This document shows, piece by piece, positions 1 through 64,000 of a DNA stretch of 64,000 nucleotides. Numbering within the stretch: position 1 is the stretch's first letter; each line of letters opens with the position of its first letter. Location of the stretch: positions 1 through 64,000 of the forward strand of contig NZ_QWBU01000015.1 of NCBI RefSeq assembly GCF_003432075.1. The letters run 5' to 3'. The DNA comes from Shinella sp. WSJ-2 (GTDB taxonomy: Bacteria; Pseudomonadota; Alphaproteobacteria; Rhizobiales; Rhizobiaceae). A program made the translations under genes and the position numbers. The notes under the pieces were generated by a model. It was not told the origin of the DNA, ran no database searches, and worked only from the letters and a program-made list of their open reading frames with translations.

Positions 1-136
1 CGCGGGCCGGCGTCGCAAGGCCAGCGGCGCCGAGGCCGAGGGCGGCCGGCCCCATCGTGCCGGCGAGAACCGCCGAGCCTGCCGTGGCGCTGAAGAGCGC
101 GCGGCGGCTCAGCCCCTTGTTTTCCTTCGATTCCAT
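1..136 (-). CDS. nosZ: NosZ nitrous-oxide reductase, N-terminal fragment (runs off the window)
   Basis: Only the first 45 codons are present. The start is ATG at 136. They encode a twin-arginine signal peptide with SRRALF at residues 10-15, followed by an Ala/Gly-rich hydrophobic stretch, as expected for an exported copper enzyme. It lies 19 bp downstream of nosR on the same strand, which is the usual nosR-nosZ order. NosZ is the periplasmic enzyme that reduces N2O to N2. None of the catalytic part is visible, so the call rests on the signal peptide and on nosR. Confidence 0.8.
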
Positions 137-155
137 GGTCGGGTTCCTTCTTTGG

Positions 156-2309
156 TTAAACTCTGGCTGCGGGTTCCGGGACCGGGCCCCCGGGGCTCGC
201 CGCGAGCTTGGCTCGCGACTTCATCTTCTTGATCACCACGGGGCATACGGTTGTGGATTGGTAGAGCACTTGGCAGTGCAGGCAGTTGATGCACTCGTTC
301 GGGTTGATCTCGCCGGTCTTGTGGATCGCCTGAACCGGACACTGGATGGCGCAGGTCTGGCAGGGGTTTCCGCACTCGTGGTAGCGCTTCAGCCAGTCGA
401 ACATGCGCATGCGCGCAGGGATCGCGAGCGCCGCGCCGAGCGGGCAGAGGTAGCGGCAATAAAACCGCTCGACGAAGAGCCCGGCGACCAGCAGTGCTAC
501 GGCATAGGCCACGAACGGCCAGGCGCGGATGAACTTCAGGATGATCGCGGTCTTGAAAGGTTCGATCTCGGCGAGATGTTCGGCCTGCTCGACGCTCATC
601 AGCGAGACGCCGAAAAGACCGAGAAAGATCATGTATTTGACCGGCCAGAGGCGCTCGTGCAGTCCCCAGGGCAGCGTCCATTGCGGAATGCGCAGCTTGC
701 GGGCGATCTGGTTGGTCAGTTCCTGCAGGGCGCCGAAGGGGCAGAGCCAGCCGCAATAGGCGCCCCGACCCCAGAAAAGCAGCGCGGCGGCAACGGCAAA
801 CCAAAGGATAAAGGTCAGCGGATCCAGCAGGAACGCCTGCCAGCTGAAGCCGTTCACCAGGCTGCCGAACAATGCCATCAGGTTGACGACCGAAAGCTGC
901 GCATTGGCGTACCAGCCGAGAAAGATCAGTGTGAATGTCAGGAAGACAATACGGAAGATATAAAAGCCCTTGGCGTTCTTGACCGCATAAGTCTGGAAGA
1001 AGAACACGCCTGTCAGCACCACCAGCATGGCGGTGAGAACCACGATCTTCAGCTTGGAATCGCGCCAGATGCGTTTCCAGAGATCTGCCTGCGCGCTCAC
1101 CTCTTCTTGCGGTGAGGCGACGGCATCCTGCTGCACGGGTGGCGCGATCGCGCGCAGGTATCTCTGCGGCAGCTGGTAGCCGAGATCGAAGGTGTGGAAG
1201 ACCTTCTCGATCGGCCCGACCTCGCGTTGTGCCAAAAGCTGAATGCGGAAGGGCCTGGCTGGATCAAAGCCGAGGCCGGCGGGAATGCGGAACATGTCCA
1301 TTTCTGAAAATTCCGGCGCGCCAACAAGCGCGATACCGCCGAGCCGGCGATGATCGCGGTCGCGGAACCGCACGGAAACGTCGTCCTGTATAAGCACGAT
1401 GCGGTCGAAGATGCCGCCGCGCACATAACCCGAGCCCTTGAAGGAGTAGAGGCCGCGTCCTACGACGGCAATGGCGTTCTCACCCTCCTTCAGCCAGCTC
1501 CTCAGATTTGCATCCTGGGCTGGACCGAGCAGTGTCTTGCCGATTGCGGGAACCGAAACCAGCGCGGCCTGCATGTCGATGAAGGTGGTCTGCGGCGCTT
1601 CGGTGATGGAACGATCGCGCGCGCGTTCGTCGGGATGTTCGGCAAAGGCTGCGTTGACCTGAGCGACATCGAGCGTTAACCGGCGCAGCGTGCCGTCGCC
1701 CTCGGCCTCCGCCCAATCGGTAGGACCTGCGGCATCCCGGTCAATCTCAAAGCGCGGCCCAGCCGCGTCCGCTTCCGGCGCGAGCCCTCCGAGACCAAGC
1801 GCACGCGCGACCTTCAGTCCAGAGCGGACGATGGAATCGTCGATCACCATCACCGTCACCGTCGCCCCGGAGATGATGTCTACCTCATGTCCCGTGCCAC
1901 CGGATTTCGCCTCGGCAACGATGTCCAGGCCGGCATAGCTGGCCACCAACGCATTCACCTTCGCTTCGGGTATGCCGATGAGGACGATGGGCTCGGAATG
2001 CTTGACCAGCTTGACACCGACAATCCTGGCGTCCGTGCCGATCGCGACGAGCGTATGGATTGGCTTACCGGAATAGCCGGTGGTCCCGACGAAGTCCGAT
2101 GTCATGAAGACCCAGGCCACCGTCTGGCCGCGCTTCAGCACCGGCGCCACCGCTAGGTCCTCGCGAATCGAACCGAAACCCTCCGCACCGGGCACGAGGT
2201 CTGACGCGGCTGCAGCAGGCAGGTACTGCTCCAGAACCGTACGGGCATGGGCGGGCGCCACCAAGCACAGACTGGCACACAGCAAAAGAAGGAGACGTAC
2301 GATTTTCAT
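156..2309 (-). CDS. nosR: NosR, membrane flavoprotein/iron-sulfur protein for N2O reduction
   Basis: The 717-residue product has the full NosR layout. A signal peptide covers about residues 1-22. A periplasmic FMN-binding domain follows, with an SGAT flavin-attachment motif near residue 147. Several membrane segments lie at about 420-630, with two CxxxCP motifs (CGWLCP and CRYLCP). The C-terminal tail has two ferredoxin-like clusters ([13 protein letters not shown] and CINCLHCQ...CP). In the family NosR supplies electrons to NosZ and is needed for nosZ expression. The length is normal and the gene looks intact. An FNR/NnrR-type box lies about 60 bp upstream, so it is probably induced by low oxygen or nitric oxide. 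Confidence 0.95.
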
Positions 2310-2367
2310 TCCAAGGCATTCCCGCGGATCGTTGCGAGACCATTGGATCGTTAGCTCCGGTCAGTCG

Positions 2368-2381
2368 TTGACTTGTGTCAA
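2368..2381 (-). promoter_or_regulatory. FNR/NnrR-type box upstream of nosR
   Basis: TTGACTTGTGTCAA is a perfect inverted repeat (TTGAC-N4-GTCAA). It matches the binding site of the Fnr/FixK/NnrR branch of Crp-family regulators. Its centre is about 65 bp before the nosR start codon, a distance suited to class II activation. Which regulator binds cannot be told from the site alone. Confidence 0.75.
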
Positions 2382-2762
2382 ATAAAGAACAACTAACTAG
2401 ACAGTATCGCTGGGTCTGCGAACGGCCGGAAATTCGACGAATGGTCCTCCTTCTCAGACGGTTCGCGCGGCCGTCGAGCACGGTCGCTCCGCGAAACCTG
2501 AAGTCAAACAGGCAGTTTACTGTTCCACCGCCTGAGCGCCTATGATTTCCACCTAAGAGCCGCACAGTCGGAAACGAGGAGATGACGAGGGCGTTAACTT
2601 CTCCCGGCGTCCCAAATGGAGCCGAAGGGCACCAGCTAGTCGAGGCCGCCATATGGAGTCTGGAGCGTTTCACTCCGGCTTCCGGCATGGCTGGTTCGAT
2701 TACGCTGGTTAATGATGATTGCAGGCCTCTACCGCCGCAACTTATCGGTGACTTCTCTACGA
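2382..2762. other. Gene-free stretch between nosR and the cysG remnant
   Basis: No convincing coding sequence or RNA gene was recognised. The open frames here lack ribosome binding sites and resemble no family I know. The end adjoining the cysG remnant may hold further decayed cysG tail, but I cannot align it. Confidence 0.5.
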
Positions 2763-3981
2763 TCAGACCTGTTGTCGCAAGTTCATGTAGAATGCCGCGA
2801 CGGTCCCAACCTCTGCGACGCCTCTCCAGGCGACATTATTGGATAGTCCCTCGCGCGAGGAACGTCGAGACGCAACGATTTCAGGTGGTGACGATCGGTT
2901 AAAGACAGGCCAGAACGTGAGGTCATATAGCTGGCGCCGTGATGCCTGGGACAACGTCGACAGGAATGTTGTGGCGTTTGAGGTGAGCGATCTCGTCCTC
3001 GGCCCGCCCGAAGATCACCGGATCGCCGGGTGACAGCCGTACCACGCACTGGCCGGCCATAGCGAACTTGACGATAGTGTCTCCGATCTCTTTCTGTCGG
3101 CAGCTCTCGCCGCCGCATCGTTCTACGGGCATGCGCGTCGCCTCGCGGCGCGCCAACTCGAGCACTTCGCCGGGAACCAGATCGTCAAAGAGGATGATAT
3201 CGGCCGCCTGCAGCGCTCGCACGGCCTTTAGCGTTAGGAGCTCAGCATCGCCTGGCCCCGCGCCGACAAATGTCACGCGACCGATGGCGGGGGCTTCCGC
3301 GAGCCGTTCGGCATCAGCGAGAAGCACCCCACCTACGCCCTCCTCCGGCGTATCCAGCGTGGAAAAGACCCTGTCGGAGAACCGCTCCCAGAAAACGCGG
3401 CGCGGCTGGCCGGGCTTAAGGCGCAGGTTGACCGCCCCGCGCAGCGACTGTGCCAGCGCCGCCCAAGCCTTCAGGCTGCGCGGCAGAAGCGTCTCGATCT
3501 TGCGGCGGATCGTCTGTGCCAGGATCGGCGCCGCGCCGTCCGTCGAGATCGCCACGATCACCGGCGAGCGGTTGACGATCGAGCCGAACTGGAACTGGCA
3601 GAAGGCCTGCTTGTCGATGACATTGACCGGCACGCCCGCAGCACGGGCGGCGTTGAAGAACGTTTCCGCATCGTCCTCGCAATCGCCGATCGCCAGCACA
3701 GCACCAGCCAGATCGGATGGCGTCCAGCACCGGGCATGGCGCGTCAGTCCTGCCGCCGGATGATCCGGTGGGCGAGCGAAGAGCGCCTCGAAGACCTCGC
3801 CGAAGGTTTCCGCATAGACATCAACGCGGGCACCGCAGGCCGCAAGCAGTTCCGCCTTCCACATCGCGGCATCCGTGCCGCCGGCGACGACGACACGTTC
3901 ACCCTCCAGCGCCCAGAAGACCGGCAGCTTGGCGAGCGGTTCTATGCGCGCTTCATTCCGCGGCGGCTGCGAGACATCCAT
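2763..3981 (-). pseudogene. cysG: CysG-type siroheme synthase with frameshifted SUMT domain
   Basis: The start is ATG at 3981, overlapping the end of nasC by 29 bp. The open frame runs 352 residues to 2923. The N-terminal dehydrogenase/ferrochelatase part (about residues 1-210) looks whole. The uroporphyrinogen methyltransferase part starts at VTFVGAGPGDAELL and breaks after PGITA. Its continuation is visible in other frames: SGLSLTDRHHLKSLRL at about 2905-2860, then WRGVAEVGTVAAFYM ending near 2775. That implies at least two frameshifts. CysG makes siroheme, the cofactor of NirB. The dehydrogenase half may still be translated, but the methyltransferase half is probably dead. Confidence 0.85.
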
Positions 3982-6610
3982 CGACGATCCCCTTGATCTC
4001 GGCGCGGCACGATCCGCAATTGGTTCCGGCATTGAGCGCCTTGCCGACGGCCTCGACGCTGTGGCAACCGCCCCGCACGGCGGCGACGATCTGGTTGACG
4101 CCAACGCCGAAGCACGAACAGAGGGTGGCGCCGGGGTCCGGCTTGTCCGCACCCGGCCGGCCGGCGACGAGCGCGAAACGCTTGCGCAGGTTGGCGTGTT
4201 CGGCGGTGAGTTGGGCGATCGCCCAGTTGCGGGCGACTGCCACGGGCTCGCACGCTAGGAAGAAGGCGGCGAGAAGCCGAGTCCCGTCGAAGAAGGCGAG
4301 CCTGACATCGCCGGTCGGCGCATCCGCATAGCCGAGCGGCTCGACGCCGTCGGGGATGGTGAAGACGCGGCGGCACCAGTCCGCCCAGTGCTGGACCGGC
4401 GTGGTGAACGCCAGTTCCAGCCGCCAGCCGCCATCGGCTTTGGCGAGCGCCCAATAGGCCGCATCCGGCTCGACCGGCTTCGCCTGCGAGACGGCGAAGG
4501 CATAGTGCCGTGCCTTGAACAGCTTGACCGCGACCGCAACGTTCTTCGAGGCGGGCTGGCCGGAAAAACGGTCGGTGATGGCGGGGACGACGGCATCGAT
4601 GCGGGCCCTGGCAGCAAACTGATCGTTCCAGTGCATGGGGGCGAAGATGCTGCGCCGCGCCTGGCGTTCGGTGATCAGCGCCCGCACCACGGCGCTGCCC
4701 AGCGGGCTCTCGATCTCGACCAGCCCGGCATTGCCGACGCCGATCTCGACGGCATCGCGCGGATGCAGTTCTGCAAAGGGTTCGGCGATGTGGGACGACA
4801 GGCGCGCGCTTTTTCCCGTGCGCGTCATGGTGTGCCATTGGTCGCGGATGCGGCCGGTGTTCAGCGTGAAGGGGTAGTCGGGATTGGCGCGGTCGGTTTC
4901 GGCGGGCTCGACTGCGACGAAGTGTGCCTTGCCATCCTCATGGTAGAAGCCGCCATCGGCGAAAAAGCGGCTTTCCGTCCTGGCCTGTCCTGCCGGCTGC
5001 GGCCATTGGAAGGGTTCAAGCGCATTATAAACAACCTGCCCGACACCAACATGCGCACCGATATCGAAATCACGGCGGCCATCGTTCTCGAAAGCCGAGA
5101 GGGCCGCATGTTCGGAAAAGATTTCTGCCGGAGTTTCATAAGCGAAAGCATCGGCAAAGCCCATGCGGCGCGCGACTTCGACTAGTTGCCACCAGTCCGC
5201 CCGCGTCGTGCCAGGCGCGGCAAGGAAGGCGCGCTGGCGGGAAATGCGGCGCTCGGAATTGGTGACGGTCCCGCTCTTCTCGCCCCAGCCGAGCGATGGC
5301 AGCATAACGTGCGCGTGGCGGGCGGTGTCCGTGTCCTTGATAATGTCGGAGATAACGACAAAGGGACATGCCTTGATCGCCGCCTCGACGGCAACGGCAT
5401 CGGGCATGGAGACGACAGGGTTGGTCGCCATGATCCACAGCGCCTTGATGCGCCCGTCCGCCACCGCCTGAAAGAGATCGACCGCTTTGAGGCCCGTTTT
5501 TTCCGCGATGACGGGCGACGCCCAGAAGCGCTGCACCCGGTCGCGGTCTTCAGCGCTTTCGATGGACATATGGGCGGCCAGCATGTTCGCGAGACCGCCG
5601 ACCTCGCGGCCACCCATGGCGTTGGGCTGCCCCGTCAGCGAGAACGGCCCCATGCCCGGCCTGCCGATGCGGCCGGTGGCAAGGTGGCAATTGAGGATGG
5701 CGTTGACCTTGTCTGTGCCGGACGAGGACTGGTTGACGCCCTGGCTGTAGCAGGTGACGACCTTCCCGGTCGTCGTGAACAGGCGATAGAATTCGCGAAG
5801 CTGCATGGCCGGAAGCCCCGTCCGCTCCAGCACCTCGCCGAAGGAAACGCCCGCCGCCGTCTCGAAGGCTTCGGCAAAGCCCGACGTATGCGCCGCGACA
5901 TAATTCTGGTCGACGGCGTTGTTCGAGACGAGATGCGAGAATAGGCCGACGAACAATGCCGCATCCGTATCGGGGCGGATCGCCAGATGAAGGTCGGCGA
6001 TATCGACCGTCATGGTGCGGCGCGGATCGATGACCACGACCTTCATGCCCGGACGGCGCTCTTTGGCGGCGGCAAGGCGCTGGTAGAGCACGGGGTGGCA
6101 CCAGGCGAGGTTGGAACCGGTCAGGATGACGAGATCGGCCAGTTCCAGGTCCTCATAGGTCCCCGGCACCGTATCCGAACCAAAAGCCCGGCGATGGCCG
6201 GCGACGGAGGAGGACATGCAGAGCCGGGAATTCGTGTCGATATTGGCCGAACCGAAAAACCCCTTCATCAGCTTGTTGGCGACGTAGTAATCCTCCGTCA
6301 GCAACTGGCCGGAGACATAGAACGCCACGGAATCGGGGCCGTGCTCGGCAATCGCGGCGGCAAACTTTGCGGCGACGAGATCGAGGGCGCTGTCCCAGGA
6401 CGCCGGTTCGCCCCTGATCTCGGGATGCAGGATGCGACCATCGAGATCGATCGTCTCGGCAAGCGCCGAGCCCTTTGAGCAGAGCCGCCCGTAGTTCGAC
6501 GGGTGGTCCGGATCGCCCTTGACGGAAACGGCACCGTCTTCGGCGACCGTCGCGATGACACCGCAGCCGACGCCGCAATAGGGGCAGGTTGTCTTGACCG
6601 CCTGTTCCAT
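3953..6610 (-). CDS. nasC: Assimilatory nitrate reductase catalytic subunit
   Basis: The 885-residue cytoplasmic molybdoenzyme has no signal peptide. An N-terminal [4Fe-4S] site is formed by CPYCGVGC (residues 9-16) and LCSKGS. The Mo-bis-MGD domain contains NSRLCMSS, whose Cys is the likely Mo ligand. A molybdopterin dinucleotide-binding C-terminal region follows. A BFD-like [2Fe-2S] tail closes the protein, with CSCFGVG...CGSC at about 829-867. This tail marks the NasC/NarB-type assimilatory enzymes, which take electrons from NAD(P)H or ferredoxin partners to reduce nitrate to nitrite. It starts one base after the nirD stop and overlaps cysG, so it is in the same operon. Confidence 0.95.
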   Translation of the reverse strand: MEQAVKTTCPYCGVGCGVIATVAEDGAVSVKGDPDHPSNYGRLCSKGSALAETIDLDGRILHPEIRGEPASWDSALDLVAAKFAAAIAEHGPDSVAFYVSGQLLTEDYYVANKLMKGFFGSANIDTNSRLCMSSSVAGHRRAFGSDTVPGTYEDLELADLVILTGSNLAWCHPVLYQRLAAAKERRPGMKVVVIDPRRTMTVDIADLHLAIRPDTDAALFVGLFSHLVSNNAVDQNYVAAHTSGFAEAFETAAGVSFGEVLERTGLPAMQLREFYRLFTTTGKVVTCYSQGVNQSSSGTDKVNAILNCHLATGRIGRPGMGPFSLTGQPNAMGGREVGGLANMLAAHMSIESAEDRDRVQRFWASPVIAEKTGLKAVDLFQAVADGRIKALWIMATNPVVSMPDAVAVEAAIKACPFVVISDIIKDTDTARHAHVMLPSLGWGEKSGTVTNSERRISRQRAFLAAPGTTRADWWQLVEVARRMGFADAFAYETPAEIFSEHAALSAFENDGRRDFDIGAHVGVGQVVYNALEPFQWPQPAGQARTESRFFADGGFYHEDGKAHFVAVEPAETDRANPDYPFTLNTGRIRDQWHTMTRTGKSARLSSHIAEPFAELHPRDAVEIGVGNAGLVEIESPLGSAVVRALITERQARRSIFAPMHWNDQFAARARIDAVVPAITDRFSGQPASKNVAVAVKLFKARHYAFAVSQAKPVEPDAAYWALAKADGGWRLELAFTTPVQHWADWCRRVFTIPDGVEPLGYADAPTGDVRLAFFDGTRLLAAFFLACEPVAVARNWAIAQLTAEHANLRKRFALVAGRPGADKPDPGATLCSCFGVGVNQIVAAVRGGCHSVEAVGKALNAGTNCGSCRAEIKGIVDGCLAAAAE

Positions 6611-6611
6611 C

Positions 6612-6941
6612 CTATTCGGCCGCCACCATCAGGTCTTCGAGCGCGATGAACAGCGCGCCGCCGTCATTCTTTAGCGCGATGGTCTTCACCGCGCCCTCGT
6701 CCACACCGAGCGCCGTGCCGGTTTCCAGCGATATCACCCAATTGTGCAGCGGGCAGGTCACGGCCTTGGCATGAACGATGCCCTGGCTCAGCGGCCCGCC
6801 TTTATGCGGGCAATGGTCTTCGATGGCAAAAACCTCGTTTTCTGCGGTGCGAAATACTGCGATCTTGCCCTGCGGAGTTTTCACACAGCGGGCGCCACGC
6901 AGCGGGATGTCGGCGATGTTTCCGATGGCAAACCAGTTCAT
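6612..6941 (-). CDS. nirD: Nitrite reductase small subunit (Rieske-type)
   Basis: The 109-residue protein starts at ATG 6941 behind AGGAGG. The longer upstream frame is not needed because it would overlap nirB. A complete Rieske motif is visible, CPHKGG followed by CPLHNW, so it probably carries a [2Fe-2S] cluster. It is the small partner of the NADH-dependent siroheme nitrite reductase NirB. It sits 10 bp downstream of nirB and immediately before nasC. Confidence 0.93.
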   Translation of the reverse strand: MNWFAIGNIADIPLRGARCVKTPQGKIAVFRTAENEVFAIEDHCPHKGGPLSQGIVHAKAVTCPLHNWVISLETGTALGVDEGAVKTIALKNDGGALFIALEDLMVAAE

Positions 6942-6951
6942 GTCCGACCTC

Positions 6952-9402
6952 CTATTCCGCTGCCTGTCCGTAGCCGATGGTCGCCATCGGCCGGAATTCA
7001 TGTTTGTCCTTGCCGGATACGCGCTCCGACCAGGGATCGACCTGGGCGAATTTCTGGGAGAAAACGAAGCGGTCATAATAGGCCTTGCACTTGTCGGCAT
7101 CGCCCATGATCTGGCGGCGGATCTCGTCGAGCCCGATGCGTTTCGCCCATTTGTAGATGCGCTCGAGATAACGCGCCTGTTCGCGGTACATCTGCGTCAG
7201 CGCCACGATGTGCTCCAGCGCCTCGTCCTCGCTCTTCACGAGGCCGAGCACTTCGGTACCCTTGATGTCGAGGCCCGCGGCACCGGCGAAGTGAATCTCG
7301 AACCCAGAATCCACGCAGATCACGCCGATGTCCTTGCAGGTCGCCTCCGCGCAGTTTCGTGGACAGCCGGAGACCGCCATCTTCAGCTTGGCCGGCGTCC
7401 AGGAGCCCCACATGAACTTTTCGATGCGGATGCCGAGCCCCGTCGAATCCTGCGTGCCGAAGCGGCACCAGTCGGAGCCGACACAGGTTTTTACGGTGCG
7501 CAGGCCTTTCGCATAGGCCTGGCCGGAGATGAAGCCTGCCTTGCCGAGATCGGCCCAGACGGCAGGCAGATCCTCCTTCTCGATGCCGAGCAGGTCGATG
7601 CGCTGACCGCCGGTGACCTTCACCAGGGGGATCTCGAACTTGTCGACGACATCGGCGATGGCGCGCAGCTCGCCGGAATTGGTCACGCCACCCCACATGC
7701 GCGGCACGACGGAATAGGTGCCGTCCTTCTGGATGTTGGCATGCACACGCTCATTGATGTAGCGCGACTGGTAGTCGTCGGCGTATTCATCCGGCCAGTC
7801 ACAGACGAGGTAGTAGTTGAGCGCCGGGCGGCATTTGGCGCAGCCGCAGGAGGTCTTCCATTCCAGCTCCTGCATGACCGCCGGAATGGTCTTCAGCCCC
7901 TTCGCCTTGATCAGGCGGCGCACGTCGTCATGGCCGAGATCGGTGCAGCCGCACATCGGCTGGACGGCGGCGGGATTGTAACTGTCGCCGAGCGTCAGCG
8001 TCATCAGCTGCTCGACGAGACCGGTGCAGGAGCCACACGAGGCCGACGCCTTGGTGTGGGCACGCACATCGTCCAGCGACGTCAGGCCCTTTTCGGTGAT
8101 GGTCGAGACGATCCTGCCCTTGCAGACGCCGTTGCAGCCGCAGATTTCCGCATCATCCGGCAAGGCTGCAACGGCCGCCATAGGGTCCAGCGGAGCGCCC
8201 CCCTGATAGGCCTGGCCGAAGATCAGCGTCTCGCGCATTTCGGAGATGTCGGTCTGCTTCTTCTTGAGGTCGTTGAACCATGCGCCATCGGCGGTTTCAC
8301 CGTAAAGCACCGTGCCGATGATCCTGTTGCCCTTCAGCACCAGCCGCTTGTAGACGCCGGCGGAGGCATCGCGCAGCACGATCTCCTCGCGATCGTCGCC
8401 ATCGGCGAAATCGCCCAGCGAGAAGAGTTCGATGCCCGTCACCTTCAGCTTGGTCGGCGTATCCGAATGTACGAATGCCGCCCCCTGCTCCCCGGCGAGA
8501 TGCGAAGCCGCGACACGTGCCATCTCGTAGAGCGGTGCGACGAGGCCATAAACCATGCCGCCGACCTCGGCGCATTCGCCGAGCGCCCAGATGCTGCCGT
8601 CGGAGGTCTGCATGCCGTGGTCGACGACGATACCGCGGTTGATGGCAAGCCCCGCCTCCCTGGCAAGCCCGACGCTTGGGCGGATGCCGACGGCCATGAC
8701 GACGAGCGTCGCCGGGATGATGCGGCCATCCTCCAGTTCGATACCCTCGACCTTGCCGTTGCCGATAATGGCCTTGGTGTTGGCCTTGCAAAGGACCTTG
8801 ATGCCGCGCCGTTCCAGCTCCTTCTGCAGGAGATAGCCGGCGGCCGGATCGAGCTGCCGGTCCATCAGCGTCGGCATGACATGGAGCACGGTGACATCCA
8901 TACCGCGGCCGACAAGGCCGGCGGCGGCTTCAAGGCCGAGGAGGCCGCCACCGATGACGACGGCCTTTTCGCGCGACTGAGCGGCGAGCAGCATGGCCTG
9001 TACGTCGTCGAGGTCGCGGTAGGTGATGACGCCGGGCAATTCCTTGCCTGGCACCGGCAGGATGAAGGGCACGGAGCCAGTGGCGATGACCAGCTTGTCG
9101 TAGCTCTCGGTCACACCATGGTCCGACGTCACCGTCTTGGCATCGCGGTCGATGGCGACGATGCGGTGGCCCTTGTAGAGCGTGATGCCGTGCTTGATGT
9201 ACCAGCCGTCGCCGTGGATGATGATCTCTTCGTAGTCCTTCTCGCCCGACAGCACCGGCGAGAGCATGATGCGGTCGTAGTTGACGCGCGGCTCGGCGTT
9301 GAAAATGGTGATCGCGTATCGGCCCGGCGCCTTTTCGAGGAGGTGCTCCAGCATGCGCCCCGGCGCCATGCCATTGCCGATGATGACGAGTTTCTCGTTC
9401 AT
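6952..9402 (-). CDS. nirB: NADH-dependent nitrite reductase large subunit
   Basis: The 816-residue protein reduces nitrite to ammonium in the cytoplasm. The FAD motif GNGMAPG is at the N-terminus. The NAD-binding motif GGGLLGLEAAAGL is near residue 152. Two BFD-type Fe-S segments follow (CGCNGVCKG...CGSC and CGCTDL...CGCAKC). The C-terminal siroheme/[4Fe-4S] domain contains CVGSDWC and CPRNCAEATC. Length and domain order are normal for NirB. It is 15 bp downstream of the transporter gene. Its siroheme supply would normally come from cysG, which is broken here. Confidence 0.97.
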   Translation of the reverse strand: MNEKLVIIGNGMAPGRMLEHLLEKAPGRYAITIFNAEPRVNYDRIMLSPVLSGEKDYEEIIIHGDGWYIKHGITLYKGHRIVAIDRDAKTVTSDHGVTESYDKLVIATGSVPFILPVPGKELPGVITYRDLDDVQAMLLAAQSREKAVVIGGGLLGLEAAAGLVGRGMDVTVLHVMPTLMDRQLDPAAGYLLQKELERRGIKVLCKANTKAIIGNGKVEGIELEDGRIIPATLVVMAVGIRPSVGLAREAGLAINRGIVVDHGMQTSDGSIWALGECAEVGGMVYGLVAPLYEMARVAASHLAGEQGAAFVHSDTPTKLKVTGIELFSLGDFADGDDREEIVLRDASAGVYKRLVLKGNRIIGTVLYGETADGAWFNDLKKKQTDISEMRETLIFGQAYQGGAPLDPMAAVAALPDDAEICGCNGVCKGRIVSTITEKGLTSLDDVRAHTKASASCGSCTGLVEQLMTLTLGDSYNPAAVQPMCGCTDLGHDDVRRLIKAKGLKTIPAVMQELEWKTSCGCAKCRPALNYYLVCDWPDEYADDYQSRYINERVHANIQKDGTYSVVPRMWGGVTNSGELRAIADVVDKFEIPLVKVTGGQRIDLLGIEKEDLPAVWADLGKAGFISGQAYAKGLRTVKTCVGSDWCRFGTQDSTGLGIRIEKFMWGSWTPAKLKMAVSGCPRNCAEATCKDIGVICVDSGFEIHFAGAAGLDIKGTEVLGLVKSEDEALEHIVALTQMYREQARYLERIYKWAKRIGLDEIRRQIMGDADKCKAYYDRFVFSQKFAQVDPWSERVSGKDKHEFRPMATIGYGQAAE

Positions 9403-9417
9403 GGTCTTTCCTTGCGA

Positions 9418-10644
9418 TTACGCTGCGACGGCAGAGACGGAGGGGCGCTCCATCTGGCGGATGGAGAGGTGCATCCAGATCAGCGAGACGGCGACGACGG
9501 CGAAGAGCAGCAGGAAGCAGCTCGACCAGAGGCCGCTCGCATCCTTGAGAAGGCCGAAGGCGATGGGCAGGATGAAGCCGCCGAGCCCGCCGACCATGCC
9601 GACGACACCGCCGACGGCACCGACGCTATCGGGATAATAGGCCGGAATGTGCTTGTAGACGGCAGCCTTGCCGAGGCTCATGACGAAGCCGAGCACGAAG
9701 ACCACGACGATGAAGACGGCCGGCGTGATGCCCGAAGGCAGCGACAGGATGAGCGTCGCGACGGCCGAGACGGCGAACATGCCATACATGACGGAGCGTG
9801 CGCCCTTGCGGTCTGACAGCACGCCACCAAGCGCCCGAAAGATGCTGCCGGGAATGGAATAGGCGGCGGCGACCATGCCTGCCGTGGCGATGTCGAAGCC
9901 ATAGACGCCGACGAGGTAACGCGGCAGCCAGAGAGCGAGCGCCACGAAGCCGCCGAAGGCGAAGAAGTAGTAGAGCGAGAAGCGCCAGACCTGGGCCTTC
10001 TTCAGCGGCGCGAATTCCTCGCGCAGGCTGCGCTTCGGCCCCTTGCTTTCGCGGCGGCTCTTGAAGGCCGGATCATCGCTCGTGGTGAACCAGAAGAGGC
10101 AGGCGGTGAAGATCAGTGCCGCGGCCCAGACTTGCGCAACCATCTGCCAGCCGGCAGCGACGAGAACGAAGGGCGCGACGAATTTCGTCAGCGCCGCTCC
10201 GACATTGCCCGCGCCGAAGATACCGAGCACGGTGCCCTGCTTTTCCGCCGGGAAGAACGGCGAGACATAGGCCACGCCGACGGCAAAGGATCCGCCCGCT
10301 AGTCCCACGCCGAGGCCGGCAAGCAGCATCTGCGGGAAGGTCGTGGCGTGAGACAGGAGGAGCGTCGACAAGGCAGCGGCTAGCATCGTCAGCGTGTAAA
10401 CGAGGCGGCCGCCAAAGCGCGGCGTCCACACGCCGAGCAGGATGCGCACCAGCGAGCCGGTCAGGATCGGCGTGCCAACGAGCAGGCCGAACTGGGCTTC
10501 CGACAGGCCGAGGTCTTCCTTGATGCGGATGCCGATGATCGCAAAGATCGTCCAGACGGCGAAACAGATGGTAAAGGCGAAGGTGGACATCCAGAGCGCG
10601 ACAGCGCGTTCACGCGTGGATGTGGGCTGCTTGATCTCAGACAT
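9418..10644 (-). CDS. MFS nitrate/nitrite transporter (NarK/NasA type)
   Basis: The start is ATG at 10644 (MSEIKQP), giving 408 residues. The longer frame to 10728 would run through the leader terminator and is rejected. The protein has about 12 hydrophobic segments. Two glycine-rich nitrate signatures of the NNP family are visible, AGLGVGLAGGSFAVGVAYVS and GAVGGVVGMVGGLGGF. It imports nitrate and probably exchanges nitrite. It is the first gene of the transporter-nirB-nirD-nasC-cysG operon and sits directly behind the NasT-type leader. Such transporters are called nasA or narK depending on the species. Confidence 0.93.
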   Translation of the reverse strand: MSEIKQPTSTRERAVALWMSTFAFTICFAVWTIFAIIGIRIKEDLGLSEAQFGLLVGTPILTGSLVRILLGVWTPRFGGRLVYTLTMLAAALSTLLLSHATTFPQMLLAGLGVGLAGGSFAVGVAYVSPFFPAEKQGTVLGIFGAGNVGAALTKFVAPFVLVAAGWQMVAQVWAAALIFTACLFWFTTSDDPAFKSRRESKGPKRSLREEFAPLKKAQVWRFSLYYFFAFGGFVALALWLPRYLVGVYGFDIATAGMVAAAYSIPGSIFRALGGVLSDRKGARSVMYGMFAVSAVATLILSLPSGITPAVFIVVVFVLGFVMSLGKAAVYKHIPAYYPDSVGAVGGVVGMVGGLGGFILPIAFGLLKDASGLWSSCFLLLFAVVAVSLIWMHLSIRQMERPSVSAVAA

Positions 10645-10690
10645 GGCTTCTCCGAGGCCCGACAAGGTCGTGCCGCTCCAATCTCGGGGT

Positions 10691-10765
10691 TGAAAAACAA
10701 AAAGCCACTGGCCAGGCACATGCCCCATGGTTGCCCCATGCGCACGGATCCTGATCAGCGGCTTT
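10691..10765 (-). terminator. Leader terminator before the nitrate operon
   Basis: On the minus strand a long imperfect hairpin is formed by arms at 10765-10750 and 10716-10701 (AAAGCCGCTGATCAGG against CCTGGCCAGTGGCTTT). It is followed by TTTTTGTTTTT, a strong U-tract. It ends about 47 bp before the transporter start. The 5' arm is shared with the second ANTAR hairpin, so the two structures exclude each other. This is the design expected for antitermination control. Confidence 0.8.
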
Positions 10766-10792
10766 GCTGGTGAAGCGCCCGTCGTTGGACGC
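10756..10792 (-). promoter_or_regulatory. Tandem hexaloop hairpins, predicted NasT (ANTAR) RNA target
   Basis: Read on the minus strand, hairpin 1 (10792-10775) has stem GCGTCC/GGGCGC and hexaloop AACGAC. Hairpin 2 (10769-10756) has stem CAGC/GCTG and hexaloop AAAGCC. The linker is 5 nt. Both loops have A at position 1 and G at position 4, the known ANTAR-RNA signature. Hairpin 2 uses the bases that form the 5' arm of the following terminator. NasT bound to the two loops would therefore block termination. The nasT and nasS genes lie directly upstream. Confidence 0.8.
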
Positions 10793-10825
10793 CGATGTCG
10801 TGACCCGAAGGTCTACGCTCTAACA

Positions 10826-10841
10826 AGCAATCGGTGTGCCA
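10826..10841 (-). promoter_or_regulatory. Sigma-54 (-24/-12) promoter of the nitrate operon
   Basis: On the minus strand TGGCAC-N5-TTGCT matches the RpoN consensus with exact GG-to-GC spacing. Transcription would start near 10816, about 25 nt before hairpin 1 of the leader. Sigma-54 promoters of this kind are usually activated by NtrC under nitrogen limitation. GCAC/GTGC half-sites occur upstream near 10917-10952, but I do not see a clean NtrC palindrome. Confidence 0.75.
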
Positions 10842-10972
10842 ATTTAATCAAGCTATTGATCTTCAATAATAATAATTTCTTCGCGACTCTCGAAGGCTTG
10901 GAAGCGCCTCGCTGTTCGTGCATCTACGTAGCCATTTTTTGTGCAGTGCGCATAATTAAGCGCCGCGCACAC

Positions 10973-12187
10973 TCAGCCAACCGTCTGCGACGCGATGTAG
11001 GCTTCGACATCATCAGGATCGAAGCGGCCACCGTCGAAGAAGCCGTCGGGACCGAGCGTCAGGACGCCGGAAGATCCGACGGGCGTTGCGACGGTCAAGG
11101 CCCCTTCGACCTTAGCGCTGACCGAGGGCATGGCGATACCGAGGTCCTTCAGCGCGGCCCGGTAGATGTCCGGTCGATAGGTCTCCGCCGCAAGGCGCTG
11201 GCGCTCCGCCGTATGCCCGATCTGCCGCCAGCGCACCATCTGCGTGTAGAACCAGAGGGCGTGGCTTTTCCAGGGAAAGGTGGCGGCCTTGGCGTTCGGC
11301 ACGAAGAAATCGCCGACGGTGCGCACCGTCTCGCCACCAACCGGCAGCTTGCCATCGAGGGCGGGAAGCAGCAGGTCCACATCGTGCCCGACATAGGCTG
11401 GCTGCGCCAGCAGCGTTGCAAGGGCCGCGTGGTTTTCCGGTCGGGCACACCAGAGCGACGCCTGATACAGCGCAACAAGCAGCGCCGCCATCGCCTCCGG
11501 ATTGGCCGCGCCCCAGCGTGCATTAACGCCAAGGACCTTTTCCGGGCTCGACCGCCAGATCGCCGCCTTGACGGTGGCCAGATGCCCGCCGCGCCGCAGC
11601 ACGCCGAACGTGTTCCATGGTTCGCCGGCGCAATAGCCGTCGATCACCCCCTCGGAGAGCGCATCACCCATGTCGGGCGGCGGCAGCACGACGATCTCAA
11701 TGTCTCGATCCGGGTCGATGCCGCTTGCAGCCAGCCAGTAGCGCAGTTCGTAATTGTGCCCCGAATAGGGATGCACGACACCGAAGCGCAGCGGCGCGCC
11801 CGTCCGTACTGCGATGGCTGCGCGGAGCGCCGCGCCATTGGCGCGCGCATCGAGATCGGCCGTCGCACCATGATCCGCCATCGCCTGCCAGAGCGCCGGC
11901 GAGACCGTCACCGCATTGCCGCCGAGGCCGAGCGCCATCGGAACGATCATCTCGGGTGCGGGAAGGTTCAGGCCGAGATTGCCGGCGATTGGCATAGGGC
12001 CGAGAATATGCGCGACATCGATATGGCGCACCGCAAGACGGTCGCGGATGCTCGCCCAGGAGCGCTCGCGCAGCAAGGTGAGATCGATGCCCTGCGCCTC
12101 GGCAAAGCCCATTTCGCGGGCGACGACGAGGAGCGCGCTGTCAAGCAGCGGCACAAAACCGGCGGTGATGGCGTGGCGCGTCGTCAT
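10973..12187 (-). CDS. nasS: NasS, cytosolic nitrate sensor of the NasST system
   Basis: The 404-residue protein has the NrtA/NMT1-like periplasmic-binding fold (AGFVPLLDSALLVVAREMGF at the N-terminus, then a DVAHILGPMP segment). It has no signal peptide or lipobox, so it stays in the cytoplasm. In the known system NasS binds and inactivates NasT when nitrate is absent and releases it when nitrate binds. It overlaps the nasT stop by 4 bp (ATGA), implying translational coupling. Confidence 0.92.
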   Translation of the reverse strand: MTTRHAITAGFVPLLDSALLVVAREMGFAEAQGIDLTLLRERSWASIRDRLAVRHIDVAHILGPMPIAGNLGLNLPAPEMIVPMALGLGGNAVTVSPALWQAMADHGATADLDARANGAALRAAIAVRTGAPLRFGVVHPYSGHNYELRYWLAASGIDPDRDIEIVVLPPPDMGDALSEGVIDGYCAGEPWNTFGVLRRGGHLATVKAAIWRSSPEKVLGVNARWGAANPEAMAALLVALYQASLWCARPENHAALATLLAQPAYVGHDVDLLLPALDGKLPVGGETVRTVGDFFVPNAKAATFPWKSHALWFYTQMVRWRQIGHTAERQRLAAETYRPDIYRAALKDLGIAMPSVSAKVEGALTVATPVGSSGVLTLGPDGFFDGGRFDPDDVEAYIASQTVG

Positions 12188-12786
12188 TCCGTTCCTCCGG
12201 GGTCGAGCAGGCTGGCCGCCGTGACGAGGCTCTGGGCGATCTCGACGATCTTGCGGTTCTGGTTCATCGCCGTGCGGCGAAGCAGCGCATAGGCCGCCTC
12301 TTCGGAGAGCCCGCGCGAGCGCATCAGGAGTCCCTTGGCGCGGTCGATGACCTTGCGGTTTTCCAGTTCCCCGCGCGTCTCTTCCAGCTCCCGGCTGAGA
12401 CGGGAAAAGGCATTGAAGCGGCTGATCGCCATTTTCAGGATGGGGCGCACCCGCTCCTGCTTCAGCCCGTCGACGATATAGGCCGAGACGCCCGCTTCGA
12501 CCGCCGCCTCGATGGAGGCCTCGTCGGACTTGTCGACGAACATGGCGATGGGGCGTTTTACGGCGCGCGACAGCTGGAACATGCTTTCCAGCATGTCGCG
12601 GTTCGGATTTTCTAAATCGATTACGATAATATCGGGATTGAGATCGGCGATGCGACGCGCCAAGCCATGCATGACGTCGATCACCGTGACCTGGTCATAA
12701 CCCGCATCCCGCAGCCCCTCTTCGATGATGGCGGCGCGGATGCGGTTCTCGTCGATAACAAGTACGTTCAATTCATTCGGCTTCAT
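12184..12786 (-). CDS. nasT: NasT, ANTAR-domain antitermination regulator
   Basis: The 200-residue protein has a pseudo-receiver domain (about residues 1-125, with IVIDLENPN around the usual phospho-Asp site). A helical linker follows, then a C-terminal ANTAR RNA-binding domain containing ENRKVIDRAKGLLMRSRGLS. NasT binds paired hexaloop hairpins in leader RNA and prevents terminator formation. Its predicted target is in the leader at 10691-10792. It is the first gene of nasT-nasS. No clear promoter was recognised upstream. Confidence 0.93.
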   Translation of the reverse strand: MKPNELNVLVIDENRIRAAIIEEGLRDAGYDQVTVIDVMHGLARRIADLNPDIIVIDLENPNRDMLESMFQLSRAVKRPIAMFVDKSDEASIEAAVEAGVSAYIVDGLKQERVRPILKMAISRFNAFSRLSRELEETRGELENRKVIDRAKGLLMRSRGLSEEAAYALLRRTAMNQNRKIVEIAQSLVTAASLLDPGGTE

Positions 12787-13502
12787 ATGGCAACCGCACC
12801 GAAACCGCGCTGCTGAATTGCTGCGTCGTCGTTTTGCAATGCAGCATTACCGCAGGTATATCAAGCCACTTTATATATGCAAAAGAATGACCGTGGTGAG
12901 CTTTCGCGGGGACTAGCGTGAGGTTGATAACGACGCTGGACCGCCTCGCGATCTGCGATTAGACAGCAGTGGCGGAGAGAGCAGCAGCTGCTGCTGTCGA
13001 GGGCACGAGTATCCAGGCGGCGCGGTACGGCGATCTCGCGGGAAAGGCCCGAAATGCATCCAGAGTGTACCCCTCCTGCTTACTCTGGTCAGCGCGCGCT
13101 GACGAAGTGCCAGGCGCTCAACCGTTTCCCGGCAGCATCGGCCAGCCGACACACTCGTGCCATGAGCGAACCGCCGTTCAAAGACGGCATGCTCCCCGAG
13201 TAGGATGACGTTGAACGCCTTACATCGGTTCATGGCCGGCCTGCCGGTTCTACTGCAACTTCGCCCCACAAATCGCAGGCTTTGTTTGAGTCTGGTCGAA
13301 CCACATCTTAAAAACAGGGACTTCTGCTCGCCCGTAAAACTCTGAACGCACGCTCTGATATGGGGAGGAAGGATGTCCCGAATTTACCCATCGATCAGTC
13401 GGGGTCCATCTACGTGACCCATCGAATTTGTTAACCGTACTAGTTTGCGTTGTCGAAGGCATCGATGTGGTATGAATTCACCATAAATTGATGGGCTGAA
13501 CG
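12787..13502. other. About 700 bp without a recognised gene
   Basis: Between divergent nasT and the GGDEF-EAL gene I find no convincing coding sequence. The open frames (for example 12913-13269 minus) resemble no family and lack a good ribosome binding site. The part next to nasT should hold its promoter, but I cannot point to one. Confidence 0.5.
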
Positions 13503-15455
13503 ATGAATATATGGAATGTGCAGCGCAAGATTCAGCAGTTCATGGCGGTGCAGAGCACGAACCCCGAGCTTTTAAAAGCTCAGTATCGAGCTTTCACCCA
13601 TCAAATGCCGATGATGTATCTTATTTTGCTTACCAGCACTTGGGCGCTTGCGGTAACGCATTTAGGATTGGCGCCATACTGGCTTACGCTTGGTGTTCCA
13701 TCACTGTTTACCGTCGGATGCCTATTGAGGGTGTTCTTCTGGCTTCGGACGAGAAATGTCGATCCTTCACCTGAACTCGCGCTTACAGCTTTGCAACGCA
13801 CCAATCGTCTGGCGGGCGCTATCGCCAGCGCGTTTACACTCTGGTCGTTCGCGCTTGTTCCCTATGGCGACGCTTACACCCGCTCGCACGTCGCATTTTA
13901 CATGGCGATCACCGTAATATCCTGCATCTTCTGTTTGATGTATTTGCGTTCAGCAGCGTTCATCGTGACAATTGTCGTCAACGGCGCTTTCATCGCATTC
14001 TTTGTCTCAACGGCTCAGCCGACATTCGTCGCAATCGCGATCAACATCCTGCTGGTCTGCGCAGGCATGATGTCCATCCTTCTTACGAATTATCGAAACT
14101 TCGAGAGCATGGTGGTTTCGAAGCAAAAAAGCGACGCGCTGAGCAACGAGAATTTCCGGCTTGCCAACCTGGACAGCCTTACGGGACTTGGAAACCGCCG
14201 CGCATTCTTCGCGGCGTTAGAGGTCAATCTCAGGAGGGCAAGCACTAGCGGAACACGGATGGCTCTCGCGGTTATGGACCTTGATGGCTTCAAGCCTGTC
14301 AATGATCTTTACGGTCACTCCGTGGGCGACCGTCTTCTGGTCGACGTTGCCAATCGCTTGTCTGAGACACTGACGGCGAGTACAGCCTTCCGGCTGGGCG
14401 GAGATGAGTTTGCAATCATCGCTCCGCTTCCGCCGGAGAATACCGAACTTCTAATCAATGCGAATAATGTCGCTGCGCAGTTGAGGCAACCCTATCAAAT
14501 GCCAGAAGGTGTCGTCCACATCTCGGCTTCCATGGGGATTGCCGTCTTTCCCGACCTCGCACTGAGCCCAGAGGAGCTTTTCGACCGGGCCGACTACGCG
14601 CTTTACCATGCCAAAAAGAGGCACCGCGGCGGCGCGGTCCTTTTTAATACTGCCCATAAAGACAAGATCAACCTCGATGCACGAATTGAGAGCGTCCTAA
14701 AGCAGGCGAATCTCGAAAAGGAGCTTTCTCTGGTCTTCCAGCCTATCGTTAATGTCAGCGATCACGCCATCCTCGGCTTTGAAGCCTTGGCTCGGTGGGC
14801 CAGCCCGACCTTGGGCGAAGTCTCGCCAGCACGTTTCATTCCTGTCGCCGAAAGAGCCGGCATCATCGGCGAATTGACGAAGACCCTTTTAAGGAAGGCA
14901 CTGGCTGCTGCTACGTGCTGGGATGCACATTTGCGACTCGCATTCAATCTGTCGGCGCACGACTTGAATTCGAACGAAAGCGCTCTCGCGATCCTGAGCG
15001 TTGTCGAAAGAAGCGGCTTTGATCCCAAGCGGCTTGATCTCGAAATTACCGAAACGGCTTTCGCCCATGATTTCGCGCAAATTACTCATTCTGTCGAGAT
15101 GTTGCGGCGCCTTGGGTGCGGCATATCGCTCGACGATTTCGGCACAGGCTATTCAAGCCTCACACGGCTGCACGCGTTGCCGCTAACTAAATTCAAGATC
15201 GACCGGAGCTTTGTTGCGAATCTGCACACGAAGCCTGCGAGTTACAAAATCGTGAAGTCGCTTTTAGCACTGAGTGCAGATATGGGCTTGGATTGTGTCA
15301 TCGAAGGTGTCGAGACGAAAGAGGAGCTTCAAGCTCTCAAAGCGTTGGGCGGCACCAGTGTCCAGGGTTATCTTTTCTCGCCTCCGCTGCCGGAGGATGA
15401 GGCACGATATCTGGCTGCGCAACATACGCATCGGTACAGCCAGATCGCAGTTTAA
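13503..15455 (+). CDS. Membrane-anchored GGDEF-EAL cyclic-di-GMP protein
   Basis: The 650-residue protein has about six membrane helices in residues 37-210. A diguanylate cyclase domain follows, with an intact GGDEF motif at about residues 299-303 in RLGGDEFAI. The phosphodiesterase domain has EAL near residue 425 in FEALARW, and DDFGTGYSS and EGVET are present. Both catalytic motifs look intact, so either activity is possible. The N-terminal membrane region is not a named sensor that I recognise. The gene stands alone. It ends about 60 bp before the left end of an IS66 element. Confidence 0.92.
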   Translation: MNIWNVQRKIQQFMAVQSTNPELLKAQYRAFTHQMPMMYLILLTSTWALAVTHLGLAPYWLTLGVPSLFTVGCLLRVFFWLRTRNVDPSPELALTALQRTNRLAGAIASAFTLWSFALVPYGDAYTRSHVAFYMAITVISCIFCLMYLRSAAFIVTIVVNGAFIAFFVSTAQPTFVAIAINILLVCAGMMSILLTNYRNFESMVVSKQKSDALSNENFRLANLDSLTGLGNRRAFFAALEVNLRRASTSGTRMALAVMDLDGFKPVNDLYGHSVGDRLLVDVANRLSETLTASTAFRLGGDEFAIIAPLPPENTELLINANNVAAQLRQPYQMPEGVVHISASMGIAVFPDLALSPEELFDRADYALYHAKKRHRGGAVLFNTAHKDKINLDARIESVLKQANLEKELSLVFQPIVNVSDHAILGFEALARWASPTLGEVSPARFIPVAERAGIIGELTKTLLRKALAAATCWDAHLRLAFNLSAHDLNSNESALAILSVVERSGFDPKRLDLEITETAFAHDFAQITHSVEMLRRLGCGISLDDFGTGYSSLTRLHALPLTKFKIDRSFVANLHTKPASYKIVKSLLALSADMGLDCVIEGVETKEELQALKALGGTSVQGYLFSPPLPEDEARYLAAQHTHRYSQIAV

Positions 15456-15590
15456 TCAGGGGCCAATTAAGTATTGAAGGTGCGGGAACCAGCATTTGTA
15501 CATGGCACTTCAAAGTAAGCGGTGTTTTGACCGCACCTTCCGGATCAGTGCGTGATTGACGATGTTGAACCCGAACGAGGGCTTGGACAT

Positions 15591-16040
15591 ATGTCGATTT
15601 CACAGCTTACGCTTACATCCAGGGATGAAGAGCCGGTGCGCCGGTTCGAGGTTTTCACGGGCAACGGCCGGCGGCGTGAGTGGAGTGGCGAGCGCAAAGC
15701 TGAGATCGTCGCGGAGAGCTATGAGCGAGGCGTGACGGTCTGCGCTGTCGCGCGGCGTCACGGATTGACCCCGCAGCAATTGTTCAGCTGGCGTCGGCTC
15801 GCCCGCAAGCCGCTCGAAGTTGTGCCTGATGTTGAGGACGTTCCGATGTTTGCGCCAGCGGTCCTGGACGTGCCTACCAAGCGGGTGGCCAAAGAGCCGG
15901 AACCGGCGCGTGCGTCGAGAAAGAAGCCGGGGAGCGGCGCAATCGAATTGGAGATCGGCGGGGCGATCGTCAGGATCGCATCCGGCGCGGATGCGGCCAC
16001 GATTGCTGCCGTCATCCAGGCAGTGAAGGCACAATCGTGA
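15591..16040 (+). CDS. tnpA: IS66 TnpA (Orf1)
   Basis: Start ATG at 15591, 149 residues. A helix-turn-helix region resembling the family is seen in RREWSGERKAEIVAESYE and VARRHGLTPQQLFSWRR. The C-terminal part (IELEIGGAIVRIASGADAATIAAVIQAV) is typical of IS66 Orf1. It overlaps tnpB by 4 bp. It looks intact, although its element is not. Confidence 0.9.
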   Translation: MSISQLTLTSRDEEPVRRFEVFTGNGRRREWSGERKAEIVAESYERGVTVCAVARRHGLTPQQLFSWRRLARKPLEVVPDVEDVPMFAPAVLDVPTKRVAKEPEPARASRKKPGSGAIELEIGGAIVRIASGADAATIAAVIQAVKAQS

Positions 16041-16393
16041 TCGGTCCGTCGGGAGCGGTTAAGGTCATGGTCGCCACCCGGCCTGTCGACTTCCGCAAAG
16101 GTGCGGAGGGCCTGGCGGCGCTGGTCAAGGCTGAGACGGGTGCTGATCCGTTCTCCGGGGCAATTTACGTGTTCCGGGCCAAACGGACGGACCGGATCAA
16201 GCTCGTCTTCTGGGATGGCAGCGGTGTGTGACTGGTCTCCAAACGGCTCGAGGATGGCGAGTTCCACTGGCCCAAAATGCAGAATGGTGCGATGCGTCTG
16301 ACGGCCGCCCAGTTCTCGGCCTTGTTCGAGGGGCTGAACTGGAAGCGCGTCCATGCGCCGATCGAGACGCGTGTTCCGGAGCAGGCGGGATAG
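16037..16393 (+). pseudogene. tnpB: IS66 TnpB with internal stop codon
   Basis: The reading frame matches IS66 Orf2 over its whole length (VMVATRPVDFRKGAEGLAAL, then RIKLVFWDGSG). It is interrupted by TGA at 16229-16231, codon 65 of 118, in the conserved WDGSG-LV region. The frame continues correctly to TAG at 16391. This is a simple nonsense mutation, not a frameshift. The intact copy in the neighbouring element (18244-18597) confirms the expected sequence. Confidence 0.88.
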
Positions 16394-16464
16394 TCGCCGC
16401 GACCAATTGAATCAGGCTCGCCCGCGCCCTCGTTTTGGTCGCCGGAATATGCTGTTGTCGTTCC

Positions 16465-17829
16465 ATGACGATGACGGCCGACGAGCTTCCCGACGACCTG
16501 AACGCGCTCAAGGCGATGGTGCTTTCGCGCGAACTCGAGAACGCCAGGCTGCGCCAGATCATCAAGGAATTACAGCGCCATCGCTTCGGCCGCCGCGCTG
16601 AGACCCTTCCCGAGGATCAGCTTCTCCTCGGGCTCGAAGAAGCCGAACAGGTCGAGGCCGATGGCTTGGAAGATAGGGAGCAGGCATCGAGCGATCTGCG
16701 CCGAGAACGGACTGCGAAGCGGCGGATAAACCGCGGATCACTTCCCGCCCATCTGCCGCGCATCGATGTGGTCATCGACATTGAAAGCCATGACTGCCCC
16801 TGCTGCGGCAATGGCCTGCATCGGATTGGCGAGGATGTCAGCGAGAAGCTCGACATCGTTCCGGCCCAGTTCCGCGTTCTGGTGACGCGCCGCCCAAAAT
16901 ATGCCTGTCGCGCCTGTGAGGAGGTTGTCGTCCAAGCTCCGGCTCTCGCACGGCTGATTGAGGGCGGTCTTCCGACCGAGGCGACCGTCGCCCAGGTGCT
17001 GGTCTCCAAATATGCTGACCACTTGCCACTCTACAGGCAGGCGCATATCTACAAGCGACAGGGGATCGATCTTGACCGTTCGACACTTACCGACTGGGTC
17101 GGTCGCGCTGCCTGGCACTTGCGCCCGGTTCATCAAAGGCTGCTCGAGCATCTGAAGGCCTCGTCCAAGCTCTTCGCCGGCGAGACGACCGCCCCAGTGC
17201 TCGATCCGGGTCGGGGGAAGACTAAGACCGGGCAGCTCTGGGCCTATGCTCGTGATGACAGGCCATGGCAGGGAGCCGACCCGCCCGGTGTCGTCTATGT
17301 CTATGCGCCCGATCGCAAGAGCGAACGCCCAATGGCGCATCTTGATGGCTTCGTCGGCATCCTGCAGGTCGACGGGTACGTGGGCTATCGAGCGCTCGCC
17401 GCTGGCAACAGCGTTTCCCTGGCATTCTGCTGGAGTCATGTGCGTCGGCGCTTCTATGAATTGGCGGCGGCCGGTCCCGCGCCTATTGCCAGCGAAGTGC
17501 TCAGGCGCATCGCCGAACTCTACAAGATCGAGGACGACATCCGCGGTATCACCCACGAAGAACGTCGCGCCGTCCGGCAGGCCAAGAGCCGTCCGATCAT
17601 CGACAGTCTCGCGCCTTGGCTGACCGAGCGACTCTCGCTTATCAGCCAGAAGACCAAGCTCGCCGAAGCAATCCGCTACACGATCTCACGCTGGGATGGG
17701 TTGATCCGTTTCATCGATGACGGCCGTATCGAGATCGACTCCAATACCATCGAGCGTTCCATCCGGCCGATTGCCCTCAATGTAACCGGTGTTCTGCCCC
17801 CACATTGCGCGCTGTCGCGTGATCTGTGA
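16465..17829 (+). pseudogene. tnpC: IS66 TnpC transposase, C-terminally truncated
   Basis: It starts at ATG 16465 (MTMTADELPDDL). The zinc-finger-like Cys residues (CPCCGNG, CRACEE) and the transposase core are present. After RSIRPIALN the frame runs into the left end of IS66 element 2 at 17782 and stops at 17829. The normal ending (as in element 2, about 75 residues containing NWATIASLIETCKLN) is missing. The protein is therefore probably inactive. Confidence 0.9.
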
Positions 17830-17863
17830 TCGGCGTATCCATGGGCAGAACGGGAGTTTCTCC

Positions 17864-18247
17864 ATGGAGACTACACTATAGTTTCTCACAACCAGCAAGC
17901 CTGGACGTGAGGTTCACCGACATTGGCCGGACGAGATCAAGGCAAAGATCGTTTCGGAAAGCTTGAGGCCTGGCACGACGGTCAATGAAGTTGCACAGCG
18001 CTATGGATTGCGAGCCAACAGCCTTTCCACCTGGCGAACGATGGCGCGGCAGGGCAAACTGATCCTGCCAGCGCCGGAGGATGCGGTGGAGTTCGCGGCG
18101 GTGATCGTCGATCCGCTTATTTCAGAACCGCCGCCTAACGCGGTTGGTCGCCCTGAGATCGTCCTCGGTCAAGTGATCATCCGTCTTGAGGAAGGGGCAT
18201 CTGTGGCCCGGATCGCTGCCATCGCACGTGCCTTGTCGGCAACATGA
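17864..18247 (+). pseudogene. tnpA: IS66 TnpA with early in-frame amber codon
   Basis: The family-like frame starts at ATG 17864 (METTL) but meets TAG at 17879-17881. It then continues open through KPGREVHRHWPDEIKAKIVS to 18247. The first start after the stop is TTG at 17963, which would give a 94-residue product lacking part of the helix-turn-helix. Either this element has a disabled tnpA or translation restarts internally. It overlaps tnpB by 4 bp. Confidence 0.75.
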
Positions 18248-18597
18248 TCTTTCCATCGAACCGTATGCGGATCATGGTGGCGACCAAACCCGTGGATTTC
18301 CGCAAGGGTCATGACGGGTTGGCGGCTTTGGTCAAGAACGAGCTGCACAAGGACCCGTTCACCGGAACGGTCTTCGTGTTCCGCTCACGCAGGGCTGACC
18401 GGTTGAAGCTGATCTACTGGGATGGCTCTGGGATCGTTATGGCCTACAAGAGGCTGGAAGAGCACCGCTTCACTTGGCCTGGCATTAAGGATGGCCTGAT
18501 GACACTCACCCACGCCCAGTTCGAAGCCCTGTTCGCAGGCCTAGATTGGCGGCGGGTTCACGCCATCCAGACGAAAACGCCGCAGGCCATCGAATAG
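18244..18597 (+). CDS. tnpB: IS66 TnpB (Orf2), intact
   Basis: The 117-residue product has the whole family sequence (IMVATKPVDFRKGHDGLAAL, FVFRSRRADRLKLIYWDGSG, then the FEALFAGLDWRRVH tail). TnpB is an accessory protein needed for IS66 transposition in studied elements. It overlaps tnpA by 4 bp and precedes tnpC. Confidence 0.93.
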   Translation: MIFPSNRMRIMVATKPVDFRKGHDGLAALVKNELHKDPFTGTVFVFRSRRADRLKLIYWDGSGIVMAYKRLEEHRFTWPGIKDGLMTLTHAQFEALFAGLDWRRVHAIQTKTPQAIE

Positions 18598-18666
18598 CTG
18601 CGGCACGATGACTCAGCAGGGCAAATTCCGAGGGTAAATCGGCTTTGGATTTGGTAGGTTTTGGCC

Positions 18667-20268
18667 ATGCTTGATACCGCCGACCTTCCCGATGATGTTG
18701 CTGCTCTGAAGGCGATGCTGATCGCGGCGCAGGCACGCGAGGCGGCCAAGGACTCTGCGATAGTCAGTAAGGACGAGCATATCGCCCGCAAGGATAAGCG
18801 GATCGAACGGCTTGAGAAGCTGGTCGCAGCCTTCAAACAGGCCGCCTTCGGACGCAAATCCGAGAAGACCGATCCCGACCAATTCGATCTGGCACTGGAA
18901 GACCTGGAAACGGCCATGGCTGCCATCCATGCCGAGGATGAGGCGGACGCTCCTGCAGGAAACAGGATTAGCAAGCCACGTGCGATCAATCGCGGCTCCC
19001 TTCCAAAGCATCTTCCGCGTATCGAGGAGGTGATTGAGCCAGAAAGCCTGATCTGCGCCTGCGGTGGTTGCATGCACTGCATTGGCGAGGATGTCTCCGA
19101 GCGGCTGGACGTGATCCCGGCACAGTTCCGTGTCATTGTCAGCCGTCGCCCCAAGTACGCGTGCCGTGCCTGCACTGACGGTGTCGTTCAGGCTCCAGCC
19201 CCGGCTCGCCTTATCCAGGCTGGGCTGCCGACGGAAGCGACCGTCGCCCATGTGCTGGTCTCCAAATATGCCGATCATCTTCCGCTCTATGGGCAGGCGC
19301 AGATCATGAGCCGCCAGGGCATTGACCTCGACCGATCCACGCTCGCTGACTGGGTCGGTCGGGCGGCCTACGAACTGCGGCCTGTCTTTGACGCACTGAT
19401 GGTGGACCTGAAGCGGTCAACCAAGCTCTTCATGGATGAGACGCGTGCTCCGGTTCTCGATCCCGGCTCCCGCAAAACCAAAACGGGGTATTTCTGGGCG
19501 CTGGCGCGGGATGATCGACCTTGGAATGGCAGCGCTCCACCGGGCGTGGCCTTCACCTATGCACCCGGTCGAGGCGGGCATCATGCGGAACGGATATTGC
19601 AGGGCTTCGCTGGCATCCTGCAGGTTGATGGCTATGCCGGGTATAACAGGCTGATCGCACCAGAGCGCGTCGGCCCGGACATTCAGCTTGCCTATTGTTG
19701 GGCACACGCCCGGCGCAAGCTGGTGGAGGTCACTCGCAACGGAACAGCACCGATTGCCGAGGACGGTGTCAAACGGATAGGCGGGCTGTATCGCATTGAA
19801 GGAGAATTGCGCGGCCTTGATCCTGAGGCTCGCCTTGCAGGTCGGCAGGAACGATCAGCGCCACTTGTCGCGGGCCTCCATAACTGGCTAATCCATCACC
19901 GCGCCCATGTCGCGACCAAATCTCCGCTCGGCGAGGCTTTGGCCTATATCGCCAAATACTGGGATGGTTTGAAGCTCTTCCTGACCGACGGCCGCATCGA
20001 GATCGACAACAACAGCGTAGAGCGGACCATTCGTCCGATTGCCCTTAATCGGAAGAACGCACTCTTTGCGGGTCATGATGCGGGAGCCGAGAACTGGGCA
20101 ACCATCGCCTCTTTGATCGAGACCTGTAAGCTCAATGGCATTGATCCGCAGGCCTATCTAACCGCCACGCTCACCGCCATCGTAAATGGCCACAAGCAGA
20201 ACCGCATCGATGAGTTGCTGCCTTGGCATTGCCGTACCAGGACCGCACGTGCCTGGAGCTCGGCTTAG
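18667..20268 (+). CDS. tnpC: IS66 TnpC transposase, full length
   Basis: Start ATG at 18667 (MLDTADLPDD), 533 residues. An N-terminal coiled segment is followed by Cys-rich CACGG/CRACTD motifs, the DDE transposase core (DETRAPVLDPG, LQVDGYAGYN, IEIDNNSVERTIRPIAL) and a complete C-terminus ending AWSSA. All regions expected of IS66 TnpC are present, so it may supply transposase. Confidence 0.94.
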   Translation: MLDTADLPDDVAALKAMLIAAQAREAAKDSAIVSKDEHIARKDKRIERLEKLVAAFKQAAFGRKSEKTDPDQFDLALEDLETAMAAIHAEDEADAPAGNRISKPRAINRGSLPKHLPRIEEVIEPESLICACGGCMHCIGEDVSERLDVIPAQFRVIVSRRPKYACRACTDGVVQAPAPARLIQAGLPTEATVAHVLVSKYADHLPLYGQAQIMSRQGIDLDRSTLADWVGRAAYELRPVFDALMVDLKRSTKLFMDETRAPVLDPGSRKTKTGYFWALARDDRPWNGSAPPGVAFTYAPGRGGHHAERILQGFAGILQVDGYAGYNRLIAPERVGPDIQLAYCWAHARRKLVEVTRNGTAPIAEDGVKRIGGLYRIEGELRGLDPEARLAGRQERSAPLVAGLHNWLIHHRAHVATKSPLGEALAYIAKYWDGLKLFLTDGRIEIDNNSVERTIRPIALNRKNALFAGHDAGAENWATIASLIETCKLNGIDPQAYLTATLTAIVNGHKQNRIDELLPWHCRTRTARAWSSA

Positions 20269-20327
20269 GAAGACGGTGACGAGACTTTAGGCAAGGGCCC
20301 AGCCTGGCACATCCGGTGATATGTGGT

Positions 20328-20352
20328 GGAACTTCTCTGCTACCGCTCTGTT
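20328..20352 (+). promoter_or_regulatory. EcfG-type promoter before the DUF6894 gene
   Basis: GGAAC-N16-TGTT, close to the alphaproteobacterial general stress sigma consensus GGAAC-N16/17-CGTT. It lies about 100 bp upstream of the start at 20456, farther than the other candidates in this window. Confidence 0.55.
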
Positions 20353-20455
20353 GAGGAGTAACCGGGCCTAATCCGACGCCCGCATAGCGCCCGTGCCTCC
20401 TTGGTGAGAACAGGTTTGGTCGCGACGATCTCCTCTTCTCGCTGGTGGGCATCCA

Positions 20456-20710
20456 ATGTCACTCTACTTTTTCAACATCTACAACGGCAAGCAGTCCTGT
20501 GACGATGTCGGCTCCGAATGCACAAACGTCGCTGAAGTGCGGGCCGAAGCAGTCGGAACCATCCAGGAACTGGTGCGGCACTCTTTGCTGGAGAAGAAGG
20601 ACCTGTCATCTATGACCGTCAATGTCGTGGATGGCGAAGGCAAAACAGTAATGATCGTCAGCCTCGCGGCTTCCGTCGAAACTGTTGCTGGGTCCTCACT
20701 AGCAGCCTAG
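20456..20710 (+). CDS. DUF6894-like small protein
   Basis: The 84-residue protein begins MSLYFFNIYNGKQSCDDVGS, the characteristic opening of the DUF6894 family (short proteins common in rhizobia, function unknown). The region from about 24 to 45 (VAEVRAEAVGTIQELVR) and the TVNVVDGEGKTVMIV strand also fit. No signal peptide or membrane segment is present. An EcfG-like promoter upstream suggests stress induction. Confidence 0.8.
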   Translation: MSLYFFNIYNGKQSCDDVGSECTNVAEVRAEAVGTIQELVRHSLLEKKDLSSMTVNVVDGEGKTVMIVSLAASVETVAGSSLAA

Positions 20711-20749
20711 TGGCCCCACGACCGGCGCAACCCGGCGCACAGCCGACCA

Positions 20750-21469
20750 CTAAAACAGGTCGGACATCAGCCGCCGGTATTCGGCCTCGGGTATTCCGTA
20801 GGCATCATGAGCAAATTCCTCAAGGGCTGCCCTATTCTTGATAACCACACTACCCCGATAGGCACGAATGAAGCCGTTTCCCTCAAGGATATGCATGGCG
20901 GTGGTAACGCTGGGACGCCGAACCGCCAGCATCATTGACAGGAAGTCGTGAGTGAGGGGCAGCTCGTTCGCCTGAATACGGTCCTCACACATCAACAGCC
21001 ACCGGGCCAATCGTTCATTTACATCATGGATTGCATTGCAGACGGCCGTATAGGCAAGCTGAACAGAGAACGCCTCGATGGATCGGACCACAACCTTCCA
21101 AAGGCTGCGGTTTTCCTCCATCGCAATCCGGAAGCTCTCATAGTCCATCCGATAGGCCTCTGCATCCATCTGCACCACGATATCGTGCGAACTGCTGTCC
21201 ACACCTGCGGCCGCAGATGTTGGAACATAGCCCTCGTTCCCGAAGATGCCTGCTTCCCCCTGGTATCCGCCAGGCGTCGTAACAACAACCGATGCAATCC
21301 CGCTCTCCAGGAAGTAAACATGTTGAATGCTTTCGCCTCTTTTCGCGATCAATGTACCTCTCGGGAGGCTCGCGAGCTCAAGCTGGGGCGCAAGCACATT
21401 CATGTCTCGCTCCGGCAAGATGTTGAGTAGCTTGTTCTTGATCTGGGACTGTTGCTGCACCATCGTCAC
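20750..21469 (-). CDS. Crp/Fnr-family transcription regulator
   Basis: The 239-residue protein has an N-terminal cyclic-nucleotide-binding-like domain (PRGTLIAKRGESIQHVYFLESG) and a C-terminal winged helix (LPLTHDFLSMMLAVRRPSVT). It has none of the N-terminal Cys residues of FNR, so it is not an oxygen sensor of that type. Two start codons are possible (21469 or 21463). It is divergent from the response regulator at 21718. The ligand is unknown. Confidence 0.88.
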   Translation of the reverse strand: MTMVQQQSQIKNKLLNILPERDMNVLAPQLELASLPRGTLIAKRGESIQHVYFLESGIASVVVTTPGGYQGEAGIFGNEGYVPTSAAAGVDSSSHDIVVQMDAEAYRMDYESFRIAMEENRSLWKVVVRSIEAFSVQLAYTAVCNAIHDVNERLARWLLMCEDRIQANELPLTHDFLSMMLAVRRPSVTTAMHILEGNGFIRAYRGSVVIKNRAALEEFAHDAYGIPEAEYRRLMSDLF

Positions 21470-21648
21470 CCCTCCGTGCTGTCGGGTTGACGCACAAAGC
21501 CACCCGCCCGTCCAACTTACCTTGACAGATGAACAAGAACAGCAGGGCCGTGTATGTGAGATCGCATTTTTCGTTGACGCGCACCTAAGACATGGGAACC
21601 TTCGTCACCGTTACAACTCAATCAGCCCAATCCGCCGCTGATTGATAA

Positions 21649-21674
21649 GGAACCTATACCAGCGACTGATTGTT
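21649..21674 (+). promoter_or_regulatory. EcfG-type promoter before a response regulator
   Basis: GGAAC-N17-TGTT. Transcription would start near 21681. That rules out the TTG at 21670 as the start of the following gene and supports GTG at 21718. Confidence 0.6.
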
Positions 21675-21717
21675 GTGTACGATACCGTACATTTTCTCCA
21701 GCAGAAACGAGCGCACC

Positions 21718-22086
21718 GTGCCTGATCCTAGAACCGCCGTTCTCGTGGTCGAGGACGAGGCGTTGATCCTCATTGGCATTTCCGATGATCTGACGGACCT
21801 GAACTTTCGCGTTTTCGAAGCGTGCAACGCCCAACAGGCAATCGAGCAGTTGATGCTACACCCTGAGATCGAGGTGATGTTCACCGACATCGACATGCCG
21901 GGTGACATGGATGGACTTCGGCTTGCCAAGCTGGTGCGAGGGCGTTGGCCACCAATCAAGATCATCATAACCTCGGGCAAGCATAAGCTCACGAGAGACG
22001 ATCTTCCGGTTGTTGCCACCTTCATCCCGAAACCATACGATCCGGCTTCGGTAGCTGGTGCTATACACGAAGTCATGGCCAATTAG
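21718..22086 (+). CDS. Single-domain response regulator
   Basis: Start GTG at 21718, 122 residues, receiver domain only. The acidic pair (VVEDEA), the phospho-acceptor Asp in MFTDIDMPG, the switch Thr/Ser in IITSG and the Lys in PKPYD are all present. It has no output domain. It is a close relative of the regulators at 40111 and 58261 in this window. Such proteins usually act as phosphate relays for HWE/HisKA_2 kinases. Stress induction is suggested by its promoter. Confidence 0.9.
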   Translation: MPDPRTAVLVVEDEALILIGISDDLTDLNFRVFEACNAQQAIEQLMLHPEIEVMFTDIDMPGDMDGLRLAKLVRGRWPPIKIIITSGKHKLTRDDLPVVATFIPKPYDPASVAGAIHEVMAN

Positions 22087-22418
22087 AGGAAGGTCCGGAG
22101 CTAAACACCGGCTAGTAGGCGGCCGACTGATGATCAGAAAACCTGCCTTTATCCAGCGACGACCTAGTTGGCATTTTCAACTGAGGCTTCAATCGCAGCC
22201 CTCGTCGCCAATTTCAGAGACAATCCGACTCCAAGTAGATAAAGCCGCCCATCAAGGTGAGACAGCAACATCGCTAACGATTTGGAAGAAGCATTTACCG
22301 CATTCTTCTCCCAGACTGCGGGAGGGACAACGCGTCGCAAGGACAACACCATGGCCAGTAAATTCATATAACTCGACGAGCCATTGTTTCGTGGCAAGCA
22401 CATACTGCGGCGACAAGC
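22087..22418. other. 332 bp with no recognised gene
   Basis: Open frames exist on both strands (22058-22444 plus, 22164-22403 minus), but neither resembles a known family or has a good ribosome binding site. The bases may simply separate two convergent genes. Confidence 0.45.
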
Positions 22419-23705
22419 CTAATGATCTGAAGTCGGCCTCCTGAGATCTCGTTCCCAGCCGAACACGCTTCGACCATCAAGATCGGCGGAATGGCTGAGT
22501 TCAACGGCGACGATCTCCTTTAGGTCTGGCCCCGTCACATAGCGCTCGAGTTGCCGGCTTTGCTCGTCAAGCCTCTTTAGCGCCTGCAGTTCGTCGTCGA
22601 ACCCCAACCGTGCCTTTCGGATCGCCGATTTCATTACGCCGATCGTCTCGTCATAGACTTTCAACGGCACGGGGAAAGGGTGCCGATCCTTGCCACCGTG
22701 GGCAAGCGAAAACCGGGCGGGATCGGAAAAGCGGCATGGCGTTCCGTGCACAACCTCGGCCACTAACGCGAGCGCATGAACGGTGCGCGCCCCCACACCT
22801 GGGGTGAGGAGCAGATCCTCGAAGTCGGCGGGTCCTCGCTCGGCTGCCGCGGCGAGATTGCCGTGCAGGCGCCGCATGTTCACGTCGCTTTCGCGAACAT
22901 CGTGGTGTGTAGGCATAACGAGATGGGGCAAGGTGAGTTGCGCGCCATTTTCGTTCGCGCTGCACGAGGGCACTTTCTCGATTAAGGCCAGTTCACGAAT
23001 GATACGGTCCGGCCCGAGCGTTCCGAGGAGATCAAGTTGCCTCTCCCGTGACAACTTGGCGCGTGCGTCAGCGAGATTAACGATTTTCCCTTGGTCCCGC
23101 CCCTCGATTGCCGCATGCGGCGAGTCTAGGAAACCGCTCAGCCCCTCAGACAGCCAATGATACCGTCGGGCCTGCCGCCGGTCACCGTTCATTCCCTGCT
23201 GTATGACAACCCATTTGCCGTCATCGGCAACCACAAAGCCGTGCAGATAGAGCTCGAACCCGTCCTGCACCGCCGCACTGTCTACCTTCGCGACCAATCG
23301 GCTGGTCGTTGAGAGTGCCGCGCCATCGAGGCCGACGCGATCGCCGACGCTCATCAGTTCGTCTGGCGTCCTGCGCGACTGGGCGCCGCGCCCGCCGCAG
23401 ACATGCAGGCCCAGCTCGCCGGAGAGCGGCACCAGACCGCGTTTCAGGGCTCCCAGAACGCTGGTCGTGATGCCAGAGGAATGCCAGTCCATTCCCATGA
23501 CGGCGCCGAAGGACTGGAACCAGAATGGATTGGCCAGCCGCCGCAGATACTCGTCACGCCCATAGTGATGAACTATTGCCTCTGTGATGACCGCGCCGAG
23601 CCGCGTCATACGCTCCCCGAGCCATCTCGGAACTTTTCCGCCATGCAGGGGAAGATCGGCGCTTCCTGCGCGTTTTGCCAATGTCGCGACCTCTGAAATA
23701 CACAC
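22419..23705 (-). CDS. DUF763 family protein
   Basis: Up to 428 residues. The hallmark KRAGSADLPLHGGKVPRWL at the N-terminus and the following segments (NPFWFQSFGAVMGMDWHSSG, GLHVCGGRG) match DUF763, a family of unknown function in archaea and bacteria. The start is uncertain. GTG at 23705 is the longest, but TTG at 23681 sits about 8 nt after AGAGG and begins at the family's usual position. No signal peptide is present. It is convergent with the response regulator at 21718. Confidence 0.85.
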   Translation of the reverse strand: MCISEVATLAKRAGSADLPLHGGKVPRWLGERMTRLGAVITEAIVHHYGRDEYLRRLANPFWFQSFGAVMGMDWHSSGITTSVLGALKRGLVPLSGELGLHVCGGRGAQSRRTPDELMSVGDRVGLDGAALSTTSRLVAKVDSAAVQDGFELYLHGFVVADDGKWVVIQQGMNGDRRQARRYHWLSEGLSGFLDSPHAAIEGRDQGKIVNLADARAKLSRERQLDLLGTLGPDRIIRELALIEKVPSCSANENGAQLTLPHLVMPTHHDVRESDVNMRRLHGNLAAAAERGPADFEDLLLTPGVGARTVHALALVAEVVHGTPCRFSDPARFSLAHGGKDRHPFPVPLKVYDETIGVMKSAIRKARLGFDDELQALKRLDEQSRQLERYVTGPDLKEIVAVELSHSADLDGRSVFGWERDLRRPTSDH

Positions 23706-23865
23706 TGAGAGATAGATAACGCAAGATCGACTTACAACGCCGGACCGTTCCGTCCGAAAATCTCACCCAGCTGACGTCCGCTGACTGAACTCTCCACCCT
23801 GACGCAAGGAGCAAGTCTGTTCCATCCGCTGCCCGCCATCATTGCCTGGAAAATTCGGCAAGCCG

Positions 23866-23890
23866 GGAACTTCCCCTCCAGGATTTGGTT
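23866..23890 (+). promoter_or_regulatory. EcfG-type promoter of the 23922-25836 gene group
   Basis: GGAAC-N16-GGTT, 32 bp before ATG 23922. The third base differs from CGTT, but spacing and position fit. Confidence 0.55.
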
Positions 23891-23921
23891 TCGGTTGCGA
23901 TCATGATGTGGAGATCACCCA

Positions 23922-24245
23922 ATGAGCAATAACCCTATCGGTGAGCCTATCCCTCGTGGGATCATAGCCTACCCGGCCCTTGGCGACGCGTCCGATGCGG
24001 AGGACGCCGTTTCAAAAAGCGGACTTAACGCTTGGAACGAACTTGCTCAGGTCGGCTTGAGCCTTGCCTTCCTTCCCACTTTGGCATGGGCCAGTTTCAT
24101 CACGAGCAGCACATCTGTCTGGCAATCATGGACATTTCCCGATTTGCACAGCGACACGACGCCGGTTCAGAACTTTCGTCTGTCGAGGGCAGGCCGTTTC
24201 CAAGCTAATTTAGCTGCCTGGGCTTATGGAGGTAGATGTGGATAA
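23922..24245 (+). CDS. Unrecognised 107-residue protein
   Basis: I do not recognise a family. ATG at 23922 is preceded by GGAG at a good distance and by an EcfG-like promoter, which supports expression. The N-terminal half is hydrophilic. Residues 44-66 (VGLSLAFLPTLAWASFITSS and beyond) are hydrophobic and could form one membrane helix. The end overlaps the next gene by 8 bp. The C-terminal third is of low confidence and could follow a frameshift. Confidence 0.5.
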   Translation: MSNNPIGEPIPRGIIAYPALGDASDAEDAVSKSGLNAWNELAQVGLSLAFLPTLAWASFITSSTSVWQSWTFPDLHSDTTPVQNFRLSRAGRFQANLAAWAYGGRCG

Positions 24246-24696
24246 AGAACCTACGCCAGCTGTTTTGTCATTGCTTAATGAGCAGGCGGAGCAGAGCGCA
24301 AAAAATAAGACACGACTGGACAGGGGACTGGAAGACACTTTTCCTGCGTCCGACCCGGTCTCGATAACGCATACCGCCACCGCGACCGGTTCAAACGCTG
24401 TGGAGGCCGAGCACCAGAAGAGTGAACTTCTGGGGCTCCACCCATCGGCCAAGCCCTATGCTTCGCGGGATGATCGTGCCGCCGAGCTTCGCGCGATCCG
24501 GCGCGATCTCGAGAACCTCCAGGACCGCTTCCGAGCCGTCACGTACCCCACTGACGCCACCCGTGATAGGGGCAGTGTGATCGCACGCCGTATAGAGCAT
24601 ATGATTAGCGAGCATCCCCTGACGGCCATCGGCGTCGTTACCGCCTTGTCCTTCATTATGGGCGCCGGGTATGGGACCAGAAGGAGAGTCTATTGA
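24238..24696 (+). CDS. YqjD/ElaB-like membrane-tethered protein
   Basis: GTG at 24238 follows GGAGG by 5 nt and is preferred to ATG 24226, which would overlap that ribosome binding site. The 152 residues include a LEDTFPASDPVS segment common in rhizobial stress proteins, a central coiled-coil-prone helix (RAIRRDLENLQDRFRAV) and a C-terminal hydrophobic, glycine-containing tail (TAIGVVTALSFIMGAGYG). This is the layout of YqjD/ElaB (DUF883-like) inner-membrane proteins. The next frame starts TGATG but stops after nine codons, perhaps a lost YqjE-like gene. Confidence 0.65.
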   Translation: MDKEPTPAVLSLLNEQAEQSAKNKTRLDRGLEDTFPASDPVSITHTATATGSNAVEAEHQKSELLGLHPSAKPYASRDDRAAELRAIRRDLENLQDRFRAVTYPTDATRDRGSVIARRIEHMISEHPLTAIGVVTALSFIMGAGYGTRRRVY

Positions 24697-24723
24697 TGAC
24701 AGAACCGACTGGTCGTCTCTGAA

Positions 24724-25836
24724 ATGTCGAAAGGTCGTCGCGCGAGCCAGAGGAGTCTGTCAGTTCTGGTCACGTTCGCGGTACTTGCAGGCGTGGGGCT
24801 TTGGGCGGAGGCGCAGAAGAGGCGAGCGTCCGCACTCGATCCTGATGAGCAGAAGATCGATGCGCATGGTCGTGAAGCGGAAGTGCCGGAATCGATACCG
24901 GTGCGCGGCCTTAGTGACGTATTCTGGCGGGTGTTCCATGAGATTACCACAGACCGGGTGATGCTTATCTCGGCCGGGGTAACCTTCTACCTCCTGCTTG
25001 CCATCTTTCCGGCTCTGGCGGCCTTGGTTTCATTGTATGGCCTTGTCGCCGATCCATCGACCATGGCCGATCACCTGAACGCCTTGGCAACCCTTCTCCC
25101 ACCAGGCTCCTTCGAGATCGTAGCCGACCAGGTCGCTAGTCTTGCGGCAAGCCGGGACCGAACGCTGGGATTGACCTTCTTCGCCGGCCTGATCATCGCA
25201 CTTTGGAGTACGCGAAACGGCGTTCTCGCGATCTTCGACGCGATGAATGTCGCTTACGATGAAGACGAAAAGCGCGGTCTCTTCAAGCGAAACATGATTG
25301 GGCTGGCGTTCACCAGCGGCGGAATCTTGGGGCTCACCGTGTTGATCGGGTTAGTTGCCGTATTGCCCGCTACTCTGACCTATCTTTGGCTGGACGGGTC
25401 CGACGAGCGCCTCCTCCTGATCCTGCGATGGCCGCTACTTTTGGTGCTCGCTTTCGTTGCCGTGACCTGTATCTATCGGTATGGACCAAGCCGCGCGCCT
25501 GCGCGCCTGCGCTGGCTGACATGGGGTGCGGGTCTGACAGTGGTCGCGTGGATCGTCATGTCCGCCGGCTTCTCTTTCTATCTCAGCAATTTCGCCGACT
25601 ATAACGCTGCCTATGGAGCATTCGGTGCCCTGATGGGTCTGCTCATCTGGATTTGGCTGTCGGTTGGCATTCTTATCGTGGGTGCCGAGGTGAATGCGGA
25701 GCTTGAACATCAGACAGCGCGGGACACGACGACGGGCCCGCCTCGCCCAATGGGTGCGCGCGGCGCCTTCGTCGCCGACACGGTGGGAGCGACGGCTGAC
25801 GAGAGTAAGAGCAAAGAAGCGAGCTGCACTCCATAG
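24724..25836 (+). CDS. BrkB/YihY family inner-membrane protein
   Basis: The 370-residue protein has a short N-terminal helix (residues 11-28) and about six further membrane helices. The family signature FWRVFHEITTDRVMLISAGV, the following FYLLLAIFPALAALVSLYG, and the late GALMGLLIWIWLSVGILIVGAEVN are clear. It was once thought to be an RNase (RNase BN), but the family is membrane-integral and of uncertain function. It follows the YqjD-like gene by 27 bp, so the two may share a stress promoter. Confidence 0.9.
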   Translation: MSKGRRASQRSLSVLVTFAVLAGVGLWAEAQKRRASALDPDEQKIDAHGREAEVPESIPVRGLSDVFWRVFHEITTDRVMLISAGVTFYLLLAIFPALAALVSLYGLVADPSTMADHLNALATLLPPGSFEIVADQVASLAASRDRTLGLTFFAGLIIALWSTRNGVLAIFDAMNVAYDEDEKRGLFKRNMIGLAFTSGGILGLTVLIGLVAVLPATLTYLWLDGSDERLLLILRWPLLLVLAFVAVTCIYRYGPSRAPARLRWLTWGAGLTVVAWIVMSAGFSFYLSNFADYNAAYGAFGALMGLLIWIWLSVGILIVGAEVNAELEHQTARDTTTGPPRPMGARGAFVADTVGATADESKSKEASCTP

Positions 25837-25879
25837 GGCATGGAACAAGCACGCGGTTGAAAGGTTCGGAGTCATTGCG

Positions 25880-25904
25880 GGAACAACCGGGAAGTGAGGC
25901 GGTT
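25880..25904 (+). promoter_or_regulatory. EcfG-type promoter before the flavodoxin-like reductase
   Basis: GGAAC-N16-GGTT, ending 23 bp before ATG 25928. The leader would be very short. Confidence 0.5.
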
Positions 25905-25927
25905 GGTATCCATACCCAAATCGTGAG

Positions 25928-26551
25928 ATGGTCATGTCCCTGACTGCCCTGGCACTAAATTGCACGCTCAAGACGACGCACGCCGAAGACCCATCATCGA
26001 CAGATCGCATGTTGAAGTTGCTCGCTGCCGCGATGGAACCGTTGGGCGTAGCGACGCAGTTCATGCAGCTTGCCGATTACGACATCAAGCCCGGTGTGAC
26101 CTCTGACGAAGGCGAAGGCGACGCATGGCCCGATATCCGCCGGAGGATCCTCGACGCCGATATCCTGATTATGGGCACACCGATCTGGATGGGCCAGCCC
26201 TCCAGCGTCTGCAAACGGGCGCTGGAGCGTATGGACGCCTTTCTGGAGGAAAAGGACGAAGAAGGCCGGATGGTTTCGTATGGTCGGGTCGCCGCCGTTG
26301 CCGTCGTCGGCAACGAGGACGGCGCTCATCACGTCTCAGCCGAACTCTTTCAGGCGCTGAACGATGTCGGTTTCACCATTCCCGCCAACGCCGTGACCTA
26401 TTGGGTCGGGGAAGCGATGGGTTCGGTCAATTTCGTCGATCTGACGGAAATCCCCGAGGTCGTGCGGTCCACGCTCGATCTCGTCGCCCGCAACACGGCG
26501 CATGCTGCCCGCCTCTTCAAGGCGCAGCCTTATTCTGGTGAAGAAGACTGA
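25928..26551 (+). CDS. NAD(P)H-dependent FMN reductase/flavodoxin-fold protein
   Basis: About 207 residues (ATG at 25928 or 25934). The flavodoxin-like fold is indicated by TALALNCTLK at the N-terminus, by ADILIMGTPIWMGQPSSVCK, which forms the FMN-phosphate and isoalloxazine loops, and by VAAVAVVGNEDGAHHVSAEL. Proteins of this group transfer electrons from NAD(P)H to quinones or FMN. The exact substrate cannot be read from the sequence. It is separated from the aldehyde oxidoreductase operon by about 160 bp with its own promoter. Confidence 0.85.
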   Translation: MVMSLTALALNCTLKTTHAEDPSSTDRMLKLLAAAMEPLGVATQFMQLADYDIKPGVTSDEGEGDAWPDIRRRILDADILIMGTPIWMGQPSSVCKRALERMDAFLEEKDEEGRMVSYGRVAAVAVVGNEDGAHHVSAELFQALNDVGFTIPANAVTYWVGEAMGSVNFVDLTEIPEVVRSTLDLVARNTAHAARLFKAQPYSGEED

Positions 26552-26653
26552 CCACAGCGAAAAAGCCAAAGACGAACGACGCAAGGAAGAAAAGAACAGC
26601 TTCATCCTCGACTACCGACTGCTTCGGCAAGTCCACCTCACCAATCGTTCAGC

Positions 26654-26678
26654 GGAACAAAGCCTATCGCCCCCCGTT
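26654..26678 (+). promoter_or_regulatory. EcfG-type promoter of the aldehyde oxidoreductase operon
   Basis: GGAAC-N16-CGTT, an exact match to the general stress sigma consensus, ending 32 bp before ATG 26711. Confidence 0.7.
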
Positions 26679-26710
26679 AGCGACCCATCCTCGTGATGAA
26701 AGGCAGCACC

Positions 26711-27226
26711 ATGGACACCGCGCTTGAAGACCGTTTTCCGACCTGTCCCCTCTCCCTCACGATCAATGGCAAGCCCTACACGCTCGACGTCCATCCCTGG
26801 ACGACGCTGCTCGACCTTCTGCGCAGCGATCTTGAGCTGACAGGCACCAAGAAGGGATGCGACCATGGCCAGTGCGGCGCATGCACGGTCCTCATCGAGG
26901 GACAGCGGATGAACGCCTGCCTCAAGCTCGCCGTCACGTTGGAGGGAGCTGCGATCACCACCGTGGAAGGTCTTGGCACGCCTGAGGAAATGCATCCCGT
27001 GCAGAAGGCGTTCGTCGAGCATGATGCCTTTCAGTGTGGCTACTGCACTCCGGGGCAGATCTGTTCCACCATCGGGCTGCTGAACGAAGGGCATGCTTCC
27101 ACGCGTGAAGACATTCGCGAATTGATGAGCGGCAATCTCTGTCGTTGTGGCGCCTATACCAACATAGCCGACGCCATCGAGGAGGTGCTCGCAGATAGAG
27201 CCTCCTATCGGGAGGCTGCGGAATGA
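26711..27226 (+). CDS. paoA: Aldehyde/xanthine dehydrogenase-type iron-sulfur subunit
   Basis: Start ATG at 26711 (MDTALEDRF), 171 residues; ATG 26693 is possible. The N-terminal plant-type [2Fe-2S] motif CDHGQCGACTVLI with later Cys, and the C-terminal four-helix [2Fe-2S] motif CGYCTPGQ...LCRCGAY, are complete. It lacks the Tat signal peptide of E. coli PaoA, so this enzyme probably stays in the cytoplasm. It overlaps the FAD subunit by 4 bp and forms a three-subunit molybdenum hydroxylase with the next two genes. Confidence 0.88.
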   Translation: MDTALEDRFPTCPLSLTINGKPYTLDVHPWTTLLDLLRSDLELTGTKKGCDHGQCGACTVLIEGQRMNACLKLAVTLEGAAITTVEGLGTPEEMHPVQKAFVEHDAFQCGYCTPGQICSTIGLLNEGHASTREDIRELMSGNLCRCGAYTNIADAIEEVLADRASYREAAE

Positions 27227-28239
27227 AACGCTTTACCTACACACGCGCCGAGACCGTTGCAGATGCCGTCGCAATTCTCGCTGACCGCCCGCAAGCCCAA
27301 TTTCTGGCTGGCGGCACCAATCTCGTCGATCTCATGAAATACGACGTGGAGCGCCCGGACGCGATTATCGACATTAATTCTCTTCCCTTGAAGGAAATCG
27401 AGGAACTGCCTGATGGCGGCCTTCGCATCGGCGCGCTGGCGAGCAATTCCGCCGTCGCCTATAATGCCCAGATTCAGGCACGGTTCCCCTTGCTTGCAAG
27501 CGCCATCCTCGCTGGTGCCTCGCCGCAATTGCGCAACGCCGCGACGACGGGCGGCAACCTCCTGCAGCGAACCCGCTGTTCCTATTTCTACGACCCCTCC
27601 ACCCCCTGTAACAAGCGCGAACCGGGCAGCGGCTGCGCAGCCATTGGCGGCCTCACCCGCATGCACGCCATCCTCGGCGCCAGCGACAAATGCATCGCCG
27701 TTCACCCCTCGGACATGTGCGTTGCGCTCGCGGCCCTGGACGCGACCGTGGAGGTGGTGGGGCCCGACAGCGCAAGGGACATTGCCTTTGGGGATTTCCA
27801 CCGCTTGCCTGGGGACGAACCCCAGCGGGACAATACCCTTGCGCGCGATGAGCTCGTTACCGGTATCCGTCTGGAAGCCAATCGTTTCGCCGGCCACCAC
27901 ACCTATCTGAAGCTGCGAGATCGTCTGTCTTATGCCTTTGCTCTGGTGTCCGTGGCCGCCGCGATGGAAATCGCCGACGGTCGCATCGTCGACCTTCGTA
28001 TCGCGCTTGGTGGTGTAGCACACAGGCCATGGCGCGATCCCCTCGTCGAAGCGGAATATGCCGGTGCGCCGGCGGAGGATGTAACATTCCAGCGCGTGGC
28101 CGACCGCCTGCTCTTTGAGGCGAAAGGGCTTGGCGGAAACGACTTCAAGATTCTCCTCGCCCGCAAAGCGATCGTGCGCGCATTGCGCCAGGCAGCTAGC
28201 GGCAGGCCCCAAAGTCAAACGCTCAAGGCAATCCAGTAG
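27223..28239 (+). CDS. paoB: Aldehyde/xanthine dehydrogenase-type FAD subunit
   Basis: The 338-residue protein has the FAD-binding signature FLAGGTNLVDLMK near residue 29 and the second motif TTGGNLLQRTRC. Cys residues in RCSYFYDPSTPCNK...GSGC match the extra [4Fe-4S] site known from PaoB and 4-hydroxybenzoyl-CoA-type enzymes. It passes electrons from the Mo and Fe-S centres to the acceptor. It is 4 bp overlapped with paoA and 9 bp before paoC. Confidence 0.9.
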   Translation: MKRFTYTRAETVADAVAILADRPQAQFLAGGTNLVDLMKYDVERPDAIIDINSLPLKEIEELPDGGLRIGALASNSAVAYNAQIQARFPLLASAILAGASPQLRNAATTGGNLLQRTRCSYFYDPSTPCNKREPGSGCAAIGGLTRMHAILGASDKCIAVHPSDMCVALAALDATVEVVGPDSARDIAFGDFHRLPGDEPQRDNTLARDELVTGIRLEANRFAGHHTYLKLRDRLSYAFALVSVAAAMEIADGRIVDLRIALGGVAHRPWRDPLVEAEYAGAPAEDVTFQRVADRLLFEAKGLGGNDFKILLARKAIVRALRQAASGRPQSQTLKAIQ

Positions 28240-28248
28240 GAGGCAAGC

Positions 28249-30501
28249 ATGCTCGACCGTTCTAAAATCGTCGGCTCGCCGGTATCGCGCATCGACGGGC
28301 CCCTCAAAGTGACGGGGGCGGCCAAATACGCAGCAGAACATTTCGAGCCCGGAATGCTGTTCGGCCATGTGGCGCTCGCCACCATTGCAGCTGGCCGCAT
28401 CCTGGCAATCGACACGCGCGCGGCGGAACGCTTGCAGGGCGTTGTCAAGATCTACACCCATGAGAACCGACCGAAAGCGGCCTATCGCGATAGCAAGTGG
28501 AAGGATGCCGTGGCGCTGCCCGGCCACCCGTTCCGTCCTCTGGAGAATGACCGCGTGCTGTTCGATGGCCAGCCGGTCGCTTTCGTGGTCGCAGAAACGC
28601 CGGAAGCCGCACGCGACGCCGCCGGCTTGATCCATGTGCATTATGCCGCCGAAACCCCGAACACCCATATCGTGGCGGAACAGCACAACAGTTACGAGCC
28701 GCCGGTCGCGCGCATGAAGCAGTTTCTGCCCCCGCCGCCGCGCGGCGACGCCGAGGCCGCTTTCGCCGCGGCACCGCACAAGGTTTCTGCCGATTATGTG
28801 CTGCCAGGTGAACATCACAATCCGATGGAGCTGTTTGCAGCTACCGTGCGCTTTGAAGATGAAGGCAGGCTCACCATTCAAGACAAGACGCAAGGCTCGC
28901 AGAACAGCCGCGACTACGTCTGCGGCGTGTTCGGCCTCGACCCCGACAAGGTGATCGTGAAAAACGACTTTGTCGGCGGCGCCTTTGGCCAGGCACTGCG
29001 GCCGAAACACCACCTCTTCCTCGCCGTCATGGCAAGCCTCGATCTCAGCCGTTCGATGAAGGTCGAGATGACGCGGCGGGAAATGTTCTATCTCTCCTGG
29101 CGGCCGTCCTGCGTGCAGACCGTCTCGCTGGCGGCGGATGACGAAGGCTACCTTCAGGCCGTCCTGCACCACGCGGTGCATACCACCTCCCGCCACGAGG
29201 ATTACCAGGAGAATGTCGCGAACTGGTCCGGCCTCGCCTACAAATGCGATAATGTGAAAATCTCCTACGAACTCGTAAAGCTCGACCTCGCAACGCCCGG
29301 CGATATGCGCGCGCCCGGCGCAGCGAGCGGCGTGGCAGCGCTCGAAACCGCGATGGATGAACTCGCCTGCGAGGTCGGCATCGATCCGCTGGAACTGAGA
29401 GTTCGAAACTTCGTCCATCGTGACCAGAACCAGGACAAAGCCATCACGTCCAAGGCGCTGCATGCCTGCTACCGGGAGGGCGCGGAGCGTTTCGGCTGGG
29501 TGGCGCGTTCGCCTACACCGCGCTCCATGCGCGATGGCAACGACCTCGTCGGTTGGGGCATGGCAGGCGGAATCTGGGAAGCCATGATGTCGAAAGGCGA
29601 AGCAAAGGTCCGCTTGTCGGCCGATGGGCACGTCACGGTCAGCGCGGCGGCCTCGGACATCGGAACCGGAACATATACGATCCTCGGCCAGCTTGCGGCC
29701 GAGGTCTTCGACTGTCCGATCGATGCGGTGACGGTTGACATCGGCAGGTCCAACCTTCCAAAGACCGGGGTCGAAGGCGGCTCCTGGACGGCCGCGACCA
29801 CCGGCTCGGCCGTCCAGGCGGCGGCGAAAGCCGTCGTGAAGACGCTTCTGGGTCATGCCCAGTCGATGGAGAATTCGCCGCTCGCCGAGGCGAGCGAAGA
29901 GCAGGTCGAAATTTCTGAAGGACGTCTTGTTCTTGAAGCCAATCACCAGGTCGGCACGGCGATTGCCGACATCATGGCCGCGGCGGGCCTCGACGCAGTC
30001 GAGGAGCAGGCCAAGGTGGGGCCGGATATCTTGTCGATGAGGCGCTATGCCGCCTACAGCCATTCAGCGGTCTTCGTTGAGGTCAAGATCGATGAAGAGC
30101 TGGGCGTCGTGCGTGTAACGCGCGTTGTGAGCGCAGTCGCGGCCGGTCGAATCCTTAACGCCAAGACCGCTCGTAGCCAGATCCTGGGCGGCGTTGTAAT
30201 GGGGATCGGCATGGCTCTGCATGAAGAAGGCCTGATCGATCATCGCACCGGCCGCATTATGAATCACAATCTTGCGGAATATCATGTACCTGCCCATGCC
30301 GATATTCACGACATCGATGTGATATTCGTTGAGGAGCAAGATCAAAGGGCAAGCCCGATTGGTGTGAAGGGACTTGGCGAAATCGGCATCGTCGGCGTCG
30401 CCGCCGCTGTTTCAAATGCGATCTTCCATGCGACTGGCAAGCGCATCCGAAACTTGCCGATCACGATCGATAAGATCCTCGAAAGCGAAGCCGTCCAATG
30501 A
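28249..30501 (+). CDS. paoC: Aldehyde/xanthine dehydrogenase-type molybdopterin subunit
   Basis: The 750-residue catalytic subunit starts LDRSKIVGSPVSRIDGPLKVTG, the usual opening for this family. The Mo-pterin-binding motif GGAFGQALRPKHH is near residue 243. The catalytic Glu is in GVKGLGEIG close to the C-terminus. Substrates of the closest relatives are aromatic aldehydes, but substrate range cannot be read here. No XdhC/PaoD maturation gene follows. The exact EcfG-like promoter ahead of the operon suggests a role in aldehyde detoxification under stress (inference). Confidence 0.92.
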   Translation: MLDRSKIVGSPVSRIDGPLKVTGAAKYAAEHFEPGMLFGHVALATIAAGRILAIDTRAAERLQGVVKIYTHENRPKAAYRDSKWKDAVALPGHPFRPLENDRVLFDGQPVAFVVAETPEAARDAAGLIHVHYAAETPNTHIVAEQHNSYEPPVARMKQFLPPPPRGDAEAAFAAAPHKVSADYVLPGEHHNPMELFAATVRFEDEGRLTIQDKTQGSQNSRDYVCGVFGLDPDKVIVKNDFVGGAFGQALRPKHHLFLAVMASLDLSRSMKVEMTRREMFYLSWRPSCVQTVSLAADDEGYLQAVLHHAVHTTSRHEDYQENVANWSGLAYKCDNVKISYELVKLDLATPGDMRAPGAASGVAALETAMDELACEVGIDPLELRVRNFVHRDQNQDKAITSKALHACYREGAERFGWVARSPTPRSMRDGNDLVGWGMAGGIWEAMMSKGEAKVRLSADGHVTVSAAASDIGTGTYTILGQLAAEVFDCPIDAVTVDIGRSNLPKTGVEGGSWTAATTGSAVQAAAKAVVKTLLGHAQSMENSPLAEASEEQVEISEGRLVLEANHQVGTAIADIMAAAGLDAVEEQAKVGPDILSMRRYAAYSHSAVFVEVKIDEELGVVRVTRVVSAVAAGRILNAKTARSQILGGVVMGIGMALHEEGLIDHRTGRIMNHNLAEYHVPAHADIHDIDVIFVEEQDQRASPIGVKGLGEIGIVGVAAAVSNAIFHATGKRIRNLPITIDKILESEAVQ

Positions 30502-30918
30502 TCAATGACGCCGCTTCGCGACTATTTGTAGCTGGAGTGTATTGATTTTGATGCCCCCAAACTGCGCGCGATCGCCCACGGGGCCGATACCCTCCAATGC
30601 CGCTGGATACCCGGTCCGGGGCTCGTGGATGGCGCTATTAAGCTCGTCATTTGAAGGAGCCACGATGAGCGTGGTCTACGCCTGTTCTCGCCCCAGACTG
30701 GCACATCGCGTAGGATCACAACGGCCAACTCAGACCTCTCCACGAAAGCCGTCATGGTCGTGAGCAACATCCCCGTTATGTCAAAGGTCGCCGGGAACCG
30801 TCGGCTGCCCCCTGCGTCCCCTAGCGTGTGTCGCAATAACCGTGCGGTATTTGTATCTGACCTAATTTCATGTTTGCGACATTCCGACGCTCAGCCAAAT
30901 GGATCGCGCATGTAGGGT
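30502..30918. other. 417 bp without a recognised gene
   Basis: Between paoC and the convergent mfd fragment I see no convincing gene. Open frames on both strands show no family resemblance and no good ribosome binding site. Confidence 0.5.
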
Positions 30919-32655
30919 TTAGCTTCGGGCTGGTATAAGTCTGCGCAAAATATTCTCGAGGAATGTTAGCCGCTGAAGCCCGTTTCCCGTTGGGAGCGTG
31001 AATATGAGCCGTTCGTTACGGTATTCACCCTGGTAGACCGTCATTATTGCTTCAATTTGCTTGCGGCTGGGCGTCGCTTCGAAAGTTAAAGCTAGGCCGC
31101 GTGGTCCAGCGTCAATCTTGCAAATGCCAATTTGGCTGGCAGCAACGCGAAGCCTGGCCAGCCGGATCAAGATGGACACTTCATCAGGCAGTTCACCAAA
31201 ACGATCTTCAAACTCTTCTTCGAACTCGTCCAAGGCTTTTTGATCACGAGCGCGCAGCAGCCGGGCATAGAGGTTCAGTCTGACCGTGCTGTCCCCGACG
31301 TAACCGGATGGTATGATTTGGGTGACGCCGAGGTTGATCGGGACATCCTGCTGTTCGCGAGAGAAACCCTCGGTGCGTGCCAGCACCGCGCGCTCCAACA
31401 GCTTCTGGTAAAGACTAATGCCAAGCAGTTTGATGTGACCGGCCTGATCGTCGCCAACAATGTCACCAGCGCCGCGCTTATCGAGGTCCTGCATGCTAAG
31501 AGCAAAGCCTGCGCCCAAACGATCGTAGGTCTCCATCGCCGACAGTCTGGCGCGTGTTTCTTGCGCGATGCCGTCTTCGGCCAGAAGCATGGCTGAACCC
31601 TGTCTTCGGCTGCGTCCCACTCTGCCACGCAATTGATGCAACTGCGCAATGCCAAAACGATCGGCCCGCCAGGTGAAGATGGTGTTGGCACGCGGTACGT
31701 CGAGGCCGCTCTCGATGATATTGGTGGACAACAGAATGTCGCCGTCGCCATCGCCGAACCCGACCATGACCGCGTCCATCTCAGACGCTTTCATTTTAGC
31801 GTGTGCGACGCGGACCGAAAGTTCGGGAACGATATCTCTTAGAATTTTGTGAACACCGTCGATATCTTCAATTTGCGGCACTACGACGAAGCTCTGTCCG
31901 CCACGGCGAAACTCGCGCAACAATGCAACACGCATCGAAACGCCATCGAATGGTCCCAGCGTCGTTCTAACTGGACGGCGCTTTGACGGCGAAGTCGCGA
32001 GAATACTAACGTCCTGGATGCCGATCATCGCCGATTGCAATGTCCGCGGGATCGGGGTTGCCGACATGGTCAATACATGCAGCGCGGGGGAGCGCGACCG
32101 CATCGCCTCCTTGTCGCGCGCTCCAAACTTGTGTTCTTCATCAATTATCAAAAGGCCAAGCCGAGCGAAACGCACACTCTTGGCAAGAACGGCCTGGGTG
32201 GCGATGACAATCCCAACGTCGCCCGAGGCCAAGCCGGTTTTCACCTGTTCTGCCGTCTTTCGCTCGACCACCCTCGACAGCATCTCGACATTGACGTTCG
32301 TGTTGGCAAATCGACGCTGGAATATGAGATAATGCTGCCGCGCCAGAACTGTCTTCGGCGCTATAACCAACACCTGCGCGCCACATAAGGCGACTGCGGC
32401 CGCAGCCCTCAAAGCGACTTCGGTTTTCCCAAAACCAACGTCGCCGCAGACGAGGCGGTTCATCGGCCTTCCAGAGCTCAGGTCCTGCAAGACCGCTTGA
32501 ATAGCGGACGTTTGATGCGCTGTTTCCGAATAGGGGAAACGGCGTACAAAGTCTGCATAAGCCTTTTGAGGCGGCGCAAAAATTTCCGCGGCGATTTCGC
32601 GACGACGCTTGGCAAGCCTTTGCAGATGGCGCGCGGTGTCCCGGGTCAGCGCCCT
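30919..32655 (-). pseudogene. Mfd-like (TRCF) helicase, 5'-truncated by an IS3 element
   Basis: The open frame enters from the IS3 end at 32655 and runs to 30919, about 578 codons. Only the C-terminal two thirds of a transcription-repair coupling factor remain. Present are the Walker A CGDVGFGKTEVALRAA, the DEEH box, SATPIPRTL, the helicase motifs NIIESGLDVPRANT and QLRGRVGRS, and the C-terminal D7 domain. The UvrB-like and RNA-polymerase-interacting N-terminal parts are missing. It looks like a divergent second mfd rather than the housekeeping one. A second decayed copy lies at 43570-43995. Confidence 0.85.
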
Positions 32656-32725
32656 TGAGACAGAACTGGTTTAGTTGAGAAGAGAGGATTTTCGGCTCAT
32701 CGTAGCTCAATCAAAGGAAGCGAAG

Positions 32726-33099
32726 ATGAGACAGAAATCCGGGCCGCAGTCGTCAGCGTCTGAGAAGACGATCAAGGACATCCGCCGCGCCACGCGCAAG
32801 CACCATTCGGCGGAGGATAAAATCCGCATCGTGCTGGAAGGCCTTCGCGGTGAAGACGGCATCGCCACGATTTGCCGCCGCGAGGGGATTGCTGAGAGCC
32901 TATATTATAGCTGGTCGAAGGAATTCCTCGAAGCAGGCAAGAAGCGGCTTGCCGGTGACACCGCCCGATCAGCGACCACTGACGAAGTGAAGGCGCTGCG
33001 CCTGAAAGCCGCGACCTGAAAGAGGCGTTGGCCGACCTCACCCTGGAAAACCGCCTGCTCAAAAAAAGCATGATCGGGCATGGGGGCGACGACGAATGA
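32726..33099 (+). pseudogene. IS3 OrfA with a frameshift
   Basis: ATG at 32726 opens a helix-turn-helix protein (HHSAEDKIRIVLEGLRGEDG, then REGIAESLYYSWSKEFLEAG). The frame ends early at TGA 33017-33019. The usual ending, DLKEALADLTLENRLLKKSM and GGDDE, is found in another frame up to TGA 33097-33099. A frameshift near 33000-33010 therefore splits the gene. The true stop overlaps the orfB start as ATGA. Confidence 0.8.
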
Positions 33100-34076
33100 G
33101 ATACCCCGCCACCGAAAAGCTTGAGATCATCCGGCTCGTCGAGCAATCGCATCTGTCGACCAGGCAAACCCTCGACAAGCTCGGCATTCCAAGACCGACG
33201 TTCTATAGGTGGTATGACCGGTTCCTGACCTGCGGCGTGGAAGGCCTGGAGGATCGAACGTCCGCGCCGTCACGGGTGTGGAACCGCATTCCAGATGGCG
33301 TCAAGGATCGCATCATCACCATGGCGCTGGACCATGCTGACCTGTCGCCGCGCGAGCTGGCGGTGAAGTTCACCGACACGGAAAGCTATTTCGTCTCAGA
33401 GGCTTCGGTTTATCGCCTGCTCAAGGCCCACGACCTGATCACCTCGCCAGCCTATATCGTCATCAAAGCCAATGACGAGTTCAAGGACAAGACCACCCGA
33501 CCGAACGAGATGTGGCAGACTGACTTCACCTACCTGAAAGTCATCGGCTGGGGATGGTTCTATCTGTCGACCATCCTCGACGACTTCTCGCGCTACATTG
33601 TCGCCTGGAAGCTGTGCACCAGTATGAAGGTAGAGGACGTCACCGACACGCTCAACCTGGCGCTGGCGGCTTCAGGCTGCGACAAGGTCAAGGTCGAACA
33701 CCGGCCGCGCCTGCTATCCGACAACGGCCCGTCTTACGTCGCTTCCGATCTCGGTGAATGGCTGGAGAAATACAAGATCGAGCAGGTCCATGGTGCTCCG
33801 GGCCATCCCCAGACGCAAGGGAAAATCGAACGCTGGCATCAGACCCTGAAGAACCGCATCCTCCTGGAAAACTACTTCTTCCAGGAAGACCTCGAGGCGC
33901 AGATCGCGGCTTTCGTCGAGCACTACAATCATCGCCGATACCACGAGAGCCTCGACAATCTCACACCGGCCGACGTCTACTTCGGGCGCGGCCACACCAT
34001 CCTGCTCGAACGTGAAAGGATCAAACGAGAGACCATCAGACTGCGCCGCTTGAACCACCAGAGAAAAGCAGCTTAG
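33096..34076 (+). CDS. IS3-family OrfB transposase
   Basis: The 326-residue protein has an N-terminal helix-turn-helix (LSTRQTLDKLGIPRPTFYRW), then an rve-type integrase core with the catalytic triad D (WQTDFTYLKV), D (LLSDNGPSY) and E (GKIERWHQTLK). It looks intact. With orfA frameshifted, the element may move only if OrfA is supplied elsewhere. Confidence 0.93.
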   Translation: MRYPATEKLEIIRLVEQSHLSTRQTLDKLGIPRPTFYRWYDRFLTCGVEGLEDRTSAPSRVWNRIPDGVKDRIITMALDHADLSPRELAVKFTDTESYFVSEASVYRLLKAHDLITSPAYIVIKANDEFKDKTTRPNEMWQTDFTYLKVIGWGWFYLSTILDDFSRYIVAWKLCTSMKVEDVTDTLNLALAASGCDKVKVEHRPRLLSDNGPSYVASDLGEWLEKYKIEQVHGAPGHPQTQGKIERWHQTLKNRILLENYFFQEDLEAQIAAFVEHYNHRRYHESLDNLTPADVYFGRGHTILLERERIKRETIRLRRLNHQRKAA

Positions 34077-34131
34077 ATCAATCCGAAAACCGAGCCGAAA
34101 ACTCCATTCTTCCAGAGCCCGAAAAGTCTCA

Positions 34132-34636
34132 AATCATTCGACGACGGACACGCTGCCCCAGATCGAGTTGGATTGCGGGACGGTTTTTCGACGCGCACCC
34201 TTGTACTCAACGACAAAGTTCTTTTGTTGCTTTTTCAAATGTTCGAGGCTCCAAGTGCGCTCAATTGGTCTTTCTCTCATAAATTGTCGTGTATAAAAAC
34301 GCAAAGTCAAATCCAGCACAAGACAGGGCCGGTCGAGACGTGACGGGCGTGACGAAGACCAGGCCCCGGGAAACGGCCAAGCGCGGCAGCCGCGCGTAAA
34401 CAATTCAGAAGTGGGGATCACTCAGCGGTTACCGCGTTCGTCAGTTGAATGCGGCGTGCCTGATTCTGATTGAGGCGCGACTATTGAGGACACCCGGCAA
34501 TGGGAGCAGCGCCGCCCTGATACAGGGCGCTGTTTTCACAGCAGAAAAGCTCGTCCGAGACAGGCGCATATTGCGTGCTAAGTGGAAGGTGGGCGACTAC
34601 TGATTCTGATGCCGGACATTCTCGGGCGACTGAAAA
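34132..34636. other. Decayed DNA right of the IS3 copy
   Basis: A minus-strand open frame (34134-34421) ends in a basic region (RTWSLEHLKKQQKNFVVEY and SIWGS) that looks like a real protein tail cut by the IS3 end at 34131, but I cannot name the family. A GC hairpin followed by TTTT on the plus strand at about 34507-34536 resembles a terminator with no gene before it. Nothing else is recognised. Confidence 0.45.
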
Positions 34637-34741
34637 TTATCCACTATTTGTCGACACGCGAGAGTGGATCAGTCGGGTGAAAGAAATGGCTTCCGGCTAG
34701 CCGAAGAGAATTGCCACCATCGCGGATGTGTCGACAATCAT
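34637..34741 (-). pseudogene. vapC: VapC toxin remnant, stopped at codon 15
   Basis: ATG at 34741 overlaps the vapB stop as ATGA. The frame reads MIVDTSAMVAILFG, a perfect PIN-domain start with the first catalytic Asp at residue 4, then TAG, then PEAISFTRLIHS before it is lost near 34637. Both a nonsense codon and a C-terminal truncation are therefore present. No toxin can be made from this locus. Confidence 0.85.
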
Positions 34742-34986
34742 TTCGGCAAACCGTCCTCGTCATAGAGCAACTCGGCGTGATGGGCATAAGGTCGTTTTAG
34801 ATGAGCTGCAGCCCTGTCGGCGATCGCCAGAAGTTCTTCCACAGAAGCCCTTCCCCTCTGTTTCTGAATTTGCTCATACCGCTCACGCAGAGCGTCGGTC
34901 ACGACGCGGCTCATACTCTGTCCGGTCGCATGGGCGATGGCCTGAGCGAGAAGGTCCGCTTCGGGGTCCTTGACATTGAGCCTCAT
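34738..34986 (-). CDS. vapB: VapB-family antitoxin (now an orphan)
   Basis: The 82-residue protein starts MRLNVKDPEADLLAQAIAHATG, the DNA-binding and dimerisation region of VapB antitoxins of the PSK/Rv0623 type. The C-terminal part (ASVEELLAIADRAAAHLKRP) matches the toxin-wrapping segment. It is intact while its vapC is dead. It may still bind DNA or neutralise a related toxin elsewhere. Confidence 0.88.
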   Translation of the reverse strand: MRLNVKDPEADLLAQAIAHATGQSMSRVVTDALRERYEQIQKQRGRASVEELLAIADRAAAHLKRPYAHHAELLYDEDGLPK

Positions 34987-35144
34987 GGAACGGCTCTCCG
35001 TTCTACCTGGTTAGACAATATTCTACCATTCTACTTTATTGGGACACGTCGTCCAAGTGAACGTGCGCATGAAAACAGCGTCTTCACTCTGGCTCCGTTT
35101 GGACTGGCTTCGATAGGTTGCACAAGCTTTCTTTAACGCCAAAA

Positions 35145-35465
35145 CGACGGGGCCAATCCGATCTGCCAACAGACAACCTATCGAAGCGAGCATCATCGTA
35201 GTCATGCCGGCGGCGCTTTGGAGCGTGATGACCTCGCCAACCAGTACCCCACCGACGCCGACTGCGATGGCTGGCGAAACGAAGGCGAACCCCCGGCTCG
35301 TGCCGGGCCGATGTCGCGCAAGAGCTGCATATATATGCTGTAGCCGATCAGTGACGCGAAGATGACAAGGAAAAGCCAACCGGCGATAGCTTCCCAGGTC
35401 CAGATGGTCGACAGAGCTGCTGCACCCACCGGCTCCAAGACAAGGGTCCAACCCCATCAAGTCAG
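35145..35465 (-). pseudogene. EamA/DMT transporter remnant
   Basis: Two minus-strand frames together encode the second half of a drug/metabolite transporter: EPVGAAALSTIWTWEAIAGW, then FASLIGYSIYMQLLRDIGPARAG, and after a frameshift near 35295 SRGFAFVSPAIAVGVGGVLVGE. The first EamA domain is missing. It faces the 2H phosphoesterase gene, which starts within about 120 bp. Confidence 0.75.
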
Positions 35466-35583
35466 CTCCTATCAAGGGCGAATTCATCACTTGACAGCAT
35501 CATGTTATCGAGAGTCCGTCCGCATCCTCTTTGACCGCCGCCGAAATAGCGTGGTCGTGCTCGGCTTGAAACAGGAGTATCGA

Positions 35584-36108
35584 TTGAAGACGCGCTATCC
35601 GCTCATTCTCACTGCCCGGATCGAGGAACGGGATCTTGAGCCATTCGACCGACTAAGACAGACGCATTTCCCGCCAAACCGAAACTTCCTCCGTGCCCAC
35701 CTGACGATGTTTCATCGGCTCCCCGGAGAATATCAGGCGCTGATTGTCGAGCGACTTTACCAAAGGGTCGAGAAAATGAAACCTTTCACAGCCGAGGTCA
35801 GTGCTGTCAGGCACTTGGGTGCCGGCGTCGCCTTCGTAATCGCCAGCCCAGAGCTCGATGGCGTTCGTGCGGCGTTGAAAAGCGAGTTTGTATCCTGGCT
35901 CGGTCCTCAGGATAGACAAACTTGGCACCCGCACATCACCATCCAAAATAAAGTCACTCGAGCAAAGGCAGATGCACTTCATCGCGAACTATATGTGAAC
36001 TTTAGCCCTTGTCACATCAACATCGTTGGCCTCGATCTCTGGGCCTATCTTAACGGTCCCTGGCAACATGCTGCCTTCACGCCCTTTGGCCCGACATTCA
36101 AAGAGTAG
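35584..36108 (+). CDS. 2'-5' RNA ligase/2H phosphoesterase family protein
   Basis: The preferred start is TTG 35584, 6 nt after AGGAG, giving 174 residues. The longer frame to 35362 would cross the transporter remnant. The two H-x-T/S-type motifs of the 2H family are HLTMFH near residue 38 and HPHITIQN near 118. Relatives hydrolyse or form 2'-5' or cyclic phosphate bonds in RNA; the actual substrate is unknown. It is a single gene. Confidence 0.82.
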   Translation: MKTRYPLILTARIEERDLEPFDRLRQTHFPPNRNFLRAHLTMFHRLPGEYQALIVERLYQRVEKMKPFTAEVSAVRHLGAGVAFVIASPELDGVRAALKSEFVSWLGPQDRQTWHPHITIQNKVTRAKADALHRELYVNFSPCHINIVGLDLWAYLNGPWQHAAFTPFGPTFKE

Positions 36109-36229
36109 GTAGGCCGTAAACCGAAGGAGAGTTGTATTAGAACAAGAAAATCGCGCGCTAATATACCTAGTTTCGTGGAACAAAACCGCTCCTAGCGCAT
36201 TCAAAAGCGTTACCATCCCAGGACCCAGC

Positions 36230-37339
36230 ATGACCGACAACGCCCATAACCGGCAGGACGCCAGAGACGCCGGGGAGCGTCTTGTTGCAGGCCACGCTTC
36301 TGAAGACCCGTTTGCAGCTGCTTTCAAAGCAACCCGCATGCCTATGCTGATCACCGATCCGCGTCAGCAAGACAACCCAATAATTTTTTGCAATTCGGCG
36401 TTCTGTAAACTGACAGGCTACTCGAACGACGAGCTGATCGGCACCAATTGTCGCCTTCTTCAAGGTCCTGATACCGACCCCAGCGCTGTCTCGAGGCTTC
36501 GGCAAGCAATTAACGCGGAGGAAGACCTTGCGATCGACATCCTCAATTACCGAAAGGACGGATCCAAGTTCTGGAATGCGCTCTTTGTTAGCCCGGTCCG
36601 CGACGCATCGGGCGAAGTTATCTATTTTTTCGCTTCACAACTAGACTTCACGGACATCAAAAGCAAGGAAGCCGAACTCGCCCGTGCCCGTCACCTGGCC
36701 GAAGAGGAAGTGGCGCTGCGTACGGCTGATTTGACTGACGCGCTTCGCGCCAAGACCACGCTGGTTCACGAGGTCGACCACAGGGTCAAAAATAATCTGC
36801 TTACAATCGCTTCGATCGTCAAGCTTCAGGCCCGCATGACCGAAAATAGTGTCGTCGAACGGACGCTGATGTCGGTCCTCAATCGGGTCGAGGCACTCAG
36901 TACTGTTCAACGCAAACTTCTGAACGACGAAGAGGTCGGGCATTTTGATGTTGCCGACTTCGCAAATACTTTGATGCTCGACAAGATTGGTGCACTGAAG
37001 CGCTCGGACATACGGATGACGACGGATCTCCGCGAGGTAGTCGTCCCGGCGACTAAAGCATCACCATTGGCCCTCATCATTAACGAACTGGTCGGTGACG
37101 CGATACGCAGAGGTCTGAGTGATGGGGGTGGAGAAATCCACCTCGAGATCAGACGGCTCAACGGTCATTTTTTGATCCGGGTCGTGGATACGGTCTCGCC
37201 GGTCGATGTCGATCAAGAGGAAGCGGCGTTCAGCGAAACCATGCTTGAGGCATGCCTTAAGCAGCTACGCGCTAAAATGGATCGAGTCGTGACCGGCCAT
37301 CGGACAGATGTTAGCGTCACGTTGTCCGTTAAGGACTGA
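36230..37339 (+). CDS. LOV-domain blue-light histidine kinase (HisKA_2)
   Basis: The 369-residue protein starts with a LOV domain (residues 28-135) carrying GTNCRLLQG with the flavin-binding Cys at about residue 74. A HisKA_2 dimerisation domain follows with EVDHRVKNNL (phospho-His about 184), then an HATPase region whose N-box is ALIINELVGDAIR. It is soluble. LOV-HKs of this type in other alphaproteobacteria feed the general stress response. It is 11 bp before a response regulator and probably co-transcribed with it. Confidence 0.92.
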   Translation: MTDNAHNRQDARDAGERLVAGHASEDPFAAAFKATRMPMLITDPRQQDNPIIFCNSAFCKLTGYSNDELIGTNCRLLQGPDTDPSAVSRLRQAINAEEDLAIDILNYRKDGSKFWNALFVSPVRDASGEVIYFFASQLDFTDIKSKEAELARARHLAEEEVALRTADLTDALRAKTTLVHEVDHRVKNNLLTIASIVKLQARMTENSVVERTLMSVLNRVEALSTVQRKLLNDEEVGHFDVADFANTLMLDKIGALKRSDIRMTTDLREVVVPATKASPLALIINELVGDAIRRGLSDGGGEIHLEIRRLNGHFLIRVVDTVSPVDVDQEEAAFSETMLEACLKQLRAKMDRVVTGHRTDVSVTLSVKD

Positions 37340-37350
37340 GAGGGTTTGCC

Positions 37351-37776
37351 TTGAATATCTTAATTGTCGAGGACGAAGTCCTGCTTGCCATGGAGTTGGA
37401 GAGCGAAGTGGAGGACGCAGGCCATATCGTTGTCGGAACTGCTGTTGACAGCCGGCAAGCTATCGAGCTCATCGATACCACCGCGCCTCAGTTCGCTTTT
37501 CTCGATATCCAGTTGCTGGACGGACCGACGGGCATTGATGTCGGCCGCTATCTTTCGGCCAAAGCGATACCATTCGTGTTCGTTTCGGGTAACCTCAAAC
37601 GGATTCCGGAAGATTTCGCTGGAGCGCTCGGGGCAATCGAAAAGCCCTACACGATGAACGGGCTGCAAAACGCCATGAAGTTTCTTGAAAGCGTCGTCGA
37701 TGGTCGTGCTACGTCGTTGGTTCCGCCTCCAAGTCTTGTTCTCTCCCCTGCCGTCCTTGCCACCCTTACGGCATGA
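37351..37776 (+). CDS. Response regulator paired with the LOV kinase
   Basis: Start TTG at 37351 (the only one that keeps the ILIVEDE strand), 141 residues. Receiver domain with the acidic pair VEDE, phospho-Asp in FLDIQLLDG, Ser in VFVSG and Lys in IEKPY. A short proline-rich tail follows. There is no output domain. Its position directly after the LOV kinase suggests they are partners. Confidence 0.9.
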   Translation: MNILIVEDEVLLAMELESEVEDAGHIVVGTAVDSRQAIELIDTTAPQFAFLDIQLLDGPTGIDVGRYLSAKAIPFVFVSGNLKRIPEDFAGALGAIEKPYTMNGLQNAMKFLESVVDGRATSLVPPPSLVLSPAVLATLTA

Positions 37777-37809
37777 TCAACTCCGCATTTGCGCGGCAAA
37801 GGATCCACA

Positions 37810-40111
37810 GTGAGTTCACCGTCGGAGCACATTGGCGCCGTTCGAAATTCAGGCCTGCTCGATGCTCCGGTCCAGTCAGAATTTCAGGACATTATCGAAG
37901 TGGTCAAAGCCGGGCTGAACTGTCCGGTGGCGCTTGTGTCTATCCTGGATGAAGACCGCCAGGTTTTCATTGCTCACCTCGGTCTACCGGATAAATGGGC
38001 AGAGGCCGCAGAGACCCCTCTCACCCACTCGTTCTGTCAACACGTCGTGCGCGACAAAAAACCGTTGGTCATCGGTGACGCCACTATCCACGATTTGGTC
38101 AGAGACAATCTTGCTATCACGGATTTGGGCGTGATCTCCTATATGGGCGTACCGGTGACGATGCCGGACGGCATGGTGATCGGGGCACTGGCGGCGATTG
38201 ACGGCGAACCGAGAACCTGGAGCGAGAACGAACTCGAGCTGCTTAGCCGTATCGGCAAGGTGGCATCCAACCAGATCGCCACATTTGTGGCCGAGCGCCG
38301 ATGGAGTTCGCTGTTCGAACAACTGGAAGAAGGCATCATCGTCGGCTCGGTCGTCCGTGATGTCGATGGTAGCATCGTCGACTGGCGATATGACACCGTT
38401 AACCCGGCATTTGGCGAACTGGTCGGTTATCCCGCGGACAACGTGCCGGGCCGCACAATTCGAGAAATTTTCCCAAGCTTTGAAGAAGAATGGGTTTCCG
38501 ATGTCGCCGAGGTCGTCGAAAGCGGCCAAAATAAGCGATTTGTCCGGAAGGTCGGCACGCTCGACCGCTGGTTCGACGGCTATATACAATCGACCGGTGA
38601 CGACAAATTTGTCATCATCTTTGTCGAGGTAACGGACCGCATGCAGGCAGTCGAGGCGCTCCGGGATAGCGAGACCAAGCTAAGGTTGATCGTTGAAGGT
38701 GCAAAAGATTATATCATCCTGACGATCGATGATAACGAGCTGGTTTGGCGGTGCGCAGGAAACTTTCGGATGGCCGGAAGCCGAAATGCTAGGGCGGCGG
38801 TTCGAGGAGATTTTCACACCAGAAGATCGAGCAGCCGGTGTTCCGGGCGAGGAAGTGCGAAAAGCCGCAACCAATGGCGTGCGCATGGATAGGCGTTGGC
38901 ATCAGGTTGCTGACGGATCAAGGGGGTTCCTCGACGGGACAATTCGACCAGTTCCCAGCCACGGTGCTTCGGCGATGTCAGGTTTCATAAAGGTGGCGCG
39001 AAACGCGACATCACAGAAGCTCTCGGAAGACCGGCAACTGGCATTCCTGGAGCTCGGTGACAAAATTCGCGATCTAAACAATGTGGCGGATGTCGCATTC
39101 GCTGCCGCAGAGATCATGGCCCGCAACCTCTCAGGTGCAACGAGAGCAGGTTACGGCTTGGTCGATCCTGTCGCAGAAACGGTTCAAATGCTGCCCGACT
39201 GGTGTGCGCCAGGCGTTCTTACAGTCGCAGGCCTGCACCAGTTCCGAGACTATGGATCCTTTATCGAAGATCTCAAGCGCGGCGAAATGGTGATCATTCC
39301 AGACGTGGCGGCAGACCAGCGCACTTCTGCCTCAGCCGACCTGCTCCATTCGATCGGTATCTCGGTTCTGGTCAATGTACCGATCATTGAGCACGGTGCT
39401 TTCGTCGGAGTAATGTTTGTTCATTACGACAAACCTCACGACTTCACGATGGAAGAGCGCGATTTCGTGCGCACCATCGCAGACCGTACGCGAGAGGCGA
39501 CATCCAGGATCCGCGCCGAACAGGAACAACAGGTCCTCAACCACGAGATCAGTCATCGCCTAAAGAACACATTGGCCATGGTTCAGGCGATTGCGACGCA
39601 GACCTTGCGGCCCATCACCGACCGAGGTCCCGTGGAGGCGTTCACGAGCCGGCTACATGCTCTCTCCAAGGCGCACGAGGTTCTGCTCGGCCAGGATTGG
39701 TCGTCGGCGCGCATGGTTGCAGTGATCCATTCCGTGCTTCGTCAGCTTTCCATGCCGGAACGCTACTCGATTGCTGGTCCGGACCTTGAACTTGGACCAC
39801 GTTCGGCGCTTTCCCTCGCACTTCTGATGCACGAACTTGGCACCAACGCCTTGAAATATGGAGCTTGGTCAAGCGAAGCCGGTACCGTGGCCGTCGCTTG
39901 GACGACGGAAGGAATTGGCGGAGACAGTACGCTTGTCCTTCAATGGAAAGAGCATCACGGCCCCCCGGTCATCACACCGTCCGGAAAGGGGTTTGGATCA
40001 AAACTCATACGTCTCGGATTGATGGGAACAGGCGGTGTCGAAGTCGATTATCACCCGGATGGGCTGAAAGTTACGATGCGCGGATTGGTTTCACAGTTGA
40101 GGCAATCGTGA
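37810..40111 (+). pseudogene. HWE histidine kinase with a frameshift (GAF-PAS-PAS-GAF-kinase)
   Basis: Two overlapping frames make one kinase. The first (GTG 37810, after AAAGGA) encodes a GAF domain (about residues 20-165), a PAS domain and the start of a second PAS ending ...YIILTIDD. The second frame resumes at ITSWFGGAQETFGW (about 38732), then has a further GAF domain, HEISHRLKNTLAMVQA (phospho-His) and MHELGTNALKYGAWS (N-box). The shift is near 38725-38735. Without ribosomal slippage, the sensor and kinase halves are separate. The gene lies 33 bp after the regulator and overlaps the next by 1 bp. Confidence 0.85.
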
Positions 40112-40491
40112 TGTCGGTAGGCGAAGTCAGCAAGGAGGTTGCAATCATCCTGGTGGTGGAAGATGAGCCGCTTTTGCGGCTTGCTGCAATCGATCTCATC
40201 GAAGCCGCGGGTTATGAAGCCGTTGCAGCTGCCGACGCGACCGAGGCAGTGGCGATTCTTGAGGCGCGCAACGACATTCGTGTCGTTTTCACCGATGTCG
40301 ATATGCCGCGCGGCGTTGACGGGATGCGCCTTGCGGTCATCATTCGCGACAGGTGGCCACCCATCAAGGTGATCGTCGTTTCCGGTTATCTTGACGACCC
40401 TGGTGATCAGATACCTGCTGAAACAGTTTTTTTCGCAAAACCCTACCGTGAAGAGCAGATTGTCGGAACGATCAAGCAGATGCTGCGGTAG
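40111..40491 (+). CDS. Single-domain response regulator, last gene of the LOV/HWE operon
   Basis: ATG 40111 overlaps the kinase stop (TGATG). The 126-residue receiver domain has VVEDEP, phospho-Asp in VFTDVDMPR, Ser in VVSGY and Lys in FAKPY. It strongly resembles the regulator at 21718 (WPPIKVIVVSG against WPPIKIIITSG). It has no output domain. Confidence 0.92.
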   Translation: MSVGEVSKEVAIILVVEDEPLLRLAAIDLIEAAGYEAVAAADATEAVAILEARNDIRVVFTDVDMPRGVDGMRLAVIIRDRWPPIKVIVVSGYLDDPGDQIPAETVFFAKPYREEQIVGTIKQMLR

Positions 40492-40496
40492 TTGGA

Positions 40497-40800
40497 CGAA
40501 CAAATATAGTTTACCGTCAGCGGTCTGAACCTTGGCGATATCGATATCGACGAGCCCTATGGGGTAGCGCTTGAACTTCGACCGCTTCGGCTTGTCACCC
40601 TCCACATCAGGCAGGCGTGATATGCCATGCCGTTGCGGGCACCCGTGCAGTTCAGATCGCGTCAGGTGGGGGATCGAGGGCTGTAGGGCGTAAAGGTAAT
40701 CGTCTAACGGCAGAAGCGCATGACGCCGGATTGCCACGACCATCGCATCTTCGGCTTCGGTCAGGACGGTGGTCCGCGGTGCCGACGGCCCCGTACTCGA
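40497..40800 (-). pseudogene. IS481-like transposase remnant
   Basis: The minus-strand reading gives consecutive pieces of an IS481-type transposase: VLTEAEDAMVVAIRRHALLP, DDYLYALQPSIPHLTRSELH, RHGISRLPDVEGDKPKR and VDIDIAKVQTADGKLYLFV. Only the N-terminal half is present and both ends are missing, so it is a fossil. Confidence 0.7.
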
Positions 40801-40832
40801 CCGTCTCCCGCTTGGAGTCCATCATCGCGCGC

Positions 40833-40857
40833 GGAACCATAGGTCGCTCTGCGTGTT
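40833..40857 (+). promoter_or_regulatory. EcfG-type promoter before the exported small protein
   Basis: GGAAC-N16-TGTT, ending 41 bp before ATG 40899. Confidence 0.6.
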
Positions 40858-40898
40858 CTGTCTGCCACGCGGACTATCCCGCTCAAGAGGAGAAGAAC

Positions 40899-41222
40899 AT
40901 GTTTGCCAAACTCACCACAGTCGCTGCTGTTGCCACTCTTGTAAGCTTTTCGGCTTTCGCTCAGACCAGCGGCGATACGGCGTCCGAGACGACGAATGCA
41001 GCCGACCAGGCTCAGATGATGCAGATGGACGAAGCCACCGGTAACGTCTTCTACAGCGACATGAAGGCTCGCACCCTGCGCCCGGAATCCGAGTGGGCGA
41101 AGAACTGGGCCGGCCTGACGGATGAGCAGCGCGCCAAGATCAAGTCGGACTGCTCGACGAACGGTGCCACGGCACGTAGCGAGGGTGATACCCGCGTGTG
41201 CGAATGGGCTGGTAACAACTAA
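40899..41222 (+). CDS. Small exported protein, function unknown
   Basis: ATG 40899 follows AGAGGAG. The 107 residues start with a cleavable signal peptide (MFAKLTTVAAVATLVSFSAFA, cleavage likely after AFA). The mature part is acidic and includes YSDMKARTLRPESEWAKNW and a pair of Cys residues (CSTN and CEWAG) that could form a disulfide in the periplasm. I do not recognise the family. A terminator follows 28 bp downstream, and an EcfG-like promoter precedes. Confidence 0.8.
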   Translation: MFAKLTTVAAVATLVSFSAFAQTSGDTASETTNAADQAQMMQMDEATGNVFYSDMKARTLRPESEWAKNWAGLTDEQRAKIKSDCSTNGATARSEGDTRVCEWAGNN

Positions 41223-41249
41223 GCACCCTTCAAAGAAGCGCCATAGGAA

Positions 41250-41274
41250 AGGTCCCGATTCAGGGGTCTTTTTT
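41250..41274 (+). terminator. Rho-independent terminator after the small exported protein
   Basis: Stem AGGTCCC/GGGGTCT with loop GATTCA (two G-U pairs) followed by TTTTTT. Confidence 0.7.
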
Positions 41275-41465
41275 GCGTCAATCCACCGCCTGGTAAGGTG
41301 GCGGCCGCCCACACCGATAATCTTGATTTACCGGGGGCAGCCGCCGGAAACGGTATTGGCCCCTCACCACAAAGGCCATACCGTCCTCACCAATTAATTC
41401 GCTATATGCATAGTTCCGGGCACCCCATTTCCCCCTAAAATTTCGGGGTATTTATACGCCACTTC

Positions 41466-41490
41466 GGAACCGCAAAGCCCCTCATTCGTT
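41466..41490 (+). promoter_or_regulatory. EcfG-type promoter before the BON-like protein
   Basis: GGAAC-N16-CGTT, an exact consensus match, ending 32 bp before ATG 41523. Confidence 0.7.
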
Positions 41491-41522
41491 TTTTCACATA
41501 TTCGAAAAAACGGGAGGATGAG

Positions 41523-41765
41523 ATGTTTCAGGCATCTCTCGCCGCGGGATTTGGCGCGCAGGAGTGGGGGCTGTATGCTTCTGTGAGGGCCGCAGTGGCT
41601 TATGATGATGTGTGCTCAAACTACACGATAAACATCACGTTGCAGCCGCAGGCAATCGTCATCGAAGGGCGCGTTCCGCCCGCAGTTGCCTGCCGCGCGC
41701 GCTCGATTATAAGAGAAGTTGCGGGCACAACAGCGGTCTCGGACCGCACTTTCTGGCTAGACTAA
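41523..41765 (+). CDS. Small BON-domain-like protein
   Basis: ATG 41523 follows GGGAGG by 6 nt. The 80 residues have the alpha-beta-beta-alpha-beta pattern of a BON domain, in particular NITLQPQAIVIEGRVPPAVACRARSIIREVAGTTAV. BON proteins are often stress-induced envelope proteins, but this one has no clear signal peptide. The exact EcfG-like promoter fits such a role. Confidence 0.65.
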   Translation: MFQASLAAGFGAQEWGLYASVRAAVAYDDVCSNYTINITLQPQAIVIEGRVPPAVACRARSIIREVAGTTAVSDRTFWLD

Positions 41766-42397
41766 GCATTCGGTGCACCTTGTAAACCCTGCTACAGCTT
41801 CACGCTTAAACGCAATCTAATACTGCTGGAAACACGATCTGGAGGGCACATGCCAGCGCGACCGTAAATTATTTTTGTGGTAATCACCAAAAGCGTCGCG
41901 ACCCTATTCGATGGTCAGATGATTAGCCTCGCGGGCAATTTTGGGAGCTGTGTTCAAGCTAAGAATGCGCCCATGGACGAGAGCGCCAAAACGGATGGCT
42001 TGGCGTACCATCGCCACCTATCGGTTAAGCAAAACGATCTCAAATACCGCTGCTGTCTCGAAGGTTCAAAATCGGCGGACCTACAACAGCGTCAGCCGGC
42101 TCCAAGCCGACCGCTGAATAGGACATTACTTCTCGTTGTGGCCTTTCGTTCGTCTGGCGCGGCAGATTTTCAAAAGGCTCTCAACAGTCAGAATACGGAC
42201 CAACGAAAAAGGCGTGTAACCGCTCCAGCACCCGAGCCCTCGTCTGTCGGCGCGCAGAGGGGGATGGATCTTTGACGCTACAGGGGTAGTTCCTGACAAC
42301 GTGAAAAGTACATCGACTTCGCCCTGCATTCTGACTGAGCCACGCGGCTCTTTGACAAGCACCCTAACGAATTGAACCGGAGGCAGGAACCAAGCTG
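41766..42397. other. About 630 bp with no recognised gene
   Basis: The open frame at 41877-42275 has no family resemblance or ribosome binding site. I see no RNA gene or clear repeat. Confidence 0.5.
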
Positions 42398-42606
42398 TTA
42401 CGCCTTATGAAGAGCGCCGGGCTTGTGAGCGGCCCGCTTGCCTGTCTTCGTACTCTCGACGATGTACTGGGGATCCGATTTGGAAGCCTTGACCTCATGG
42501 CCCTTGATCTTAGTCGCGGTGGTCTGCTTTTTGACGACTTACCCTCAGTCTTCCCCTGGGCTGTTTCCCATTCGACCTTGTCGCCGTTGCTGAGTTTTTT
42601 CGCCAT
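42398..42606 (-). pseudogene. DUF2945 (TUDOR-like) protein with a one-base deletion
   Basis: The start MAKKLSNGDKVEWETAQGKT at ATG 42606, after AGGAG, is typical of the DUF2945 family. After GKTEGK the frame is lost. The expected sequence continues in the next frame: KKQTTATKIKGHEVKASKS, then KTGKRAAHKPGALHKA and TAA at 42398. A single missing G near 42543 explains it. It would be a normal 69-70 residue protein without the deletion. Confidence 0.85.
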
Positions 42607-42648
42607 ACTGATATCTCCTAGGAGTTTGGGGCACGGCGCCGACGAGTG

Positions 42649-42951
42649 CTATTCGAGCTTGCTGGACGACCAGTCGCGGCCCTCGTCCCCGCCCCATAGT
42701 AGCCACGCGATGTAGCCGGCGGACGGATTGTCGTCATCACCGAAATTCTTCGCGCGCTTGTCGACGTTATGCCGCGCAAAGTAGCTCTTCATCCGTTTGA
42801 CCGTGTCTACACTTAGTTCGCGCTGGTTTTGGAGATCGCGAGCCCGCGCCACGCCGATCTCCGTGCCGCCCCGCTTGAATTTTTCTCGCAGTTCCAACCC
42901 TTTTGCTGCCTGTTTGGCGACCGCTGCTGTTGGCTTGAAGGTATCGGTCAT
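42649..42951 (-). CDS. Conserved small protein of unknown function
   Basis: The 100-residue protein contains REKFKRGGTEIGVARARDL, then TVKRMKSYFARHNVDKRAK and SAGYIAWLLWGG. I recall this pattern from short proteins beside phage-like or stress genes in alphaproteobacteria, but I know no function. It is soluble and basic. It lies 42 bp upstream of the DUF2945 remnant on the same strand. Confidence 0.75.
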   Translation of the reverse strand: MTDTFKPTAAVAKQAAKGLELREKFKRGGTEIGVARARDLQNQRELSVDTVKRMKSYFARHNVDKRAKNFGDDDNPSAGYIAWLLWGGDEGRDWSSSKLE

Positions 42952-42990
42952 CGTCGGCCCTCGTGGTATGTATTAGGTTGCGAGAGAACA

Positions 42991-43011
42991 GGCGGGCATG
43001 GTTTGCCCGCC
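42991..43011 (-). terminator. GC-rich hairpin between two minus-strand genes
   Basis: Perfect stem GGCGGGC/GCCCGCC with a 7-nt loop, 8 bp after the stop of the PNPOx-like gene. The following bases (TGTTCTCT) are only weakly U-rich, so termination may be partial. Confidence 0.55.
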
Positions 43012-43018
43012 ATCTCAG

Positions 43019-43498
43019 TTACATCTCAACCTTTGCGTTGTCGCCCAGATCAGGTCTCGTGTTGGTGACGGCTGCGGCGGCCATCTTGATGTAGCTGATC
43101 ACGGTGCCAGGGCTGTCCCAATATTCGGCCGAGCGTGGCGTGACCTTCAAGATGCGGATCGACGGATCGTCGGCACTGTCCCACCACGCTTTTGCAGGCG
43201 TTGACCATAGGTCGCGGATCTTCTCACGATCGTTCTGCACCTCGGCGATCCCAGAAATGGACACATACTTTTGCTCCTTCGAGTCCGCAAACGCCAGGCA
43301 GACATTCGGGTGCGCCGCGACCTCGTCATCCTTATGGCTGTCGACGTCAGTGAGGAAATAGAAGGCATTCTCGATGCGCTCGCAATGGGCGGACATTGGC
43401 CTCGCCTTGAGGTCTGACCCCGATTGCGTGGTCAGCATGCAGAACCCGATTTTTTCGGCGAGCTCCCAGACCTTTTCGTTTTCATCTTCGACATGCAT
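43019..43498 (-). CDS. PNPOx-like general stress protein (GSP26 type)
   Basis: The 159-residue protein has the split-barrel flavin-binding fold. Visible signatures are IGFCMLTTQSGSDLKARPMS, FYFLTDVDSHKDDEVAAHPN and KYVSISGIAEV, which match the general stress protein 26/PF16242 group. A FMN cofactor is likely, but the substrate is unknown. ATG 43498 follows AGGAGA. An exact EcfG-like promoter lies upstream. Confidence 0.88.
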   Translation of the reverse strand: MHVEDENEKVWELAEKIGFCMLTTQSGSDLKARPMSAHCERIENAFYFLTDVDSHKDDEVAAHPNVCLAFADSKEQKYVSISGIAEVQNDREKIRDLWSTPAKAWWDSADDPSIRILKVTPRSAEYWDSPGTVISYIKMAAAAVTNTRPDLGDNAKVEM

Positions 43499-43526
43499 GC
43501 GTGTTTCTCCTATGATGGCCGGAGAA

Positions 43527-43551
43527 AACGGTCGATAAAGCAGGAAGTTCC
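43527..43551 (-). promoter_or_regulatory. EcfG-type promoter of the PNPOx-like gene
   Basis: On the minus strand GGAAC-N16-CGTT, an exact match, ending 28 bp before the start codon. Confidence 0.7.
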
Positions 43552-43569
43552 GTTAGCGTGGCCAACTGC

Positions 43570-43995
43570 ACGTGCGGTTGGCGCCGTCTGTTGGAAGACC
43601 TTTTCCAGGAATGAAAACCACTTTGGGCGGTCACCCATCGATACCGTGAAACGAGCCGCTCATCGTGGTACTCGGCCTGACAGAACTTCGTCAGCGTGTT
43701 GCGCTGCTTAACGGTGGGCTTTGACGCAAAACTCATCGCCAAGCCACGAGGCCCAGCATCGATCCTGCAGACACCTATGCCGCAGGCAACGCGAAGTCGG
43801 CAACGCGGATCCATGTGGATACCTCATCGGGCAGCTCACCGAAACGGTCGTCGAACCCGTGTTCCAGTTTCAGGGCATACTGATCACCCGCGCAAAGCAA
43901 TCGAATGTACAGGTTCAGCCGCACCGTCGCCAGCACTGCGTGTTCAGAGAGTTTAACATAACGACTGACGCCAAACAGTTTCATGTGCTCCGCCG
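43570..43995 (-). pseudogene. Second Mfd-like (TRCF) remnant
   Basis: The minus strand encodes pieces of the C-terminal domain in two frames: TVRLNLYIRLLCAGDQYAL and FDDRFGELPDEVS, then, after a frameshift near 43800, GIGVCRIDAGPRGLAMSF. They align with the same regions of the mfd fragment at 30919 (VRLNLYARLLRARDQKAL, FEDRFGELPDEVS, GICKIDAGPRGLALTF). About 25 residues are deleted internally. This is clearly dead. Confidence 0.85.
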
Positions 43996-44012
43996 GACGC
44001 CGTGGTGAGGGA

Positions 44013-44048
44013 TTGACATCAAACCAAATCATAGATATTTTATATCTA
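44013..44048 (+). promoter_or_regulatory. Sigma-70-type promoter with overlapping palindromic operator, rrf2 cluster
   Basis: TTGACA (44013) and TATTTT (44036) are separated by 17 bp. A perfect palindrome TAGATAT-TTT-ATATCTA (44032-44048) covers the -10 region. Its position suits repression by the Rrf2 regulator encoded just downstream. Confidence 0.7.
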
Positions 44049-44065
44049 CGATTAGGAGATCGGTT

Positions 44066-44578
44066 ATGAAACTGAGCGAAGGCGTAGAGCAGGCCATCCA
44101 TTGCACGGCATTCCTAGCGGGGCTGTCGGAAGACGGCGTCCTGTCGGCGGCCGCGCTCGCCGAACTGCACGGCGTTTCGACGAGTTATCTTCTGAAGCAC
44201 CTGCAGGCGCTGTCTGGCGCGGGCATTGTTGCGACGACGCCGGGGCCGAAGGGCGGCTATCGACTGGCCAAGGCACCCAAGGACATCAGCCTCCTCGACA
44301 TCGTCCTCGCGGTCGAAGGACCGGCGCCCGCTTTTCGCTGCGCGGAAATCCGCCAGCGGGGGCCGAACCCGCTGCCACAGCGCTACTTTACGAAACCCTG
44401 CCAGATCAACGCCGCGATGCTGAGGGCCGAGAAGGCATATCGCGCAGAACTCGCCAAGGTTTCCGTCGCGGACCTTCTGGCGGATCTTGGCGCAGACGAC
44501 GACGGTGGTATCGCCGCCCGCGGATGCGCCTTCCTCGAACTCCACGAACGCAAGACGGGCAATCGCGCGTCGTTTTAG
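44066..44578 (+). CDS. Rrf2-family transcription regulator
   Basis: The 170-residue protein starts MKLSEGVEQAIHC and has a winged helix (LAELHGVSTSYLLKHLQALS, GPKGGYRLAK) typical of Rrf2. Three Cys residues (C33, C92, C112 by rough count, as in FRCAEI and KPCQIN) could respond to redox or hold a cluster, but the IscR spacing is not seen. It probably autoregulates through the palindrome at 44032. It is 11 bp before the next gene. Confidence 0.9.
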   Translation: MKLSEGVEQAIHCTAFLAGLSEDGVLSAAALAELHGVSTSYLLKHLQALSGAGIVATTPGPKGGYRLAKAPKDISLLDIVLAVEGPAPAFRCAEIRQRGPNPLPQRYFTKPCQINAAMLRAEKAYRAELAKVSVADLLADLGADDDGGIAARGCAFLELHERKTGNRASF

Positions 44579-44589
44579 GAGGAAGCACC

Positions 44590-45342
44590 ATGAGCGAGAT
44601 GAAGAAGGTCGCCGTCATCGGCGGCACGGGCCTGATCGGCTCGAAGGCAGTGAAGCTGCTGCAGGAAGCCGGCCACGAAGCCGTGGCCGCCAGCTCCCGT
44701 AACGGGATCAATGCCTACACGGGCGAAGGACTGATAGAGGCGCTTGCGGGTGCCGACGCCGTTATCGACGTGTCCAATATGATGTCCTTCGACAGGCAAG
44801 CCCTGGTTGACTTCTTCAGCACGTCGAGCCGCAACCTGACGAGCGCCGGAAAAGCTGCGGGCGTGCGCCATCACGTCGTGCTCTCGATCGTCAATGCCGA
44901 TCAGATCGAGGCCAACCCTTACATGGCAGGCAAGTTGGCGCAGGAAGACGCAGTCGCATTGTCGGGCCAGGCCTATACCATCGTCCGAGCAACGCAGTTC
45001 CACGAGTTTATCGAAACCCTCGTCGGCGCATATGCAGCCGACCGCGTGGTGAACGTGCCGGATATCGACTTCCAGCCGATTGCTGCCGACGACGTTGCCG
45101 CTGCCCTGGTGGAGGCCGCGGTGGGCGAGCCTAAGAACGCAACCGTCGATCTCGCCGGGCCGGAGCGGGCAACCTTAGAGTCATTCATCCGGGCGTATCT
45201 CGGCTCCAAGAGCGATGCTCGACCTGTGGCCGCCGACGCAGCAGTCGACTACTTCGGAGCTCCGGTCGTCGCAGGCTCTCTGGTTCCCGGCGGAGACTAC
45301 ATCAAAGGCCGCGTCACGGTCGCCGAATGGCTTAAAGCATAG
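44590..45342 (+). CDS. NAD(P)-binding protein, NmrA/atypical SDR type
   Basis: The 250-residue protein begins with a Rossmann motif VAVIGGTGLIGSKAV. It lacks the classical YxxxK and instead has YMAGKLAQED and the NmrA-like region YTIVRATQFHEF. Such proteins act as redox sensors or reductases. ATG 44590 follows AGGAGG. It is part of the Rrf2 cluster (regulator, NAD(P)-binding protein, cupin, AhpD-like). Confidence 0.88.
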   Translation: MSEMKKVAVIGGTGLIGSKAVKLLQEAGHEAVAASSRNGINAYTGEGLIEALAGADAVIDVSNMMSFDRQALVDFFSTSSRNLTSAGKAAGVRHHVVLSIVNADQIEANPYMAGKLAQEDAVALSGQAYTIVRATQFHEFIETLVGAYAADRVVNVPDIDFQPIAADDVAAALVEAAVGEPKNATVDLAGPERATLESFIRAYLGSKSDARPVAADAAVDYFGAPVVAGSLVPGGDYIKGRVTVAEWLKA

Positions 45343-45357
45343 AAGGAGCGCACGATC

Positions 45358-45795
45358 ATGAAGACCATTGCATATGCGGCTGCGGCACTCGCGGCCACCC
45401 TTGCCACCTCGTCCGCTCACGATGTCGCTAAGCCAGGACTAGCCTACGATACGAAGGACGCTGAGGTGACGCTCGTCTACGAGCATCCCCTGCCCGACGT
45501 CCTTGGCAAGAGCGTCAAGGGCGTGCTCGTCGAATACGGGCCGGGCGGGTACAACTCCGCTCACACACCTGCGAAGTCCGCACTCATCTACGCCACGGTT
45601 CTCGAGGGAGCGATCCAGAGCGCCGTCAACGGCGACGAGACGAAGACCTTTACCGCTGGTCAGAACTTCACCGAGCTGCCAGGCGACCGCCGTGACGTCA
45701 GCGCCAATGCAAGCAAGACCGAGCCGGCGAAGCTGCTCGCCGTCTTCGTCGTCGATACCGACGACACCGTCCTGACGACGCCGCGCAAGCCATAG
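45358..45795 (+). CDS. Exported cupin-domain protein
   Basis: The 145 residues begin with a signal peptide (MKTIAYAAAALAATLATSSA). The cupin core is marked by PLPDVLGKSVKGVLVEYGPG and AHTPAKSALIYATVLEGAIQSAV. A single His of the usual metal set is seen in the first motif. It is 15 bp after the NAD(P)-binding gene. Substrate unknown; similar proteins often bind small phenolic or quinone compounds. Confidence 0.85.
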   Translation: MKTIAYAAAALAATLATSSAHDVAKPGLAYDTKDAEVTLVYEHPLPDVLGKSVKGVLVEYGPGGYNSAHTPAKSALIYATVLEGAIQSAVNGDETKTFTAGQNFTELPGDRRDVSANASKTEPAKLLAVFVVDTDDTVLTTPRKP

Positions 45796-45888
45796 CGCTA
45801 CCTACCAGATCCACCCCCCCACCACCGCACAAGCAACGACGGTTTCACCGGCGAACGGAGAACCGCGTCCACAAGAAAGGAAAACAAT

Positions 45889-46335
45889 ATGTCCCGCATG
45901 AACTGGTCCGAAGTCGCCCCGGACGGCGCAAAGGCGCTGTTTGGTGTCCACCACTACGTCACAGCCAAGACGAACCTGCCGGCCGAGCTGATCCACCTCG
46001 TCTTTCTGCGCGTGTCGCAGATCAACGGCTGCGCCCACTGTATCGACATGCATAGCCGTGATCTCCGCAAGACGATGTCCGTCGACAAGATCACGCTGGT
46101 GCCGGTGTGGGACGAGGTGCCGCACCTGTTCAGCGACCAGGAGCGGGCCGCCCTCGCCTGGGCCGAGGAAGTGACGAACGTTAGCCAGACCCACGCGTCT
46201 GACAAGGCTTATGCGGCCGCTGCGGCCGCCTTCGAACCCAAGGACCTCGTCGATCTGACGATCACGATCGCCGCGATGAACGCCTTCAATCGTCTCGGCG
46301 CGCCGTTCCGTCTTCCGGTTGCGGCAAAGGCCTGA
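45889..46335 (+). CDS. Carboxymuconolactone decarboxylase/AhpD-like protein
   Basis: The 148-residue protein has the AhpD-like motif GCAHCIDMHSRDL near residue 44, with the redox CxxC and the catalytic His after it. It therefore probably acts as a peroxidase or reductase partner rather than a true decarboxylase. A start with RBS AAGGAA is at 45889. The Rrf2 cluster ends here. Confidence 0.9.
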   Translation: MSRMNWSEVAPDGAKALFGVHHYVTAKTNLPAELIHLVFLRVSQINGCAHCIDMHSRDLRKTMSVDKITLVPVWDEVPHLFSDQERAALAWAEEVTNVSQTHASDKAYAAAAAAFEPKDLVDLTITIAAMNAFNRLGAPFRLPVAAKA

Positions 46336-46399
46336 TCGCGTCGCAACGCTCCGAAGAAGCCGACCTGCCGGTCCGTTCGTGGTCCGGCAGTTACTTCAA

Positions 46400-46640
46400 C
46401 TACAGCGGCGATGAGACCATCCGCGTCGCCATCTCCCACAGTCGGAAAGCGTTTTCTAGATCGACTGCGTATCTCGCGAGCCCCTTGAACGGTCCTAATC
46501 CGCGATCATCGACGACCGGCGCCTCCTGGTAGTCGTCGAAATATCTACCGGGATACCCTCCACCAGAGGCGAGCCCGCGAGCAGCACCGACGTGCCTGCC
46601 CCTTGCTCCATCGTCTTGCGCAGATGCTCGGCCGTCCGAA
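46400..46640 (-). pseudogene. Short-chain dehydrogenase remnant (C-terminus)
   Basis: In two minus-strand frames one reads LRKTMEQGAGTSVLLAGSPL and, after a shift near 46535, RYFDDYQEAPVVDDRGLGPF. These are the last 80 or so residues of a classical SDR oxidoreductase. The Rossmann half is missing. It faces the LysR remnant at 46805, a common divergent regulator/SDR arrangement. Confidence 0.75.
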
Positions 46641-46804
46641 GGCCGCCGGTATGCTTCTGAAGTCACGTGGCAATTGCCCGAACGGGATCGGTGATGTCGT
46701 GATCTTACTCTTTCAGGCACTCGACCTGCCCGAACGATAAACGCATGGCATTCGTGAACCAGATGAATTAACGTTACACGCAATGATGCCGATAACTCGA
46801 ACAG

Positions 46805-47065
46805 TTGGCTCACTCCTCCGGAGAGCTAGCTGCATTTCTTGCCGTCGCCGAGCACGGAGGGTTTCGCACTGCATCTCGAACGCGCGGCCAGACGCCGTCG
46901 GTACTAAGTCACGCAGTCGCCGGACTCGAGAGACGTCTCAAGGTAAAGCTCTTCCACCGTTCGGTTCGCAACGTATCGCTAATGGACCCCGGACGCAGAT
47001 TGGCCGAGTGGCTCATGCCAGCTCTCATCGAAATTTGGCCGGCAGGCAAGGAGTTGCGCGAATAG
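46805..47065 (+). pseudogene. LysR-family regulator remnant (DNA-binding half)
   Basis: The frame reads LAAFLAVAEHGGFRTASRTR, then LSHAVAGLERRLKVKLFHRS, the helix-turn-helix of a LysR protein, and ends at TAG 47063. The whole ligand-binding half is missing. From 47066 to 47374 I recognise nothing. Confidence 0.8.
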
Positions 47066-47374
47066 ACGACCACCCCCTCCGAACTCGCGCAGATCTGCGA
47101 GCGCCAGAGACGAAATGGCCAGCTTTATGGGCACGCTTGACGGAGGCTTTCACAACCGTTGTGATTTGCTCAGCGCCGCTGCGATTTCCTCACCTGCGGC
47201 CGCCTGCTGCTCGCTGCATTTGGCAAGATCATTGTGTTGATATGCCAGCGGTAGTATTCCGACACATCGATCTAGCGTTCTGGCTGCCATGGAAGCTGCC
47301 GCAGAAACATTGACGGTAACACTGCGCTGTACCCTGGCGTTGTAAGTGTGCACAAATACGCGATAGAGGATGGC

Positions 47375-47848
47375 ATGAACAATATTTCTGTTAGGCCCCT
47401 TCTGCCGTCAGATGCCGATTCTACGGCCGACATTTTTCTTCGCGCAATTCGCGAGGTTGCTGCCAAAGATTACTCGCCGGGACAAATCAACGCGTGGGCA
47501 CAGATTGACGACCGAGCGACATGGGCGAACCGAAGGGCCAGTCGCGCTGCCTGGATAGCCGAATTGGAGTACAAGGCGGTCGGATTCACCGATCTTGTCT
47601 TAGATGGATATATCGACATGATGTTTGTCCATCCTGAATATCAGGGACTGGGTGTTGCCAGCCTTTTGCTGGAGCAGGTTGAGCAGAAGGCACGAGAACT
47701 GGGACTCAACCGCATCCATACAAAAGCGAGCATAACTGCGCGACCATTTTTCGAGCGGCGAGGGTTTCGCGTCCTGAAGAGCCAGCAGGTCAAAAAACGC
47801 GGGGAGACGTTATCCAACTTTATAATGAACAAGGGTCTTGTCGCGTAG
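47375..47848 (+). CDS. GNAT-family N-acetyltransferase
   Basis: ATG 47375 (MNNISVRPL) follows GAGGA, giving 157 residues. The acetyl-CoA-binding motif is VHPEYQGLGVASLLLEQVEQ, and the C-terminal FFERRGF strand is typical. The substrate is not predictable. It is intact in an otherwise decayed stretch, and its end abuts an IS66 remnant. Confidence 0.9.
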   Translation: MNNISVRPLLPSDADSTADIFLRAIREVAAKDYSPGQINAWAQIDDRATWANRRASRAAWIAELEYKAVGFTDLVLDGYIDMMFVHPEYQGLGVASLLLEQVEQKARELGLNRIHTKASITARPFFERRGFRVLKSQQVKKRGETLSNFIMNKGLVA

Positions 47849-48425
47849 GTATTCAACGACCGCTTCGAGCTGACGGAAGACTCTAGCCGTTTGTCCGGCG
47901 CAAAAAGTCCACGGCATTAGCTCGGTGATCTGGCTCTGCCTGCGGCTGTTGACGATGGAGATCAACGCTGCGCTCAGATAGTCGAACGGATCGACAGCGT
48001 TGAGCTTGCAGGTCTCGATGAGCGAGGCGATGGTCGCCCAGTTCTCCACTTCCGCATCGTATCCAGCAAATAGAGCAGCATTGTCTCGACCCAACGCAAT
48101 CGACCTGATGGTCCGCTTCACGGTATTGTTGTCGAGCTCGATCTGACTTTCGACAAAGAAGACACAGAGCCCATCCCAGTATTCGGCAATTCAAGTAAGC
48201 GCTTCGTCGAGCGGCGATTTGCCGGCGACGCGCGCGATGAAGCGTCAGCCAAGTCAGCGATAGGCCTGTTCGCTCCTACCCCCGGCGATGCGACGTTCTG
48301 CCGTGAGACTGCGCAACTTTACGTCTACCCGATAGAGTTCGCCAATCCGCCGCATGGCTCGCAAGCCGCCGAGGCAGTTGCAGATCAAGCTTTCTGGCTC
48401 GATGACCTCTTCGACACGACGATTA
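47849..48425 (-). pseudogene. IS66 TnpC remnant with internal deletion
   Basis: The minus strand encodes the TnpC C-terminus (RTIRSIALGRDNAALFAGYD, NWATIASLIETCKLN). Before it is AEYWDGLCVFFVESQIELDN, preceded by an in-frame TGA. Farther upstream MRRIGELYRVDVKLRSL is joined directly to RVEEVIEPESLICNCLGG, which normally lies some 300 residues earlier. The transposase core is deleted. No inverted repeats were found. Confidence 0.85.
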
Positions 48426-48698
48426 CACGGTAGCTGCCGAGCAGCAGATAGACGACAGTATGTTTAAAGTGGCGCGGCTCCGAAATGCGAACAGATAATC
48501 CAAGATTTTCGGGGCATGCAACCAGTCCTCGATCGCGATATCTAGGGCGTATCGTCGGGCGTAAGCGTGCATACCTTTCCAAAGCCGCGCGTTTGTGGAA
48601 CGCCTCGCCAGCAGTCGTGAACAGCTGATTAGCACTTGGCTCGGCGCGAGGAAGTCCTGCATCGACGAAGCGCCTCACGATAGGATTAGGCTGGCGGC

Positions 48699-49634
48699 TC
48701 AATTGCTCGAGCTTGGGCGTTTACCGGCGAACACATCCCGGTGGGATTTTAGCAGCCTTGACAGTCGGTCAGCGACTGCGCGGACATCGCTGCGATGCCG
48801 GTCGTCGTTGTTCATGACGATCCATTGACGATGGCGCAGTTCGGGAATTTCGTTTCCCGCCCGTTCCAGCCTCGGATCGAGGTCGCCCACAAAACAAGGC
48901 AAGACTCCCACACCTGCGCCGGCCCTGATTAGATCCCTGAGCGAACGTGGGCGATTGACGATGACCGAAACGCGTTCGGCCGCCTGCTGGCGCGGCCAGC
49001 GCAGATAAGCGGAGACGGCGTTCTCATCATCGACTGCGATCCAAGGCTCCGGGCCCTTCCATTTCCTATTGCGGGCTTTGTAGCTCGCGTAGGCTACCTC
49101 GCCTGCCGGCATTGCGGCGAGGTTCGATTCTTCGGGCTCGAAGGCGCGAATGCCGATATCCGCCTCCCGATGCGAGAGACGAGCGCGCTGTTCGGCAACA
49201 TTCAGATCGATGCGAAATTGGTCACGGGGCGTGCGAATCAACGACATGTTCTGGCAAAGCAACCACGCAATCCATGTTCCGAGGCTAATTCGAACCAGTG
49301 ACTGGCCCGCCGTGCCGCCTCGCCAGTCCTCTATCCGTCGACTTCCGGCCTCCAGCTCGGCGAGATGCTCCAGCAGCTGGCTGCCGTCACTCGTCAGACG
49401 ATAGCCGGTCTGACTGCGCAAGAAGAGTTCGCGCCCCAGCGCCTGCTCCAGTTCGACCATTCGACGCCCAAGCGTCGCCGCACTTAAGCCGGTCGTTTCG
49501 GCTGCTGCGGTCAACCCGCCCTGACGGGCGACCGCTAAAAATAGTTGATAGGCATCCCAAGCTATGTCTTTCATAAATGAAAGACATACTACGTTATCGT
49601 CTGTCGCAACATCCATTTTCGTAGGATAGTTCAA
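48699..49634 (-). CDS. LysR-family transcription regulator
   Basis: ATG 49574 (MKDIAWDAYQLFLAVARQGG) gives 291 residues and is the usual start; ATG 49634 adds 20. The helix-turn-helix (LTAAAETTGLSAATLGRRMV) is intact, followed by a substrate-binding domain ending near FAGKRPSSSN. It is divergent from the decayed DHFR-like region and may have controlled it. Confidence 0.9.
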   Translation of the reverse strand: MNYPTKMDVATDDNVVCLSFMKDIAWDAYQLFLAVARQGGLTAAAETTGLSAATLGRRMVELEQALGRELFLRSQTGYRLTSDGSQLLEHLAELEAGSRRIEDWRGGTAGQSLVRISLGTWIAWLLCQNMSLIRTPRDQFRIDLNVAEQRARLSHREADIGIRAFEPEESNLAAMPAGEVAYASYKARNRKWKGPEPWIAVDDENAVSAYLRWPRQQAAERVSVIVNRPRSLRDLIRAGAGVGVLPCFVGDLDPRLERAGNEIPELRHRQWIVMNNDDRHRSDVRAVADRLSRLLKSHRDVFAGKRPSSSN

Positions 49635-50258
49635 AGGCCTCGTTGTTTAAGAGGACTTTACTGATGCATGAGATCCACGCTGTCGTTGCCGCCGCACTTT
49701 TTAATAATTTACGGGGTCGCAAGGACCGATCGGAAGACGAATTCTATGCTCAATTCAGCCAACTTCCGTGGCGAAGATGCGCGAAAGCCATCAGCACCCT
49801 CCGTAGCTTGCTCCATCGAAAGCGATGATATCGGGTCGCGCTGGTCGTCCATGACGACGACGAAGCGATCGCCTTCTCCGTCCGAAAACTCTGCTCCCAT
49901 CTCGTCGGCGATCCTATCATCTGGACGAGGACAAACGCTGCGTAATTGTGGGACGAAGCGGCGGAGACGGTGCTTTGCACCGGATCGCACGGGGTGCGAA
50001 CGAGCACCCATCACAGCCAACCGGCGATCCAAGGCGGGAGCGCGATCATGGGCCCTTCGTAGATCGCGGCATCGAGTCGCGCGAGAACCGAAGAAAGCCG
50101 ATTGTGGCGTCGTTGCGGTGTTTCAAGACATCTACGGCAACCCCCCGGATTTGATCGAATATGCTCCAGTCGAGTATCCTAAAGAGTCGCTTGAGGTCAG
50201 AGACAGTGTTGACGACCTCATCGCCGAGCTTCGAGGGCTCGACGATGGTGATGGTTAG
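49635..50258. other. Decayed region divergent from lysR
   Basis: Several short plus-strand frames run here, one starting MHEIHAVVAA at ATG 49664 behind AGAGGAC. That start resembles the opening of DHFR/RibD-C proteins, and the C-terminus of such a protein follows at 50259. A frameshifted DHFR-like gene is possible, but the middle cannot be aligned. Confidence 0.4.
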
Positions 50259-50459
50259 ATGCAGGGCGAAGGGATCCTGCAGATGGCGTTCATGGAACGC
50301 GGCGCGCTGGATGAAATCGAGATCTGCATAATTCCTGAGCTGCTTGGCGGTGGGCGGCCTCTTTTCCCGCCAACAGGCTTCAGGTCGAGCCCGGAATTGA
50401 TCAGTGCAAAGACGCTCGACAAAGGATGCGTCTGGCTCCATTATCGGCGTTCATTCTAA
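50259..50459 (+). pseudogene. DHFR/RibD-C-like protein, C-terminal remnant
   Basis: The frame encodes ILQMAFMERGALDEIEICII, then PELLGGGRPLFPP and KGCVWLHYRRSF, the conserved final third of dihydrofolate-reductase-family proteins of the RibD C-terminal type. The NADPH-binding N-terminal part is missing or scrambled. Confidence 0.7.
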
Positions 50460-50733
50460 CTCAACGCCCCCGTCTCTTTTTGGCGCAAAGGCGAAAGAAG
50501 CCGGGATGGGGCTGCCTGCTCCTGAGCACGAGCTGTATATTGATTGCCACTGAGAACTGGCCCCGGCGTTTTCACCGAGAAGTGGCCAGCCTGTTCGGTA
50601 TGTTTCGGGTTTGCGGTGTGGCCAAGTTCCTAGCTTCTCTTTCGTCGTTCTGGGCTCATGGGCCGAGCTATTCTTGAAGCGGAAGCCGTCGTTGCCAGCT
50701 TCTAGGATATGCCGGTCGAGGACAGGTTCTAGA

Positions 50734-51405
50734 CTAAGCACTCACGGCAATCCGGAACCCCAGATCATCAATCGCGAATGTCGGATGGCTGCGGCGTCGG
50801 TTCGTGGCAAGACAACCGCGCGGCTGGTCTGCCCATCCTCCGCCGCGGAAGACTCTGTACTGACCATAGACGCTTGGGTCATAAACATCATCGCACCACT
50901 CCCAAACGTTTCCCAGCATGTCGTGCAAACCCCAGTTGTTTGGCTTCAGTAGGCCTACCGGCCGGGTTCCGCCCCCAGAGTTTCGCTCATACCATGCTAT
51001 GTCTTCGAGGTTCCCGAAGCGGGGACCTAGAGTGCCTGCACGGCAGGCAAATTCCCATTCTGCTTCGGACGGGAGCCTGAATCCGACGCGCTCTCCGCTT
51101 GACACCGCGTCCCCGCCGTCAGGATCGAAAGTGTAGTACTTTGGCATATCAAAAAGCGACGACATGCGATTGCAGAAGCTAGCCGCTTCGAGCCAGGAGA
51201 CATTCTGAACTGGGTGATACTGTTCGCTCTTGGCCGGGGTTTGTCTTTCCATTATCTCAGCATACAGCAAACGGGTAACGGGATACCGGCCCAGCTGGAA
51301 CGTTTCAATTCTCTCGGTCCAAACTGTGTTCGTCCTGTCGTCGCGCATTTTTATGGCGCCAGCTGGTATCTGAATTAAGTTTTCTAGAAATGATTTCACA
51401 TTCAT
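50734..51405 (-). CDS. SUMF1/formylglycine-generating-enzyme-fold protein
   Basis: ATG 51405 (MNVKSFLENL) gives 223 residues. The FGE-sulfatase fold is shown by FQLGRYPVTRLLYAE, PVQNVSWLEAASFCNRMS, FRLPSEAEWEFACRAGT, DMLGNVWEWCDD and VFRGGGW. A late Cys (RGCLATNRRR) lies where FGE has its active-site Cys pair, but the exact pair is not confirmed. Many such proteins are not true FGEs and instead act in modification of other small molecules or proteins. No sulfatase gene is nearby. It is divergent from the DeoR gene. Confidence 0.85.
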   Translation of the reverse strand: MNVKSFLENLIQIPAGAIKMRDDRTNTVWTERIETFQLGRYPVTRLLYAEIMERQTPAKSEQYHPVQNVSWLEAASFCNRMSSLFDMPKYYTFDPDGGDAVSSGERVGFRLPSEAEWEFACRAGTLGPRFGNLEDIAWYERNSGGGTRPVGLLKPNNWGLHDMLGNVWEWCDDVYDPSVYGQYRVFRGGGWADQPRGCLATNRRRSHPTFAIDDLGFRIAVSA

Positions 51406-51679
51406 GCTTAATGCAATTGTTTCGCGCGATGATTTCAAGCCATGCCCACTGTAAGAATACAAGATATAATAAGAAACCTTCATTGTAGTCGTGCAAGCAG
51501 AATTTGCGGAAGCGCAATGGTCGTCGCGTGACAGCCGTGCGCTGTCCCGCATTTAACATCGAGATACTCTCGCTGCGCCGCCACACACAGGCGGGATGCG
51601 GCAGAAATGATAATTTCACGCACGTTATTGCGCGATTCGTAGACTCGTGCAATGTCGTGCTGCGGTCAGAGGAGGCGAA

Positions 51680-52441
51680 ATGCTAACCACAGAGCGTAAA
51701 GCGCTGCTCATGGCCGCGCTCGACAAAGACGGTCGGATCATTGCAAAAGAGTTCAGCCGGAAGCTGGACGTGTCGGAAGACACCATTCGCCGCGACCTTC
51801 GGGAACTCGCGAGCGAAGGTTTGCTTCAGCGCGTTCACGGAGGGGCCCTCCCTGCTTCGAAGGCACTTGCTGACCTCTCCACACGAGGCAACGTTTCCGC
51901 GGATGACAAGACGGAAATTGGTAAGATAGCAGCAGCTATGGTCAAGGAAGGGCAGATCATCTTTCTCGATGGCGGCACTACAACCGCTCGATTGGCTCGC
52001 GCTCTGAGAAAGGATATCAGTCTGACAGTGGTCACCCATAGCCCGGACATTGCATCTGCACTTATCGACCACTCAAGGGTCGAAGTGGAGGCAATCGGCG
52101 GCCGCATCTTTAAACACTCGAATGTCGCAATAGGAGCGGTGGCGATCGAAGCTATTTCGCGGATCCGTGCAGATATCTACTTTATGGGGGTGACTGGCAT
52201 CCACGCTGATTATGGATTGACGACCGGTGACCGCGAGGAAGCGGCGGTAAAGCGCGCGATATGTAGCCGGTCCGCCGAAACTATTGCCCTTGGTTCCAGG
52301 GAGAAGCTTGGTTCAGTTTCGGCATACAGCGTCGTGGACTTCGGCGTTATCGACAGCGTTGTGGTGAGCAAAAGGTGCCCTGAAGAGTTGCTCATCCCGC
52401 TCCGCACTAAAGGCGTGCAAATAATGGGCAGGTCGACTTGA
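51680..52441 (+). CDS. DeoR-family transcription regulator
   Basis: ATG 51680 follows GAGGAGG. The 253-residue protein has a DeoR helix-turn-helix (FSRKLDVSEDTIRRDLRELA) and a sugar-phosphate-isomerase-like effector domain (FLDGGTTTARLARAL, then FMGVTGIHADYGLTTGDREE). The effector is likely a sugar phosphate. Its stop overlaps the start of the next gene, so the FecR-TPR-barrel gene is probably in the same transcript and may be regulated by it. Confidence 0.92.
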   Translation: MLTTERKALLMAALDKDGRIIAKEFSRKLDVSEDTIRRDLRELASEGLLQRVHGGALPASKALADLSTRGNVSADDKTEIGKIAAAMVKEGQIIFLDGGTTTARLARALRKDISLTVVTHSPDIASALIDHSRVEVEAIGGRIFKHSNVAIGAVAIEAISRIRADIYFMGVTGIHADYGLTTGDREEAAVKRAICSRSAETIALGSREKLGSVSAYSVVDFGVIDSVVVSKRCPEELLIPLRTKGVQIMGRST

Positions 52442-55400
52442 GTAGCCATCAAGAAGTCAGACACGCATTGAGAATGGGCGTTGCGGCGATGGCTTTCGTT
52501 TGGAATGTCGGGCCGGCTTTTGCCGACGTGCTCCCGCGCGTCTCCGCCGCAGACGGCTCCGTCGTGGAGCGAAAGTCCGGCGAAGAGGTGCAGTTCGTCG
52601 AGGCCCAGGACTGGCGTGGCGTCGAGGTCAACCAGGACCTGCTGGCCGGCGACACGCTGCGCACCAATGCGCTGGGCAGCCTCGCCATCCGCTTTGCCGA
52701 CAATACCCTGGTGCGCATGGCGCGCGAGACGGTGTTGCGTGTCCGCAAGATCGACGGCGCCTCCGATAGCCTGCTGAACCTCGAAGGCGGCACGATCTGG
52801 GGCCGTGCCGAGCGCGGCGGGAGCGGCATCGTCATCGATACGCCGGCCGCAGCAGCCGCCATTCGCGGCACCGACTGGGCGCTCAACACAAACGGCAATC
52901 GCACTACGCTCACCGTGCTCGAAGGCACCGTGGAACTCAGCAACGCCCAGGGCAGCGTCACCGTCAATCAGGGCGAAGGGGCCGTGGCGACCCTAGGGCA
53001 GGCTCCGCGCAAATATGTGCTCGTCAATCTCGACGAGCGGGAGCAGATCCTACTCTATGGCGACATCCGCGGCCTGTTCATCACGCTGCCGATCTCCGGC
53101 GAGGATACGATCGACGCGCGCGGCGCTCGGCGGCGGCTTCTCGACAAGCCGGAAGCGTCGCGCAGCCGGGAGGACTGGCTGAAACTCGCCGAACTGGCGC
53201 TGAGCGTCGATGGCCGCAAGGCGGCGGAGGACGCCCTCTCGCATCTGCCGCGCCCCCTTCCCGCAGCGATGGAGGCACGCGTGACGCTGGTCCAAGCGAT
53301 GATCGCTGGCAACGCACTGCGCTATGATGAAGCGATCCGGCTGTTTCGCAAGGCGCGGCCTGGACTTTCCGGTGAACGGCGCGTGATGGCCGACTATGGC
53401 GAATGGGTCGCCGCATCGCTCGCCAATCCCGATACGAAGAAGGCGCCGCCCTATCTCGCCCGCACGCCGGCCACCGCAGGGGAAGCCTCCGTCCAGGCCT
53501 CGGTCGTCGCCCATCTGGATGGCCAGGCGGAGGCGATTGCCCTTCTCGAAAAAGCGGAGAAGCGATTTCCCGACGACGCCGGCCTGACGGCCATGCGCGC
53601 AAGCCTTCTGCTCGAGCTTGACCGGCGCGAGGAAGCACACGTCGCCCTCGACCGCGCCCGGGCGATCGATTCCGACGACATCGGCTATCTAACGACGAAC
53701 GCCCGCTATCTGTCGGCCGTTTCAAGCGATATCAATGGCGCCCTCGCCGACCTAAAACGCGCTGTCGAGATCGCCCCGGGCAACGACGCTGCATGGGATG
53801 ATCTCGCCGGCATCCAGAGCGATCGCGGCGCCACGATTGAGGCGGACGCCGCCCATCGCCGCGCCGTCGCGCTCAACCCTGACAATATCGCCGTCCGCAC
53901 CAACTATGCCCTGTTTCTCATGGGTCACGAGCAGATGACCGCGGCAAAGCGCGAGCTCGACGCAGCCGAGGCGCTAGACCCCGACACCTATGCCGTACTG
54001 GCTGCCAAGGGGCGTTATCTCCTGCGCATGGGAAAGACGGACGAGGGTACGAAGGTTCTTCTGGAAGCGGCGGCCATCAACCCGACCTATGGCAATGCTC
54101 TGGTGGGCCTGGCCATCGCCAGTTACCAAAGCGGCGCCGTCGCGGAGACTGAACAGGCGCTCGACAATGCCGACCGCTTCGACAGGGACGATCCGACGAT
54201 CGCCATGATCCGCGCCGGGGTCGCCATCGACCAGTTCCGCGCCGACGAAGCAATCGAGAGCGCGCGCGAAGCCCTACGCCGCCGCCAGGTGCGCGGCGGC
54301 TACTATTCCGGCTATGACGTGCACCGTCAAGCGTCGTCCGTTCTCGGCGATGCGCTGGAAAACATCGGCTTGGCGGAATGGGGAAAATACCACAAGGCAC
54401 GCGCCTATGATCCATTCCTCGCCGCAAGCTATGACGACGAACAAGCCGCGGGGCAGTTCAACCCGTTCGTCACAACACCGCCGACCGGCCTCGACCGATT
54501 CGGTACGGGCTCTATTTTCCTGCCCACCAACATCCAGAACTTTCTGCTCGACCCGATGGGCGTCGCCTCGCAGCAGCGCATCAACGCGCTCGAAAGCCGG
54601 GCGTTCATGGAGACCTCGCTGACAGGCGGATTCTCCGCACAGCCAGGTGTCAGTGGCTGGAGCAGCGACATCAGCGTGCACGGCACGAATTATGACGTCA
54701 TTCCGCTCAGCTACAACTTCCTGGGCCAGATTTCCCGGCCGGAAAGTGTACGCGAAAACGACAGAAGCGATTTCGAAGGTGGGGCATTCGAGCTGGGCCT
54801 GCGCCCAACGCTCGCAGACAACATCTATCTCTTCGGCCATCTCAACCAGACGCGCATCGGCTATCCGGGCCAACTTTTTTTCCCAACGCCAAACGACGAG
54901 GTTACCAGCAGGGGTGACACAATCGGAGGCGGCTGGAGCCACACGATCTCCGAAAAGAATGTCGTCCAAGCCTTCGCCATGTACGAACACATGGACTCGT
55001 TTCAGCATTATGAGGGCGTCGACGCCATCGGTCCCTTCGCGTTTGAGCAGACATCGGAAAGTGACAGCATCAGCGGCGGTGTAAGCCACCTTTTAGCCGC
55101 AGGGCCGCTGACCGTGCGCTATGGTGCAGAGATATACGACCGCACCTCGTGGAATGTCGCTCGTGAGTTTGACCTGCCATCAGGTGATGTTTTCTCTGAG
55201 GTGCATTATGCGTCTGACTGGCAGGCCAGGCGTATATACGCCGACGCTACTGTCGATATATCGGACGACCTGAAGCTTCAGACCGGCGCTTACTATTCCT
55301 GGTTCGATTCTCGAAGCGGAACCTTCGAGGCGGTGGATCCCCGTTTCGGGGTCGCTTGGGCGCCCCTGGAAAACCACTGGATGCGTGCCGCCTATCGCCG

Positions 55401-56064
55401 CGACACGCAATATCCGGTCAGCCAGACCCTATCGCCCGTTTCCACCGTCGGCCTGGTGCCGCTCGATATTCCGCTATTCATGGAAGGCGAGAAGGAAACC
55501 GTCATGCTGCGGTGGGATGCGGAATGGAGCGATCGCTTCTTCACCTCCGTCGATTATCAGCATGTAAGGTTCGACGGCCTAAGCCTGGGCATCCCAGGTC
55601 TATCCGGCCTCTTCGATACGGCAACCGGCGAGATCGACCGGGTCAATGTCAGCGCGAATTATTGGCTCGGGGATGGATTGGGTCTGTTCGGCTCGTTCAC
55701 ATGGAACGATAGCGTGGACACGACCCCGCTGATCGGCGGCGACACACGGGTTCCGCTGGTTCCCGACTATTTCGCGCAGATCGGCTTCACCTATGTGCAT
55801 CCCTCTCGCGTGACCTTCAGCCTTGCGCAGAACTTCATCGGCAAGCGGGTGGGCGGCAAAGGTTACGAACCAGTCTTCGGACCGTATTTCGTCAATGTTG
55901 AAAACTACGCGACGACCGATGCGGCGCTGACTTGGAAATCGCCGACGGGGCATATCGAGCTCGGCCTGACGCTGCTAAACATCTTCGACAATCATGTCGA
56001 TATGGCCTACGAGGTACCAGGTCCGCGACGCAGCCTTCTTGCTGTCATGCGCGCCAGTTTCTGA
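52438..56064 (+). CDS. FecR-TPR-outer-membrane barrel fusion protein
   Basis: The 1208-residue protein starts at TTG 52438 or ATG 52474. A signal peptide (GVAAMAFVWNVGPAFAD) leads a FecR-like domain (about residues 55-190, DTLRTNALGSLAIRFADNTL). TPR repeats follow (about 250-640, for example DAAWDDLAGIQSDRG, AVLAAKGRYLLRMGKTDEG). A beta-barrel-like C-terminal half (about 690-1208) has alternating strands (NIYLFGHLNQTRIG, FFTSVDYQHVRFDG, LGLTLLNIFDNHVDMAYEV) and ends in Phe, as expected for an outer-membrane barrel. No plug or TonB box was found. I do not know the function. Secretion or assembly of a surface product is one guess. Confidence 0.8.
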   Translation: MSSHQEVRHALRMGVAAMAFVWNVGPAFADVLPRVSAADGSVVERKSGEEVQFVEAQDWRGVEVNQDLLAGDTLRTNALGSLAIRFADNTLVRMARETVLRVRKIDGASDSLLNLEGGTIWGRAERGGSGIVIDTPAAAAAIRGTDWALNTNGNRTTLTVLEGTVELSNAQGSVTVNQGEGAVATLGQAPRKYVLVNLDEREQILLYGDIRGLFITLPISGEDTIDARGARRRLLDKPEASRSREDWLKLAELALSVDGRKAAEDALSHLPRPLPAAMEARVTLVQAMIAGNALRYDEAIRLFRKARPGLSGERRVMADYGEWVAASLANPDTKKAPPYLARTPATAGEASVQASVVAHLDGQAEAIALLEKAEKRFPDDAGLTAMRASLLLELDRREEAHVALDRARAIDSDDIGYLTTNARYLSAVSSDINGALADLKRAVEIAPGNDAAWDDLAGIQSDRGATIEADAAHRRAVALNPDNIAVRTNYALFLMGHEQMTAAKRELDAAEALDPDTYAVLAAKGRYLLRMGKTDEGTKVLLEAAAINPTYGNALVGLAIASYQSGAVAETEQALDNADRFDRDDPTIAMIRAGVAIDQFRADEAIESAREALRRRQVRGGYYSGYDVHRQASSVLGDALENIGLAEWGKYHKARAYDPFLAASYDDEQAAGQFNPFVTTPPTGLDRFGTGSIFLPTNIQNFLLDPMGVASQQRINALESRAFMETSLTGGFSAQPGVSGWSSDISVHGTNYDVIPLSYNFLGQISRPESVRENDRSDFEGGAFELGLRPTLADNIYLFGHLNQTRIGYPGQLFFPTPNDEVTSRGDTIGGGWSHTISEKNVVQAFAMYEHMDSFQHYEGVDAIGPFAFEQTSESDSISGGVSHLLAAGPLTVRYGAEIYDRTSWNVAREFDLPSGDVFSEVHYASDWQARRIYADATVDISDDLKLQTGAYYSWFDSRSGTFEAVDPRFGVAWAPLENHWMRAAYRRDTQYPVSQTLSPVSTVGLVPLDIPLFMEGEKETVMLRWDAEWSDRFFTSVDYQHVRFDGLSLGIPGLSGLFDTATGEIDRVNVSANYWLGDGLGLFGSFTWNDSVDTTPLIGGDTRVPLVPDYFAQIGFTYVHPSRVTFSLAQNFIGKRVGGKGYEPVFGPYFVNVENYATTDAALTWKSPTGHIELGLTLLNIFDNHVDMAYEVPGPRRSLLAVMRASF

Positions 56065-56107
56065 TTCTTGTTGGCTAGGTTGCGCCGTCAAGAATCAGGA
56101 GAGCATC

Positions 56108-56455
56108 ATGGTCACGAAACCCGCAACCTCTGCCTCCCCTCTCCCTGCATCCGTGTCTCACGCACTTGCATCGTGCCTCCCGCTCTTGGAGATGGAGATG
56201 GAGCCACTCTCGGTATTGTCGACGGCGCAGCCACACGTGGTGTCGTTGGCGGTCCAGTTGAAGCCGCGGTGGGGCGTCGCTGAGGCGATCGCTTGTTCTG
56301 CCATTGATACTTCAACCATGTTGTCGGGTATCGTACCTTCATCCTTAACCAATGATTCAGCGGCCCAACTTAACGACATCATTGTGGTCATTGCGGAGGG
56401 CCCGATCGTCTGTGAGCATCCACGCGTAATGGATCGCTCCCATGACCGACCGTGA
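56108..56455 (+). CDS. Unrecognised 115-residue protein after the barrel gene
   Basis: ATG 56108 follows AGGAG by 7 nt, and it lies 43 bp after the barrel gene. The protein is moderately hydrophobic (SLAVQLKPRWGVAEAIACSA, NDIIVVIAEGPIVCEHP) and has no family that I recognise. Coding status rests on the ribosome binding site and position only. From 56456 to 56867 I see nothing I can name. Confidence 0.45.
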   Translation: MVTKPATSASPLPASVSHALASCLPLLEMEMEPLSVLSTAQPHVVSLAVQLKPRWGVAEAIACSAIDTSTMLSGIVPSSLTNDSAAQLNDIIVVIAEGPIVCEHPRVMDRSHDRP

Positions 56456-56867
56456 CAGACGATATACGACCGGCGGCACTATCTGGCGGTGGTGCAGCGT
56501 AAGCCCGGCGCTTTGCGCAATGGCACTCCGTTCATTGACCTACCGCTGCATTAAAGAGCTTGCAGCAATATTGCCTGAAGAAGCCAGGTGGCGATCGCGA
56601 GACGGTCGATATCCTGGCCCTTGTTCTCCAGCACGACGAACAGGCCGTGCTGCAGCGCTCGCTCTGCGGCATTGCGAGTGGGCAAGCCCGGCCGTCTTCG
56701 AAGGATCATGTGAGCCATCTCAACCGTTGAACGTGTTGTGCGTGTCGGCGCTGCACGTGAAAAACTCACGCCAGCCGCTCGCCGGCGACAAAATTCGCCC
56801 GGTTAGAGTGCAAGCCGTGACCACCTCTGGAGCTGTTCACGCGTTTCCGAACGGCTCATATTGAGAA

Positions 56868-58277
56868 CTAAACGATCTGAAAGTCGGACGCGGAGAGCAG
56901 ATATTTGTTGGCGATAGTGGCGAACTGGATCGCAGCGGAGCCGGATCCACCACCGTCACCGTCGTAGAAGAGCGAGCCATCATCGGTATCATGGAAGATG
57001 CGATCATCGGCCTGCATCGCGGAAACGTTCTTCCCGGAAGAGAAGTTCACTGCGTTAAGCGCCACCGGATAGACGGTTCCCGTCGTATCGGCGGGCCATG
57101 CCGCGAAGGTCTCATGGTTGAGCTGGATTTTGTCACCCTTGGCAAAATCCTTGATGATATCGATGCCCATAGCGCTGACGGTCAGCGGTCCGGGTGCCCA
57201 GTAGTCCGCATTGTATCCGCCGAACTGGAATGTATCGGCACCAGCGCTACCGCTGAGCGTATCCACGCCGCCGCGGCCGTTCAGCACGTCGGCACCGCCG
57301 CCGCCGTTCAATGTGTTCGCAAAGCGGTCACCTGTGAATGTATCGTTGCTATTGCCCCCGTTGATCTGCTCGAAACCGTAGACATAGTCCTCGACGGCCG
57401 CGGATACACCGCCCCGTCGCGCTTCGGTGTAGGCGAGATCTACAGACCAGCCGCCGCTTTCCGTGCGCAAGTCCAGCGTATCGAAGCCGTTGGCGCCCTC
57501 AAGGAAATCGCTGCCGCCCCCACCGGTGATCGTGTCATTGCCGTAGGAGCCGTTGAGCGAATTGTACCCGGCATCGCCGACGAGCGTGTCGTTGCCGCTC
57601 CCGGCGTAGATGGACTCGATGGCCGTCAGCTTATCGTTTGCCACGCCGTTGATGAACGCCGTCACCGTTGCCCCATTGTTCAAGGTAACGGAGAGATTTT
57701 CCGTGATCCCGAGCAGGCTGTACATCGCCATGTCGTTTTCACTGCCGCCATCGAGCGTGTCGATGCCCGCGCCGCCGTCAAGCGTATCGTAACCCGCACC
57801 GCCCTTGAGCGTATCGTTGCCGCCATTGCCTGTCAGCACGTTGTTGCCGGAATTTCCCGTCAACTGATCGGCAGCTGATCCACCCGTCAGGTTTTCGATG
57901 CGGACGAGCGTATCCTCGGCTGTCGTACTGTTGTTGATGTAGGAATAGGACCGCGTATCACCATCAGCGAGCGTCACCTTGACGCTCAGCGTCTTGTCGG
58001 AAAAGTCGGCCGTATCCGTGCCGGTGCCGCCATCCAGGAAATCGCGGCCGAGGCCGCCCTGCAACAGGTCGTTGCCCGACCCACCCAGCAAGCCATCATC
58101 GCCCAGGCCACCATAGAACTTGTTGGCGACGCCAATACCGTCACCAGACTCGTAGCCGGTGATCTTGTCCGCGCCGGTGGTGCCGATCACGCCTTCTATG
58201 TTGTAGAGCGAGTCACTTTCAACGGGATTGGCGTCCACTGCGGTGCTGTAGTGGAAAGCCGAAGACGACTTCCTCAT
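56868..58277 (-). CDS. RTX-type calcium-binding repeat protein, apparently N-terminally truncated
   Basis: The 469-residue protein has many nonapeptide repeats of GGxGxD type (GGLGDDGLLGGSGNDLLQGG, GNGGNDTLKGGAGYDTLDGG, GGGGADVLNGRGGVDTLSGS), which bind Ca2+ and fold into parallel beta rolls outside the cell. The C-terminal part (FQFGGYNADY...IIKDFAKGDKI...FYDGDGGGSGS) is typical of type I secreted proteins, as is the end. The first codons (MRKSSSAF) are antisense to a response-regulator sequence, so the original N-terminus is probably lost. No type I secretion genes are nearby. Confidence 0.85.
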   Translation of the reverse strand: MRKSSSAFHYSTAVDANPVESDSLYNIEGVIGTTGADKITGYESGDGIGVANKFYGGLGDDGLLGGSGNDLLQGGLGRDFLDGGTGTDTADFSDKTLSVKVTLADGDTRSYSYINNSTTAEDTLVRIENLTGGSAADQLTGNSGNNVLTGNGGNDTLKGGAGYDTLDGGAGIDTLDGGSENDMAMYSLLGITENLSVTLNNGATVTAFINGVANDKLTAIESIYAGSGNDTLVGDAGYNSLNGSYGNDTITGGGGSDFLEGANGFDTLDLRTESGGWSVDLAYTEARRGGVSAAVEDYVYGFEQINGGNSNDTFTGDRFANTLNGGGGADVLNGRGGVDTLSGSAGADTFQFGGYNADYWAPGPLTVSAMGIDIIKDFAKGDKIQLNHETFAAWPADTTGTVYPVALNAVNFSSGKNVSAMQADDRIFHDTDDGSLFYDGDGGGSGSAAIQFATIANKYLLSASDFQIV

Positions 58278-58596
58278 TCGGATGAGCGTAGCGGAAGATA
58301 TGAAAGACGCCGATTTTCATGTGTTCGAAGCAGGCAACGCGGAGGAGGCGCTGGGACTTTTGGAGGCCCATCCTGAGATAGACACGCTTTTTACGGATAT
58401 CGATATGCCCGGCTCGATGGACGGACTGGAATTGGCAAAAGCTGTGCGCGAGCTACGCCCCGATGTCGCGATTTTACTAACATCGGGTTATTTGAAAGTG
58501 CCGCTCAGCGACGTGTCGGACCAGTTTCCATTTTTCTCCAAACCCTATGAAATCGGCCGCATCATAAACCATATCAAAGAGCATCTAATCGAATAG
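58261..58596 (+). pseudogene. Response regulator lacking its first strand
   Basis: The conserved receiver starts in the DNA as EDDFLIRMSVAEDMKDADFH, but the first beta-strand and any start codon before EDD are missing (TAG at 58246). The first usable ATG (58282) is already past the acidic pair. Asp (LFTDIDMPG), Ser (LLTSGY) and Lys (FSKPY) remain. It is a relative of the regulators at 21718 and 40111. The break coincides with the start of the RTX gene on the other strand. Confidence 0.75.
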
Positions 58597-58713
58597 GCCG
58601 GTATTGATTGCGTTGCCTCGACCTTTAAGCCATAAAAATACGCCTAATAGGCAGCCTCGTCGTGCACAGCATCTCTCCCCTTGCCTACCTGCCCTCAAGA
58701 TATCGGATCGTCC

Positions 58714-60648
58714 ATGGCACTTGTGAAGACATCTCAACTGGGCGCAAAGGCTTCATCGGCCAAAACCACTCAAATCGAGCCCCCGACCGTCTCCGATGGG
58801 AAGGCTGCCGCCTCGCGCCGGTCGCAGGATCGCTCCCGTCTTCGCCGGCAAAAGGCCGCGGAGCGCATCGGCGCCGCTACGGAGGAACTGGCAACCGGCG
58901 TCGCCGAGGCGGCATCGGCGTCGGAAGAACTTCGGCGCGCCCTGGAGCAGATCGCAAGCGGGGCGGAAGAGGCCGCAGGCGCGGCGCATGAATCCCTATC
59001 CGCGACGACGCACCTTTTCACCCGGTTTTCCGAAGCCCGCTCCGAGGCCGAAGCCGCGCGCGGCCGCACCGAGAAGCTTCAAGGGGCAATCTTCGAATCC
59101 GCCGCGCAGATTGAGTCGTCGATTTCCGCGATTGAGGCCAATGCCTCCCGGCAGACCGCATCTGTCGCCGTTATCGCCAAGCTTCAATCCCAGGCGGAAA
59201 ACATCGGTGCGACCACCGTGGCCGTCGCCGACATCTCGGACCGGACGAACCTGCTCGCCCTCAATGCGGCCATCGAGGCGGCCCGCGCCGGCGAGAATGG
59301 CCGCGGCTTTGCCGTCGTCGCTGACGAGGTCCGCGCGCTTGCCGAAATTGCCGAACGCAGCTCGCGCGACGTCAGCCAACATGCGGAAACGATCGTCGGC
59401 GGTGTTGCGCGAATTGCCGCGAGAATTGCCGAAGCGGCAGAGAAGGCTCAGGCCCAGACAAAGACCGGGCAAACGGTCACCGACGAGCTTCATGCCGTTC
59501 GCTCCGGGCTGACGAACCTCTCCGCGAACAGCCAGGCCGTCCTTATCGCGGCGGTCGAGGCTGAAGTCGCAACGCGCGAAGCGCAGAAAGGCGCGGAAAC
59601 CGTTGCCGCCGCTGCCGAGCAGCAGTCGGCTGCGGCAGCGCAGGCGCAACGGGCGGTCGAACAGCAGAGTTCCGCGCTCGAAGAGAGCCAGCAGACCGCA
59701 CAGGCTCTTGCCGTGCTTGCCGATGACCTGATGAACGACACCGGCCGCGGTTCCCGGACTGAAGAACTGAGTTCGGCTGCGGAAGAGCTGTCTGCTACGG
59801 TGCAGGAACTGTCGGGCGCGGCCGGGGAAATCCTCATCGCGATCGAGCAGATTAGCCGTGGCGCGGAGGCCCAGGCCGCCGCGACTCAGCAAGCCAATGC
59901 CGCGATGGCGCAGATCGAGAAAAGCGCCGCGCGAGCCCAGGAAAATGCCGGGCAGGCGAGCGTTCGGGCGGAAGAGATCGGGACTCTAGTTGGCAAGAAC
60001 AAAGCCGGCCTCAACGAAATTGCGGCCGGCATAGGCGATGCGCTTGCCGTTACGCGCGACGCATTGGCCGATCTGGCTTCGCTGGGCGAAATCGGTTTCC
60101 AGATCGAGCGTACAGTGGACCGGATCGTTCTCGTGGCGGTGCAGACAAGCATGCTCGCGGTTAGCGGCTCGGTAGAAGCGGCAAGGGCGGGTGATGCGGG
60201 GCGCGGCTTTGCGATCGTCTCGACCGACATCCGCAGGCTCGCACAGGATGCGGCTGAAAACATTGATGGCGTCAAGGACACCGTGCGTCTGCTCCAAAGC
60301 CAGATCGCAGTCGTTCAACGCGAACTGGAAATAATTGTGACGGCTTGCGAGGCCGAGATTGCCAAGAGCAAGCTTATTGCCGAACGCCTCGGCGCCGCCG
60401 AAGCCGATGTGAGCCTGATGGCACGCGGCAATGCGTCGATCCTCGAGGCTGCGCAGGCAATTCTCGTCGCCGCCAAACAGGTACAGTCGGGAACCCAGCA
60501 GATTGCCTCGGTCGCACAGGAGGCCAGCGCCGCGTCGCAACAGGCCGCAACGGCCGCACGCGAGCAGTCGCGCGGCGCGGAAGACCTTGCCGCGGCAGTC
60601 GAGGAAATCGCGTCCCTGGCGGACGAATTGCAGATTTCCGGAAGCTGA
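58714..60648 (+). CDS. Soluble chemoreceptor with two MCP signalling domains
   Basis: ATG 58714 (MALVKTSQL) gives 644 residues without signal peptide or membrane helix. Two hairpin tips are visible. The first is [20 protein letters not shown] with [13 protein letters not shown] near residue 180, a classic tip. The second ([19 protein letters not shown] with [13 protein letters not shown] near 485) is a diverged copy. The rest is Ala/Gln-rich coiled coil. No ligand-binding domain is seen. It begins an operon with triple-CheW, CheB and CheR genes. Confidence 0.9.
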
Positions 60649-60652
60649 GATC

Positions 60653-62071
60653 ATGATGGGGTCCTCTTCCACGTTCGAAACAGACGAGCGACGGTTGGTC
60701 TTCCAGGTCGGGGAGCAGCGCCACGATATCGACGCGCAGCGGGTGTTCGAGGTGATGCGAGTGCCCGCCATCACCCGCGTGCCGCACGGCCCGGCCGCAC
60801 TGGCCGGCATCGCCAACCTGCGCGGACGCCCCCTGCCGGTACTCTCGATGCGCCGGATCATGGATTGCGGGCCGGACGCGCACCGGGGTGACGGCAGGAT
60901 TATCGTCTATGACCACGGCGGAGCGGTTGGCCTTCTCGTCGACGATGTCCTTCGCCTATCGGCCGAACACGCCTCGATACCCCTGCACGGGCTGGGCGAT
61001 CTGCTCGATGCATCCTTCAAGGTTGCCCGGCGCAATTCGGTGGAAAGAGGCAAGTACGCTGCAGCCGACAGCGTGGAGCAATCGGCCCAGACGCTGACGG
61101 CCTTGCTATCGTTTCATGTGGCCGGCCAGCTTTACGGCCTTCCGCTGAAGGACATCAGCAAGGTCAGCTTGCTTGCCGACGAAGCCGCGGCGCCCCCCAA
61201 CGCGGCAAGTGCGCTGATCGGACTTGTTCAGATGCGTCACGGCATTCTGCCGCTCATGTCCCTGGCTGCACTGCTTGGAATCGGGGATCCGGTAGAAAAG
61301 GGCCGCTACATGATCATCGTCGAGCATGAGGGCGAGCGGATCGGCCTCGTCGTCGACGAGGTCGATGTCATCAGACGCCTGCCGGAAGACGCGATAGATG
61401 TCGTGCCCGCCGTGCTGCAGCGCGGGCGCAGCGACGGTCAGATCGCCGCGATCGGCCGGATTACCGAATCCGGCCTGTTAATATCCATCCTGTCCCCGGA
61501 CAAGCTTTTCGGCCACCATGCCGTCACGCAGGCGATCGAACACAACACAGGAGCGCAATCCGTGGAGGTGATGCCCGGCACGCACGATGCGATCGAGCAA
61601 TTGCTCATTTTCCAGCTCGGAGATGAAGCCTATGGCTTGCCGATTGCCTCAGTGGACGAAGTGATCCGTGTTCCGGGCGAGATCACCCGCATGCCCGGCG
61701 CGCCGGGTTTCGTGATGGGCGTCATCAATCTGCGCGGCAAGGCCATTCCGCTGATCGACCAGCGCACGCGCTTCGCGACGTCGGCGACACCTGCGACGAC
61801 AAAGGCACGCGCGATCATTCTGACCCTCGGATCCCTCCAGGCGGGCTTCGTTGTCGATGGCGTTTCAGAAGTGAAAGCAGTGTCATCGGCCGACCTCTCC
61901 ACGGCACCGGAATTCTCCTCCGATCAGACGGATGTCTTCGATCGCATCGCACATATCGAATCCGATGGCCGCATGATCCTTCTAATCGATCCTCAGGCGC
62001 TCCTGACCCGCGCCGAACGGGAGATCGTCGCCGCGATGACTGTTGACGACACCCTGGCGGGTGGTCCGTGA
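60653..62071 (+). CDS. Coupling protein with three CheW domains
   Basis: ATG 60653 is 4 bp after the MCP stop (or ATG 60656). The 472 residues hold three CheW-like domains, at about 10-145 (LVFQVGEQRHDIDAQRVFEV, GIANLRGRPLPVLSM), 160-310 (SFHVAGQLYGLPLKDISKV) and 325-465 (LIFQLGDEAYGLPIASVDEV, GVINLRGKAIPLIDQRTRF). Triple CheW scaffolds join receptors and the kinase in some alphaproteobacterial pathways. No CheA is in the window; it may lie downstream. Confidence 0.9.
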   Translation: MMGSSSTFETDERRLVFQVGEQRHDIDAQRVFEVMRVPAITRVPHGPAALAGIANLRGRPLPVLSMRRIMDCGPDAHRGDGRIIVYDHGGAVGLLVDDVLRLSAEHASIPLHGLGDLLDASFKVARRNSVERGKYAAADSVEQSAQTLTALLSFHVAGQLYGLPLKDISKVSLLADEAAAPPNAASALIGLVQMRHGILPLMSLAALLGIGDPVEKGRYMIIVEHEGERIGLVVDEVDVIRRLPEDAIDVVPAVLQRGRSDGQIAAIGRITESGLLISILSPDKLFGHHAVTQAIEHNTGAQSVEVMPGTHDAIEQLLIFQLGDEAYGLPIASVDEVIRVPGEITRMPGAPGFVMGVINLRGKAIPLIDQRTRFATSATPATTKARAIILTLGSLQAGFVVDGVSEVKAVSSADLSTAPEFSSDQTDVFDRIAHIESDGRMILLIDPQALLTRAEREIVAAMTVDDTLAGGP

Positions 62072-63150
62072 TCCGTCTCCTGATCGTCGAGGATTCCGCC
62101 CTGATGCGGAAACTGATGGGCCAGATCTTCCGTGCCGAAGGCGATTTCGAGATCGAATTCGCCCGCGACGGCGTCGAGGCCCTTGAGATCATCGCGCGCT
62201 TCCGGCCGGACGTCGTCACCCTCGATGTCCATATGCCCTCGATGGACGGCCTGACCTGCCTCGACCGCATCATGCTCGAACATCCCTGCCCTGTCGTCAT
62301 GGTGTCTGCCCTGACCGCCGACGGCGCCGAGGAGACGCTGACGGCACTAGAGATCGGCGCCGTGGATTTCATCGCCAAGCCGGCCGGCGCGATTTCGCTC
62401 GAGATCGACGCGCTGACGCCGCGCCTCGTCGAGAAGGTTCGCACCGCCGCCGCCGTGCGCATCCGCCGCAGCCTGCGGCTGGCAGAACGCGTCCGTCTGG
62501 GGCAGAGACCCGTAAACCGTCCGACCGCTGGCGCGCATAGTCGCCGCCCGGAACGCGTCGAATATGTTCGGTCCGGCAAACGGGGTCTTGTGCTGATCGG
62601 CGCCTCGACCGGCGGACCGCCGGCACTGGATGCGGTCCTCGCCGGCCTGCCGGAAGATTTCGACTGGCCCATCCTTGTGGCGCAGCACATGCCGGGATCC
62701 TTCACCGGTCCCTTCGCCCGCCGCCTGGACAAGTTGTGCGCAATGAAGGTCAGCGAAGTGACCGAGCAGACGCGCATCGAGCCCGCGAATATCTACATCG
62801 CCAAGGGCGACGCCGATATCCTCGTGTCGTACCGCTCGGGGTCTCTTGTCGCCTTACCGGCCCCGAGCGATCCCGGCTACCGATGGCATCCGAGTGTCGA
62901 TCGGATGGTGCAGTCGGCGATGAAACACGTCCCGCCGGGCGATCTGATCGGCGTGCTGATGACCGGCATGGGCGACGACGGTGCTGCCGCGATGACCGCG
63001 TTGCGGGCTGCCGGCGGCCACACGATCGCCGAGGCCGAGGAAACGGCCGTGGTCTGGGGCATGCCGGGGGAGTTGGTCCGGCTCGACGGTGCGAGCGAAA
63101 TCAGGCGGGTCGACGAGATCGGCGCCTGCCTTCTGGATCGGGTTTGCTGA
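62068..63150 (+). CDS. cheB: CheB chemotaxis methylesterase
   Basis: Start GTG 62068 overlapping the previous stop, 360 residues. The receiver domain has phospho-Asp D53 in TLDVHMPSMDG. The methylesterase domain has the catalytic triad, Ser in GASTGGPP (S180), His in AQHMPG (H207) and Asp in GMGDDG (about D303). It removes methyl groups from receptors. It overlaps cheR by 1 bp. Confidence 0.95.
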   Translation: MIRLLIVEDSALMRKLMGQIFRAEGDFEIEFARDGVEALEIIARFRPDVVTLDVHMPSMDGLTCLDRIMLEHPCPVVMVSALTADGAEETLTALEIGAVDFIAKPAGAISLEIDALTPRLVEKVRTAAAVRIRRSLRLAERVRLGQRPVNRPTAGAHSRRPERVEYVRSGKRGLVLIGASTGGPPALDAVLAGLPEDFDWPILVAQHMPGSFTGPFARRLDKLCAMKVSEVTEQTRIEPANIYIAKGDADILVSYRSGSLVALPAPSDPGYRWHPSVDRMVQSAMKHVPPGDLIGVLMTGMGDDGAAAMTALRAAGGHTIAEAEETAVVWGMPGELVRLDGASEIRRVDEIGACLLDRVC

Positions 63151-64000
63151 TGGCACCTCCCCCACCCGTTCCTACTGACCTTGCGCCGCAGCTTTCGGCG
63201 GCGGACCTAGAAGAAATCTGCACCATCATCTACAAACGCAGCGGCATGGTGTTCGGCGAGACCAAGCGCTACTATATCGAGCGCCGCGTCACCGACCTGA
63301 TCCGTCAGCGCAAGGCACAAACGGTAAGGAACTATATCTCGCTTCTGCGCGGCGACAGGCGCGAGACCGAGCTGCTGATCAACAGTTTCACGGTCAACGA
63401 GACCTATTTCTACCGCGAACAGCACCAGCTCGCCTGCCTAAGCAATTCCATTTTGCCTGAAATCATCCGCTCGAAAGGTGCGGGTGACCGTATCCGCATC
63501 TGGTCCATGCCCTGTTCCAGCGGTGAGGAGCCCTACTCGATCGCGCTCTGGTTGCTTGAGAACTGGCATCTTGTGGATGCCTACAATATCGAGATCGTCG
63601 GATCGGACATCGATACCGCCATCTTGCAGCAGGCGGTCGGGGGCTATTTCGGACAACGGTCCCTCTCGCGCCTTTCAGCGGATATCCTCGAGCGATACTT
63701 CGAGCCGGAAGAGGACCAGCAGCGGCGGCTGATCGGCGACCTGCGCGAATCTGTGACCTTTGCCAAGGGCAATATCATCGACCGGCAGAGCCTGGCGGCA
63801 CTCGGCCGCTTCGATGTGATCTTCTGCCGAAACCTCTTGATCTATTTCGACGAGGTGGCCCGAGAGACGGCCGCGCACAACCTGCATGCGCTGCTCCAAC
63901 CCGGCGGCTATATCTGCCTCGGCCACACGGAATCCATGTCGCGCATTTCGGAAACCTTCGAACCGGTGCGCTTCCCGGATGCCATCGTTTACCGAGAGAC
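63150..64000 (+). CDS. cheR: CheR chemotaxis methyltransferase, truncated by the window end
   Basis: ATG 63150 overlaps the cheB stop. The 283 residues seen include the N-terminal helical domain (IYKRSGMVFGETKRYYIERR), the SAM-binding region (RIWSMPCSSGEEPYSIAL) and FDVIFCRNLLIYFD with GYICLGHTES. The C-terminus lies beyond the window. It methylates chemoreceptor glutamates. Confidence 0.95.
   Translation, partial: MAPPPPVPTDLAPQLSAADLEEICTIIYKRSGMVFGETKRYYIERRVTDLIRQRKAQTVRNYISLLRGDRRETELLINSFTVNETYFYREQHQLACLSNSILPEIIRSKGAGDRIRIWSMPCSSGEEPYSIALWLLENWHLVDAYNIEIVGSDIDTAILQQAVGGYFGQRSLSRLSADILERYFEPEEDQQRRLIGDLRESVTFAKGNIIDRQSLAALGRFDVIFCRNLLIYFDEVARETAAHNLHALLQPGGYICLGHTESMSRISETFEPVRFPDAIVYRE

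Follow-up and report, generated by a model that had tools for sequence, protein, structure and literature searches.

Gene organization of the locus

The window analyzed here is a 64,000-nt stretch of Shinella sp. WSJ-2 DNA. Its minus strand carries nasT, nasS, a leader region and a nitrate-assimilation operon, in which a NarK/NasA-type transporter gene is followed by nirB, nirD, the nitrate reductase gene and a CysG-like ORF (Table 1). The nasS ORF overlaps the end of nasT by 4 nt. A first-pass annotation of this DNA had placed the gene for the ANTAR antiterminator NasT just upstream of the leader; nasT is indeed present, but ~1.4 kb away and with nasS between. NasS has no visible export signal, the protein beginning directly in its domain.

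Upon alignment of NasT to EutV (6wsh/6ww6), R142, K143, K149, E160, Y164, R168, M172 and N173 were found to be kept, with conservative changes at K147 and R177, while R175 is replaced by N. In the structure of EutV bound to RNA, the EutV residues at the kept positions touch the hexaloop (PMC8934654). In the NasT receiver, D takes the place of the conserved Lys, a substitution shared by all eight aligned NasT proteins that would fit control through NasS rather than phosphorylation by a kinase.

For the first operon gene, we assigned the start to the ATG at 10644, as relatives keep the GGAGAAGCC-ATGTCTGAG start; the ATG at 10728 in the ORF list falls within the terminator and was rejected. A palindrome, GGCACGACCTTGTCGGGCC (10652-10671, minus strand), lies just before the ribosome site of this gene and is invariant in the genus. 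At the other end of the operon, the CysG-like ORF ends early, with the first 120 of 212 methylase-domain positions matched, a possible truncation or frameshift. The nitrate region ends with a gene for a NosR-like FMN-binding/ferredoxin membrane protein (156-2309, minus strand; TransRegNosR 804 bits, cut-off 1000). Divergent from nasT is a gene for a GGDEF-EAL protein (13503-15455, plus strand), and c-di-GMP reportedly inhibits NasT in P. putida. We did not retain this neighbor as a c-di-GMP link to NasT; its adjacency to nasT is not conserved in relatives and is therefore treated as chance.

Table 1. Features of the nitrate-assimilation locus and its leader, in window coordinates
Feature	Position	Strand	Basis
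nasT, degenerate receiver + ANTAR antiterminator	12184..12786	-	Pfam PF03861 75.6 bits, PF00072; aligned to EutV, NasR
nasS, nitrate/nitrite sensor, NrtA-like binding protein	10973..12187	-	PF13379 237 bits; PDB matches NrtA/NrtC/CmpC
sigma54 (-24/-12) promoter, TTGGCAC-N5-TTGC	10827..10842	-	exact consensus match
P0, 5´-terminal hairpin, GACC-UUCG-GGUC	10802..10813	-	folding; position kept in relatives
P1, ANTAR hexaloop hairpin, GGCGUCC-AACGAC-GGGCGCU (A1, G4)	10774..10793	-	sequence and folding
P2, ANTAR hexaloop hairpin, CAGC-AAAGCC-GCUG (A1, G4), overlapping the terminator	10756..10769	-	sequence and folding
Intrinsic terminator hairpin; 5´ arm formed by P2 loop and P2 3´ arm	10701..10765	-	folding
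Terminator U tract, TTTTTGTTTTT (U5GU5)	10693..10703	-	sequence
First operon gene, NarK/NasA-type nitrate transporter	9418..10644	-	TIGR00886 220 bits, below its cut-off
nirB, nitrite reductase large subunit	6952..9402	-	TIGR02374 893 bits
nirD, nitrite reductase small subunit; NirD domain from near ORF residue 55	6612..7100	-	TIGR02378 96.6 bits
Assimilatory nitrate reductase, C-terminal BFD domain	3953..6610	-	NasC/NasA and Pfam matches
Siroheme synthase (CysG-like) ORF	2923..4152	-	C-terminal methylase domain only half matched

A sigma54 promoter motif precedes the leader

The sigma54 site between nasS and the hairpins is the single exact consensus match in the whole 64-kb window, where 0.03 are expected per resampled window. 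The -24 and -12 elements, counted independently, agree on a transcription start at ~10815, and the site is conserved ~55-60 nt ahead of the P1 loop in most relatives. RpoN is encoded in the genome. A sigma70 scan gave a single weak candidate for the operon strand, at 10893-10866, farther upstream than the sigma54 promoter; we do not favor it. A block conserved in the genus, TATGCGCACTGCACAAAA (window about 10940-10970, minus strand), lies ~110 nt ahead of the sigma54 promoter and is a candidate activator (NtrC) site. We predict that the start near 10815 is the true 5´ limit of the element; the limits given previously, 10691-10792, were broadly right in position but not at the 5´ edge, as P1 itself starts at 10793.

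Predicted folding of the leader into hexaloop hairpins and a terminator

Both the sequence and folding bear out the two minus-strand hairpins reported at first pass, with 6-nt loops AACGAC and AAAGCC that each carry A1 and G4. The spacing of 5 nt given for them holds with P1 taken as 6 bp and becomes 4 nt if the outer G-U pair is counted; in relatives, the linker between the equivalent hairpins varies from 0 to 6 nt. The sharing of bases between P2 and the 5´ arm of a long terminator was also as described, since the terminator runs from the P2 loop through the P2 3´ arm, and it ends in the U tract claimed for it. Because the terminator 5´ arm is built from the P2 loop and 3´ arm, P2 and the terminator are mutually exclusive.

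The predicted stabilities of these structures differ widely: -10.8 kcal/mol for P1, -36 kcal/mol for the terminator, and just -1.1 kcal/mol for the 3-bp core of P2 (about -2 with 4 bp). With P2 weak when alone, the switch would therefore depend wholly on stabilization by a protein. The full leader folds at -54.9 kcal/mol with the terminator vs -44.9 with P2 enforced, a cost of ~10 kcal/mol for keeping P2. When transcripts of increasing length were folded, the minimum-energy structure included P2 for most lengths short of the point where the terminator 3´ arm emerges, at ~10703; the preceding interval would be the time available to a binding protein.

The leader is conserved, covaries and accompanies nasT

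We searched with a descriptor comprising a P1 hexaloop with A1/G4 and a stem of >=6, a P2 hexaloop with A1/G4, a terminator starting from the P2 loop, and TTTT. The window gave one match, whereas 12.8 Mb of sequence obtained from it by first-order resampling gave none. Related nasT loci of other genomes, 1.95 Mb in total, gave 68 matches, always on the nasT strand. By the descriptor, the element directly follows nasS in 62 of 80 nasT loci, or 64 of 80 with two added by eye or a relaxed rule; one further relaxed-rule match (L104) was judged spurious. At one locus (L092) the leader element is at the contig end, and at another (L087) the leader has G at P2 loop position 1. The remaining Rhizobium/Agrobacterium loci have a variant leader, described below.

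A covariance model trained solely on leaders of other genera (A3, R1), with no Shinella leader, recognized the window element at 70.9 bits (E=3.3e-20), its top match genome-wide. Within the genus Shinella, strong leader matches (E<1e-17) were present in 13/13 genomes with NasT and 0/8 without. In a class-wide set of 289 genomes, 6 further genomes were matched by the model at E<=1e-5; each of these has nasT, with matches next to it.

Across 51 leaders, changes on both sides of a pair were observed for 3 of the 6 core pairs in P1, 1 of 3 in P2 and 9 of 13 in the terminator. For all three structures, the counts were above those for 3´-letter shuffles, and sliding the partners abolished pairing. 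The P2 closing positions are invariant, with GC/AU covariation at the outer pair, and G4 of the P1 loop is likewise invariant. RNAalifold recovered P1 and the terminator unaided. That these leaders are 100% paired is circular, because most were selected by the descriptor, which requires pairing; the both-side changes and the covariance-model matches are less so. Together with the nasT co-occurrence and the NasT RNA-contact residues, these compensatory changes and model matches uphold the original identification of an ANTAR (NasT) two-hairpin leader before a nitrate operon.

The check suggested with that identification, a covariance-model comparison whose failure was to count against it, came out two ways: the purpose-built model recognized the leader, but at the gathering threshold no Rfam model matched the window or any of 11 related loci. 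Since the loci of the 11 relatives are also below threshold, the absence of an Rfam match is uninformative for the window, and to take it as refutation would mislead. Two Rfam families came nearest: the window scored 16.7 bits against RF03032 (narK RNA; gathering threshold 43.2 bits) and 12.3 bits against RF00625 (P11; gathering threshold 70 bits), which leaves it outside both families. The starts of both Rfam consensus sequences read as sigma54 promoter DNA (GGCACA...UUGCU/CUGC), and each consensus contains an A1/G4 hexaloop. Given these features, RF03032 and RF00625 may be nitrate (NasT) leaders under other names. We take P11 to be the same RNA as the Pseudomonas NalA leader.

A third hairpin, variant leaders and an orphan copy

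A further hairpin, P0, is predicted at the 5´ terminus of the leader RNA. In 52 of 55 leaders, the best hairpin starts at +1 to +4 from the predicted transcription start, compared to 9.7 +/- 2.6 for shuffles, and the stem sequences are exchanged between leaders. When P0 was tested singly against shuffles, just 9 of 63 hairpins were below 0.05; this test had not sufficed, and P0 is convincing because it is anchored to the predicted start. The P0 loop is a UUCG tetraloop in the Shinella window and has six bases in 13 leaders, with G at position 4 in 12 of these and A at position 1 in 8.

The variant leader was found at L086, L097-L102, L104, L106-L112 and L025-L027, mostly of Rhizobium/Agrobacterium type (17 leaders plus L027). 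Its first A1/G4 hexaloop (CGGUC-AACGGC-GAUCG) is at the 5´ end, the P0 position, and is followed by a spacer hairpin and then by a second hexaloop (GAC-ANNGAC-GUC) that overlaps the terminator. Six loci from Mesorhizobium and Chelatococcus (L043, L045, L046, L048, L052, L053) have a second complete NasT leader ~3.5 kb past the first, presumably preceding a second nitrate transcription unit.

The covariance model also detected an orphan leader copy elsewhere in the same genome (G000:C2:20642-20762, L140:3643-3763; E=3.5e-6), flanked on one side by a chemoreceptor gene and on the other by an RND efflux operon. This copy has the same sigma54 promoter, a P1-like stem and a terminator, and its P0, GGTCCAGAGGGG, is invariant in 12 aligned copies. 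It is syntenic in about 17 of 21 genomes of the genus, including several without nasT, and shares homology with a genuine nas leader from a different genus (G031, E=9e-9). We regard it as a candidate leader-derived, sigma54-driven RNA, either a decoy or a new small RNA.

A possible wider reading, offered tentatively and with limited confidence, is that alphaproteobacterial NasT leaders have three hairpins with P0 exactly at the sigma54 start, where it carries an A1/G4 hexaloop in several genera, replaces P1 in Rhizobium/Agrobacterium and has become UUCG in Shinella. On the same tentative reading, the orphan is an ancient leader copy that now stands alone and may serve as a NasT decoy, in the manner of EutX/Rli55, or act on a new target.

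A proposed nitrate-responsive antitermination switch

We consider it very probable that the leader is a NasS-NasT-worked, nitrate-responsive transcription antitermination switch of the nitrate-assimilation operon. When nitrogen is limiting, the sigma54 form of RNA polymerase would initiate near 10815, presumably together with NtrC, and the nascent leader RNA would fold P0, P1 and P2 first. Without nitrate, NasT would be held by NasS, and the emerging 3´ arm would absorb P2 into the stabler terminator, so that transcription would end at the U tract. Nitrate or nitrite would make NasS free NasT, whose ANTAR domain would bind P1 and P2 at their A1/G4 hexaloops; NasT-bound P2 would stay folded, blocking the terminator and allowing the narK/nasA-like gene, nirB, nirD, the nitrate reductase gene and cysG to be read. 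The anatomy of the leader, its conservation and covariation, the exclusivity of P2 and terminator, the promoter motif and the link to nasT can be read from the sequences compared. NasT release by nitrate, RNA binding and read-through, with NtrC activation, are proposed by analogy to the characterized systems described below. The "complete" switch of the first-pass annotation comprised the leader and nasT, correctly, but missed nasS, the sigma54 promoter and P0.

Control of the first gene could instead be chiefly translational. In P. denitrificans grown without nitrate on glutamate, the nas transcript is present and Nas protein is absent (PMC5424462), and the palindrome just before the ribosome site would offer a place for such control. 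However, the P2-terminator overlap is conserved and covarying, and the palindrome, being invariant within the genus, is without covariation support, so we find this explanation unlikely. The long hairpin might also be an ordinary terminator of the upstream nasT-nasS unit, with the two small hairpins incidental; the long hairpin shares its strand with nasS, comes after that gene and would also halt nasTS read-through. A terminator has no need of P1, though, and P1 is conserved and covarying with G4 constant in the 51 leaders, a sigma54 promoter separates nasS from the hairpins, and the leader follows nasT exactly within the genus, all of which make this reading very unlikely.

Two other alternatives accept an antitermination switch or its hairpins but change a component. 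The genome encodes a second ANTAR protein, AmiR-like and beside an AmiC-like binding protein (G000:C9, L141:2305-4355), that might be the cognate factor in place of NasT. This pair adjoins a peptide-type ABC transporter and an amidase-like gene, placing it among peptide/amide transport genes, and the leader co-occurs with nasT in the genus as noted above and is adjacent to nasT across the order and class; we regard an AmiR-like factor as scarcely plausible. The first functional hairpin might be GAC-AUCGGC-GUC (10801-10790) rather than P1, as it also has A1/G4 and RF03032 aligns its GAC-AAAGAC-GUC hairpin there. That alignment is the one scoring under the Rfam threshold, and the hairpin is lost in relatives (e.g., CCTCTATATCGTGCCC in L017), whereas P1 is kept in all, which leaves this candidate a negligible chance.

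Relationship to known systems

The window leader has two 6-nt A1/G4 loops, a short linker, P2-terminator exclusion and a cognate ANTAR gene, all the defining features of the dual-hexaloop class that are recognizable from sequence; it is a new member of this ANTAR family, textbook-like and no new kind of system. The Klebsiella NasR-nasF leader similarly mediates nitrate-responsive ANTAR antitermination of nitrate assimilation, but NasR combines nitrate sensing and RNA binding in one protein, functions that in Shinella are split between NasS and NasT. The window matched the Pseudomonas NalA/P11 sequence below threshold (12.3 bits). The NalA leader of nirBD resembles the Shinella leader in having a sigma54/NtrC promoter, in being NasT-dependent and in its location upstream of nirBD (PMC12830290).

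In Paracoccus denitrificans, NasT binds the nasA leader RNA after nitrate splits NasS-NasT (PMC3795266), and the bacterium can no longer grow on nitrate when leader hairpin HI is mutated (PMC5424462). As in Shinella, nasT-nasS are upstream, the leader hairpins lie between nasS and the first gene (PMC3795266, PMC5424462) and a NarK-like transporter gene comes first; the signal is nitrate/nitrite, as predicted for the Shinella switch. The two published P. denitrificans hairpins, HI and HII, are larger, and no promoter site was detected within the nasA leader, whereas Shinella has explicit hexaloops, a clear sigma54 promoter and P0 at the predicted start. In Bradyrhizobium diazoefficiens, NasT reportedly antiterminates nosR; at the nosR/nap leaders, NasT binds and prevents the terminator, but the genes served are for denitrification rather than, as in Shinella, assimilation (PMC6759348). 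The Enterococcus eut leaders share dual A1/G4 hexaloop hairpins, the P2-terminator overlap and an ANTAR protein; EutV, however, is activated by phosphorylation, in contrast to NasT with its degenerate receiver, held by NasS (PMC3369931, PMC8934654).

Implications for Shinella and the NasT leaders

We found no earlier description of such a nitrate switch in the genus Shinella. The annotation presented here provides a complete one, comprising promoter, sensor, antiterminator, RNA and operon, as well as a tested covariance model that recognizes these leaders, which no Rfam model does. The spacing of the hairpins reportedly cannot be altered in the case of EutV. The leaders compared here raise the testable question of how NasT reads those with hexaloops at P1/P2 as against those with hexaloops at P0/P2.
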